Shown: positions 1 through 40,802 of the stretch, one piece after another
Layout: each line of letters starts with the position of its first letter
Numbering within the stretch: the stretch's first letter is position 1
Assembly (NCBI GenBank): GCA_903920215.1
Contig: CAIXLG010000029.1
Location: forward strand, 1 to 40,802
DNA: 40,802 bases
Direction: 5' to 3'
From: an uncultured Chlorobiaceae bacterium
Lineage (GTDB): Bacteria; Bacteroidota; Chlorobiia; Chlorobiales; Chlorobiaceae
Translations under genes and position numbers: made by a program
Notes under the pieces: generated by a model
Seen by the model: the letters and a program-made list of their open reading frames with translations, nothing else
What the model was told of the DNA's origin: nothing
Databases searched by the model: none

Positions 1-738
1 ACCCCACAATTGTTTGATGAAAACCATACACTCCGAATCGATACCGGAATCATGCGCGCAGTTCTCCTGGGTGATTCCTATCGACATGGTTCCCGTTCGA
101 TGGAGGCAATTGTTGCTATGAGCAGGCTTGGAAACGCAACACATTTCAATCGATCCTACCTTCCTCCTGAAGAACAACTCAGACTGCATGTTGATCCTCA
201 CTCTTTTGTGGCACTTGTTCATCATCTTGAACTCAGGGAGCAACTTCTCGAAAAATTAGCCCGTCTTAACCATAAATTGTTTCATAACAATCTTAAACGC
301 CAAGGCTATGTTTGGGGAAAGGTGACCGATGAAGATGCAGATCCAAAAACGCACAGCTCCCTTGTCAGCTTTACTGCCCTTTCACCCCATGAACGTGAAG
401 AGAATCGTGCGGCTGTTCGCGATATTCCCAATAAACTGGCGACGTTTGGATATGCCATTGTTCCAATGCGTAACAATGAGCAAGCGGTTGAATTCCCGAT
501 TCCGGAGCTGAAGGAAATGGCTAAACTTGAACACGAGAGGTGGATGGATGCCAAATTGAAAGATGGGTGGAAATATTCTCCTCACACCAATAAAGAGAAA
601 AAGCTCCATGCTCTTCTCGTCGATTGGGAAAGACTCTCGAAAGAGGAAAAAGATAAAGACAGCTCGCTGGTGTCAGAAAGTATTCCTCGTTTACTGAAGG
701 AGGCCGGTTATACAATAGTAAAACTCTCCCATACATGA
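1..738 (+). CDS. Ryr-domain protein, 3' part (5' end outside window)
   Basis: The reading frame is open from the first base, so the gene begins upstream; the first possible in-window start is a TTG at 10. The C-terminal ~75 residues match the Ryr domain (ryanodine receptor repeat): a LEHERWM motif, then DGW, a lysine-rich KEKKLHALLVDW segment, KEEKDKD and a final EAGYTI. The preceding ~80 residues (about 85-155 from position 10) repeat the same pattern in weaker form (QGYVWG, HSSLVSFTALSPHEREENR, FGYAIVPM), so there are probably two tandem Ryr units. In bacteria such domains are often joined to TrkA-N/NAD-binding or channel-like modules; none is visible here because the N-terminus is missing. 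Function is unknown. No membrane segment is seen in the visible part. Confidence 0.7.
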   Translation, partial: TPQLFDENHTLRIDTGIMRAVLLGDSYRHGSRSMEAIVAMSRLGNATHFNRSYLPPEEQLRLHVDPHSFVALVHHLELREQLLEKLARLNHKLFHNNLKRQGYVWGKVTDEDADPKTHSSLVSFTALSPHEREENRAAVRDIPNKLATFGYAIVPMRNNEQAVEFPIPELKEMAKLEHERWMDAKLKDGWKYSPHTNKEKKLHALLVDWERLSKEEKDKDSSLVSESIPRLLKEAGYTIVKLSHT

Positions 739-802
739 TATACAGCTTCGCTATTTTCATTTATGATTGGTCAGCAGCCATTTCTTTCGCGAAACGCAGA
801 TC

Positions 803-3364
803 ATGAAAAATGCAATAACTCCCGTTGGATTTGCTGGCCTTTCAGAAGCAGAAGTTTCTGAGCGATTGGCTTTGGATGGATACAATGAGTTGCCATCAAC
901 GGGGAAAAGGAGCATTTTTTCTACTGCGTTTGATGTTATTCGTGAGCCGATGCTGCTGCTTCTGGTTTCGTGCGGAGCAGTCTATCTGATTCTTGGCGAT
1001 GTTCAGGAGGCGCTTATGCTGCTTGGTTTTGTGTTTTTTGTGATGGGGTTGACCCTCTATCAGGAACGAAAAACTGAAAATGCGCTTGAAGCGTTAAGGG
1101 ATCTTTCAAGCCCCCGTGCCCTGGTTATCAGGGATGGTGCTGAGCGGCGTATTGCTGGTCGAGAGGTGGTGCAGGGAGATATTATTATTGTCAATGAGGG
1201 CGACCGGGTTCCTGCGGATGCTATCCTTCTCTCCTGCCTCAATCTTTCAGTTGATGAATCTTTATTAACCGGTGAATCTGTTCCGGTCAGAAAATCCGAT
1301 AATGAAACGGATGGCACAGAGGTGCATCCTGGTGGAGATGATCTTCCTTTCATCTACTCTGGAACTCTTGTTGTTCAGGGGCAGGGGATTGCCCGTGTTA
1401 CAGCAACCGGTATCAGGAGTGAAATCGGGAAAATCGGAAAGGTTTTGCAGGCTGTTGAGACGGAAAAGACCCCGTTGCAGCAGGAAACAGGGGTATGGGT
1501 TCGTAATCTGGCTTTTGTCGGGCTTTTCTTATGCGTTGTGGTGGTTGTATTCTATAGTCTCAGCCGCGGTGATCTTCTTAACGGAATTCTTGCAGGGATT
1601 ACCCTTGCCATGTCAATTCTTCCTGAAGAGCTGCCTGTTGTTCTGATGATTTTTCTTGCCCTTGGGGCATGGCGCATGTCAAAAAAACAGGTGCTGGCGC
1701 GACGTATGCCGGCGATAGAAGCACTCGGTTCGGCGACTGTGCTTTGTGTTGATAAAACCGGTACGCTCACCATGAACCGTATGACGGTAAGTAAACTTTT
1801 TGCCGGGGGTGAGGTTATTGCTCTTGGACCGGATCTGCACGGCTCTATGCCTGAAGGCTTTCATGAACTTCTTGAATTCAGTATTCTGGCAAGTCAGCTT
1901 GATCCTTTTGATCCTATGGAACAGGCAATCAGGCAGACAGGGAGTGACTATCTCCGTGAGAGTGGGCATCTGCACCATGATTGGACGCTTGTGCATGAAT
2001 ATCCTTTATCGAAAGAGCTGCTTTCACTCTCCCGGGTATGGAAATCATCGGATAGAGAAGAGTATGTGATTGCTGCCAAAGGGGCTCCTGAGGCAATTAT
2101 TGATCTTTGTCATTTTGATGCCGGGCAGATAGAGCTTTTGTCAACTCATATCAGTGAAATGGCCGATAAGGGGTTACGGGTGCTGGGTGTGGCAAGGGCA
2201 CTCTGTCAACAATCATTATTACCTGAAAAGCAGCATGATTTTGTTTTTGAATTTCTTGGACTGATAGGGCTTGCTGATCCGGTGAGGCCTACGGTGCCAT
2301 CTGCAATTGCCGAATGCTATAGTGCTGGAATTCGTGTAATCATGATTACTGGTGATTATCCCGGGACTGCTCGCAATATTGCCCGCCAGATTGGGCTTAA
2401 GGGCGCTGATAAGGTTGTAACAGGCACTGAAATCGAGAGCATGCCGGACATAGAGCTCAAGGAAAGGATTAACGGAGTGAATATTTTTGCAAGGGTTGTG
2501 CCTGAACAGAAATTGCGGCTCGTCTCGGCATTCAAGGCAAATGGGGAAATTGTTGCGATGACAGGAGATGGAGTGAATGATGCTCCAGCGTTGAAAGCTG
2601 CCAACATTGGAATAGCTATGGGAGGACGGGGAACTGATGTTGCCAGGGAGTCATCGTCACTGGTGCTCCTTGATGATGATTTTTCTTCTATTGTGCAGGC
2701 GGTGAGGATTGGACGCAGGATTTTTGACAATATCAGAAAAGCCATGGCCTATACTCTGGCGGTTCACGTGCCTATTGCAGGGATGCTGATCTTTCCCGTG
2801 CTGTTTAACTTTCCGCTTGTTCTGTTGCCGGCACATATCGCTTTTCTTGAACTCATCATTGATCCGGCCTGTTCAATTGTTTTTGAAGCTGAAGAGGAGG
2901 AAAAAGATGTTATGAGGCGTCCTCCCCGTAACTCCCGTGAGCCCCTGTTCAGTCGTAAAACGGTAGCTGTAAGTATCATACAGGGCGTTGTTGTTCTTGG
3001 TGTTGTTCTCGGTGTTTATTTGTATTCCCGCTACGAGGGGTACAGTGAACAGGAGGTGCGGGCATTGACATTTACAACGATGATTTTTTCAAATCTTGCC
3101 CTGATTTTGACCAACCGGTCATGGAGCCGCACATTTATCGCAACACTGCGTTTTTCCAATTATGCGTTGCTGCCGTTACTCTTAGGTGCGGTTCTATTAC
3201 TTGCGATTGTTCTTTATGTTCCCTTTTTTGTCATGTTATTCAAGTTTTCCGATCTCCATCCCCTTGATCTTGGTGTTTGTCTTCTGGCCGGTCTTGGAAG
3301 TGTGCTCTGGTTTGAGGCACTGAAATGGTTTGGCTTTTTTAGAAATAACACCCAGGCAGGGTGA
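803..3364 (+). CDS. P-type cation-transporting ATPase (P2-like)
   Basis: Membrane pump that couples ATP hydrolysis to cation transport through a phospho-aspartate intermediate. The frame opens at TTG 767, but the ATG at 803 gives a start that matches the family (MKNAIT, then the cation-ATPase N-terminal domain). Counting from 767, visible motifs in order are TGES (168-171, actuator domain), PEELP (286-290, the membrane-kink motif of TM4), DKTGTLT (329-335, phosphorylated Asp), KGAPE (nucleotide-binding domain) and TGDGVNDAP (599-607, hinge). A C-terminal group of hydrophobic helices follows. At about 853 residues the length is normal for P2-type Ca2+/Mg2+-like pumps. The PEELP variant and lack of an N-terminal heavy-metal domain argue against a P1B metal exporter. 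The ion cannot be assigned. Its stop is one base from that of the convergent gene. Confidence 0.9.
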   Translation: MKNAITPVGFAGLSEAEVSERLALDGYNELPSTGKRSIFSTAFDVIREPMLLLLVSCGAVYLILGDVQEALMLLGFVFFVMGLTLYQERKTENALEALRDLSSPRALVIRDGAERRIAGREVVQGDIIIVNEGDRVPADAILLSCLNLSVDESLLTGESVPVRKSDNETDGTEVHPGGDDLPFIYSGTLVVQGQGIARVTATGIRSEIGKIGKVLQAVETEKTPLQQETGVWVRNLAFVGLFLCVVVVVFYSLSRGDLLNGILAGITLAMSILPEELPVVLMIFLALGAWRMSKKQVLARRMPAIEALGSATVLCVDKTGTLTMNRMTVSKLFAGGEVIALGPDLHGSMPEGFHELLEFSILASQLDPFDPMEQAIRQTGSDYLRESGHLHHDWTLVHEYPLSKELLSLSRVWKSSDREEYVIAAKGAPEAIIDLCHFDAGQIELLSTHISEMADKGLRVLGVARALCQQSLLPEKQHDFVFEFLGLIGLADPVRPTVPSAIAECYSAGIRVIMITGDYPGTARNIARQIGLKGADKVVTGTEIESMPDIELKERINGVNIFARVVPEQKLRLVSAFKANGEIVAMTGDGVNDAPALKAANIGIAMGGRGTDVARESSSLVLLDDDFSSIVQAVRIGRRIFDNIRKAMAYTLAVHVPIAGMLIFPVLFNFPLVLLPAHIAFLELIIDPACSIVFEAEEEEKDVMRRPPRNSREPLFSRKTVAVSIIQGVVVLGVVLGVYLYSRYEGYSEQEVRALTFTTMIFSNLALILTNRSWSRTFIATLRFSNYALLPLLLGAVLLLAIVLYVPFFVMLFKFSDLHPLDLGVCLLAGLGSVLWFEALKWFGFFRNNTQAG

Positions 3365-3365
3365 G

Positions 3366-4394
3366 CTACTGCGCAATGTCTGCATTCAACAGGAGCGGCA
3401 GGTGGTCGGAGTACCCTCCTGTATATTTTCTTTTTTCATAGGTTGCATAGGGCCTCTTACCGGATTCGTCGAGCATTTTTGAAAACGAGAAGCAGTGGAA
3501 GGCACTCTTTCGAGCATAAAGGCCTTTGTTGTCGAGCATGCCGGAGGAGAGGAGAATCTGGTCGATGTGCTGCCACTTGTTATGGAAGGAGAAACTGCCA
3601 ATTCCCTCATAGCCGCTCCAGCAGTTGTAGAGGAACTCCCTGCCGTTTGCTTTAACCTTTGCAGCATCATCTGTTGAGCCAAGCACCTCTTTCAGTGAGC
3701 GATTTTCGGGCTCGTCGTTGAAATCGCCCATGACAATGATGTCGGATGAAGGGTTTTTGACACGCAGGCTGTCGAGAATATGCCTCGTCACTGTTGCTGC
3801 CGAAATCCGCTTGCGTTCCGTCCACTCGGTATCGAAGGAGCGTGAAGGCCAGTGGTTCAGGATGACGTGAAACGGGTGGCCTGAAGCAGAAAATCCGGCG
3901 ACGATGATTTTTCTTGTCGGCTTGCCATCCATTGGTACCGTGTAGGCTTTCGATGCTATAGGACGAAGCGTTTGCGGGTTATAGGCCAGAGCAACATCGA
4001 TACCTCTCGGGTCAGACGATTCATAGTATATGGATTTGTACCTGATGCCGCTTATCGGCTCGAGTGCCCCCTTAAAGACACGCTCGTTCTCCACTTCCGC
4101 AAACGCAACGATGTCCGGATACTTTCTGTAGTCGGGGTGCGCCTTTATTGCCGAAAGGGTATGGCGAATGCGCATCTGTTTGAGGAGGAGTTTCTTTTCT
4201 GTCCAGTTCATGCTCCCTTCAGGAGTGAAGTCATCGTCGTCAGTTGCGGGATTGTTGGCGGGATCGAAAAGATTCTCAACATTCCACCACATAAAAAGCA
4301 CTGTTTTTTCAGGCCCTGGATTGCCTGCGGCAGAGCTGGAAATGCAAAATGCCATGCTGAAAACGAGAAAAGAATAAAAGAGTATTTTTCGCAT
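3366..4394 (-). CDS. Exported endonuclease/exonuclease/phosphatase (EEP) family protein
   Basis: A 342-residue protein of the DNase I-like EEP superfamily, which cleaves phosphodiester or phosphomonoester bonds in a metal-dependent way. An N-terminal signal peptide is visible (basic MRK, hydrophobic run to about residue 20, then SSAAG), so it probably acts outside the cytoplasmic membrane. Core motifs occur in the family order: WNVENLFD near 37-44, AEVENE (metal-binding Glu) near 100, LNHWPSR (His), GDFNDEP and the terminal SDHLPLL (Asp-His catalytic pair). Start is ATG at 4394. It is convergent with the P-type ATPase gene and has no obvious operon partner. The substrate (DNA, lipid phosphate or other) cannot be told from sequence. 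Confidence 0.85.
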   Translation of the reverse strand: MRKILFYSFLVFSMAFCISSSAAGNPGPEKTVLFMWWNVENLFDPANNPATDDDDFTPEGSMNWTEKKLLLKQMRIRHTLSAIKAHPDYRKYPDIVAFAEVENERVFKGALEPISGIRYKSIYYESSDPRGIDVALAYNPQTLRPIASKAYTVPMDGKPTRKIIVAGFSASGHPFHVILNHWPSRSFDTEWTERKRISAATVTRHILDSLRVKNPSSDIIVMGDFNDEPENRSLKEVLGSTDDAAKVKANGREFLYNCWSGYEGIGSFSFHNKWQHIDQILLSSGMLDNKGLYARKSAFHCFSFSKMLDESGKRPYATYEKRKYTGGYSDHLPLLLNADIAQ

Positions 4395-4650
4395 GAGCTC
4401 GTTCTATTTTTTTTGAACCATTATGATGATCTGTCACCAACGCTTCGACAGCGTATCCCTGCACTCATATTTCAGAACAATCGCTAAAGCGGTTATGACG
4501 GCAATGGAAGTGAAGGGAAATAATAACTGATTTTAATTAAGAAACCCATGATTTATGCGTAATATTTGATCTACCATTCATGCAGAGCCAGAGCTATTGA
4601 TACAATTTGTCATATTTGGGATCTGGGAATAGGTTCGCATTCCTTCGTAG

Positions 4651-4797
4651 TACAATGAAATACGCAGAAAGATTCACCCGAATCAGGAGAGAAAAATGCC
4701 AAGAGCCGCAGGCCAAAATATAGTCCTTTAAGATCGATATAATTCAATCTCCTCCTTTATTATCCTTGGCCGAAAGCGACCGAAACATTTCATTGTA
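4651..4797. repeat. Possible MITE-like element with 11-bp terminal inverted repeats
   Basis: The gene-poor stretch 4395-4831 contains a perfect 11-bp inverted repeat: TACAATGAAAT at 4651-4661 and ATTTCATTGTA at 4787-4797, enclosing 125 bp. Inside, an AGGAGA ribosome-site-like sequence precedes an 11-codon frame (ATG near 4696) that is too short to call a gene. The ends could be those of a small non-autonomous mobile element, or a chance pair. No target duplication beyond a TA-rich context is seen. I see nothing else in 4395-4831. Confidence 0.3.
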
Positions 4798-4831
4798 ATA
4801 TTTTTCCCTTACCAAGAACAAAGATAAAGCC

Positions 4832-5095
4832 ATGCCAATTAATGTTGACCTGACACCGTTCCTTGAAGAGATGGTTCGGCAAAAAGTAAACTCCGGTTTC
4901 TATACATCGGCAAGTGAAGTTGTCCGTGAGGCATTGCGCCTTATGGCTTAGCAGGACACTCACCGCAATGCAAAGCTTGATCAGTTACTGAAGGATATTC
5001 ATGCCGGAATAGATTGTGGCATTGTCACCGCTTGGGATGTTGAAGAGATAAAGAGAGCTGTCCAAAAAAGAAGGGAGACGAAAAAGGCAGATTAA
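4832..5095 (+). pseudogene. parD-like antitoxin pseudogene (internal TAG)
   Basis: From ATG 4832 the frame encodes a ParD-type ribbon-helix-helix antitoxin: MPINVDLTPFLEEMVRQKV, then SGFYTSASEVVREALRLM, which is the family's DNA-binding region. Codon 40 (4949-4951) is TAG, right after RLMA. The same frame continues for 47 more codons with a typical ParD C-terminus (QDTHRNAKLDQLLKDI, then HAGIDCGI) to TAA at 5093-5095. ParD proteins usually have an acidic residue at the stop position, so one GAG-to-TAG change would explain it. No intact parE toxin follows; the DNA after 5096 is short and runs into a dispersed repeat. The truncated 39-residue product could still hold the DNA-binding part, but an active TA pair is unlikely. 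Confidence 0.75.
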
Positions 5096-5152
5096 GGAGA
5101 GAAGACGGTATATCATTTTCTTTCTTATCATTCCTAGTGGTATAGAAATTGT

Positions 5153-5276
5153 CTTGCTGAGATAAGAGAAGGAAGGCAAACTTTACCTGCAGTCTGAAAA
5201 AAGCTACCCCTTCAAGACAGTTTTAGTTTTGTTGGGGTTCAGGAATCACCCCAACCTACATATGGGCACCTCCATT
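5153..5276 (+). repeat. Dispersed hairpin repeat, copy 1
   Basis: Member of a repeat family also seen near 7150-7290 and 32306-32510, with left-end-only fragments near 23194 and 23965. It reads from a TTGCTGAGATAAGAGAAGG left part through GGCAAACTTTACCTGC to a hairpin, with an 8-bp perfect stem (GTTGGGGT 5231-5238 and ACCCCAAC 5248-5255) and a 9-nt loop, and ends near GGGCACCTCCATT. It fills most of the space between the parD remnant and the HPF-like gene. Function unknown. Confidence 0.75.
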
Positions 5277-5416
5277 AACCATAGAAAAACACTCAAATCA
5301 TTTCCGTTTTTTTAATGCATCCCTTTTGAATAAAGAGAGGTACATAAATCAGAAATACTGATCCCCGGCGAAAGTATACCACCCTATTTTAGTACTCAAT
5401 ATAGGTACTCTGTAGC

Positions 5417-5743
5417 CTAATCGTACTGTTCAAGGCGGCCGAGAGTGCTGTCAAGCCTATGAACCATTAATTTCGCAGCTCCATCGATGGCCTGTTCAAT
5501 GGTCGCAGCCTCATGAGTGGAGATAATAGGCTGGTGGCTGGCGAGACGTACCTCTATCAGGCAGCGTTTATCATCAATACCAGATTTATTATCGCTGTTC
5601 TCATCGGTCAGATGGACTTCCACCCGTGTAATTCGTTCGATGAAACGCTCCAGAACGTCCCTTATAATTGCTTCAACATGCTGGTTCAGCTCCTCACTTC
5701 CTTTGATATTAGTATCAGTGTTTACAAGCACCTTCATGAGCAT
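5417..5743 (-). CDS. HPF/RaiA-like ribosome-associated protein
   Basis: A 108-residue protein resembling the short ribosome hibernation factor / sigma-54 modulation family, which binds the small subunit and helps store inactive ribosomes. Family-like features are the overall length, an RVEVHLTDENSDNKSG strand with KRCLIEVRLASHQPI after it, and a C-terminal helix (AAKLMVHRLDSTLGRLE). Start is ATG 5743 (MLM); the second ATG at 5737 is also possible. It has no operon partner: upstream is a gene-poor stretch and downstream is a repeat. The conserved DDKRC segment is typical of HPF-like proteins outside enterobacteria. Assignment rests on pattern only, so a related dimerising role is possible. Confidence 0.75.
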   Translation of the reverse strand: MLMKVLVNTDTNIKGSEELNQHVEAIIRDVLERFIERITRVEVHLTDENSDNKSGIDDKRCLIEVRLASHQPIISTHEAATIEQAIDGAAKLMVHRLDSTLGRLEQYD

Positions 5744-6409
5744 ATCCGTTTAATGGTTTTCCATAGCAACAATCATCAACTCTTCGTAATAAGAACGGTT
5801 AAAGATGCCGATGCGTTCCCGCTCCGGCCGACAACAGTCACTCATGCAGTGAAAATCGTGATTAAGCTCCTGTGTCGAAGGATGCCTGGAAAATCAGAAG
5901 CACAGTATAACGAGTTTTGCTATTATACGTTATCACTAACCCTGGTGCTCATCTTCCACTGCCTGTGTGGTACAATAGGTCGATTTAAGGAAATTAATTC
6001 GCCTGTGACGTCCAACTGTTCAGGCCGAAGAAGCGACGATGCTCATGATTCTCGACAAGTACCGCGTCAGGAAACCGGGTTATGCAAAACGGAATTCTGT
6101 ACACAGGCAAATTTTTTTTTTGTTTTTGACTATATGACGGATGGGACTTATGGGAGTAATAACAGACGAGGGTTTATGGTATGAGGGGAGAAAAGAGATC
6201 CCTCACTTCGTATCTGGATGACAAGGGGATTTGTATCGGAATTACTTTTTAAGATTATGAGGAATTTTTTGGGGCAGGTTACCTGAAAGGGATGTTGCCG
6301 AAGTCGAGCAATTGAGACTTTGGGTTAACCTGAAAAATCAGGGTTAGGGTAAAATGATTTACAGCGGTAGTTCTAAAGTGAGCGCATCTAAAAAGTATTT
6401 GACCTGTGA
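5744..6409. other. Gene-poor stretch with possible gene relics
   Basis: No convincing gene is seen in these 666 bases. Two short frames have protein-like composition: around 6028-6110 (EEATMLMILDKYRVRK, then KPGYAKRN) and around 6270-6345 (GRLPERDVAEVEQLRLWVNL, then KNQG and a TAG stop). Both are cut off by stops upstream and may be relics of lost genes. At 6195-6225 there is one copy of the dispersed GATCCCTC...GGATGACA sequence also found near 23030 and 40752. A longer plus-strand frame from 5513 is the antisense shadow of the HPF-like gene plus low-quality sequence. Confidence 0.4.
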
Positions 6410-6817
6410 TTATGGTGTTGTCCAGTTTTCTACCGTCAAGCCATCTGCAATCATGCTGAAAGCTTTATCAGCGGTAACAAGAATGGCATTGACTGCTTGA
6501 GCATGGGCTGCAATCATTAGATCAAGCGGGGACAGCGTCACACTTGCGGCTTCGCATGTTGCACGGAGGTCTCCGTAGACAATTGCAGCATCTTGATCCC
6601 AGGCCAATATTTTAACCCGGATTAAAAACTCATGAACACGGGTTGTAAGACCCTTGGGACAGGAGCGCTTTGCCAGGCCATAGCGTAATTCTGCCAGTGT
6701 GACCGAAGAGACCACGATACGGTGTATCGGCACCGCCACAAGCCGTTCACGTACAAGAGCAATATCTCCCTTGATAATGTGACTTGCAATATTGGTATCC
6801 AGCATGTAGAGGTTCAT
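6410..6817 (-). CDS. vapC: VapC-type PIN-domain toxin
   Basis: Ribonuclease toxin of a type II TA pair; VapC proteins of this subgroup cleave initiator tRNA or other RNAs using Mg2+. The PIN-domain acidic residues are visible: the N-terminal LDTN Asp, the Glu of TLAELRYG, and the Asp residues in [12 protein letters not shown] and VTADKAF. The frame has an ATG at 6826, but the ATG at 6817 overlaps the vapB stop as ATGA and lies about 9 nt after a GAGGG sequence, so it is preferred (135 residues). Translation is probably coupled to vapB. All catalytic positions look intact. Specificity for tRNA-fMet is an inference from subfamily resemblance. Confidence 0.9.
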
Positions 6818-7074
6818 TCCTGCCATCCCTCAAAAGGATCACGAAGATGATCCTGCAACTTTCGATCCTCAGGAGTCATAAAATCAGCAGGCACTTCAGT
6901 TTTTTCGTCAAGCGCGAACAGTCCAGTCCATGAATCAGGATGATGAGATAAAATGACATCTCCGGAAATGGTATCACGACGAATAAATACTTCCTTACCT
7001 TCAAAGCGAAATTCTTTCGGCAACCTGACGGCTTGGCTTCGTCCTGATATAAAAATTTTAGCTGTGGCAGACAT
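6814..7074 (-). CDS. vapB: VapB-type antitoxin (AbrB/MazE fold)
   Basis: An 86-residue antitoxin that binds VapC and the operon promoter. The N-terminal half is a swapped-hairpin AbrB-type DNA-binding domain ([20 protein letters not shown], then GKEVFIRRD). The C-terminal half ([24 protein letters not shown]) is the toxin-wrapping segment. Start is ATG 7074, preceded by a perfect AGGAGG ribosome-binding site with 5-nt spacing. The coding region ends in a 4-bp overlap with vapC. Antitoxin-first order is usual for vapBC and autoregulation is expected. The pair looks intact and functional, unlike the nearby parD remnant. Confidence 0.9.
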
Positions 7075-7149
7075 GCTCTCCTCCTTTATAAATAATTAGT
7101 GAAATGTAAATACCATTTTGATATATATCAAGGTATTTATCATTTGTTT

Positions 7150-7290
7150 GCAAGGTTGATAACAGGGCTGAAAAGAACTTTCCTCTCTGGACATCTTTTG
7201 TTTTGTTGGGGTTCAGGAATCACCCCAACCTGCAGAGTACCAATCACCCAACCGTCCATGGGGGAGGTGAAGAATAAATAGAGGTGCCCT
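7150..7290. repeat. Dispersed hairpin repeat, copy 2
   Basis: Lies in the 426-base gap between vapB and the next gene. The hairpin is identical in its stem to copies 1 and 3: GTTGGGGT 7205-7212 pairs with ACCCCAAC 7222-7229 across a 9-nt loop. The left part (AGGGCTGAAAAGAACTTTCC) is more diverged than in the other copies. The right end, AATAGAGGTGCCC near 7278-7289, is the inverted form of the GGGCACCTCTATT end seen in copy 3, so this copy may be rearranged. I see no gene in 7075-7500. Confidence 0.7.
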
Positions 7291-7500
7291 AAAGACAAAA
7301 CATGGCACAAAACTGATTCATTTTTTGACGTATGCACTGTGTGGCGGGGTTTCATTTTGTGACAGGTTATCAGGCGGGCCGTGTATTTGCAGGAAAGTTA
7401 GACAAAGCATGATCTCTTATGTATTTGCTATTTTTCTTTGTAACTTATTCGGGATTTTTCAGCTGTCAATATTTTATTACCCAACGATCCGGAAACCAGT

Positions 7501-7899
7501 ATGACCCAGAAGAGCGGTGTCAAGGAACAGGCGAAAGATATCCTTGAAGAGACCCTTGACAAGGAGGCGGTTATTGTGTTGGCAAGGATTTCTGAAGAGA
7601 TGCAGTTGCTGTTTACGGCTCATCCGGAACCATCAAGGGCTGACGTTGAACGGATTGTGACCGGTTTTTTTCTTGAAAACGGAAAATCGGAACAGTTCAT
7701 TGATGACTGGATCAAGACATCCGGAGAGTACAGCCGCACCAGAGGACTCAGTGAACAGGATCAGCCGAAAGCCATGCTTTCTGATCTGGGGGTGTTCAGG
7801 TTTATGAGCTTTTTGAAAGACAAGGGGCTTACCGATGAACAAATTACCATTGTGCTTACCGGGGCGGTTGAACAGGCAGCTTCCGATAATGAAGGGTAG
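7501..7899 (+). CDS. Conserved-looking protein of unknown function
   Basis: A 132-residue soluble, mostly helical, acidic protein with no signal peptide or membrane segment. I do not recognise the family. The first half has an amphipathic run (ILEETLDKEAVIVLARISEE), and a C-terminal LSDLGVFRFMSFLKDKGLTD region looks like paired helices. It lies 73 bp upstream of purC on the same strand and is probably part of that transcription unit. Codon use resembles the neighbouring housekeeping genes, so it does not look newly acquired. The start is ATG 7501, near the beginning of the frame. Confidence 0.7.
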   Translation: MTQKSGVKEQAKDILEETLDKEAVIVLARISEEMQLLFTAHPEPSRADVERIVTGFFLENGKSEQFIDDWIKTSGEYSRTRGLSEQDQPKAMLSDLGVFRFMSFLKDKGLTDEQITIVLTGAVEQAASDNEG

Positions 7900-7972
7900 C
7901 TTGAAGAGCGAAATTTCAGTATCCAGACACGTTAACATGCCGCGATAGCAAATCACAATAAAAACAGTTTAC

Positions 7973-8683
7973 ATGAAAAAGACGACGCAGCTTTACGAAG
8001 GCAAGGCTAAAAAGGTTTTTTTAACGGAAGACAGTAACCTGGTCATACAGGAGTTCAAGGATGACGCGACTGCTTTCAATAACAAGAAAAAAGGCACAAT
8101 TGCAGACAAGGGTGTTGTGAACAACGCTATTTCCTGCAAGCTCTTTACGCTCCTTGAGAGTGAAGGCATCCATACTCATCTGGTAGAGAAGCTTTCCGAC
8201 CGGGATATGCTTTGTCGCCACCTCGATATTATAAAGGTTGAGGTTGTGGTCCGCAATATTGCCGCTGGTTCACTGGTGAAGCGGTATGGGTTTGCAGAGG
8301 GAACGGTACTTGAAAACCCCATAGTTGAGTTTTATTTGAAAGATGACGATCTGGATGATCCCTTGATGAATGAGTCTCATGCAGTTGCGCTTGGTGTGGC
8401 AACTCTTGAGGAACTGGCTGTCCTGAAAAACCGTGCAGAAGCAATTAATGCGGTGCTCAAAAAGTTTTTTGCCGACAGAAAACTGAAGCTTGTTGATTTC
8501 AAGCTGGAGTTCGGCCGGCACAATGGCGAAATTCTTCTTGGTGATGAGATAAGCCCTGATACATGCCGGCTCTGGGATCTTGAAACAAATGAAAAACTGG
8601 ATAAGGATCGTTTCAGGTTTGATCTTGGCGGTGTAGAGGATGCATACAGTGAAGTTCAGAGAAGGGTGCTCGAGCTCGATTGA
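7973..8683 (+). CDS. purC: Phosphoribosylaminoimidazole-succinocarboxamide synthase (SAICAR synthetase)
   Basis: Catalyses ATP-dependent condensation of CAIR with aspartate to SAICAR, a step of purine nucleotide synthesis in the cytoplasm. At 236 residues it has the length of the standard monofunctional enzyme. The N-terminus LYEGKAKKVF is the ATP-binding lobe signature. Further family motifs are FKDDATAFN, VVNNAISCKLF, VEVVVRNIAAGS, LVKRYG and LVDFKLEFGR, followed by LGDEISPDTCRLWD. All main signature regions are present. The ATG at 7973 fits the family start. No other pur genes lie nearby, so the pathway is dispersed. Confidence 0.97.
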   Translation: MKKTTQLYEGKAKKVFLTEDSNLVIQEFKDDATAFNNKKKGTIADKGVVNNAISCKLFTLLESEGIHTHLVEKLSDRDMLCRHLDIIKVEVVVRNIAAGSLVKRYGFAEGTVLENPIVEFYLKDDDLDDPLMNESHAVALGVATLEELAVLKNRAEAINAVLKKFFADRKLKLVDFKLEFGRHNGEILLGDEISPDTCRLWDLETNEKLDKDRFRFDLGGVEDAYSEVQRRVLELD

Positions 8684-8713
8684 GAGTGAAATTACAGAAG
8701 AGAGGGAGGCGGA

Positions 8714-9358
8714 ATGCTTGAGTCTGCGATTGCTTATCTGCAGCATGCGGATCCATTTTCGATCTATCTGTTTCTTTTTCTGATTGCTTTTTTTGAAAAT
8801 ATAGTGCCGCCGATTCCTGGAGATGTGCCTGTTGCTTTTACAGGTTATTTGATCTATACAAGCGGGATCACTTTTGCAGGAGCTTTGTTCTGGGCTTCTC
8901 TGGGTTCGACGGTCGGGTTTATGGTTGTGTACCTGCTCAGTAAAAATCTAGGCATGAAATTGTATGCCGAGGGAGGTTCATCGGTTGAGAACTGGCTGTC
9001 CAAAAGTGCTCATAAGTTTTTTCCTCCTTCCGATATGGATCTTCTCCGCCGGAAATTTGCTGCTCATGGTTATGCAGCTGTGCTTGTAAACCGCTTTCTG
9101 TTTGGCTCCAGGGCAGTTATTTCCGTTATGTCAGGGTTGATGGATCTTCGAACCCCTTTAGTCTTTCTTGCTGCTGCCATAAGCGCTACTGCGTGGAATG
9201 TAGTGCTCTTGTACGGTGGTTTTTTACTGGGAAGCAACTGGCAGCAAATCGGAGGTTATGTTGCTCTGTATAGTATTCCTGTGTCGATTGTATTTGTTCT
9301 TCTTCTTTCTTTTTCGGTATGGAAGTTTTTCAGGGAAAGAAAGCGCGAACAGGAATAA
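8714..9358 (+). CDS. DedA-family membrane protein
   Basis: A 214-residue integral membrane protein of the DedA/SNARE-associated (VTT) family; several members move polyprenyl or phospholipids across the membrane or affect envelope homeostasis. The family motif FFENIVPPIPGD lies near residues 26-37. A second conserved segment, NRFLFGSRAVISVMSGLMDL, contains the functional Arg. Hydrophobic helices are seen around 15-35, 45-75, 145-170 and 180-205. The tail KFFRERKREQE is basic and cytoplasmic. It starts 30 bp after purC with an AGAGGGAGG ribosome site at 8700-8708, so it is probably in the same operon. The transported lipid cannot be read from sequence. Confidence 0.9.
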   Translation: MLESAIAYLQHADPFSIYLFLFLIAFFENIVPPIPGDVPVAFTGYLIYTSGITFAGALFWASLGSTVGFMVVYLLSKNLGMKLYAEGGSSVENWLSKSAHKFFPPSDMDLLRRKFAAHGYAAVLVNRFLFGSRAVISVMSGLMDLRTPLVFLAAAISATAWNVVLLYGGFLLGSNWQQIGGYVALYSIPVSIVFVLLLSFSVWKFFRERKREQE

Positions 9359-9432
9359 GTTTTTTTGTTATTATCACCAGACTCTTAAACTGAACCTTTT
9401 TTATTAATTCGCGAGAATTTTGTTGACGTACC

Positions 9433-10344
9433 ATGGCAAAAGACTTAAAAGTTTATCCTGCGGACAAAAAAGGCGAGCTTCTTACGCTTGCCACTTTTGA
9501 TGAACTCAATGAGATGGCCCGTCAGGTGCGACGGGATATTATCAGAATGCTTGCCAAGGCCAATTCCGGTCATACGGGAGGTTCGCTAGGCATGGCTGAT
9601 ATTTTTACAGCACTCTACTTCAGGGTGCTTCAGAAGGATCCGCACAACTTCTGGCAGAGTGATGATCAGGACCTTGTTTTTCTTTCCAATGGCCACATTG
9701 CTCCTGTATGGTACAGTGTGCTTGCCCGTTCAGGCTATTTTCCTCTCAGTGAACTGAATACCCTGCGCCAGATCAGCTCATACCTGCAGGGACATCCGGC
9801 ATCCGAGTCCAGGCTTCCCGGTATCAGAATCGCTTCCGGCTCCCTCGGTCAGGGCCTTTCTGCAGCAGTTGGAGCTGCACTTGGCCTGCGTATTGATGGC
9901 AATGAGCGCGATGTGTTCTGTCTGATGGGAGATGGCGAGTGCCAGGAAGGACAGATATGGGAAGCTGCCATGAGTGCATCCCATTACGGGCTTGGAAAAC
10001 TTATCGGTATTGTTGACTGCAATAATGAGCAGATCGACGGTGAGGTCAACGATATTATGCGCGTTGAACCATTTGCAGATAAATGGCGCTCATTTGGCTG
10101 GGATGTCTATCATTGTGATGGAAACGATATTGAGGATTTTGTCAGTACTGTTGAGGCAATACAGGCTCATGAACAACGTTCAAGACCATCGGTTGTGCTT
10201 GCCGTAACCATTATGGGTAAAGGTGTTCCGTTTTTTGAAGGGACTATGCCGGACAAATCTAACTGGCACGGAAAGCCGCCGTCAAAGGATGATGCTGAAA
10301 AAGCACTTGCCATCCTTACGGAGACCGTATTCGGTGACTTTTAG
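9433..10344 (+). CDS. Transketolase, N-terminal (TPP-binding) subunit
   Basis: Pentose-phosphate enzyme that transfers two-carbon units with thiamine diphosphate. This 303-residue protein covers only the N-terminal PP-binding domain; the pyrimidine-binding half must come from another gene. The ThDP motif runs from GDG (166-168) to CNN (196-198). Other markers are ANSGHTGGSLG near 44-54, the catalytic-loop GHPA and ASGSLGQGLSAAVGAALG. Split transketolases are common in archaea and several bacterial groups. The next gene is rsmD, not the C-terminal subunit, so the partner lies outside this window. Start is ATG 9433. Confidence 0.9.
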   Translation: MAKDLKVYPADKKGELLTLATFDELNEMARQVRRDIIRMLAKANSGHTGGSLGMADIFTALYFRVLQKDPHNFWQSDDQDLVFLSNGHIAPVWYSVLARSGYFPLSELNTLRQISSYLQGHPASESRLPGIRIASGSLGQGLSAAVGAALGLRIDGNERDVFCLMGDGECQEGQIWEAAMSASHYGLGKLIGIVDCNNEQIDGEVNDIMRVEPFADKWRSFGWDVYHCDGNDIEDFVSTVEAIQAHEQRSRPSVVLAVTIMGKGVPFFEGTMPDKSNWHGKPPSKDDAEKALAILTETVFGDF

Positions 10345-10359
10345 GCTGCAAGGGGTTTA

Positions 10360-10896
10360 GTGCAGATTCTGGCGGGTATATATAAAGGGCGCAAAATCAG
10401 GAGTTCATCGTCTCAGGCAATACGTCCATGCAGCAGCCGTGTGAAAAAGTCTCTCTTTGATATTCTTGAAGGAAGAATAGACTTTGACGGGGTGTCTGTT
10501 CTTGATGTGTTTGCCGGGTTCGGTTCTCTTGGTTTTGAGGCGTTGAGCCGTGGGGCAGGGTCAGTGTGTTTTGTTGATCAGCATGTTGACTCACTCAAAT
10601 CTTTAAAGTCTACAACCCTTCAGTTAGGGGTTCAGGATTGTGTCAAGATTGTGAATTCGGATGTTTCTGCCTTTCTTGGTCGTGCTGGTGAAGCGTTCGA
10701 TCTGGTCTTCTGCGATCCACCGTATGCGTGGCATGATTACAACCAGCTGATTGAAAAAATTGTTGGAGGGAAACTGCTTGCAGAAGAGGGCATTCTGCTT
10801 ATCGAGCATAGTACCCATATTGATTTCAAGCAGTCGCCGTATTACTCTTTTCACAGGGATTATGGTATGACAAGAGTTACTTTTTTTCAGCACTGA
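10360..10896 (+). CDS. rsmD: 16S rRNA (guanine966-N2)-methyltransferase RsmD
   Basis: Methylates G966 of 16S rRNA during 30S maturation, using S-adenosylmethionine. The N-terminus [11 protein letters not shown] and [15 protein letters not shown] are typical of the family. The SAM-binding loop is [20 protein letters not shown], and the catalytic motif IV is DPPY at 119-122. The start is GTG 10360, preceded by an AAGGGG ribosome site about 5 nt upstream. It sits 15 bp after the transketolase gene and 16 bp before coaD; the rsmD-coaD pair is widespread in bacteria. Length of 178 residues is normal. Confidence 0.95.
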
Positions 10897-10912
10897 ACAA
10901 TTTTTTCTGCCG

Positions 10913-11404
10913 ATGAAACAGAAAGCCATATACCCGGGGACGTTTGATCCTTTCACCAATGGTCATCTCGATGTCCTTGAACGTGCGCTTAATATTTTTG
11001 AGGAAGTCATTGTTGTCATTGCTGCGAACAGTAATAAACATGCACTGTTCAGCGCTGAAGAAAGGCTTTGCATGATCAGGGAGGTTATTGCCGAATACTC
11101 CACCGTGAGTGTAGAAATGCTCCACGACGGGCTTCTTGCTGATTATGCCCGGCAGGTAGGTGCAAGGGCCATTGTCAGGGGAGTACGGCAGGTCAAGGAT
11201 TTTGAGTATGAGTTTCAGATGTCGCTTTTGAATCGCCAGCTCTATCCTGAGGTTACCACGGTGTTTTTAATGCCGAATGTCAAATATACCTATGTCGCGT
11301 CTTCAATTATCAAGGAAGTGGCTTTACTGGGTGGGGATGTCAGTAAATTTGTGCATCCATGTGTTCTGGAAATGCTGCATCACAAACGAGATGGACAACC
11401 ATAA
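10913..11404 (+). CDS. coaD: Phosphopantetheine adenylyltransferase
   Basis: Converts 4'-phosphopantetheine and ATP to dephospho-CoA, the penultimate step of coenzyme A synthesis. The 163-residue length is standard. The nucleotidyltransferase signature is [13 protein letters not shown] at 8-20, with the GH pair for ATP binding. [19 protein letters not shown] and the C-terminal [20 protein letters not shown] complete the active site. It is 16 bp downstream of rsmD, in the usual pairing, and is probably cotranscribed. Confidence 0.97.
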
Positions 11405-11428
11405 ACAAATCATAAATAACCATTCGAA

Positions 11429-12637
11429 ATGTCTACAACGCATATTTTGGAAGAAAAATATCTGACACGCCGGGTACTCAGCATGCAGGAGTCGCAGACC
11501 ATGCGAATCAGCAATCTTGCCGCTACAATGAAGGCCGAAGGGAAGGATATTGTGAGCCTTTCAGCAGGTGAGCCGGATTTTCCAACTCCTGATAATGTAA
11601 ACCAGGCTGCTATTGCTGCCATCAATGCAGGGTTTACCCGCTATACAACAAATTCCGGTATTCCAGAGCTTAAACAAGCCATTCTTGAGAAGTTCAGGCG
11701 TGACAATGAGCTGGAGTTTCAGGCAAACCAGATAATCGTCAGCAACGGAGGCAAGCAGACTCTTGCCAACACCTTTCTCGCGCTTTGCCAGGAGGGTGAT
11801 GAGGTGATTGTGCCAGCACCTTACTGGGTGAGTTTTCCCGAAATGGTTCGACTTGCGAGTGCTACACCGGTTATCGTGCATACTACGCTGGAAAATGAGT
11901 ATAAAATGACGCCGGAACAGCTTGAGGCGGCCATTACCCCGAAAACGAAGGTTCTTGTGCTTAATTCTCCATCGAATCCAACAGGATCGGTGTATAGTGA
12001 AGACGAGGTGCGTGCACTTGTCAAGGTGATTGAGGGACGTGAGATTTTTGTTGTTTCTGATGAGATGTATGATATGATCGTTTATGGCGATGTCCGTCCT
12101 TTTTCTCCTGCAAGGATTCCTGCTATCAAGGATTGGGTTATTGTCAGTAACGGCGTGTCGAAAACCTATGCAATGACCGGCTGGAGAATCGGTTACCTTG
12201 CCGGGCCGAAATGGTTGATTAATGCCTGCGACAAGATACAGTCGCAGACAACATCGAATCCAAATGCTATTGCCCAGAAAGCTGCTGTTGCGGCTCTGAC
12301 AGGGGATCAGGGAATTGTGGAAGAGCGCCGTGCAGAATTTGAAAAGCGCCGTGATTATATGTATGCAGCTCTCAATAGCATTCCGGGTTTCAAAACAGCC
12401 CTGCCGCAGGGAGCGTTTTATATTTTCCCTGATGTCAGCGGAGTGTTTGGCAAAACCTTTAACGGGGTGGTGATGAAGGATTCTGCAGATGTAGCCGAAT
12501 ATCTTTTGAAAGTGCATCATGTTGCCACAGTTCCCGGAGATGCCTTCGGTGCTCCTGAAAACCTTCGTCTTTCCTATGCGGCCTCAATCTCCTCGCTGGA
12601 GGAGGCGATAAACCGTATCAGGGGCGCGTTCAAATAA
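11429..12637 (+). CDS. aspC: Class I PLP-dependent aminotransferase (aspartate aminotransferase type)
   Basis: Transfers an amino group between amino acids and 2-oxo acids; the type Ib family usually acts on aspartate or prephenate. The PLP lysine is K245 in [18 protein letters not shown]. Other family markers are [56 protein letters not shown] (Asn binding PLP) and [10 protein letters not shown] (Asp binding the ring nitrogen). At 402 residues the length is normal. It starts 24 bp after coaD. In autotrophic sulfur bacteria it would serve aspartate synthesis from oxaloacetate, but prephenate or glutamate activity is also possible. Confidence 0.9.
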
Positions 12638-12643
12638 GCGCGG

Positions 12644-13408
12644 ATGCTCAAAGTCCGACGGAGCAGGATCTATACCCTGTGGTTCAGCTGGTATTCCCGC
12701 CGGCAGTTCGAGCGGTATTTTAGCTCGGTACGCGTTTTTATGCAGGCCGGAGTACGGGAGATGAATCCCCGTATTCCGGTTATTTTTTATGCCAATCATG
12801 CCTATTGGTGGGACGGGTTCTGGTCGCAGCTGTGCACTGAGGAATTTTTTCATCAGAACCTGCATATTATTATCGAGTATCAGCAATTAAAGAAACATCG
12901 TTTTTTTACCCGTCTTGGTGCTTTTTCCCTTGATCGAACGCGCCCGAGAAGTGTGCCCGATACGCTTCGTTATGCTGCTGAGCTGCTTACGGCTGAGAGT
13001 GATCGGCAGAATGCCTTGTGGATTTTTCCCCAGGGCAAGATTGAGCCTGTTGACCAGCGGCCACTTCTTTTTTTTAAAGGGACAGCATCCATTGTTTCGC
13101 AAGTTCTTGAGAAAACGCCTTCAATTTACCTTGTTTCAGTTGTCAGTCGGATTGAATATCTTGGTGAACAAAAACCTGAACTGTGTCTCTCTTTTTTTGA
13201 GCCCAGGTTGCTCTCCAGAGCTGAATATTCAAGTGCTGATGATTTGACCGCTTACATGCAGGGGATGACGGAGCGGCACCTTGACGAGCTTGGTGGCAAG
13301 ATCAGGAAGGGACGGCTGGATGAAGCCCTGACTCTGGTTAAAGGAAAGGATTCAATAAACAGGCGAATGGAAGCGGTTACGCGTTTTTTTGGTCTTGAAA
13401 AACGGTAG
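12644..13408 (+). CDS. PlsC-like lysophospholipid/carotenoid acyltransferase
   Basis: Acyltransferase of the PlsC/LPLAT superfamily. The HX4D catalytic motif is H52-D57 in NHAYWWDG, and a second family motif, WIFPQGKIEPVD, replaces the usual FPEGTR-type block. A VVSRIEYLG segment follows. No clear membrane helix is seen, but a basic, aromatic N-terminus (KVRRSRIYTLWFSWYSRRQF) could attach to the membrane. In green sulfur bacteria a member of this superfamily, CruD, acylates chlorobactene glucoside; this gene could be that enzyme or a phospholipid acyltransferase, and the sequence does not decide. It begins 6 bp after the aminotransferase stop, so it is in the same operon. Confidence 0.75.
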   Translation: MLKVRRSRIYTLWFSWYSRRQFERYFSSVRVFMQAGVREMNPRIPVIFYANHAYWWDGFWSQLCTEEFFHQNLHIIIEYQQLKKHRFFTRLGAFSLDRTRPRSVPDTLRYAAELLTAESDRQNALWIFPQGKIEPVDQRPLLFFKGTASIVSQVLEKTPSIYLVSVVSRIEYLGEQKPELCLSFFEPRLLSRAEYSSADDLTAYMQGMTERHLDELGGKIRKGRLDEALTLVKGKDSINRRMEAVTRFFGLEKR

Positions 13409-13431
13409 AACGTTATACCCCGGCAACGGTA

Positions 13432-14445
13432 GTGTTTCATGTTTCAGAATTAAACAAACAATCTTTTATGAGTAATGTTATATGCAGTTGTCTTTTAGGT
13501 GATAATACCAAGGTAAGGCTGCGGCTTTCACAATTGCTGCATAGTGAGATGGAGGTGATATACGGGGCAGTTTCCGAAGAGGTTGTTGATGATATCTGTG
13601 AGGTTGAGCTGCAGGGTTGTCGCCGGGAATTTTTTCGCAACAATACCGGCATCCCTTTCACTATAGGAATGCAGGTCATTATTGAGTCAGATGGAGGGTA
13701 TGATTTTGGCGTTGTTTATTCCATAGGGCAGATTGCCCGCAAAAAGTTTCAGCTGAAAGGGCTGGATAAAAATGGTACAGAGTGTACTGCAGTGTTTCGT
13801 ATCGCCGATGAGAATGACAATCTGGCTATTATTGAACTGAAAAAACGGCAGTCGGAGATTCGTGAGGTTTGCCAGAGCAAGATTAAAAAGCATGAACTTG
13901 ATCTGAAGCTGGTTGATGTGGAGTTGCGGATGGACCAGCAGAAACTCTCGGTTTACTATACCTCCTCACATCGCGTTGATTTCAGGACTCTTGTTCGTGA
14001 TTTGGCCGGAGAGTTCAAGGCAAGAATCCAGATGGTGCAGATTACAACACGTGAAGAGGCCAGAAGGGCAAATGCGTTTGGGCCGTGCGGCTGTCTTTTG
14101 TGCTGTTCGAGCTGGCTGCCGAAGATTCACGCAAATCCATTTTCTGAAAAATCTCAATTTGCCGAAACCCCCGGAAATGATAACCATGCCTTTAATGTCA
14201 CCGGAATATGCAACCGTCCAAAATGCTGTCTTGGTTATTCAAAACATGAGAAGGGATGCCATGCACAGCAGTCTACCCAGATAGCTCTTCCTCCGGTAGG
14301 AAGCAGGGTGAACACTCCTGAGGGAGCTGCAGTTGTTGAAAATGTTGATGCCCAGAAAAAACTTGTCTACCTTCGCTACCAGAAGAGCGATCAGACTCGC
14401 AGGATTCCTCTTGAGAAGTTCAATGCCATGTTTGTAAAAAAATAG
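13432..14445 (+). CDS. ricT: RicT/YaaT-like PSP1-domain protein
   Basis: Homologue of Bacillus RicT (YaaT), which with RicA and RicF forms an Fe-S-containing complex affecting RNase Y action and phosphorelay. The PSP1 domain covers roughly residues 60-260 (YDFGVVYSIGQIARKKFQL, YYTSSHRVDFRTLVRDLA, then KARIQMVQITTREEARRANA). Two cysteine clusters are intact: C219, C221, C224 and C225, then C260, C265, C266 and C276; these correspond to the family's iron-sulfur ligands. The frame opens with GTG 13432; an in-frame ATG at 13468 is a shorter alternative and neither has a strong ribosome site. It is 11 bp upstream of metG. Partner proteins RicA/RicF are not visible here, so its role outside Firmicutes is uncertain. 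Confidence 0.85.
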   Translation: MFHVSELNKQSFMSNVICSCLLGDNTKVRLRLSQLLHSEMEVIYGAVSEEVVDDICEVELQGCRREFFRNNTGIPFTIGMQVIIESDGGYDFGVVYSIGQIARKKFQLKGLDKNGTECTAVFRIADENDNLAIIELKKRQSEIREVCQSKIKKHELDLKLVDVELRMDQQKLSVYYTSSHRVDFRTLVRDLAGEFKARIQMVQITTREEARRANAFGPCGCLLCCSSWLPKIHANPFSEKSQFAETPGNDNHAFNVTGICNRPKCCLGYSKHEKGCHAQQSTQIALPPVGSRVNTPEGAAVVENVDAQKKLVYLRYQKSDQTRRIPLEKFNAMFVKK

Positions 14446-14456
14446 GTCTCTTCAGT

Positions 14457-16565
14457 ATGCTTCAGTTTAAAAGAACTCTGGTCACAACGGCGCTTCCATA
14501 CGCTAATGGCCCGGTTCATCTCGGCCACCTGGCAGGTGTTTATCTTCCTGCAGATATTTATGTTCGTTACAAAAGACTCAAGGGTGAGGATGTCATTCAT
14601 ATCGGCGGTTCTGATGAACACGGTGTCCCGATTACCATTACGGCTGAGAAAGAGGGTATTTCACCAAAGGATGTCGTTGACCGCTACCATGCCATGAACG
14701 TTGATGCGTTCAGGAAGTGTGGTATTTCGTTTGATTATTATGGCAGAACAACTTCTCAGGTTCATCATAAAACGGCACAGGAATTTTTTCTTGAGATTGA
14801 GAAGAAAGGAATTTTTACAAAAAAAACTGAAAAGCTTTTTTTTGATCGTAAAGCTGATCGCTTTCTTTCGGATCGCTATGTTACCGGTACCTGCCCGATA
14901 TGCAATAACGCAGAGGCTAACGGTGATCAGTGTGAACAGTGCGGCACCCATTTAAGCCCACTGGAACTTATCAATCCGAAAAGCAAGCTTTCTGATGCGA
15001 CACCGGAGCTGCGCGACACCATGCACTGGTATTTTCCCCTGGGGCGCTTCCAGAAACAGCTGGAGGAGTATATAAACAGCCATGAGGATGACTGGCGGCA
15101 GAATGTGCTGAATTATAGCCGTACCTGGCTCAAACAGGGGCTGAACGACCGGGCGATAACCCGTGATTTGAGCTGGGGTATAAAAGTGCCTCTTGACACG
15201 GAGGAAGCTCTGGGCAAGGTGCTCTATGTATGGTTCGATGCCGTGCTCGGATATATTTCGTTTACAAAAGAGTGGGCAGAAAAACGTGGCGAGAGTGATC
15301 GCTGGAAAGAGTACTGGCAGGATCCCGAGAGCCGTCTCATTCACTTTATCGGCAAGGATAATGTTGTGTTTCATACGCTGATGTTTCCTGCGATTCTGAT
15401 GGCATGGAACGAAGGGCTAGAGAGCGAGTGCTATAATCTTGCTGATAATGTGCCCGCATCGGAGTTCATGAATTTTGAAGGAAGAAAGTTTTCAAAGTCA
15501 AGGAACTATGCGGTTTATCTTGGTGAGTTCCTTGAAAAGTTTCCAGCCGATACCCTGCGTTACAGTATTGCAATGAATTATCCTGAAAACAAGGATAGTG
15601 ATTTCAGCTGGCAGGATTATCAGAACAGGACGAATGGCGAGCTGGCAGATACGCTTGGGAATTTTATCAAACGGTCGGTTGATTTTACCAATGCCCGTTT
15701 TGAGGGAGTTGTGCCCTATGAGTCTACTCTGGAAGATTGGGACTCTCTTGGTATTAACTGGCAGGAGACCCTTCGGCAGCTTGATGTGGCGTTTGAGCAG
15801 TTTCACTTCAGGGAAGCGGCCTCTCTTGGTATGGAGATAGCCAGAGCAGCCAACCGGTTTCTCACAGAGTCGGAGCCATGGAAAGTTATCAAGGTTGACC
15901 GCGATGCAGCTGCAAAAGCAATGGCTCTTTCACTGAACCTTTGTCATGCGCTTGCTGTTGCCCTCTATCCAGTCATACCTGAAACCAGCAACCGGATTTA
16001 TGCAATGCTTGGATTTCAGGATAAGATCGAAGATCGTTTTACCAGGGGAAGCTCTCTCGCGCAATCTCTGCTCGGCCCTGCTCTCTCTAAAGGGCATAAG
16101 CTCAGGGCTGCATCGGAAATACTGTTTATAAAAATCGAGGATGCCGATATCGCTCCGGAACTGAAGAAAATTGAGGCATTGCTCGCTGAAGCCGAGAAAC
16201 GGGAGGCGGGAGCTGAACAGGATCGTATGGAGTTCAAGCCTGTGATCAGCTTTGATGATTTTTTAAAGGTTGACTTGAGGGTCGCTAAAGTTATAGCTGC
16301 TGAAACAGTTAAAAAAGCAGGAAAACTGCTCAAACTGCAGCTCCAGGTAGGTTCTGTAACAAAACAGGTTCTTGCCGGGATAGCACGCTATTACACGCCG
16401 GAAGAGATGATTGGCAAACATGTGGTGCTGGTTGCCAATCTTGCCCAGCGCACCATTCGTGACGAAGTATCAGAGGGGATGATTCTGGCCGTTGAAGGGG
16501 CTGACGGGAAACTTTTTGTCATTGAACCTGATGGAAAAGATATAAATGGTAAACAAATACAATAA
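14457..16565 (+). CDS. metG: Methionyl-tRNA synthetase
   Basis: Charges elongator and initiator tRNA-Met with methionine. The class I signatures are HLGH at 21-24 and KFSKS at 344-348. A zinc knuckle is present (C146, C149, C159, C162; CPIC and CEQC). The anticodon-binding helical domain follows (around 400-550), and the C-terminal ~105 residues form an EMAPII/Arc1p-like tRNA-binding domain (FDDFLKVDLRVAKVIAAE) that also dimerises the enzyme. At 702 residues it is full length. It is followed 46 bp later by the initiator tRNA gene, so enzyme and substrate are neighbours. Confidence 0.98.
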   Translation: MLQFKRTLVTTALPYANGPVHLGHLAGVYLPADIYVRYKRLKGEDVIHIGGSDEHGVPITITAEKEGISPKDVVDRYHAMNVDAFRKCGISFDYYGRTTSQVHHKTAQEFFLEIEKKGIFTKKTEKLFFDRKADRFLSDRYVTGTCPICNNAEANGDQCEQCGTHLSPLELINPKSKLSDATPELRDTMHWYFPLGRFQKQLEEYINSHEDDWRQNVLNYSRTWLKQGLNDRAITRDLSWGIKVPLDTEEALGKVLYVWFDAVLGYISFTKEWAEKRGESDRWKEYWQDPESRLIHFIGKDNVVFHTLMFPAILMAWNEGLESECYNLADNVPASEFMNFEGRKFSKSRNYAVYLGEFLEKFPADTLRYSIAMNYPENKDSDFSWQDYQNRTNGELADTLGNFIKRSVDFTNARFEGVVPYESTLEDWDSLGINWQETLRQLDVAFEQFHFREAASLGMEIARAANRFLTESEPWKVIKVDRDAAAKAMALSLNLCHALAVALYPVIPETSNRIYAMLGFQDKIEDRFTRGSSLAQSLLGPALSKGHKLRAASEILFIKIEDADIAPELKKIEALLAEAEKREAGAEQDRMEFKPVISFDDFLKVDLRVAKVIAAETVKKAGKLLKLQLQVGSVTKQVLAGIARYYTPEEMIGKHVVLVANLAQRTIRDEVSEGMILAVEGADGKLFVIEPDGKDINGKQIQ

Positions 16566-16611
16566 AATGCTTGCATAAGTGATTTTATTCCGTACATTAT
16601 AGCACAAACAT

Positions 16612-16684
<73 letters not shown>

Positions 16685-16693
16685 CAAGTAAAG

Positions 16694-16722
16694 AGCCGCC
16701 CATCAACAGGCGGCTTTTTTTT
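16694..16722 (+). terminator. Rho-independent terminator after tRNA-fMet
   Basis: A 7-bp stem (AGCCGCC 16694-16700 with GGCGGCT 16709-16715), an 8-nt loop and a run of eight T to 16722. It ends the long plus-strand housekeeping run just after the tRNA. Confidence 0.93.
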
Positions 16723-16846
16723 GTCCAATTCGTTTTTTGTCTCCCTGACTGTGTATTTTAGCCCTGTTATCGACGCTTGTTCTTAAGTCGTGCGGATGGG
16801 GGCGTCTTTCAGGCTTGACAATGTTCGGTTAGAGGTACTGTCACAC

Positions 16847-18109
16847 ATGGATATTGAGAGCTGTTATTTTTCTTCACTTTTTCATGGAGGCGCAAAGCGC
16901 TGTTCTGTTCTTTCTCTGCTTTTTTTTCTCTTCTCTCTTTTTTCTGCATCGCGTGTTTTAGCTGAACCATTACTCTGTGGGATTGACCGCCTTGAAGCGA
17001 CAGGATTCAGTGAGCTATCTGGCTTGAAAGTTGGGCTCATTACCAATGTTGCCGGCGTGAGCCGAAAGGCGGAACCGGATTATGCCGTCATGCTTCGAAG
17101 TGGAGTGAGGCTGAAGTTTATTATGGCACCTGAGCATGGATTTTTAGCTGATATTGAAGCTGGCATAGGAGTCGGTGGTTCAGTTGTTCATGATACCCTT
17201 CCTGTCTTTTCGCTCTATGGGACTTCAAAAAAACCGGATATCCGGCAGCTGAAAAGTATTGACATGCTGCTTTTTGACCTTCAGGACATTGGTGCACGCT
17301 GTTATACCTATATCTCGACCATGAACAGTGCCATGCAGGCTTGTGAGGCGGCAGGTATACCCTTTATGGTTCTTGATCGCCCCAATCCGGTTATTCCACT
17401 TTCTCCCTCAGGGTTTGTGCTGGCGCCGGGATATGAGTCGTTTGTAGGGGCTGTCGATATTCCCTTTATTCATTCCATGACAGTCGGTGAAATTGCCACC
17501 ATGCTGAAAGAACGCAAGTATAAACGACTTGATCTGAGAGTGGTATCGATGTCGGGGTACAATCGGAAGCGGTTTGCCGATGAGTATCCGGGCTTCAGGT
17601 TTATCTCTCCTTCACCGAATATCAGAAGTGTTGAGACGGCAATAGTCTATCCTGCGACAGTATTTCTTGAAGCGACAACCGTAAGCGAAGGGCGTGGGAC
17701 AGATGCTCCCTTCGAGCAGCTTGGTGCTCCGTTTATCAATGGGCGTGAACTTGCGGCTCTTCTCAGTCAGTATAAACTACCCGGAGTTTTGTTTAATGCT
17801 GTTGTGTTTCAGCCAGCGTCGAGCAAGTTCAAGGGTGAACGCTGCGAGGGAGTGAAGCTTTCAATTACAGACAGAAAAAAATTCATCCCTTTCAAAACCG
17901 GCGCAGCGATTCTTCTTGCACTGCAGCATCTCTATCCAGAGAAAACAGCTCTTCAGAAAGAAAATGTTTTTTTCGACAGGCTTGCAGGTACTCCATTGTT
18001 CCGGGAGATGATCTGCAAACAAGTGCCGCTTGACGAAATTATGGAGGAAAGCCGGAGGCAGATAGAGCAGTTCAGCCGGACTGCTCCTGTAAAGCTGCTC
18101 TATCAGTGA
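16847..18109 (+). CDS. Exported DUF1343/NamZ-type exo-beta-N-acetylmuramidase
   Basis: Member of the DUF1343 family, which includes NamZ, an exo-acting glycosidase that removes N-acetylmuramic acid from peptidoglycan fragments. The frame opens at GTG 16790, but ATG 16847 is preceded by AGAGGT and gives a better signal peptide: a basic AKRC followed by SVLSLLFFLFSLFSASRVLA. Family blocks are LKVGLITNVAGVSR, FIMAPEHGFLADIEAG, MLLFDLQDIGARCYTYISTM, PFMVLDRPNP, FISPSPNIRSVETA and EGRGTDAPFEQLGAPF. The protein is full length. It probably works in the periplasm in cell-wall recycling. It converges with the STAS gene, one base apart. Confidence 0.88.
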   Translation: MDIESCYFSSLFHGGAKRCSVLSLLFFLFSLFSASRVLAEPLLCGIDRLEATGFSELSGLKVGLITNVAGVSRKAEPDYAVMLRSGVRLKFIMAPEHGFLADIEAGIGVGGSVVHDTLPVFSLYGTSKKPDIRQLKSIDMLLFDLQDIGARCYTYISTMNSAMQACEAAGIPFMVLDRPNPVIPLSPSGFVLAPGYESFVGAVDIPFIHSMTVGEIATMLKERKYKRLDLRVVSMSGYNRKRFADEYPGFRFISPSPNIRSVETAIVYPATVFLEATTVSEGRGTDAPFEQLGAPFINGRELAALLSQYKLPGVLFNAVVFQPASSKFKGERCEGVKLSITDRKKFIPFKTGAAILLALQHLYPEKTALQKENVFFDRLAGTPLFREMICKQVPLDEIMEESRRQIEQFSRTAPVKLLYQ

Positions 18110-18110
18110 G

Positions 18111-18725
18111 CTAAAGGTCAGCTTTTTTCGGGCGCCCTCTTTTTTTTGATCCAGGCTCTTTCGCTGCAGGTGGTTCGGAGAGTTCCGGTTGTTCGGTTAT
18201 GTCATCAGCTTCAAGCATGTGTTCGTCAAGATGTTCCTCAAGATGTTCCTCAAGATGAGCATCAAGATGGGCTTCATTGAGTTCCGGTATGGCAATAAGA
18301 TCAAGGTCATCGCTCAGTTCATCAATAGCTTCATCGCCGGGTGCCTGAGATTTTCCTTTTGAACCCCGCTTGTTTTTCATTGCCGGTTCAATGAGTGTTA
18401 TTACTTCATTGATAGATGAAAAAATGTAGAGCTGTTTGTCCAGATTCGTCAATTTCAGCAGATCCTTGATTTGTTTGCCAAGAGAGACAAAAATCGCCAG
18501 CCCGCCTGATTGATTTGATAGCTGATGAGCGAGCAGCATTGAACTGATGCCGCACGAATCAATGGCTTTTACCTGGGAAAAATCTATGATGAGGTTTTTG
18601 CTTTGGTCCCTATTGACTATTTCATCAATAGCCACCCTGAACGAGTCGCCATGACGAAAATCAAGCACCTGTTCCTCGATTTTCATGATGGTTAACTCTT
18701 TGCGGCTCGATACGGAGTAATTCAT
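18111..18725 (-). CDS. STAS-domain (anti-sigma antagonist type) protein with His-striped and AT-hook-like tail
   Basis: The N-terminal ~110 residues form a STAS domain as in anti-sigma factor antagonists; the loop AIDSCGISSM holds the Ser (S57) that is normally phosphorylated. The rest is unusual. An acidic linker (DELSDDLDLIAIPELNE) leads to a helix with His at 153, 157, 161, 165 and 169, exactly every fourth residue (HLDAHLEEHLEEHLDEH), encoded by imperfect 12-bp DNA repeats. A Pro/Glu stretch then ends in KKRGRPKK, an AT-hook-like motif. A second possible start is ATG 18686 (MKIEEQ), which removes 13 residues. No kinase or sigma-factor partner is nearby. DNA or metal binding is inferred only. 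Confidence 0.85.
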   Translation of the reverse strand: MNYSVSSRKELTIMKIEEQVLDFRHGDSFRVAIDEIVNRDQSKNLIIDFSQVKAIDSCGISSMLLAHQLSNQSGGLAIFVSLGKQIKDLLKLTNLDKQLYIFSSINEVITLIEPAMKNKRGSKGKSQAPGDEAIDELSDDLDLIAIPELNEAHLDAHLEEHLEEHLDEHMLEADDITEQPELSEPPAAKEPGSKKRGRPKKADL

Positions 18726-18824
18726 AAACCTATACTTAATAACTGTAAAAAATTGCTATACAAGTATTTAACGGCATTTCTTGTTGGCAGGGGAGAGGAT
18801 GATCAACAAGACATTTTATCTTAT

Positions 18825-19098
18825 GCTGAAGCCTTTACTCCATAAGGTAAAAAAAAAGCCCACAGTTAATATTTATTTTCGGCAGTAAATATTTTGTTCT
18901 CGCCCTCCCGAAAAAAAACTAACCATCATCCCTGATAGCCTCAAATATTCAAAACTCTGATATCTGATCATAATTACGTATATTTCACAGTTCCGCATAG
19001 TAACAACCTGTTCTTTGGGTCTGATAGCTTTAAATGCTCTTGCTACTGAATGTGAGTGAAAAAAAGAGGAAAGCGGTTGGGTATAAAAAAGAAATGCT
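18825..19098 (+). repeat. 274-bp direct repeat, copy A
   Basis: Matches 21080-21353 over its whole length, with frequent substitutions but equal total length (roughly three quarters identical by eye). It starts at GCTGAAGCC and ends at the GTATAAAAAAGAAATGCT segment. A conserved palindrome, AATATTTA (18868-18875) with TAAATATT (18886-18893), occurs in both copies. The 40 bp before it weakly resemble the 3' end of the structured RNA described at 20975. It ends about 105 bp before the nucleotidyltransferase-like gene. I see no gene in 18726-19194. Confidence 0.85.
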
Positions 19099-19203
19099 AA
19101 TGGATTTGCTGCTCTTTACGGTAATAATACGCTTTGCGGGTACAAATGTAACGAATTATTTTCGTATTATAAGAAGTTTCAGCAACCAAACTGGGTGGCA
19201 GTT

Positions 19204-19791
19204 ATGACGATAGCTGAGGGAACTATCCCGACGTGGAACTCCATCGGAGTGCTGCCTCCCATACGCCCACTACAAAAGGGCCATTCGCCTGATCGTTCTC
19301 CATATATCGCTAATCTGTTGTCAGTTTTTGACCGTTTTGCTATTTCTGAGGAACGCATAACGATACTTCGCGGGTTACTTCAGTTTCGGAGTGAGATGCA
19401 TCAGGCAGGAATAACTTCAGGTTTTCAATGGATAGATGGAAGTTTTTTGGAAAATGTCGAACTTACGGAAGGTCGTCCTCCTCGCGATGTGGATGTCGTA
19501 ACTTTTTTTCACCTTCCAGAAGGAGAATCACAAGCCAGTTTCGCTGGCAGATTTGGGGCATTATTCGAACAAGAGGTTCTTAAGGACAAGTATTTTGTAG
19601 ACTCCTATAACGTTGTACTTGGGGATCCAATGGATTCTTTAAAGGTTAAAATTATTTCATATTGGTACAGCATGTGGTCTCATCGCCGAGACGGTTTGTG
19701 GAAAGGATTTGTTCAAGTTGATCTTGATCCTTCGCAGGATATTGATGCGAGCGCAATTCTGGATAGTGACGGAGGACTGACTTATGAATAA
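19204..19791 (+). CDS. Nucleotidyltransferase-like protein (DUF6932-like), first gene of a two-gene module
   Basis: A 195-residue protein with a polymerase-beta-type nucleotidyltransferase signature: G79-S80-F81 in WIDGSFLEN, then D95 and D97 in RPPRDVDVVTFF. The spacing fits the hG[GS]x9-13DhD pattern. It resembles the uncharacterised DUF6932 group, assigned here from memory of the GSF...DxD layout. GTG 19195 is in frame, but ATG 19204 has GGGTGG 6 nt upstream and is preferred. The stop overlaps the next start by 8 bp, so the two proteins are probably made together. Such enzymes in TA or defence loci may modify RNA or proteins with nucleotides; the target here is unknown. It lies between two 274-bp repeats. 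Confidence 0.7.
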   Translation: MTIAEGTIPTWNSIGVLPPIRPLQKGHSPDRSPYIANLLSVFDRFAISEERITILRGLLQFRSEMHQAGITSGFQWIDGSFLENVELTEGRPPRDVDVVTFFHLPEGESQASFAGRFGALFEQEVLKDKYFVDSYNVVLGDPMDSLKVKIISYWYSMWSHRRDGLWKGFVQVDLDPSQDIDASAILDSDGGLTYE

Positions 19792-20695
19792 TGAATACGA
19801 AACGATATCCTCTGAGATTAAGGATTTGGAAGCGCTTATTTCTTCCGTTCCCCAGGGGAATGTTATTGATAAGATGAGTCTTGAGTCTCGGCTTCGGAGG
19901 GCGAATAATATTTTATCTCATTTGCCGCCACAGTACACTGCACCACGAGCGCAATTGATTTTTCGGGGAAGACCTGTGTCTGGTATACATGGTATTTCCG
20001 CTGATTTTGCTTCCAGAGCGGCATGCGCGTTTTCGGATGCCTTTAGCGCTGTTGCTGCGGGGTTGAGCGACAGGTTAAGGCCTAGTGGCCCAATTCCTGA
20101 TAAAGACAAGAATCAGTTGCTGATTACCGGAATTGCTATAGGTTCTTTTGGTTTTGACTTCGAGCTTCCTGACAAGGGGCAGAATAAGTTTTCGGAATCT
20201 GAAGAAACAAGGGCAGCGATAAATAAGATTAGCGCTTTGTTTCGGTTGGCGGCTGAAGGGAGTGATGACGATCTCGCAGAGCTTGTCGAAGAAGTTCAGC
20301 CCAGAGCTGTAAAGAAAATTCATGAGTTTCTGGATGTTCTCGTCAGGTATCACGCATGGTGTGGGTTGTCGTATGAAAAGACTTCCTTTTGTTATACGGA
20401 TTATGAACAACTCCAGTTTTCCGCTGCTCGCTTGAAAGATGAAAATATTCGGGAGACGCAAGGTACTTATCGTGGAGAATTTCAAGGAGTTCTCCCGACA
20501 GGACGGACGTTTGAATTCAAGCTGCTTGATCAAGATAGTTTGATTAGTGGTAAGGTGGATTCTTCAATTGAAGACCCAGACGTTTTAAACCGGGATTGGT
20601 TGCATCACCCTGTGACAGTAACACTAAACATAATGCAGATCGGGGAGGGGCGCCCGAGATATACGTTGATGTCAATGACCGATTTGATCCGGTAG
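19784..20695 (+). CDS. Partner protein of the nucleotidyltransferase-like module, unknown function
   Basis: A 303-residue protein I do not recognise. The N-terminal ~50 residues look like a helical pair (ISSEIKDLEALISSVPQGNV, then a basic MSLESRLRRANNILSHLP). An FRGRPVSGIHGISADFASRA segment follows, then a mixed region with LLITGIAIGSFGFDFELPD and an acidic helix (GSDDDLAELVEEVQPRAVKK). The C-terminal third (RGEFQGVLPTGRTFEFKLLD) looks like beta strands. There is no signal peptide or membrane helix. The start ATG overlaps the upstream gene by 8 bp, with GGAGG about 8 nt before it. Tight coupling suggests one complex, perhaps the target-binding or neutralising partner of the nucleotidyltransferase-like protein; this is inference. 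Confidence 0.6.
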   Translation: MNNEYETISSEIKDLEALISSVPQGNVIDKMSLESRLRRANNILSHLPPQYTAPRAQLIFRGRPVSGIHGISADFASRAACAFSDAFSAVAAGLSDRLRPSGPIPDKDKNQLLITGIAIGSFGFDFELPDKGQNKFSESEETRAAINKISALFRLAAEGSDDDLAELVEEVQPRAVKKIHEFLDVLVRYHAWCGLSYEKTSFCYTDYEQLQFSAARLKDENIRETQGTYRGEFQGVLPTGRTFEFKLLDQDSLISGKVDSSIEDPDVLNRDWLHHPVTVTLNIMQIGEGRPRYTLMSMTDLIR

Positions 20696-20974
20696 GGGCT
20701 CCAAAGTGGCGCAAAGAGGATTTTGAGGAAGCTGGTGTATCAGAAAAAAAAGAGAGGCCGCTGATTTGCTACGCTGGTTCAGCAGGCCGAGACCTCGATA
20801 GATTCAAAGCCGATAGGCCATGAATTCACTTACAGTATAAGGGATATATTATCGATGCCAAGGGGAAAAATATTTCTCATTATAGTGGCCCCCGATGATT
20901 AGACAGCAGTTTGAGTTTTAAACTGGCCCAAAAAAGGAGCAGGTAATGACTCATAACCCTTGATAGGAAACGTT
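20696..20974. other. Spacer after the two-gene module
   Basis: No gene is supported here. A 75-codon frame (20596-20823) overlaps the end of the 303-residue protein and continues to a TGA at 20821-20823, but it has no ribosome site or family resemblance. The rest is AT-rich and leads into the first copy of the structured RNA. No clear terminator is visible. Confidence 0.4.
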
Positions 20975-21087
20975 CTATTGCTTACACTATGAGTAATAAT
21001 ACCTGCCATGCTTCCCACTTGAACAGCGCACCCGGGCAGGTTTTCGCTTTTTACAGGGTTTTGTCTTTTAATCTCAGAAGCTGAAGC
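20975..21087 (+). ncRNA. Predicted structured RNA, copy B (orphan)
   Basis: About 113 nt nearly identical to 21545-21657. Two stems can be drawn. P1 pairs ATTGCTT with GAGTAAT (20977-20999). P2 pairs ACCTGCC with GGCAGGT across a loop containing CGCTTCCCACTTGAACAG-like sequence. A U-rich 3' part (TTTTCGCTTTTTACAGGG) follows. Almost all differences from the other copy lie in P1, and they keep it paired. Unlike copy C, this one is not followed by an abiF gene but runs directly into 274-bp repeat copy B. It is read here on the plus strand by analogy with copy C. Confidence 0.6.
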
Positions 21088-21353
21088 CCTTACTTTCAAA
21101 GGTAAAAAAGCCAACAGTTAATATTTATTTTCCGCAGTAAATATTCTGTTTTCGCCCTCCAGAAAAAACCCATCAATCTTACCTGACAGCCGAAAATATC
21201 AAAGCCCCTTTTCCTTATATTTCAATTACGTATATTTCGCTTCGTTATCCTGTAGAGACCTGTCCTGTGGGCGTGATAGCTTCAAATGTTCTTGCTGCCG
21301 AATGTGAGGACAAAGAAAAGAGGGAAGCGGCTGGGTATATAAAAAGAAACGCT
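21080..21353 (+). repeat. 274-bp direct repeat, copy B
   Basis: Counterpart of 18825-19098. The conserved palindrome is AATATTTA 21120-21127 with TAAATATT 21138-21145. Its first bases overlap the end of structured RNA copy B at the GAAGCTGAAGCCC junction. The two copies bracket the nucleotidyltransferase-like gene pair. Between 21354 and 21544 I see only a short frame from ATG 21427 that runs into the next RNA copy, which I do not call. Confidence 0.85.
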
Positions 21354-21544
21354 CCCAACAAGTCGGAAGCGTCAGACCGGAGATACTATCTCTGGTGATG
21401 TTATAGTTCAAATGTAAGCTTTAGAGATGAATAAAACCATGAAAAAGAAAGAGTTCAGGTCTATGTTGATGGATTTAACCTCTACTTTGGTATGCTTGAA
21501 GCAAGGTATTACTTCTTGTAAAAGAAAACTTGACAGCGAACCCG

Positions 21545-21657
21545 CTATTGCTTACATTGTAGGCAATAATACCTGCCACGCTTCCCACTTGAACAGCGCA
21601 CCCGGGCAGGTTTTCGCTTTTTACAGGGTTTTGTCTTTTAATTTCAGAAGCTGAACC
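21545..21657 (+). ncRNA. Predicted structured RNA, copy C (AbiF-associated)
   Basis: Second copy of the 113-nt element, ending 2 bp before the abiF start codon. P1 is ATTGCTTAC-ATT-GTAGGCAAT (21547-21567), longer and better paired than in copy B. P2 (ACCTGCC...GGCAGGT) and its loop are identical to copy B except one base. From established comparative work, genes of the AbiF family commonly have a conserved structured RNA directly upstream (abiF RNA motif), and the position fits. It could be an RNA antitoxin or a leader that controls abiF. I have not checked it against a covariance model. Confidence 0.7.
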
Positions 21658-21659
21658 CC

Positions 21660-22556
21660 ATGTTATACAGTAAACCCGCAGTATCAATCCCTGACCAAAT
21701 CACAAAACTGAAAGCAAGGCATCTTGCCTTTGGTGACGAAGCATTTGCTATACATTGCCTCTCCAATATCAGTTATTACCGGCTTAGAGCTTATACCTAT
21801 CCTTTCCAGGATAACACGCTCCCGGATCATCCGTTCGTTGTTCCAGTCACCTTTGAGCAGATCATAGAGCTCTATGTTTTTGACCGTAAACTGAGGGGCT
21901 TGGTGTTTGATGCAATGGAGAAAATTGAAATTGCCATGCGAACACAAATTATCCACCAATGGGCAATGCCATATGGTAGCCATTGGCAGTTAAACGAGAC
22001 CCTTTTCAGGGATACGAATCGTTTTAACAACCAGATTGTCTCGTTACAAACAGAAATCAGTCGTTCCAACGAAACGTTTATAGAGCATTACAAGAAGACC
22101 TATACCGAACCTGTTGATCCGCCATCATGGATGAGTCTTGAGGTGAGCAGTTTTGGCTTGTTGTCTCAAATGTTCAGGAATCTGAAAAAAAGTCCTGAAA
22201 AAATCGCAGTGGCAAAGCATTTCGGGCTAAACAATATTGACCTGCTCGAAAACTGGATGCTCTGCTTCAGTCATATCCGCAACACTTGTGCGCATCACGG
22301 TCGCTTATGGAACCGTAGGTTGACGGCACATATCACATTGCCAAAAAACCCCTCAAACCCATTTATCCAAAACAGAAAAATTTTACCGTACAAGCCCTAC
22401 GCAGCGTCATGTTGTATGCAATACATTTTGCAAAACATCAGCTCCGATACTTTATTTAAGGACGGTCTGAAAGCGCTTATGAAAACCTGTCCCCTTAAAC
22501 AGGAAAAGGAAATGGGTTTCCCGGAAGATTGGCGATCAGAATCTTTTTGGAAATGA
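21660..22556 (+). CDS. AbiF/AbiD-family HEPN abortive-infection protein (Abi_2)
   Basis: A 298-residue protein of the Abi_2 family, which includes phage abortive-infection proteins AbiD and AbiF. N-terminal features are KPAVSIPDQITKLKARHLAF and LSNISYYRLRAYTYPFQ, both typical. DRKLRGLVFDAMEKIEIAMRT is the central helix. The HEPN ribonuclease motif RX4H is intact as R207-H212 in HIRNTCAHHGRLWNR. HEPN proteins of this kind cut RNA and cause growth arrest on phage infection. AbiF-like proteins have been proposed as relatives of the ancestor of Cas13. Start is ATG 21660, directly after structured RNA copy C. No protein antitoxin is adjacent, which favours RNA control. Confidence 0.88.
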   Translation: MLYSKPAVSIPDQITKLKARHLAFGDEAFAIHCLSNISYYRLRAYTYPFQDNTLPDHPFVVPVTFEQIIELYVFDRKLRGLVFDAMEKIEIAMRTQIIHQWAMPYGSHWQLNETLFRDTNRFNNQIVSLQTEISRSNETFIEHYKKTYTEPVDPPSWMSLEVSSFGLLSQMFRNLKKSPEKIAVAKHFGLNNIDLLENWMLCFSHIRNTCAHHGRLWNRRLTAHITLPKNPSNPFIQNRKILPYKPYAASCCMQYILQNISSDTLFKDGLKALMKTCPLKQEKEMGFPEDWRSESFWK

Positions 22557-22631
22557 TACAGTAGAAGAGAGAGGGACCCCATACCAAATCCCGATCCAGT
22601 TTTGGAAAAACGACTATTAACTATCACTGAA

Positions 22632-22988
22632 ATGAACGAACTGAAAAATATTCATCCGGGCGAGGTTTTGATGGAGGAGTTTTTAATTCCATTAGAAATA
22701 TCGGCTTACAGGCTTTCCAAAGATATCGGGATTCCTCAGACCCGGATATCCGAGATATTGAAAGGGAAGAGACGTATTACGGCAGACACGGCATTGCGTC
22801 TCTCACAATATTTCGGGAATTCCGCAAAGTTCTGGTTAGGTCTGCAGGCTGACTATGATATTGAGGATGGGATGCGGAGCAAGAAAGCTGAAATAAATTC
22901 TATTCTTCACTACGCTATACCACAAGTACCTTGTGTTGTATGTGTCCCTTCTTCAACCCCAGGGAGCGCTGAACCCCAGCTCGGCTGA
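22632..22988 (+). CDS. higA: HigA-family antitoxin (solitary)
   Basis: XRE-type helix-turn-helix antitoxin of the HigA group. The conserved start NIHPGEVLMEEFLIPLEI is followed by the helix-turn-helix (SAYRLSKDIGIPQTRISEIL, then KGKRRITADTALRLSQYF) and the group's NSAKFWLGLQADYDIE block. A TTG at 22602 is in frame, but ATG 22632 (MNELKNIHPGE) fits the family. The last ~25 residues (PQVPCVVCVPSSTPG onward) are not family-like, so the original stop may have been lost. No higB toxin is found upstream, where it usually lies; abiF is the upstream neighbour. A fragment of the same gene recurs at 24334. Confidence 0.85.
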   Translation: MNELKNIHPGEVLMEEFLIPLEISAYRLSKDIGIPQTRISEILKGKRRITADTALRLSQYFGNSAKFWLGLQADYDIEDGMRSKKAEINSILHYAIPQVPCVVCVPSSTPGSAEPQLG

Positions 22989-23040
22989 AAGAAAGTTCTG
23001 AGGACTGAATGAGGCACACAAGACAGATCCCTCACAGGAG

Positions 23041-23080
23041 TTCGGGATGACAAGGGGGATGACAAGGGGGATGACAAGGT
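23041..23080 (+). repeat. Tandem GGGATGACAAGG repeats
   Basis: Three tandem units with a 12-bp period (ATGACAAGGGGG) follow CAGATCCCTCACAGGAGTTC. Related single copies are at 6195-6225 and 40752-40802 in this window, so this is a dispersed element. The space 22989-23372 otherwise holds a miaA fragment and a repeat end, described separately. Confidence 0.75.
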
Positions 23081-23089
23081 ACTCACTCC

Positions 23090-23182
23090 TCAGAGCTCAG
23101 AACTCAGCACCCTCTCCACAACCCCGGCCAGTTCACTCTCATTTTCAGGAGCATCCACCCAGGTAACAGTAAGTCTGTTTTT
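23090..23182 (-). pseudogene. Fragment of the miaA 3' end
   Basis: On the minus strand this stretch encodes KNRLTVTWVDAPENESELAG, then VVERVLSSEL and a TGA stop. The first 19 residues match the C-terminus of the intact MiaA encoded at 24389-25324 (FFKNRLTVTWVDAPENESEL). The match covers roughly 60 bp and then ends abruptly. It has no start and is a relic of duplication. Confidence 0.85.
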
Positions 23183-23193
23183 CCGTCCCGACC

Positions 23194-23230
23194 CGCCTCT
23201 ATTTATTGCTGAGATAAAAGATGGAAGAAA
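23194..23230 (+). repeat. Dispersed hairpin repeat, left-end fragment
   Basis: CCTCTATTTATTGCTGAGAT and the following AAAAGATGGAAG match the left end of the copy at 32306 (CCTCTATTTACTCGCTGAGA, then GTAAAAGATGGAGG). The hairpin part is missing. It directly abuts the miaA fragment. Confidence 0.65.
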
Positions 23231-23372
23231 AAAAAATATCAAATCTTTTCCATTCTTTATGAGATAAAAACACTCTCAATTTATTGTGACGAGGTAAATT
23301 TTTGATAATCAAATTTTTTTATGCATCCTATTTGAATATATAGATGTTACCTATAGTTAACCTTTTTCCGAA

Positions 23373-23951
23373 ATGATGCCAAAATCGCTCCTGTTCGTTT
23401 TGTGCTCAACTCTTTTTTTCGGGACAGCAAGAGCAGAAAATCTGGAAATTCAAAGAGTGCGTGTTGCTGCGGAACAGGGGGATGCTCCGGCTCAATGTAA
23501 TCTCGGTTTTCTGTACCATCAAGGTAGAGTTGTCGAAAAAAATTATGATCAAGCCGTGAAATGGTTTCGGCTTGCAGCTCAGCAAGGAAATGCCCAGGCA
23601 CAAAGTAATCTCGGGTTGATGTACCTCTCTGGTAAAGGTGCCAAACAAAGCTATATCGATGCCGTGAAATGGTTTAGGCTTGCCGCTATGCAAGGAAATG
23701 CAGATGGGCAGGACAATCTGGGAGAGATGTATCTTTATGGTTGGGGGGTCAAACAAAACGATGCCGAAGCCGTGAAATGGTTTAAACTTGCTGCTGAACA
23801 GGGCGAAGCCGATGGTCAGTTTAATTTAGGTTTTATGTATACCAGTGGTTGGGGTGTCAAGAAAAATGATGCCGAAGCACTGAAATGGTACCGCCTTGCT
23901 GCAAGGCAGGGAACCATAGCTGCTCAAAACAAGTTACAATCAATGAAATAA
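23373..23951 (+). CDS. Exported Sel1-repeat (TPR-like) protein
   Basis: A 192-residue protein with an N-terminal signal peptide (MMPKSLLFVLCSTLFFGTAR, then AEN) and four Sel1-like repeats of about 36 residues (roughly 38-73, 74-109, 110-145 and 146-181). Each repeat has the pattern AxxGxAxxQxNLGxMYxxGxGVKQNxxxAVKWFRLAA. Sel1 repeats form alpha-solenoids for protein-protein binding in the periplasm or at the surface. Start is ATG 23373 or 23376. It is alone between duplicated higA/miaA fragments and may have arrived or been kept with that rearrangement. Its partner is unknown. Confidence 0.88.
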   Translation: MMPKSLLFVLCSTLFFGTARAENLEIQRVRVAAEQGDAPAQCNLGFLYHQGRVVEKNYDQAVKWFRLAAQQGNAQAQSNLGLMYLSGKGAKQSYIDAVKWFRLAAMQGNADGQDNLGEMYLYGWGVKQNDAEAVKWFKLAAEQGEADGQFNLGFMYTSGWGVKKNDAEALKWYRLAARQGTIAAQNKLQSMK

Positions 23952-23964
23952 AAAGAAACTACAG

Positions 23965-24012
23965 GGCAACTTTATTGACTCGCTGAGCGTAAGAGATGGA
24001 AGGTAAAACTTA
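23965..24012 (+). repeat. Dispersed hairpin repeat, left-end fragment
   Basis: GGGCAACTTTATTGACTCGC and the following TGAGCGTAAGAGATGGAAGG match the left end of the 32306 copy (GGGCACCTCTATTTACTCGC, then TGAGAGTAAAAGATGGAGGG). The hairpin is absent. It lies 13 bp after the Sel1 gene stop. Confidence 0.65.
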
Positions 24013-24101
24013 AAGGAGATATCAGCTCCATATTCAGCAATAGCTGTATAAACTGAGTAATTAATTTCTGTCAAGTGCTTAATTTCAATAAATTGATCAT
24101 C

Positions 24102-24218
24102 ATGAAAAAAATTATTGTTCTCGCTATTATTTGTTTATTTGCCGGTTGTACCAGTTCACGTTATCATGGCGAAAGTTATAACGATCGTCCTTATCATGAT
24201 CATGAAGCTCGTAACTGA
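24102..24218 (+). CDS. Small lipoprotein (38 residues), possibly truncated
   Basis: From ATG 24102 the frame encodes MKKIIVLAIICLFAGCTSSR and then a short His/Tyr-rich tail. LFAGC is a standard lipobox with the lipidated Cys at 16, so the product would be an outer- or inner-membrane lipoprotein. The stop TGA is at 24216-24218. The same frame continues open after it (RDQDGQCYSLNIYYSTGVS) to another TGA, and this part also looks protein-like. A nonsense mutation may therefore have shortened a 58-residue protein. No function is recognisable. Confidence 0.55.
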   Translation: MKKIIVLAIICLFAGCTSSRYHGESYNDRPYHDHEARN

Positions 24219-24333
24219 CGGGATCAAGATGGTCAGTGTTACTCACTGAACATTTATTACAGCACCGGTGTGAGCTGACTACTCTGTAGATATGCGGAAA
24301 AGGTACGGTTAAGTTGCGAAGCCGGCTGATTCG

Positions 24334-24384
24334 CAATATTGCGGGAATTCCGCAAAGTTCTGGTTAGGTCTGCAGTGTGACATG
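24334..24384 (+). pseudogene. Fragment of higA
   Basis: Encodes QYCGNSAKFWLGLQCD, which matches QYFGNSAKFWLGLQAD of the higA at 22632-22988. About 40 bp are nearly identical, including GGAATTCCGCAAAGTTCTGG. No start or helix-turn-helix part is present. It lies 5 bp from the miaA stop, so the higA-miaA junction occurs twice in this region. Confidence 0.85.
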
Positions 24385-24388
24385 TTCG

Positions 24389-25324
24389 TTATACACATTT
24401 CCCGGCCAACCGGTCGACAAGCGATGCCAGTTCACTCTCGTTTTCAGGAGCATCCACCCAGGTAACAGTAAGTCTGTTTTTAAAAAAAGTCAACTGGCGT
24501 TTTGCATAATTGCGGGTATGCTGTTTTACGAGATCGATTGCGGTTACGAGATCGATCTTTCCGTCAAAGTATTGAAACAGTTCCTGATAGCCCACCGATT
24601 GCAGTGCCGGTATTTTATCGTTTGCAAGCATTGCCTGGTATTTATGATGAAGCGTTGCTGCTTCCCGAGGAAGGCCTGCCTCCAGCATCTTCTCAGTGCG
24701 TTCATTGATGCGTTTATAAAGGGTTTCGCGGGGCATTGAAAGACCCCAGACAAGAAAGCGAAGCCCTGTTTCTGCTTTTCCCTGTGCCTGCAGTTCCGTA
24801 ACACTTTTTCCTGTTATTTCGATGATTTCAAGGCTTCGTATGAGCCGCTGTGTCTTTGTTGCATCAAGGGTGGCAGCCTGCTGAGGGTCTTTTTGGAGAA
24901 GTTTTTTATAGAGCTCCTCTTTTCCGATGATCTCAAGTTCCTGAAGGAGCTTTTTCCTGATTTCCGGGTTTCCGGGAGGCAGCTCTGCAAAGCCTTCAAG
25001 CAGCCCTTCAAGGTAGAGCGTTGATCCACCGGTAACCACTACTGGTAAACCCCTGCTCTGTATTTCTCGGATACGTTCTCTCGACTCAATGGCAAAGTCG
25101 CCCGCAGTAAAAGGCTCTCCGATATTTTTTTCATTGATAAAATGATGGTGTATATCGCGGAGCGATTCGAGGGAAGGCTTTGCTGAACCTATGTCGAGCT
25201 CGCGGTATATCTGGCGGGAATCGGCGGAAATGATTTCTGCTCCGATTTTTTTTGCCAGTGCGTGAGCGAGTGCTGATTTGCCGGATGCGGTGGGGCCGAG
25301 GATAACATGGACGGGTGTCAGCAT
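24389..25324 (-). CDS. miaA: tRNA dimethylallyltransferase
   Basis: Adds a dimethylallyl group to A37 of tRNAs that read codons starting with U. The P-loop is GPTASGKS at residues 10-17 when the start is ATG 25324; a longer frame to 25387 lies inside maf and is rejected. Other family blocks are ISADSRQIYRELDIGSAKP, HHHFINE, VVTGGSTLYLEGLLEG, TKTQRLIRSLEI and ALQSVGYQELFQYF, followed by VKQHTRNYAKRQLTFFKN. At 311 residues the length is normal. It overlaps the maf stop by 7 bp and so is translated from the same transcript. Its 3' end is duplicated at 23090. Confidence 0.96.
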   Translation of the reverse strand: MLTPVHVILGPTASGKSALAHALAKKIGAEIISADSRQIYRELDIGSAKPSLESLRDIHHHFINEKNIGEPFTAGDFAIESRERIREIQSRGLPVVVTGGSTLYLEGLLEGFAELPPGNPEIRKKLLQELEIIGKEELYKKLLQKDPQQAATLDATKTQRLIRSLEIIEITGKSVTELQAQGKAETGLRFLVWGLSMPRETLYKRINERTEKMLEAGLPREAATLHHKYQAMLANDKIPALQSVGYQELFQYFDGKIDLVTAIDLVKQHTRNYAKRQLTFFKNRLTVTWVDAPENESELASLVDRLAGKCV

Positions 25325-25899
25325 AAAAGCGGTTTTAAGGCCTTGCTGACCCTCGAAAGCGGAAGACCGACAACATTGTAGTAACACCCTTCAATACGTT
25401 TGATATAGCAGGCCATAAGAGGATCCTGAATGCCATAGGCACCAGCCTTGTCGTAGGGCTTTACGGAAAGAAGGTAGCGCTGGATTTCACTGTCCGTCAT
25501 CGGCTCAAATTCAACGGTAGTAACAACACATTCCGTGTAGGTTTTTTCGCCAAAGAGGAGTACAAATCCGGTATAGACCCGATGAGACCGATTTTGCAGG
25601 CTTTTGAGCATGTTGAACGCATCATCGAATCCGGCAGGTTTACCAAGAATCTGGTTTCCTTTAGCAACGACGGTATCAGCTGCGAGAATAACAGCCTTGC
25701 GCTTGTCACCTGCTATCACTGCAGCAGCAGCTTCTGCTTTCGTTAAAGCGATTTTTGTGATGTTATCTTCAAGAGAGAGTGACGGGTCAAAAATTTCCTC
25801 CGTTTCAACTGCAAGGGTTTCAAACGGGATATGCATTAATGAGAGTATATCCTTTCTTCTCGGTGACTGTGATGCAAGGATAAGCGTTGGTTTAGCCAT
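25318..25899 (-). CDS. maf: Maf-family nucleotide pyrophosphatase
   Basis: Hydrolyses non-canonical or modified nucleoside triphosphates (house-cleaning), in the cytoplasm. The family start LASQSPRRKDIL is at 8-19. AADTVVAKGNQILGKP carries the catalytic Asp, and the C-terminal blocks AGAYGIQDP and GCYYNVVGLPLSRV are intact. At 193 residues it is full length. It is 12 bp downstream of the symporter gene and overlaps miaA, so it is the middle of a minus-strand operon. The Maf-versus-YhdE substrate subgroup is not resolved. Confidence 0.94.
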   Translation of the reverse strand: MAKPTLILASQSPRRKDILSLMHIPFETLAVETEEIFDPSLSLEDNITKIALTKAEAAAAVIAGDKRKAVILAADTVVAKGNQILGKPAGFDDAFNMLKSLQNRSHRVYTGFVLLFGEKTYTECVVTTVEFEPMTDSEIQRYLLSVKPYDKAGAYGIQDPLMACYIKRIEGCYYNVVGLPLSRVSKALKPLLC

Positions 25900-25911
25900 G
25901 TGTTGTTTTTC

Positions 25912-27672
25912 TCAGTTCAGGTTGTTCCAGCCCCTGCGGTTAAGGTCTGCAAAGATAAGCGCTCCGGCAATACATCCGGCGCCGAGAAAAAAGAATCCCT
26001 GAAAAAGATCACCAAAGATAACTCTTCCCGTGCCGAACAGGATTGCATAGATCATAATGATGCCAAGTGCCCAGTCAACAAAAAGCATGGTGAATCCGGT
26101 GTCGGATTCCACATCGGGCAGGTTTTTTGCCACTTTTTTCCAAAGCACTCCTCCGACCCTTGTTTTTCTGTAGAACGTTTCAAGTTGAGCCGTTTCTGTT
26201 GGCGGTGTCAGAAAGGTGACCGTGAGGGTTGCCGCAATGGTAACGCCGACAATGATGAAAATCGAAAAGGGAAAGGTAATTGCTGTAAACAATTTTATCC
26301 ATGTGAAGACAATGAATGGGGCGACCATGGATGTGATTTCGGACCATGCATTGAGCCTCCACCAGAACCAGCGGAGAATAAGGACAAAGCCGGTACCTGC
26401 TCCGCACTGGATAATGAATTCCCATGCACCGGTTATGGTTTCAAGTACAAAGAAAGTGATGTAGAGAGCAAATGCGGCGGTCAGGAATGTCGTGATTTTA
26501 GAAATAGTGACATAGTGTTTTGCATTGCCATCCGTTTTAAGGAATCGTTTGTAAAAATCGTTGATCAGATAGCTTGTGCCCCAGTTGAGGTGGGTTGAGA
26601 GCGTTGACATGTAGGCTGCCAGAAAGGCTGCAATGAGCAGACCCTTAAGTCCTGGAGGGAGAACAGCTTTCATGACATAGACGAAACCATCCTCCTTTTG
26701 ATTCATTGGGAGATTTGGAAACATCACGAGGCTGACAAGGCCGACAATGATCCAGGGCCAGGGTCTGAGGCAGTAGTGGGCAACGGTAAACCAGAGCGTT
26801 GCCAGCAGGGAGTGTTTCTCGTTTTTAGCACTCATCATGCGCTGGGCAATATAGCCGCCACCACCAGGCTCAGCTCCAGGGTACCATGATGACCACCACT
26901 GGACAAATGCCATGGCTGCAAAAGAGGCAAAGGGAAGTGCGGCAGCGCCTGTCGGCGAAGTGCTTGAGTCTCTGCCGAATGATGGGAAAAAGTCGAACAT
27001 CCATGCCGGAAGTGCCTTGGTGAGGCCACCAGCAGAAACAACAGCGGGTGACTGAACAGCAAGGACAGCAAGGATGATACAGCCGGCCATGGCGATGACA
27101 AACTGGACGGCATCGGTAATTGATACGCCCCACAGGCCGGAAAGCCCGGAGTAAAAGGTGGTAAGCAGGACAAGCGCAACAATGGTCCATTCCGGATTCA
27201 GCTCCGGCACCATGATTTTGATGATCTTGAACATGGCCAGGTTGACCCAGCCGATAATGACCGCATTGATAAAGAGTCCGAAATAGACAGCCTTGAACCC
27301 TCTGAGAAATCTGGCAGCAGTGCCACTGTACCTCAGCTCAATAAACTCAAGGTCGGTAAGGATTTCTGCCCTTCGCCAGAGCCGGGCAAAAAAGAATACC
27401 GTGAGCATACCTCCCGAAACAAATGTCCACCAGACCCAGTTGCCGGCGATGCCGTTTTTGGCTACAAATCCGGCAACGGCAAGAGGTGTGTCGGCAGCAA
27501 AGGTTGTCGCTACCATACCGGTACCGGCAATCCACCAGGGGAGTTTGCGTCCGGAGAGAAAAAACTCATCGACATTTTCCGAAGCGCGGGAAGAGAACCA
27601 CAGTCCAATGACCAGTGTCAGCAGAAGGTATCCGAGGATGAAACTGTAATCAAGAATGTTGAGCTGATCCAT
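25912..27672 (-). CDS. Sodium/solute symporter (SSS) family protein
   Basis: A 586-residue membrane protein with about 13 hydrophobic segments, of the SSS family that couples substrate uptake to Na+. The family N-terminus LDYSFILGYLLLTLVIGLWF is followed by DEFFLSGRKLPWWIAGTGM and ATTFAADTPLAVAGF, which is near the sodium site. YSGLSGLWGVSITDAVQFVI and AAYMSTLSTHLNWGTSYLIN are also typical. A C-terminal hydrophilic loop (TPPTETAQLETFYRKTRVGG) precedes the last helices. The substrate is not identifiable; the downstream-coded maf and miaA are no guide, while the adjacent PfkB kinase and GH13 genes make a sugar or nucleoside possible. Start is ATG 27672. Confidence 0.9.
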   Translation of the reverse strand: MDQLNILDYSFILGYLLLTLVIGLWFSSRASENVDEFFLSGRKLPWWIAGTGMVATTFAADTPLAVAGFVAKNGIAGNWVWWTFVSGGMLTVFFFARLWRRAEILTDLEFIELRYSGTAARFLRGFKAVYFGLFINAVIIGWVNLAMFKIIKIMVPELNPEWTIVALVLLTTFYSGLSGLWGVSITDAVQFVIAMAGCIILAVLAVQSPAVVSAGGLTKALPAWMFDFFPSFGRDSSTSPTGAAALPFASFAAMAFVQWWSSWYPGAEPGGGGYIAQRMMSAKNEKHSLLATLWFTVAHYCLRPWPWIIVGLVSLVMFPNLPMNQKEDGFVYVMKAVLPPGLKGLLIAAFLAAYMSTLSTHLNWGTSYLINDFYKRFLKTDGNAKHYVTISKITTFLTAAFALYITFFVLETITGAWEFIIQCGAGTGFVLILRWFWWRLNAWSEITSMVAPFIVFTWIKLFTAITFPFSIFIIVGVTIAATLTVTFLTPPTETAQLETFYRKTRVGGVLWKKVAKNLPDVESDTGFTMLFVDWALGIIMIYAILFGTGRVIFGDLFQGFFFLGAGCIAGALIFADLNRRGWNNLN

Positions 27673-27744
27673 ATCTTCTTTTTCTTAAGTGTTTCTTTCC
27701 TCTGTTCCTTAATGTTCTGTGGCTCTCCGGGGAATCGCGTTCGT

Positions 27745-28656
27745 TTATTCGTCGATTCGTGAAAGTTCACGGAAGCTCTGGAACCTGTCTTCGATTTCAA
27801 GCATATTCAGGGCTGCAATTTTTTCGGTGCCGAATTTTTCCACACAGAAGCTTGCCATGGCGCTGCCGTAAAGAACTGCTCTGCGCATTTCAAGGTCGTT
27901 TATGGTTCCACAGCGTGCGAGGTGACCGATAAATCCTCCGGCAAAGGTATCGCCAGCACCGGTCGGGTCAAAAATGGATTCGAGCGGGAAGGCTGGAGCA
28001 GCAAAGATGCCATTGTCGGTAAACAGGAGTGCACCGTGTTCGCCTTTTTTGATGATCAGGGTCTTGGGGCCCATGTTGCGAATGATCCGTGCCGATTTGA
28101 CAAGGTTTGGGTCACCGCTTAAAATTCTTGCCTCACTGTCGTTGATGATGAAAATATCAACTCGTTCAAGGGTTTTTTTAAGTTCGGCAGGTTTGCCTTC
28201 GATCCAGAAATTCATGGTGTCGCAGATGACCAGCTTCGGCTTGTTAATCTGGTCGAGAACTTTGAGCTGCAGTTCAGGATCGATATTGCCGAGGCAGACA
28301 AATTCTGAATCACGGTATTCCTGGGGTACATGAGGGTCGAAATCAGCAAAAACGTTCAACTGTGTGTCGAGCGTGTCGCGAGTGTTCATGTCGTAATGAT
28401 AGCGTCCGGCCCAGCGGAAGGTTTTTCCATCCTCAACTTTTTTTATCCCTTTTGTGTCGATGTTTCTGGAATGCAGCAGGTCGAAATGTTTATCCTCAAA
28501 GTCAGAGCCAACGACGCCGACCAATTTTACCTTGTCGTCAAAATAGCTTGCCGAGAGCGCAATGTAGGTGGATGATCCGCCAAGAGTGTCATAAGAATTT
28601 CCGAAAGGCGTTTCGATGTCATCAAAGGCCAGAGAGCCGACAATGAGAATAGACAT
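27745..28656 (-). CDS. PfkB-family sugar or nucleoside kinase
   Basis: A ribokinase-type kinase that phosphorylates a sugar or nucleoside with ATP. The N-terminus ILIVGSLAFDDIETPFGN leads into LGGSSTYIALSASYF (substrate-binding GG). The C-terminal signature FDPTGAGDTFAGGFIGHLAR has the catalytic base D236, with D230 as the first Asp of the block. The length of 303 residues is normal. Compared with fructokinase or ribokinase it lacks a distinguishing motif I could use, so the substrate is open. It lies between the GH13 gene and the symporter gene on the minus strand, with gaps of about 60-70 bp. Confidence 0.9.
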   Translation of the reverse strand: MSILIVGSLAFDDIETPFGNSYDTLGGSSTYIALSASYFDDKVKLVGVVGSDFEDKHFDLLHSRNIDTKGIKKVEDGKTFRWAGRYHYDMNTRDTLDTQLNVFADFDPHVPQEYRDSEFVCLGNIDPELQLKVLDQINKPKLVICDTMNFWIEGKPAELKKTLERVDIFIINDSEARILSGDPNLVKSARIIRNMGPKTLIIKKGEHGALLFTDNGIFAAPAFPLESIFDPTGAGDTFAGGFIGHLARCGTINDLEMRRAVLYGSAMASFCVEKFGTEKIAALNMLEIEDRFQSFRELSRIDE

Positions 28657-28719
28657 AGTGTGATAATTGTTTGGTTTATTGAAAAATTACAAAAGATACG
28701 TTTTTTGCCGATTATCTCG

Positions 28720-30702
28720 TCAAACCTCCCCAGGGAGTTCAAAGAGCATGCATTGACCTGCAGCAAGGGTCACTTCAAGTTTATGTTCCTTGATTGGCAA
28801 AGATGTTTCGCTGATCAGGTCGTAGAGCGAGATATTGTTCATGCTGAATTCAAGTGCACCAGTTCTCTGTTCATAGAGGTTGCTGTTTCCGACAAAGAGC
28901 AGTGAACGGCCGCCGGATGATCTCATCACTGCAAAAAGTTCAGGTTCGGATACATAGGGTATGCTCATTGATCCTCTATCTCCGCATAGTAAAAGATCGA
29001 GATACCGCTTTCTGACATCAAGAATCTTTCTGATATAACTGTTGAGTGGCTCGAGGCCGTTTGTGTTTTCCCAGTCATAGCTGAACGCGCTGAAGAGGGG
29101 CAGCTTTTCGGGAGGATAGAGTGCCCTGTCCTCATCGGTGAAATTAAGGCCGAGGTTTACCGGATGCCATTCACAGAGCTCCATGCCTGATTGCAGAAAC
29201 GGGATTGCGGGCAGTATGGCACTGAGCGTGAATATAAATATTGAGAAGTTTCGTCCAGCCTCCCCTTGTGGGTAACGGAAGCAGACTCTTGGGGTGTTGT
29301 GATTTTCACCGGTTCCAAAAAACGGCAGTGCCACCCCTGTTCTGTTCAGGTGGTTTAACAATCCACGTATAAAGACAATATCGTGGATGACGAATGGAAG
29401 AGAGCCGAATACAGCATTGAACCCCTCATTGCGAATTTCAGGTGTCGGGTTGAAATTCTCATCCCAGAATGCAAAGTCGGGTTTGCTTTCGCGGGCTTTA
29501 CGGACAATATTTTTTTTCAGTTCTGAAGGCAGTGCATGGCCCATGTCGATCATGGCACCGTCAATGCCATAAAGCTGCTGATAACTGGGGATGATGTCCG
29601 AAATTTCATTCCAAAGCGCGGTATTGCAGTTCTCCGGATTTTCAAGAGCACTGTCGTACATCCTTATGGTATTGTAGGCAATGTAGTTGAACGCATCATT
29701 GTTGTGCATTTTCAGATAGGTCACATCGGTCCATGCCGGTTGCCTGTCATCAGGCGGCCAGTCTGAAAACGCACTTGCTATGCGGCAAGGTGTGCCATCC
29801 TCGGTACAACCCTGAAATGTTCCATCCTTATCATGAACTGTAACAGGCTGTGATACGAATTGTTCCCGGTATTCGGCAGAAGGAGCCGGAAGATTGTGCA
29901 TTTCATGGCGCTCTACCAGTTCATTAATCCATTTCAGTGTATCGGGCTCGAAATGAGGAGGGCCGTAATTGCGGGTATTATCATTCTCCCTGATCCAGTA
30001 AAACCAATCTGGGTGCTCTTTTATCCAGCGGCTGTCCATAGAGGCTGTTCTAAAGACAAACTCAAGCACCACATGGATGCCAAGCAGATGTGCCGCCTCG
30101 ACAAATGCTTTGAGCAGCGCTTCAGGAGAAAGGCCGAGTGCCGGCTCGTCAAGCATCGGGTCGAGCTTGCGCGGGTTTTTAACGGCATAAGGGGAACCCA
30201 GTGAGCCCTTTTTGCTTTGAGAGCCAATTTCAGTGAGGGGGAGAATGTAGACAGTATTTGCACCGAGATTTTTTATATACGGCAAAAGCGCAATTGCCTT
30301 GAGGAGGGTTCCGGTTTCCCTGAACCCGCATGAAAGTGGTTCTGTAGCGATTGAACCGTCGCCGTTATGGTCAAATGCTGTGGTGAGTCGAATAAAGAGG
30401 TTGTACACTACCGCACCCTCTCTCCAGTCAACAATTGGTTCTGTGGCAATAGTGGGATCAATGCCATGAAGGATGCTTTCAATAATTGCTGTATAGTATT
30501 CCGCAGGGTTGACCTGTTCGGTTCCACTGTTTTTTCCCGTCCAGATTCCGGGAACACTGTAGGAGCTTGCGGGGAAATGCTGATCCAGGCTTTTCAGCGC
30601 ATGGAGGAGCGATGCCAGATGAGTTGTCTGCAACGTATGGATAGTATGGTTATCAGGTAAGAAAATGTGAAGATAACGATTATAGAGAAAGCTAGCGTAC
30701 AA
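28720..30702 (-). CDS. GH13 (alpha-amylase fold) protein with degenerate catalytic signature
   Basis: A 660-residue protein with an alpha-amylase barrel: [36 protein letters not shown] and [13 protein letters not shown] are recognisable. The nucleophile candidate is D386 ([14 protein letters not shown]) and the acid/base is E415 (FWDENFNP). Three other hallmark positions differ. The invariant Arg two residues before the nucleophile is Met. Region I reads LEFVFRTA instead of DVVxNH. The third catalytic Asp is N469 in ENHNTPR. The frame has no ATG near its start; the earliest codon is TTG 30702, just after a stop at 30709, and no good ribosome site is seen. It could be an unusual maltosyltransferase-like enzyme or a non-hydrolytic relative. 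Confidence 0.8.
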
Positions 30703-30896
30703 AAGATATTAAATCTGACCATCCAATCATCTTCTTTTTCTCTCTTCACTAAAGCGAGCCGTGTTGATACCCGGCTTTTTTGTTAAAGTCATAATAGTGG
30801 CCAGGGACATAGCCCCTCGTCTGAATATTTTTTAGGAGATCTGAATATAGTCTATATTTAGTCTTAATAGTTTTTCTTTATAAGCAGGAGATTACA

Positions 30897-31163
30897 ATGA
30901 AACTTTCAAGCCAGATTCACCCGATATCGTACCTCAAGTCCCATGCCGCAGAAATCGTAAAGGGCTTTGAAGACAATCGCAGTCCGCTTATCATCACCCA
31001 GAATGGTGAAGCCAAAATGGTTGTCATGGACATTCGTTCGTATGAAGAACAGGTGGAGGCAATGGCTTTTCTGAAACTCATTAACATGGGTAAAAAAGAT
31101 ATTACCCAAGGTAAGTTTCAGTCAGCTGAGGATTTCTTTTCTGAAATGGACAAGGAAGTGTGA
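30897..31163 (+). CDS. Phd/YefM-family antitoxin
   Basis: An 88-residue antitoxin. The N-terminal DNA-binding fold is typical: the LSSQIHPISYLKSHAAEIVK segment is followed by SPLIITQNGEAKMVVMDIRS and YEE. The C-terminal helix (KDITQGKFQSAEDFFSEM) wraps the toxin. Start is ATG 30897, preceded by an AGGAG site at about 30886. The stop overlaps the toxin start. Autoregulation of the operon is expected. The type of DNA-binding domain and the partner resemble Phd-ParE/RelE pairs. Confidence 0.9.
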   Translation: MKLSSQIHPISYLKSHAAEIVKGFEDNRSPLIITQNGEAKMVVMDIRSYEEQVEAMAFLKLINMGKKDITQGKFQSAEDFFSEMDKEV

Positions 31164-31492
31164 TGGCTCATTCAGTTTTTGTCTTAGAGAGCGCAAAGGG
31201 CGATTATCGCGAAATTAAAAAATATGTGATACGGAAATTCGGCGTCAAGGTCTGGCTGGATTCAGATTTGAAGTATAAAGAGATGCTGAAAAATATTGGA
31301 GAGTTTCCTTCTGCTGGTTTAGTGCCTGATGAAGCTATTCAGCTTGGCCTGCAAGGAATTCGCGAAAGTTTGGTTGGTCAAACGAGAGTTATCTATGAGG
31401 TTGTTCCACAGTGCGTTTATGTGTACATGTTTGTCTCAACCCGTCGTGATTTTATGGCAATGCTTGCTGATAGATTGCTGAAAGCAGAATAA
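31163..31492 (+). CDS. ParE/RelE-family toxin
   Basis: A 109-residue toxin of the RelE/ParE fold. The N-terminal helices contain ESAKGDYREIKKYVIRKFG, typical of ParE-like toxins. The beta-sheet core is GLQGIRESLVGQTRVIYEVV followed by VYVYMFVSTRRDF, with the conserved Arg in REslVGqtR. GTG 31160 is in frame, but ATG 31163 overlaps the antitoxin stop (TGATG) and has AAGGAAG upstream, so it is chosen. ParE toxins poison gyrase and RelE toxins cut mRNA on the ribosome; the sequence does not decide between them. Confidence 0.88.
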   Translation: MAHSVFVLESAKGDYREIKKYVIRKFGVKVWLDSDLKYKEMLKNIGEFPSAGLVPDEAIQLGLQGIRESLVGQTRVIYEVVPQCVYVYMFVSTRRDFMAMLADRLLKAE

Positions 31493-31615
31493 CGTCTTGT
31501 CTATATCTGATCTGCCATTCAGGCTGCTATATTCATTCCGAACCCCTATGTAAAACTGTTGAAATAACGTATTATTGAGTAATTATATTTTCCCTTATCA
31601 TTTAAAGGAATAATT

Positions 31616-31846
31616 ATGCAACCTAATGATCGTATCACCATAGACCCAAATATTTGTCATGGAAAGCCGTGTGTTCGAGGGCTTCGTTATCCTGTGGAAA
31701 CCGTGCTGGAATGGTTGGCTAGCGGAATGAGCATTGATAATATTCTTGGTGACTATGAGGACCTTGAGCGGGATGATATTCTTGCAGTTCTATCATATGC
31801 AGCACGATTAGCTCACATTAAGAGTATTACCATGCTGGCTGCATGA
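31616..31846 (+). CDS. DUF433 antitoxin
   Basis: A 76-residue DUF433 protein: ITIDPNICHGKPCVRGLRYP with VETVLEWLASGMSIDNILGDY is the family hallmark, related to the HTH that recognises the operon DNA. AGGAATAATT at about 31606 gives the ribosome site before ATG 31616. It ends in an ATGA overlap with the next gene. DUF433 proteins are the usual antitoxin partners of DUF5615 PIN-like toxins. Confidence 0.92.
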   Translation: MQPNDRITIDPNICHGKPCVRGLRYPVETVLEWLASGMSIDNILGDYEDLERDDILAVLSYAARLAHIKSITMLAA

Positions 31847-32196
31847 AGTTTTTGGTTGATGCCCAGTTGCCGCACCGTTTCTGCGACTGGTTACGGCAAG
31901 AGGGTCATGATGCGATGCATACCCTCGATTTAGACTTGAGCAACCGAACGCCGGATTATGAAATTATCCGCATCGCGGATAGGGATGCTCGCGTTGTCAT
32001 AACTAAAGATTGCGATTTCGTTCAATCTTTTTTCTTGCGAAATACTCCTCAACGTCTACTGCTTGTCGCTTCCGGTAACATAAGTAATGCTGAGCTTGAG
32101 CGATTGATTGTTGCAGCACTACCATCGATCGTAGAAGCATTTGAAAATGCCCGTTACATTGAAATCAGCAAAAAGTCATTGATCATCCATGAGTGA
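31843..32196 (+). CDS. DUF5615 PIN-like toxin
   Basis: A 117-residue protein with a PIN-like ribonuclease fold. Acidic residues at the expected positions are D6 (FLVDAQLP), E39 and the Asp pair of ITKDCDFVQ. The N-terminal MKFLVDAQLPHRFCDWLRQEGHDAMH is the standard start of DUF5615 toxins. It is translationally coupled to the DUF433 antitoxin by a 4-bp ATGA overlap. The pair looks intact. Its RNA target is not known. Confidence 0.92.
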   Translation: MKFLVDAQLPHRFCDWLRQEGHDAMHTLDLDLSNRTPDYEIIRIADRDARVVITKDCDFVQSFFLRNTPQRLLLVASGNISNAELERLIVAALPSIVEAFENARYIEISKKSLIIHE

Positions 32197-32305
32197 ATGT
32201 TGTGTGGGTATGTAGTGTAAACGGTTGTTTATAGAGTCATTTCCTTCGCCCTTCCATATGCATTTCCATGTTATTATAAATGTTTGATACTTTCATATTA
32301 TGAAA

Positions 32306-32510
32306 GGGCACCTCTATTTACTCGCTGAGAGTAAAAGATGGAGGGCAAACTTTACCTGCGGGCTGAAAAGAGTTATCCTCTGAGGACAACTTTGGGTTTG
32401 TTGGGGTTCAGGAATCACCCCAACCTACATGGGGGGCAACAACTCTCTATGGTTTGTTTTGTTGGGGTTCAGGAATTATCCCAACGTACATAGGGGGGAC
32501 CTCTATTTGT
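32306..32510 (+). repeat. Dispersed hairpin repeat, copy 3 (two hairpins)
   Basis: The fullest copy, in the 344-base gap before truA (32197-32540, where I see no gene). It starts at GGGCACCTCTATTTACTCGC and has two hairpins: GTTGGGGT/ACCCCAAC at 32400-32424, and GTTGGGGT/ATCCCAAC at 32461-32485. In the second, a C-to-T change keeps the pair as G.U in RNA. It ends at GGGGGGACCTCTATTTG near 32493-32510, in the same orientation as the start. Confidence 0.75.
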
Positions 32511-32540
32511 TCATACGTTTTATAGAAGGTATTTGTATTT

Positions 32541-33272
32541 ATGAAGAATATCAGGATTACCGTTGAATATGATGGTACTTCCTTTGCCGGATGGCAGAGG
32601 CAGTCTGGCAGGATAACAACTGTCCAGGGTGAGATAGAGGCGGGACTGGGGATGATTCTGCAGGAAAAAATTTCTCTTGCTGCTGCAGGGCGAACTGATA
32701 AGGGTGTTCATGCCAAGGCTCAGGTGGCAAATTTTTTAAGCGCTTCAACACTGGAGCTTCCCAGAATTGTCCATTCGCTGAATTGTGTTTTGCCCGACAC
32801 AATCAGGGTAAGTGACCCTCGTGAAATGCCTTATGAATTTCATGCACGGCACAGTGCCCGGGAGCGGCAGTACCGGTATTTTCTTCTTGAAGAGCCTTCA
32901 GCTATTTATGGCCGCTTTGCGGGATGTTCGTATGGAAAACCTGATATTGAGGTTATGCAGGAGATTGCCGCTTCTCTGGTTGGAACTCACGATTTCACAG
33001 CCTTTTCCAAGGAGGACAGAGATAATCCGGGTCGTCTCTGCAGTGTGACCGCGAGCGAATGGTACCGGTATGATCGCTATCTGGTATTTCAGATTTCAGC
33101 AAACCGTTTTTTAAGGAGTATGGTGCGCTATCTTGTTGATACAATGGTCTGCGCTGGAATGGGGGCGCTCAGTGTTGAAGAGTTCCATGTGATGCTTGAT
33201 TCAAGGGTGATATCAAATTCAGTAAAGCCAGCCGTTGCAAACGGTCTTTTTCTCTGGAAAGTTACCTACTGA
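32541..33272 (+). CDS. truA: tRNA pseudouridine(38-40) synthase
   Basis: Converts uridines 38-40 of the anticodon arm to pseudouridine. The catalytic Asp is D53 in AAGRTDKGVHAKAQVANF. The N-terminus VEYDGTSFAGWQRQ, the ARHSARERQYRYFLLE motif and the C-terminal RFLRSMVRYLVDTM with LFLWKVTY are standard. At 243 residues it is full length. Start is ATG 32541. The upstream gap is a dispersed repeat and the downstream gene is on the same strand about 200 bp away. Confidence 0.97.
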   Translation: MKNIRITVEYDGTSFAGWQRQSGRITTVQGEIEAGLGMILQEKISLAAAGRTDKGVHAKAQVANFLSASTLELPRIVHSLNCVLPDTIRVSDPREMPYEFHARHSARERQYRYFLLEEPSAIYGRFAGCSYGKPDIEVMQEIAASLVGTHDFTAFSKEDRDNPGRLCSVTASEWYRYDRYLVFQISANRFLRSMVRYLVDTMVCAGMGALSVEEFHVMLDSRVISNSVKPAVANGLFLWKVTY

Positions 33273-33473
33273 TATTGGAGTTAAAATGTGTTTTGTGCGT
33301 AAAAGATTATTGTATTAGTCAGGAACGGTTTTTATTGTTACTTTTTCAAGGTTGATTTCTGCTGTTTCAGCATGGATCGTTTAGTATTTCCTCTCTTAAT
33401 GAACGTGCCGCTAGTGAAAATAAGGGTTTATAATAAGGGTATTTCCAATAATCGTTGTGAGCGGATTGCGAGC

Positions 33474-35144
33474 ATGGCGGACGAAACGTCCATGGGCAAT
33501 CAAAACGTCCTGAAAACCTTTGTGAGTCCCTTTACAATTTTGAAGGTGTTGTTACTGGCAGTCGTTTTTCAGTATCCTGTTTTGCCGGTTTTTGCTGCAG
33601 ATCCTGCGGGAACCATTCGGGGAACGCTTCCGAAGTCATCAGTTTCAGATATTCTTGACAGTCTTGTCAATGCGACCTATTTCAAGGATGAACACTTTTC
33701 AGCCACTTCGAAAGAGGGCGAAAAGTTTGGATTTCCTGCCAATTTTGTGCCTCAGTACAGCGATTCGGTCTATGCTTCAAGAATTGCATCGCTTGCCAGA
33801 AAAACCCCTTTCAATCTTGTCTTTAATGATCATGTCAGAGGGTTTATAAGACTTTATGCTGTCGATAAAAGAAATACGACGGCCAAAATCCTCGGACTCA
33901 CCAAAATCTATTTTCCCCAGTTTGAGGAGAAACTTGATGCCTATAACATTCCCCTTGAGATGAAGTACCTTGCCATTGTGGAATCGGCTCTTAACCCCAC
34001 GGCAGTCTCTCCTGCCGGAGCTAAAGGGCTATGGCAGTTTATGTATGGAACGGGAAAAATGTACGGTATGCAGTCATCTTCCTTTATGGAGGACCGCTAT
34101 GATTCGGAGAAGGCGACTGTGGCGGCATGTAAATATTTAAAGGATCTCTACAATATCTATGGTGACTGGTTTCTTACACTTGCTGCTTATAATGCGGGTC
34201 CTGGAAATGTCAATAAAGCAATCAGGAGAGCTGGCGGTGTCAAGAATTACTGGGCAGTATGGGATTATCTTCCTGCTGAAACCAGGGGTTATGTTCCGGC
34301 ATTTATTGCCGTGAACTATATCATGAATTACTACAACGAACACAATATCCGTCCCGTAGAGCCGGGATTTCTGTATCACGATATCGACACACTGAGAACC
34401 ACCCGTATGTTGTCGTTTGATCAGATAAATGCGACCATAGGTGTTCCGATGCGTGATCTCCAGTTTCTTAATCCGCAGTACAAGCTTGGCATTATTCCTG
34501 CGGCAGGGTCAATGGGAAACGTTATCAAATTGCCAAAACAGTATATCGGTCAGTTCCAGAAGCGTGAACAGGAGATTTATGCTTACAGGTCGCAAAAAAC
34601 AACAGAGCGCGAGCAGTTGCTTGCCAAGGTTGAAAGTCTCAATGCCAGTGCCGGAGGAGAGGGAGAGAAGGTTCATATTGTTCAGCAGGGAGAAACTCTT
34701 GGCTCCATTGCACGAATTTACCGTACCTATATCAGTCAGCTGATTGTCTGGAATAACTTGAAAGATCCCGATGTGACTCCCGGTCAGAAACTTGTTGTTT
34801 TTGGAAGTGGTGATAACAGCAGTTCCCGTCAGATTGAAGGGGGGGGGGAAGGTTCTGTGAAAAAAAAGCTGGTCATTCACAGGGTTGGAAAGTCAGAAAC
34901 ACTCTCTTCTATTGCCAGAAAGTACGGGACCAGTGTTGGTCGTCTTGCAGAGTTGAACAATTTGAAGAATCGTATGAAGGTTGTTCCAGGTCAGCGGCTT
35001 AAAATTGAACGTGAGGTAGTGACGTTTGAAAAACCTCGGTATTCAGCCCGTCATTCCAAGGCAGGCAAGGGGAGTAAGGGTTTGAAAAGTCGTAAAGTTA
35101 AAAAAGAGCGTTCAGGCCATTCTTCCCGTAAACGCAGGCGATAG
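33474..35144 (+). CDS. mltD: Membrane-bound/exported lytic transglycosylase with two LysM domains (MltD type)
   Basis: Cleaves peptidoglycan glycan strands without water, making 1,6-anhydro-muropeptides. The frame opens at ATG 33372, but that gives a 50-residue tail before the signal peptide; ATG 33474 gives a normal one ([20 protein letters not shown]). ATG 33492 is also possible. The catalytic Glu is E170 in AIVESALNP, followed by [12 protein letters not shown] and the [14 protein letters not shown] motif. LysM1 is about 400-443 ([17 protein letters not shown]), LysM2 about 466-511. The C-terminus is a very basic tail ([16 protein letters not shown]). Between the LysM domains lies a run of ten G (34839-34848), which keeps frame here (EGGGEGS). 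Confidence 0.9.
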
Positions 35145-35368
35145 AAAGGGATCGGGTGAGTAGATGCCTGATGTGAATTGGTCTTTGTCGGGAGTTCTGC
35201 TTTCTTTTTTTACATGGGTTTTATAACGGTAATTTGTTATTTCATCGTGTCTATTACACGGAAATTTTATTATCTTAAGCCTTTTCAAGTTGCTTGGCTG
35301 ACGGAGAATAGGGGTTTGCAGGAAATTTGTTTATTCAATAATTCTTTAAATAAGAATCATTAAAACGT

Positions 35369-36556
35369 ATGCGTAATATCATTTTCACCGGAAAGGGTGG
35401 TGTTGGTAAAACTTCTGTTGCTGCAGCCACAGCGCTCAAAGCCGCAGATATGGGGTACAAGACACTTATTATGTCTACCGATCCGGCGCACAGTCTGGGC
35501 GACTCGCTCGATGTTAAACTTGGACCTTCACCTGTGAAGGTTGCTGAAAATCTCTGGGGTCAGGAGGTCAGCGTTTTTGGTGATCTTAATCTGAACTGGG
35601 ATGTCGTTAGAGAGCACTTTGCACATTTGATGGAGTCACGTGGAATCGAAGGTGTTTATGCTGAGGAAATGGGTGTGCTTCCAGGAATGGAAGAGCTCTT
35701 TTCGCTCTCATATATCAAGCGGTATAATGAACAGAATGAATACGATCTTCTTGTAGTTGACTGCGCTCCTACAGGCGAAACTCTTCGTCTTCTTTCTCTG
35801 CCTGAAACATTCGGATGGTTTATCAAAATGATCCGTAATGTCGAAAAGTTTATGGTGAAGCCGGTTATCAGGCCTCTTTCAAAGAAAATCAATAAAATTA
35901 ACGATTTTGTTGCTCCTGTAGAGGTTTATGACAAGGTTGACAATCTCTTCTCTTCAACAGAAGGTATTATCGACTTGCTGGCCGATAACACCAAAACAAC
36001 CATGCGTCTTGTGATGAACCCTGAAAAGATGGTTATCAAGGAGTCCATGCGTGCTTTGACCTATCTTAATCTCTATGGTATTACCGTTGACAGGATTACC
36101 ATTAACCGTGTTATGCCCGATCAGAGCCCTGATCCTTATTTCCAGAAGTGGCGCGCTATTCAGCAGAAGTATATTGATCAGATCACGGACGCCTTTGCTC
36201 CTATTCCGATTGCAGAAGTGCCGCTGTTTGATGATGAGGTTGTCGGTTTGCCGATGCTTCGCAGGGTAGGTGAAAAAGTGTATGGCGACTTGAATCCTCT
36301 TGATATTTTCTTCTCGGAAAATCCGATTGATATCCAGAAGGTTTCTGACGGTCACTACAAGGTTCGTGTCAGGCTGCCGTTTATGGAAAATATGGGTCTG
36401 GAACCGAAAATTCTTAAACTTGGAGATGATCTTACCATCCGTATCGGCGATTACCAGAAGGTTGTTGTACTGCCGATCTTCCTTGCTGGAATGGAATCAA
36501 CTGGTGCTACCTATGAAGATAAGTGGCTCAGTATCGATTTTGCCAAGGCGAACTGA
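35369..36556 (+). CDS. ArsA/GET3-family ATPase
   Basis: P-loop ATPase of the arsenite-pump/tail-anchored-protein-targeting family. The Walker A motif is GKGGVGKTS at 8-16 with the signature Lys, followed by the switch I region [32 protein letters not shown] is switch II/Walker B-like. The C-terminal 80 residues ([37 protein letters not shown]) resemble a small all-beta domain added to bacterial ArsA-like proteins. No arsB, arsC or arsR is nearby, so arsenic resistance is unlikely. Green sulfur bacteria carry several such proteins. Start is ATG 35369. Length 395. Its gene ends at a shared terminator with convergent serA. Confidence 0.9.
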
Positions 36557-36600
36557 ACCTCTCCGGTTTACTCCGGGTGTGATTCTCTTGTCTTAATGGA

Positions 36601-36637
36601 CAATAAAAAACCTGCCTCGCCGGCAGGTTTTTTATTG
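36601..36637. terminator. Bidirectional terminator between arsA-like and serA genes
   Basis: A perfect 16-bp inverted repeat (36601-36616 with 36622-36637) with a 5-nt loop: GC core CCTGCC/GGCAGG flanked by A-run and T-run. Being A/T-flanked on both sides, it can stop transcription from both convergent genes. Confidence 0.93.
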
Positions 36638-36655
36638 TCTGAATGTAAATCTGTT

Positions 36656-38236
36656 TTAGAGCGTAACCAGATTCGCAACGTCAACACCGTTGACATTTCT
36701 TATGCCGTCAAGCAGTTCCGTCGTAACAGCTCCATCCACAACAATAGCTGTCATGGCGACTTTTTTCTCTTCATCCCTTGAGAGTGCTATATAGGCAATA
36801 TTCAAGTTATGCTGCAGCAAGAGCTGGGTGACATTTGCTATGACACCCGGCTTGTCGATATTGTTGTAGATAATAATGTTGCCTTCCGGCTTGAATTCGA
36901 CAAGGAACTGGTCGATCATAACAATACGTACCTCTTTATCACCAAAGACAGTGCCGCCTATCATCCGTTTTGCATGCCCGTTTTCAAGTTCAATACGGAT
37001 GAGGTTGGTATAGTCAGGGTTTTCCTTTTCAAACTTCTGCTGAAGGCTGATACCGCAATCCTTTGCCATCGTGAATGCATTGATATAGTTGGTATCTTTT
37101 GACTGGCGGATATCAAGAAAGCCTTTCAGCGCTGCTGCTGTAATAACTTCGTTAAATTTTTGAAGGAATTCACCTGAGGTTCTGATTGTCATTCTGGTGG
37201 CATCCTGAGGGGCCATCTGGGCCAGGGTTGCTCCAAGTTTTTCAGCAAGAGTGAGATATGACTGTACGCCTGGTGCCTGTGCCAGTTCAACGGCTGATGC
37301 ATTGACAGCCCCTTCAAGCTTTCCTCTCCTTTTCCATTCGACAATCTGTTCAGCTATCTGAATGGCAACTTTTTGCTGTGCTTCGTTTGTAGATGCAGCA
37401 ATATGCGGGGTTGCAATGACAGCGTCAAGTTTTAAAAGAGGATTGTCAGGGTTGACCGGTTCTGCTTCAAAAACATCAAGCGCAGCGGCGGAAACTTTTC
37501 CGGATTCGATGGCTTCAGCAAGGTCGGCTTCATTAATTATTCCTCCTCTGGCGCAGTTGATGATTATGACACCTGGCTTCATGAGGTCAAGCGTATCTTT
37601 TGAAATCAGATTACGTGTTGACTCGTTCAGTGATGAATGAATGGTAATAACATCAGCGCGCATGAAATTTTCATGCAGGGGGAGGAGCTCAATGTTGAGA
37701 TGTGAGGCAAATTCGTCAGGAATCATGGGGTCGTAGGCGATGGTGTTCATCCCGAAAGCCTGCATGCGCGAAGCTACTTCACGTCCAATTTTTCCAAGAC
37801 CGATAATGGAAAGGGTTTTGCCTTCAAGTTCGATTCCGGTGAATTTTGTTTTGTTCCAGTTTCCCTGCTTCAGGTCAGCTGTTGCCTGAGGGATTCGGCG
37901 TGCGGAGGAAAGAATCATGGCGCAGGTATGTTCAGCTGCTGAAATGGTGTTTCCGCCTGGAGTGTTCATAACAATAATGCCGTTACGGGTTGCAGCTTCA
38001 ATATCGATGTTGTCAACCCCGGCTCCAGCTCTCCCGATAAGCTGCAGCTTTGTGCCGCACTCGATAATTTCAGCGGTAACTTTTGTGGCGCTTCTGACTA
38101 TCAGTTTTTCGAAGCCGCCGATGATGCGTTTAAGCTCTTCCTTACTGATTTTCGGTATTTCTGTAACGTCAAAACCGTTCTGAGAGAGGATTTGACCGCA
38201 TTGCGGATCAATACCGTCAGTGATCAGTACGTTCAT
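36656..38236 (-). CDS. serA: D-3-phosphoglycerate dehydrogenase
   Basis: First step of serine synthesis: oxidises 3-phosphoglycerate to 3-phosphohydroxypyruvate with NAD+. The NAD loop GLGKIG is at 146-151. Catalytic blocks INCARGGIINEADL (Arg), DVFEAEPV (Glu) and TPHIAASTNEAQ (His) are intact. It is the long type with an added intervening domain (about 320-445) and a C-terminal ACT domain (IIIYNNIDKPGVIANVTQLL), through which serine usually inhibits. Length 526. Start is ATG 38236. It is divergent from the DAHP synthase gene across a 220-bp gap, which must hold both promoters. Confidence 0.97.
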   Translation of the reverse strand: MNVLITDGIDPQCGQILSQNGFDVTEIPKISKEELKRIIGGFEKLIVRSATKVTAEIIECGTKLQLIGRAGAGVDNIDIEAATRNGIIVMNTPGGNTISAAEHTCAMILSSARRIPQATADLKQGNWNKTKFTGIELEGKTLSIIGLGKIGREVASRMQAFGMNTIAYDPMIPDEFASHLNIELLPLHENFMRADVITIHSSLNESTRNLISKDTLDLMKPGVIIINCARGGIINEADLAEAIESGKVSAAALDVFEAEPVNPDNPLLKLDAVIATPHIAASTNEAQQKVAIQIAEQIVEWKRRGKLEGAVNASAVELAQAPGVQSYLTLAEKLGATLAQMAPQDATRMTIRTSGEFLQKFNEVITAAALKGFLDIRQSKDTNYINAFTMAKDCGISLQQKFEKENPDYTNLIRIELENGHAKRMIGGTVFGDKEVRIVMIDQFLVEFKPEGNIIIYNNIDKPGVIANVTQLLLQHNLNIAYIALSRDEEKKVAMTAIVVDGAVTTELLDGIRNVNGVDVANLVTL

Positions 38237-38456
38237 TTTATTTTTTGATTATTGATTGCAAGTTGTGAAGACTTTTTTCTTAACTGGGGTAATATATTTC
38301 TTTTTTTCAGGCATTAAGATTAAAAAATCAGAGGCGGTATGAGTGGGGGGTGGGTGAGATCGCTGGAATTAATAAGCATGGTTACTGATTATATATTAAG
38401 GTTTTTTTTATCTTGTATGCTGTTAATTTCTATGATGATATTATTGTTGAAAACGA

Positions 38457-39509
38457 ATGGAAAAGTTACATGATTTAAGAGTTTCACGCATTATCCGTCT
38501 CTCTTCCCCAAAGGCTCTCAAAGAGCAGCTTCCGGTGGATGAAACTATTGCTGAGACCGTTATCAGAGGACGTCGTGAAGTTGAAAATATATTGACTGGC
38601 AAGGACTCCAGAATGCTGGTGATTGTCGGACCTTGTTCGATACATGATACCGATGCGGCCCTTGAGTATGCAGGAAAACTTTCGGCATTGCGCACAGAGT
38701 TGCAGGATGATTTGTGCATCATTATGCGCGTCTATTTCGAAAAGCCACGTACCACTGTCGGTTGGAAAGGCTTTATCAATGACCCTCATCTTGATGATAC
38801 CTACGATATAGTTCATGGGCTGTTCTATGCCAGAAAGCTTCTTCTGGACATCAATGCAATTGGACTGCCGGCCGCAACTGAGTTTCTTGATCCGATAACT
38901 CCCCAGTATGTAGCCGATGTCGTCAGCTGGGCTGCTATCGGGGCGAGGACTATTGAGTCGCAGACTCATCGTCAGATGGCCAGTGGGCTCTCCATGCCTG
39001 TCGGGTTCAAAAATTCTACTGACGGCCGACTGAACGTAGCTATCGATGCCATTCGTTCGGCGATGCATCCGCACAGTTTTCTCGGCATTGATCAGGAAGG
39101 GCAAAGCAGCGTTATTACGACAAAAGGGAACCCGTTTGGTCATCTTGTGCTTCGTGGCGGGGATAAGCCGAATTATGATGCTGAAAGCATTGCTCTTGCT
39201 GAATCGTGGATTACCAAGGGGGGGCTTGAACAGTCGATTCTTGTTGATTGCAGTCACGCAAATTCAGGCAAAAAACATGAGCAGCAGCTGAAGGTCTGGG
39301 AGAACATTCTGAAACAGAAAACTGATGGCAATACAAGTATTGCTGGTGTTATGATAGAAAGTAATATCTGTGGCGGCAACCAGCCGTTTCCTGAGGATCC
39401 TGATAAACTGCGGTATGGGGTTTCCATAACCGATGAGTGTATTTCATGGGAAGAGACTGAACGTATGCTTCGCGAAGGGGCGGAAGTCATCCATAAGCTT
39501 ATCAAGTAA
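38457..39509 (+). CDS. aroG: 3-deoxy-7-phosphoheptulonate synthase (class I)
   Basis: Condenses phosphoenolpyruvate and erythrose 4-phosphate, the first step of the shikimate pathway. The 350-residue length fits the AroFGH type. Signatures are [11 protein letters not shown] near the N-terminus, [50 protein letters not shown] and [16 protein letters not shown], followed by [13 protein letters not shown]. All metal- and PEP-binding residues in these blocks appear present. Which aromatic amino acid inhibits it cannot be told. Start is ATG 38457; no strong ribosome site is seen. Confidence 0.96.
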
Positions 39510-39578
39510 ATAATCCTTTGGCGGGGGAGTTTTCACTGCCGAATATTCTATTACTATAACAGTGCAAAGGCGAATATT

Positions 39579-40712
39579 ATGGCTATAGAGGTCAGGCAGG
39601 TCACTACAAAAAAAGAACGGAAGCAGTTCATTACTTTTGCGTGGCAGATCTATCGCAATGATCCGGAACTCAATAAAAACTGGGTGCCGCCGGTTATTGA
39701 TGATTACATGAAGACTCTTGATACCAAGGTGTTTCCTTTGTATGATCACGCCGATCTGGCAATGTTTACTGCATGGAAAGATGGTTCAATGGCTGGAACA
39801 ATAGCCGCAATTGCAAACCGGAGGCACAATGAGGTCCATGCCGACAAGGTTGGCTTCTGGGGATTTTTTGAGTGTATCAATGATCAGAAGGTTGCCAATG
39901 CGCTTTTTGATGCAGCGGCCAAGTGGTTGAAAGGGAAGGGGCTCAATGCAATGCGCGGTCCGGTCAGCCCATCGATGAATGATCAGTGCGGCATGCTGAC
40001 AAGAGGGTACGACAGTCCTCCTGTGTTTCTCATGCTTTACAATCCTCCCTATTACAATGACCTTGTTCTGAACTATGGGCATCATATCGGGCAGGAGCTG
40101 CTTGCATGGTATATCGATCAAAAAATTATCGATATTTCCCGTCTGCGTCGTATCGCTGAGCATGTCATGAAAAAGGAAGGGCTGACGGTACGGATCATGA
40201 ACATGAAGGACTTTGATGGGGAAATAGAACGTATTCGCAATATTTACAACAAGGCCTGGGAGAAAAACTGGGGCTTCGTTCCCATGACCGACAAGGAGTT
40301 CAACTTTCTTGCCAAAAGCCTCAAGCCGCTGGCAAACCCGCATTACATTTATTTTGTTGAGGATATAAACAAGCGTACTGTCGGTTTTTCGCTTTCTCTT
40401 CCTGATGTTAACCAGGCATTGAAGCATGTGAACGGAAATCCGTTTTCACCGCTCGGCCTGCTGAAATATCTCTGGTACAGCCGCAATATTACCATGGTTC
40501 GTACCATTACCATGGGTGTGCTTCCGGAATACCGCAATAAGGGAGTAGACAGTATTCTCAATGTCCAGATTGCCGATTACGGAGGAAAGCATGGAGTGTT
40601 TGCCAGTGAAATGAGCTGGGTGCTCAAAGCAAATGAGCCTATGAGTAAACTGGCAAAGGTTATCGGAGGGACGCCTTACAAGGAGTATGTTATTTACGAG
40701 GCTGATATATAG
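39579..40712 (+). CDS. GNAT-like N-acetyltransferase family protein
   Basis: A 377-residue protein that looks like a GNAT-fold acyltransferase: the C-terminal half contains ITMGVLPEYRNKGVDSILNV, which resembles the acetyl-CoA-binding motif A (V-x-P-x-x-R-x-x-G). Two halves may form a tandem GNAT arrangement (first half NAMRGPVSPSMNDQCGML). No signal peptide. AAAGGCG at about 39566 is its ribosome site, and it follows the DAHP synthase by 69 bp. The substrate is not identified. Similar proteins are common, uncharacterised, in Bacteroidota/Chlorobiota. Confidence 0.75.
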   Translation: MAIEVRQVTTKKERKQFITFAWQIYRNDPELNKNWVPPVIDDYMKTLDTKVFPLYDHADLAMFTAWKDGSMAGTIAAIANRRHNEVHADKVGFWGFFECINDQKVANALFDAAAKWLKGKGLNAMRGPVSPSMNDQCGMLTRGYDSPPVFLMLYNPPYYNDLVLNYGHHIGQELLAWYIDQKIIDISRLRRIAEHVMKKEGLTVRIMNMKDFDGEIERIRNIYNKAWEKNWGFVPMTDKEFNFLAKSLKPLANPHYIYFVEDINKRTVGFSLSLPDVNQALKHVNGNPFSPLGLLKYLWYSRNITMVRTITMGVLPEYRNKGVDSILNVQIADYGGKHGVFASEMSWVLKANEPMSKLAKVIGGTPYKEYVIYEADI

Positions 40713-40751
40713 GGGGGAGAATGGTGTGGCCTTTTATGGCGGTATGGCGAT

Positions 40752-40802
40752 GAGATCCCTCGGAGTACCTCGGGATGACAGAGAGAATGGTTGGGATGAC
40801 AG
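40752..40802 (+). repeat. Dispersed GATCCCTC...GGGATGACA element
   Basis: GAGATCCCTCGGAGTACCTC followed by GGGATGACAGAGAGAATGGTT and a second GGGATGACA reaching the window edge. GGATCCCTC-like and GGGATGAC parts match 6195-6225 and 23030-23080. It may continue past the window. Confidence 0.7.

Follow-up and report, generated by a model that had tools for sequence, protein, structure and literature searches.

Several described systems bear on the gene pair analysed here. In the HEPN/MNT system, MntA adenylylates and blocks HepT (PMC7641770). In PD-T4-10, PD-T4-10B is toxic and PD-T4-10A neutralises it, and this overlapping pair provides abortive-infection (Abi) defence against T-even phages (PMC9519451). 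PDC-M63AB is a phage-defence candidate of PADLOC; in its one published test, a deletion from E. coli NILS69, no defence against 10 phages could be measured (PMC12409345), and no demonstrated activity for any PDC-M63 system was found in the literature. The position downstream of the cI repressor, namely the rexAB or bstA site, is recognised for lysogen-expressed defence (PMC8585504).

In this study, a two-gene unit was investigated in the window, which is the whole analysed stretch of 40,802 nucleotides from an uncultured Chlorobiaceae bacterium. Judged by sequence comparison, the pair is a diverged relative of PDC-M63AB. Three points are new here: gene 2 is tied to the PD-T4-10B toxin family, the antitoxin is of another type than in PD-T4-10, and the pair often lies next to cI.

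The gene pair and its neighbours

Gene 2 starts at 19784 and gene 1 ends at 19791, both on the forward strand, resulting in an 8-bp overlap (ATGAATAA). The preliminary description had placed this unit between two diverged 274-bp direct repeats, and this arrangement was confirmed from coordinates and alignment. The features of the locus are as follows:

18825..19098, + strand: 274-bp repeat copy 1 (R1), native flank of the STAS gene, outside the system
19099..20699, + strand: block common to the window and the relative L005, the unit actually moved (89% identity over 1602 bp)
19195..19791, + strand: gene 1, DUF6932 nucleotidyltransferase, predicted neutraliser (PF22014, PDC-M63A, PHROG 9194, model)
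19784..20695, + strand: gene 2, 303-aa predicted toxin/effector (PHROG 18731, model, BFVD, family profile)
20959..21089, + strand: 131-bp repeat copy 1, flanking R2 and the NYN remnant
21080..21353, + strand: 274-bp repeat copy 2 (R2), within the block upstream of abiD, outside the system
21437..21510, + strand: remnant of the start of an NYN-domain-like gene (VQVYVDGFNLYFGMLEA), truncated (intact 211-aa versions in L149 and L154)
21529..21659, + strand: 131-bp repeat copy 2, directly 5' of abiD
21660..22556, + strand: AbiD/Abi_2 abortive-infection gene, downstream neighbour of the pair (PF07751, E = 2e-56; PADLOC AbiD, 7e-71)
22602..22988, + strand: HigA antitoxin gene, downstream neighbour (TIGR02607, E = 8e-31)

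Gene 1 has two candidate start codons, GTG at 19195 and the likelier ATG at 19204. It matched DUF6932 (PF22014, E = 2e-27; 96.8 bits against a Pfam gathering cut-off of 27), PHROG 9194 and PADLOC PDC-M63A (E = 6.2e-11). A GSF motif at residues 82–84 (19438–19446) is accompanied by PxDxD at residues 96–100 (DxD at 19486–19494) and a third aspartate, D136, at 19600–19602; GSF, D98 and D100 were conserved in 51/51 relatives and D136 in 50/51. The AlphaFold2 model, built with a 51-sequence alignment, had a mean pLDDT of 92. Its best PDB folds were minimal nucleotidyltransferases, namely 2rff (probability 0.97) and the MNT antitoxin 7ae9, with CCA-adding enzymes, CdnC and 1wot lower down; individual E-values were weak (0.02 and above) and unrelated folds were interspersed, and the best matches and the motif agree. 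Gene 1 is predicted to be a polymerase-beta-type nucleotidyltransferase with a complete active site, and the GSF...DxD signature of the preliminary description is thereby borne out by the motifs and the predicted fold together. No paper on DUF6932 was found in the literature.

Gene 2 was previously unannotated and had been called unrecognised, and it indeed matched no Pfam family above the cut-off; NCBIfam returned nothing for either gene, and a PDB sequence search with both gene profiles gave no meaningful match. A SnoaL match (3e-4) fell below the curated cut-off and was judged spurious. Gene 2 matched PHROG 18731 (E = 9e-59). In its predicted structure (mean pLDDT 90), N-terminal helices (residues 2–46) are followed by a central domain with an invariant GSFG (residues 120–123, 20141–20152) and an OB-like C-terminal beta-domain. 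OB-folds are among the Foldseek matches of this last domain (probability above 0.9, weak E-values). Of the viral folds (BFVD), the top match was a DUF6575 protein (E = 3e-11), and no DUF6575 match was obtained for gene 2 or its relatives. HEPN matches were absent from the 47 gene 2 relatives and from the listed gene 2 fold matches. Both genes are under purifying selection.

Among the neighbours named earlier, higA stands, and the gene taken for abiF belongs to Abi_2/AbiD. No HigB gene was seen adjoining higA, and the same applies to the relative L003. An Rfam search of 18000–22600 returned nothing. The intact 211-aa NYN-domain-like genes in L149 and L154 lie downstream of the same sequence as in the window, where only the first codons are retained before a copy of the 131-bp repeat cuts the gene off. 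Short non-coding stretches (20881–20950, 21329–21522 and 21514–21660) are found again at numerous unrelated sites in the genus. An internal higA fragment (22803–22853 and 24331–24381, 92%) and a fragment of the miaA 3' end (23108–23182 and 24407–24481, 88%) are each duplicated on either side of a Sel1-repeat gene; these duplications are traces of earlier insertions or of tandem duplication.

Repeats and the unit that moved

The 274-bp repeats had been read as marking a cassette that was moved or duplicated. They are real and beyond chance, being 77% identical with 14 gap positions; their local alignment scores 135, and none of 300 first-order shuffles exceeded 17. The homology with the relative L005 (G227) also begins right after R1, at 19099, as that reading would have it. 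However, L005 matched the window at 19099–20699 and nowhere outside, at an unrelated location that is a type I restriction locus, and its pair is present without either repeat. The same chromosomal locus in L003 (G094) carries R1 and the pair and lacks R2 and abiD, and in L142 (G145) it has a single repeat-like copy adjoining the STAS gene, with neither the pair nor abiD. No transposase or terminal inverted repeats were seen. Because the pair occurs without them, the repeats fail to delimit a cassette; the repeat-bounded mobile cassette was rejected on these comparative loci, and we regard it as very improbable.

In L147, miaA comes almost immediately after the STAS gene. The comparison of L005, L003, L142 and L147 marks the STAS–miaA interval as an insertion hotspot of the genus, with R1 as its native flank and R2 having come or stayed with the abiD block. 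Across this interval (18111–25387 in the window), other genomes differ in which of higA, the pair and abiD they carry. R1 differs from its orthologues by about 20% and from R2 by about 23%, so that the duplication that gave R1 and R2 is old rather than the trace of a recent insertion. The 131-bp repeat pair (20959–21089 and 21529–21659, 89%), which straddles R2, was absent from the preliminary description.

Linkage, relatives and loss of the pair

Almost every locus recovered has the two genes linked, where homologues that were usually unlinked would have spoken against a functional unit. In the viral collection, gene 1 alone as the query recovered 57 loci, and each of them has a gene 2 homologue as the next gene downstream, in the same orientation and in most cases overlapping. 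Gene 2 alone recovered 24 loci, every one with gene 1; the two sets overlap and include near-duplicates. Six plasmid records contained gene 1, four of them with the pair; the other two adjoin IS6-type genes, namely L208, where an IS6-like gene follows the intact transferase and gene 2 is absent, and L209, where the transferase is broken. Intact gene 2 without a transferase was not found among the loci surveyed. At 5963–7767 of L194 (G014), a divergent DUF6932 gene (GGFTSD...DVDV) overlaps by 4 bp with the gene for a 328-aa partner, which has a GSIVIGL motif and is unmatched by the gene 2 profile; this locus is possibly a third branch of the family.

The surroundings of the pair are those of prophages and defence loci. 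Of the 43 non-redundant viral loci, 28 have a co-oriented cI-type repressor no more than about 0.9 kb upstream, and in two E. coli prophages cI is directly followed by the pair. Searches of isolated-phage records with the window gene 2 and with each of the two L096 prophage genes found no match, which places the pair in prophages and not among the phage isolates sequenced. In Chlorobiota, type I restriction operons adjoin or contain the pair in L159 and L190 (in L190 together with Abi_C and AAA_13 genes), and a type III-like modification gene lies by it in L186. The same-genus genomes sampled hold intact or contig-split copies in seven cases and broken copies in five. The proposed neighbourhood analysis for co-occurrence with defence genes thus found restriction and Abi loci in Chlorobiota and a frequent position downstream of cI in viral copies; with this context and the linkage, a toxin–antitoxin or phage-defence module, as suggested earlier, stays the best predicted reading.

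A profile of the 47 gene 2 relatives matched the DUF6575 protein of an Oscillatoria plasmid (L196) at residues 162–399 with 49.9 bits, against a maximum of 4.3 bits in 1000 shuffles. In hhalign, the gene 2 profile matched five PD-T4-10B-like proteins (probability 94%, P = 1e-7), the C-terminal homology being scored on these proteins rather than on the E. coli PD-T4-10B sequence. The B protein of L204 matches PD-T4-10_B at 4–135 and PDC-M63B at 161–415. From the L196, hhalign and L204 matches, gene 2 is judged to correspond to the C-terminal module, about two thirds, of PD-T4-10-like B proteins. Gene 2 had no direct match to the PD-T4-10_B profile, and the link runs via L196, L189 and L204. PD-T4-10_A is matched by the gene upstream of the DUF6575-like protein in L189, L196 (9e-5), L203 and L204 (1.2e-28), but not in L205, the fifth locus. 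Gene 1 gave an hhalign probability of 0.2 against PD-T4-10A and no PADLOC match to PD-T4-10_A. Further PD-T4-10B relatives were not found among the viral contigs. In L205, a Chlorobiaceae locus (616–2350), the PD-T4-10_B-like protein (PDLC04024, 7e-8) has an upstream 152-aa partner with an 8-bp overlap, which is unrecognised by PD-T4-10_A.

The loss of the pair follows a pattern among relatives. G221 (L186) carries it intact; at the same place in G200, G205 and G218, deletions have removed the transferase body and the central domain of gene 2 (about residues 63 to 184), and the rest of gene 2 stays in frame. The loss of the putative neutraliser is accompanied by that of the putative toxic domain in these three genomes, which count as one case because of their shared ancestry. 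The resulting 183-aa gene 2 derivative keeps its reading frame in all three (L183, L184 and L185) and is perhaps a remnant, or else an antidote-like protein existing on its own.

Proposed function and comparison with known systems

We hold, at about even confidence, that the pair is a toxin–antitoxin-like abortive-infection module with gene 2 as the toxin and the gene 1 nucleotidyltransferase as its neutraliser. Gene 1 would be translated first and coupled to gene 2 via the 8-bp overlap. Gene 2, with its coiled-coil N-terminus, GSFG central domain and OB-like C-terminus, would be a growth-arresting toxin, which the active transferase would silence, most simply by nucleotide transfer onto gene 2 in the manner of MNT acting on HEPN. 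We infer that phage infection would disturb this silencing, whereupon gene 2 would be freed and the infected cell would stop. In favour of the proposal are the linkage of the two genes, the toxin family to which gene 2 is tied, the predicted fold and catalytic residues of gene 1, the loss pattern, the setting in prophages and restriction loci, and the purifying selection. Several observations weigh against this proposal: PDC-M63AB of E. coli NILS69 showed no measurable defence, gene 2 lacks the DUF6575 domain in which the toxicity of PD-T4-10B could reside, it matches neither the PD-T4-10_B profile directly nor HEPN, and the double deletions count only once.

The polarity could instead be reversed, with the nucleotidyltransferase as an effector acting, for example, by tRNA nucleotide addition or signal synthesis, and gene 2 as a sensor or inhibitor whose OB-like domain binds nucleic acid. 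Transferase toxins such as AbiEii and MenT exist, and the OB-like domain of gene 2 and the conserved catalytic residues of gene 1 agree with such roles; however, the toxic member among the relatives of gene 2 is PD-T4-10B, the transferase occupies the upstream, antitoxin-like position, and an intact orphan transferase is tolerated (L208) where an intact orphan gene 2 was never seen. We consider this arrangement unlikely. An accessory of prophage maintenance or lysogeny, serving addiction or repressor-linked regulation without phage defence, would account for the frequent position downstream of cI and for the negative defence result of PDC-M63AB in its native host, with the Chlorobiaceae copy being stranded. 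The Chlorobiota pair, however, occurs in non-prophage restriction and Abi loci and is under purifying selection, and we find this account similarly doubtful.

If the toxin–antitoxin-like model is taken further, a widespread GSFG and OB-like toxin module of PD-T4-10B-like proteins would be paired with two or more unrelated kinds of antitoxin (PD-T4-10A, and DUF6932 acting by nucleotide transfer), representing a second, non-HEPN type VII toxin–antitoxin system and a prophage defence at the rexAB site; we propose this tentatively, with somewhat less than even confidence. The database candidate family PDC-M63 is now tied to an experimentally proven toxin family, PD-T4-10B, and the model predicts the identity of the toxic gene and the means of its silencing. 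Neutralisation by nucleotide transfer may not be confined to HEPN toxins, and the model, if true, would explain why many prophages retain the pair beside cI.

The pair resembles PDC-M63AB in having two adjacent, prophage-borne genes with A before B. Gene 1 matches PDC-M63A, as do 10/10 relatives scanned; 6/47 gene 2 relatives match PDC-M63B (best 2.3e-6), and the window gene 2 does not. The earlier statement that no described system has this pair therefore holds in part, since PDC-M63AB is a relative and the window version is diverged, with gene 2 unrecognised by PDC-M63B. With RexAB and BstA the pair shares its frequent position directly downstream of a prophage cI repressor, and its proteins are set apart from theirs by name and domain only. 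The likeness to HEPN/MNT (type VII toxin–antitoxin) lies in a small nucleotidyltransferase, here a predicted fold with GSx/DxD and a third aspartate, adjacent to a larger protein, and in the predicted neutralisation via nucleotide transfer; unlike that system, the partner is not HEPN, and gene 1 is a DUF6932 protein with a longer GSF...PxDxD motif and a C-terminal extension. Compared with PD-T4-10 (Vassallo et al. 2022), a nucleotidyltransferase unrelated to PD-T4-10A stands in the place of that antitoxin, and the N-terminal DUF6575 domain is missing from gene 2. Shared with that system are the two-gene layout with the small gene upstream, overlapping or nearly so, and an apparent homology between gene 2 and the C-terminal region of PD-T4-10-like B proteins.

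What the first reader, a model, noticed from the sequence alone, without database searches (positions are those of the whole stretch)
20975..22556. AbiF-type HEPN protein with an upstream structured RNA and a second orphan RNA copy
Seen: an intact RX4H HEPN protein (R207/H212) starts 2 bp after a 113-nt element that recurs at 20975-21087. In the two copies P2 and its loop are essentially unchanged, while almost all differences fall in P1 and leave it paired (a G.U in copy B is G-C in copy C). That is what a conserved RNA looks like. Known: AbiF genes are commonly preceded by a structured RNA, and AbiF-like HEPN proteins are discussed as Cas13 relatives. Inference: RNA-controlled toxin/abortive-infection unit, with the orphan copy as an extra antitoxin or decoy.
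Basis: partly seen in the sequence, partly recalled or inferred. Interest (0 to 1): 0.82.

Follow-up and report, generated by a model that had tools for sequence, protein, structure and literature searches.

The report
AbiF toxin, RNA antitoxin, spare RNA
A green-sulfur bacterium carries a known kind of anti-phage poison (AbiF) that is probably held in check by a small RNA, and beside it lies a separate copy of that RNA which two relatives keep at the same spot with no poison gene in sight, hinting that such RNAs can live a life of their own.

Summary
Confirmed: 21660-22556 is an intact AbiF/Abi_2 HEPN protein (Pfam E 1.7e-56; full-length homologue of the solved AbiF 8VZ6, E 9.7e-52) with an abiF-type RNA directly 5', and a near-identical RNA 570 nt upstream. 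The P2 hairpin is a real conserved RNA: 9 of 10 pairs show compensatory changes over 80 sequences. Both miss Rfam's RF03085 gathering score. The unit is a new member of the AbiF-AbiFr (type III-like) toxin-antitoxin kind. New: the orphan copy is a 'solo' abiF RNA resident at this locus. Two relatives keep it there with no abiF seen, while the promoter+RNA+abiF cassette (21514-22572) occurs elsewhere on its own. In the genus, 20 of 54 abiF-RNA hits have no AbiF in the downstream DNA examined; there and in other Bacteroidota some precede type III R-M, ParE, HigB, DarT, HsdR, IetA or AbiLi genes. Whether solo RNAs are trans-antitoxins, leaders of other defence operons, or remnants of lost abiF genes is undecided.

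The parts
   Evidence: distance to the RNA as in many homologues
20995..21052 (+). solo abiF-type RNA (copy A): outer stem 21001-21007/21035-21041, inner stem 21009-21011/21026-21028 (one pair U.G), U-rich tail
   Evidence: R1 77.3 bits E 7.8e-18 (the sequence is in R1's training set); Rfam RF03085 18.2 bits, below gathering; syntenic in G033 and G016 with no abiF seen
21080..21353 (+). genus repeat between the two RNAs; also at window 18825-19098 (77%) and in other genomes
21437..21513 (+). 5' fragment of an NYN-domain gene, frameshifted here relative to L011, ending where the abiF cassette begins
   Evidence: full-length relatives L036 and L040 match PF01936
21514..22572 (+). cassette (promoter, RNA, abiF) shared as a block with genomes that have a single RNA copy (right edge 22556 or 22572 depending on the genome)
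21565..21622 (+). abiF-type RNA (copy B), predicted start about 21565; stems 21571-21577/21605-21611 and 21579-21581/21596-21598, then U-rich TTTTCGCTTTTT
   Evidence: Rfam RF03085 25.7 bits E 0.042, below gathering 37; covariation; R1 80.3 bits (training set)
21660..22556 (+). abiF: Abi_2/AbiD/F HEPN RNase, R207-x4-H212
22632..22988 (+). HigA-type antitoxin directly downstream, no HigB seen beside it
   Evidence: TIGR02607 E 6.7e-31

Best explanation
21514-22572 is an AbiF-AbiFr type III-like toxin-antitoxin and abortive-infection cassette. A sigma70 promoter makes a ~58-nt hairpin RNA that (by homology) binds the AbiF HEPN RNase dimer and blocks it; the U-rich tract after the hairpin (inference) ends most transcripts before abiF, so toxin is made only by readthrough. 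The upstream copy (20995-21052) is not part of this cassette: it is a resident solo abiF RNA with its own promoter, which most likely still makes an RNA able to bind AbiF in trans. Shown: genes, promoters by consensus, structure by covariation, synteny. Inferred: transcription, termination, binding, toxicity, and the trans role.
For: Abi_2 and 8VZ6 homology. RNA just 5' of abiF in 77 of the 80 AbiF loci kept from public genomes (best 80 of 561; 76 at E <1e-4, L173 cut off at E 0.35; none in L121, which has no upstream DNA, L176 and L188). 9 of 10 pairs with changes on both sides, 99.5% of cells paired against 89.5% in shuffles (alignment fitted to the model), and 4 of 10 pairs on an independent MAFFT alignment of 10 sequences. 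Best xAxxxT hexamer ends exactly 6 nt before the RNA in 47 of 74. Between the copies 1/58 differences in the RNA against 11/36 upstream, p 8e-5. Copy A is syntenic without abiF in G033 and G016, and with abiF in G005. RCd22 neutralises AbiF in cis and in trans (PMC12373285).
Against: No expression data. Against window copy A, G033 differs by 1/58 in the RNA and 7/160 upstream, so there the RNA is not clearly better kept than its flank. G016's solo copy loses an end pair. G033 is 80% complete and its contig ends 486 nt past the RNA, so an abiF nearby cannot be excluded. Copies A and B share derived bases not in single-copy genomes, so they are closely related and the order of events is open. 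The terminator scan called no terminator on the + strand after either RNA.
Confidence: 0.55

Rival explanations
1. The AbiF-RNA cassette works as above, but copy A is only a remnant of an abiF cassette lost earlier and has no selected role.
For: 16 of 54 genus hits have only a partial AbiF behind them (fragments, frameshifts or contig ends), so decay is common. AbiF is recorded as embedded in R-M operons (PMC3710099 Table 1, passage) and R-M genes follow it in some loci here, so losing abiF would leave an RNA before another defence gene. G016's copy loses an end pair, and copy A's RNA is not clearly better kept than its upstream flank in G033.
Against: Copy A keeps promoter and both stems; 1/58 RNA differences against 11/36 in the promoter region relative to copy B; RNA identical in G005 and G033 although the 60 nt after it differ at 7 sites and DNA further on is largely unrelated.
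Confidence: 0.33
2. Copy A arose by tandem duplication of the abiF RNA in this lineage, as an extra antitoxin gene.
For: A and B share derived bases; tandem copies exist elsewhere: three RNA hits 135 nt apart before abiF in G327:C22 and two motifs in RCd22 (PMC12373285).
Against: The syntenic locus in G016 and G033 has copy A and its flanks but no copy B or abiF seen; the gap holds an unrelated genus repeat and an NYN fragment.
Confidence: 0.1
3. The RNA acts only in cis, as an attenuator of abiF, and does not bind the protein.
For: By eye, a T-rich stretch follows the hairpin in the upstream regions, and the L015/L008 group has a further terminator-like hairpin with a long T-tract before the ATG.
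Against: Conserved loop and bulge bases beyond the stem; homologous systems bind and act in trans (PMC12373285; PMC12737573).
Confidence: 0.06

Closest known systems
AbiF-AbiFr (PbAbiF with its ncRNA, PDB 8VZ6; Zilberzwige-Tal et al., Cell 2025, seen only as cited in PMC12737573 and PMC12373285)
   Same: Full-length homologous HEPN protein with the same active pair; an associated ncRNA
   Different: A solo RNA copy lies upstream here; the letters of PbAbiFr were not seen, so the RNAs were not compared
RCd22-AbiFCd of Clostridioides difficile phi027 (PMC12373285)
   Same: abiF-motif RNA under a sigma-A type promoter, readthrough to abiF, more than one motif
   Different: There both motifs lie in one ~100-130-nt transcript; here two RNAs have separate promoters 570 nt apart
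Rfam RF03085 abiF RNA
   Same: Same consensus layout in the alignment: 6-bp stem, one-base bulge, 3-bp stem, loop, six-base bulge
   Different: Both copies fall below the gathering score (25.7 and 18.2 against 37 bits)
Type III toxin-antitoxin ToxIN (recalled; search listing and abstract starts only)
   Same: RNA antitoxin neutralising an endoribonuclease
   Different: ToxI is a pseudoknot made of repeats; ToxN is not a HEPN protein (the latter recalled)
Cas13/Cas13an (PMC12165695, passages read)
   Same: HEPN domains related to AbiD/F
   Different: No CRISPR array or guide seen here

Membership tests
AbiD/F (Abi_2) proteins | Abi_2 profile above curated cut-off | tested here: met
   191.9 bits against 25.6; PADLOC AbiD E 7.1e-71
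AbiD/F (Abi_2) proteins | HEPN Rx4H active pair | tested here: met
   R207/H212, invariant in the 7 aligned proteins, aligned to 8VZ6
AbiF-AbiFr toxin-antitoxin | abiF-type RNA immediately 5' of the gene, same strand | tested here: met
   RNA ends 37 nt before the ATG
AbiF-AbiFr toxin-antitoxin | RNA structure kept by compensatory change | tested here: met
AbiF-AbiFr toxin-antitoxin | Discrete RNA made from its own promoter | not testable with these tools
   promoter consensus at a recurrent distance only
AbiF-AbiFr toxin-antitoxin | Toxicity, and neutralisation by the RNA in cis or trans | not testable with these tools
   shown for C. difficile AbiF (PMC12373285), not here
Rfam RF03085 | Gathering score 37 bits | tested here: not met
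   25.7 and 18.2 bits. RF03085 finds 0 of 86 family genomes (nothing rang in its controls either, so by itself no proof of absence), while R1 finds the RNA in 32 of 65 genus genomes
CRISPR-Cas13 | CRISPR array or crRNA guide, two HEPN domains | tested here: not met
   one Abi_2 match in the protein; in 20800-22700 only the two-copy 131-nt repeat and one 14-nt pair, no array

The most novel reading that the evidence does not exclude
Solo abiF-type RNAs are a selected class of their own: hairpin units uncoupled from abiF that lead other defence and toxin-antitoxin operons (type III R-M mod, ParDE, HigBA, DarTG, HsdR, IetA, AbiLi) and/or serve as standing antidotes against incoming AbiF. The window's copy A would be one such unit, next to which an RNA-abiF cassette landed. 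This would make the abiF RNA a movable control element shared among unrelated defence systems.
Probability: 0.27. Interest if true: 0.78.

Novelty: new variant of a known kind. Interest (0 to 1): 0.52.

Why it matters
AbiF and its RNA are held to be the stock from which Cas13 arose (PMC12737573, PMC12165695). A class of abiF RNAs that persist without AbiF would show that the RNA half of that pair can be selected on its own, as antidote or as leader of other defence operons, which is the kind of step needed to turn an antitoxin into a guide (inference). The syntenic series here (solo RNA in G016/G033, RNA plus cassette in G000/G005) gives a direct place to test it. Practically, RF03085 at its gathering score misses both RNAs of the window, so present annotation may undercount such RNAs.

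Tried and rejected
Rejected: P1 as an RNA helix. Rejected: copy A as a plain tandem duplicate, kept as a minor rival. Rejected: a peptide reading of the spacer (21189-21395) as a gene; it lies in a drifting genus repeat. Judged false: several weak R2 hits (G566, G422, G552, G299:C1) that lack the conserved core and look like ordinary terminators; they are still counted among the 15 'no AbiF' rows outside the genus. Dropped before the count: 19 of the 35 outside-genus rows (E 7.0e-6 and weaker) and one in-genus row (G001), which I looked at and took for a terminator. Led nowhere: AbiF in viral contigs, 0 relatives; RF03085 over 86 family genomes, 0; Pfam for a 634-aa protein of a type III R-M operon, for the piece beside G050, the small protein beside G052 and the 34-aa NYN fragment, no hit. 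No structure prediction was run, since a full-length solved homologue exists.

Full report
Observation. The protein at 21660-22556 is an intact Abi_2/AbiD/F protein. Its only PDB match at E up to 0.1 is 8VZ6, an Abi family protein aligned over nearly its whole length at E 9.7e-52, with R207/H212 on R210/H215 (the meaning of those residues from PMC12373285, section 13, part 1 of 2 read). The 131-nt repeat is real, 89% identical, at 20959-21089 and 21529-21659, the second ending at the ATG.

The RNA. Rfam at its gathering score finds only a tRNA in the window. With the limit relaxed, RF03085 abiF hits 21572-21611 (25.7 bits, E 0.042, the best hit of the stretch) and 21002-21041 (18.2 bits, E 3, by itself no better than chance hits); the gathering score is 37. 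The upstream regions of AbiF genes in the genus share a core and a stem that changes in pairs. On a MAFFT alignment of 10 of them, 99% of cells pair and 4 of 10 pairs have changes on both sides; no slid version exceeds 47%. Three further sequences of another group were left out of that alignment because their bulge is one base longer. A covariance model (R1) then found the RNA in 77 of the 80 AbiF loci kept, from Bacteroidota, Alphaproteobacteria and others, just 5' of the gene. On that alignment, fitted to the model, 9 of 10 pairs have changes on both sides and 99.5% of cells pair, against 89.5% in shuffles. Only one of the 80 loci shows a second hit within the DNA held (L183, E 0.01).

P1 overlaps the promoter. 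So transcription should begin at about 21565 and 20995. The P1 hairpin folds at -6 kcal/mol or better in 10 of 74, nine of them in the window's own clade, and is broken in G019:C26 although that RNA is identical to copy B. Between the two copies the promoter region differs at 11 of 36 sites, the RNA at 1 of 58, the tail at 2 of 37.

Relatives at the same place. G005 holds the same arrangement with an identical AbiF. G033 is colinear with window 16000-21237 at 89.8%, copy A included, and then has a HigB toxin gene (PF05015 E 2.9e-13) 270 nt after the RNA. G016 has the left neighbour gene, one RNA of type A, then HigA and the DNA that in the window holds a miaA-type gene (name recalled), with no copy B or abiF. 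Neither genome has an Abi_2 match (G033 is 80% complete, G016 98%). The part shared with single-copy genomes in other surroundings is 21514-22572, the promoter, RNA and abiF. Between the RNAs lie a genus repeat, also at 18825-19098, and the 5' end of an NYN-domain gene that stops at the cassette's left edge. Copy A is therefore a resident solo RNA; whether it came first, or is left from an earlier abiF, is open. A and B share derived bases against the single-copy genomes.

Solo RNAs at large. R1 gives 54 hits in 32 of 65 genomes of the genus at E up to 0.01. Of these 54, 15 have intact AbiF within 120 nt, 2 are the extra copies in G000 and G005, 16 have partial AbiF (fragments, frameshifts or contig ends), 20 have none in at least 400 nt of downstream DNA, and 1 has none but too little DNA (for genus rows only 400 nt upstream were looked at). 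Outside the genus I searched with R2 in 296 phylum genomes (which include genus members) and 379 class genomes (the sets overlap). I took the 16 best of 35 outside-genus rows and all 34 rows, 2 of them repeats, in all 48. Of these 48, 19 have intact AbiF, 2 are extra copies, 7 partial, 4 with AbiF divergent, 15 none and 1 too short; at least four of the 15 lack the core and look false. Five rows in the 'partial' classes were put there by tblastn or by my reading of an AbiF N-terminus, not by the HMM.

Genes after solo RNAs, same strand, 40 to about 330 nt on: a type III R-M methyltransferase in five loci (family tested on G055 only; two copies are truncated and one has a stop); an Unstab_antitox/ParE pair (tested on one sequence, seen in 4 of 5 loci of that group); HigB (G033); HigA-like HTH (G016); PIN_3 (G024:C48, a weaker RNA hit); HTH (G022; G025 alike by sequence); DarT with a macro-domain partner (G307) and DarT (G469:C148); HsdR (G127); DUF4062/PDC-S60 (G077); IetA (G220); AbiLi (G181). 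G050 and G052 gave no family. G059:C130, G173, G105/G479, G469:C292, G014:C3 and G462:C66 have no such gene on the same strand, and G037:C14 keeps only the first codons of mod.

How to read that. For a kept role: in the type III R-M group, the RNA and the 60 nt after it (45-nt leader and first codons) differ at only 3/58 and 2/60 between G055 and G014:C8 while the upstream flank is unrelated and the next 240 nt differ at 52 of 181 aligned sites (Fisher 1e-4); I picked that pair for its contrast. Many solo RNAs outside that group keep a -10 at the usual distance. Against: between G055 and G038 the RNA differs at 3/58 but the upstream flank at only 1/159; in the ParE group RNA and flank differ at 2/58 and 15/159, or 5/58 and 30/159, a mild excess; winA and G033 differ at 1/58 and 7/160. 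The R-M group lacks the -10 at the usual distance (best hexamers 2 to 8 nt away, or none). Only 5 of 14 close mod orthologues have the RNA. The gene after abiF is itself R-M in some loci: of 80 AbiF loci 49 have a same-strand ORF within 320 nt; of 25 of these that I picked, not a fair sample, 7 match type I specificity subunits, and the first (L112) a type III restriction enzyme (which shows 25 of 152 families). PMC3710099 Table 1 (passage) already records Abi2/AbiF/AbiD as embedded in R-M operons. Loss of abiF from such operons would leave exactly these solo RNAs. No matched random control was run.

In print. A full-text search for RF03085, abiF RNA, abiF motif or AbiFr gave 7 papers, three of them unrelated by title. 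One reports an abiF sRNA in cyanophage S-CREM1 (PMC9964418, passages read). In what I read (abstract and sections of PMC12373285; passages) I saw no description of solo abiF RNAs before other defence genes. I did not read the Cell 2025 paper or the original description of the RNA motif, so this is no proof that it is undescribed.

Verdict. The P1 part is wrong. The orphan copy turns out to be the more interesting half.

Noticed in passing
G055:C7 (L103), G051:C8 (L104), G014:C8 (L105), G023:C8 (L106), G038:C6 (L107): abiF-type RNA plus a leader of about 45-53 nt directly before a type III R-M methyltransferase gene (two truncated, one with a stop); by eye, a GGGGGTAGGG after the hairpin could pair with its CCCCCC arm.
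   Followed up: partly
G307:C53 (L228), G469:C148 (L280): abiF-type RNA with promoter-like sequence about 40 nt before darT, in two genomes of one family.
   Followed up: partly
G327:C22:23411-23734 (L277): Three abiF-type RNA hits 135 nt apart in tandem before one abiF gene.
   Followed up: partly
G450:C95, G462:C8, G463:C2, G436:C32 (L253, L254, L255, L261): abiF-type RNA divergent from abiF, about 55 nt apart, instead of in front of it.
   Followed up: no
window 18825-19098 and 21080-21353: A ~270-nt repeat of the genus, 77% identical, before a DUF6932 gene and between the two RNAs; nature unknown.
   Followed up: partly
window 19195-19791: DUF6932 gene matching PADLOC candidate PDC-M63A (E 6.2e-11), upstream of a 303-aa gene with no match above a curated cut-off.
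   Followed up: no
window 22632-22988: HigA-type antitoxin without HigB; G033 has HigB after the solo RNA, where the window has the spacer and abiF cassette.
   Followed up: partly
G000:C96:4763-5177 (L242): The same genome holds a second abiF with its own RNA subtype, cut off by the contig end.
   Followed up: no
L015, L008, L016 upstream regions: By eye, another clade of abiF has a terminator-like hairpin with a long T-tract between the RNA and the abiF start codon.
   Followed up: no
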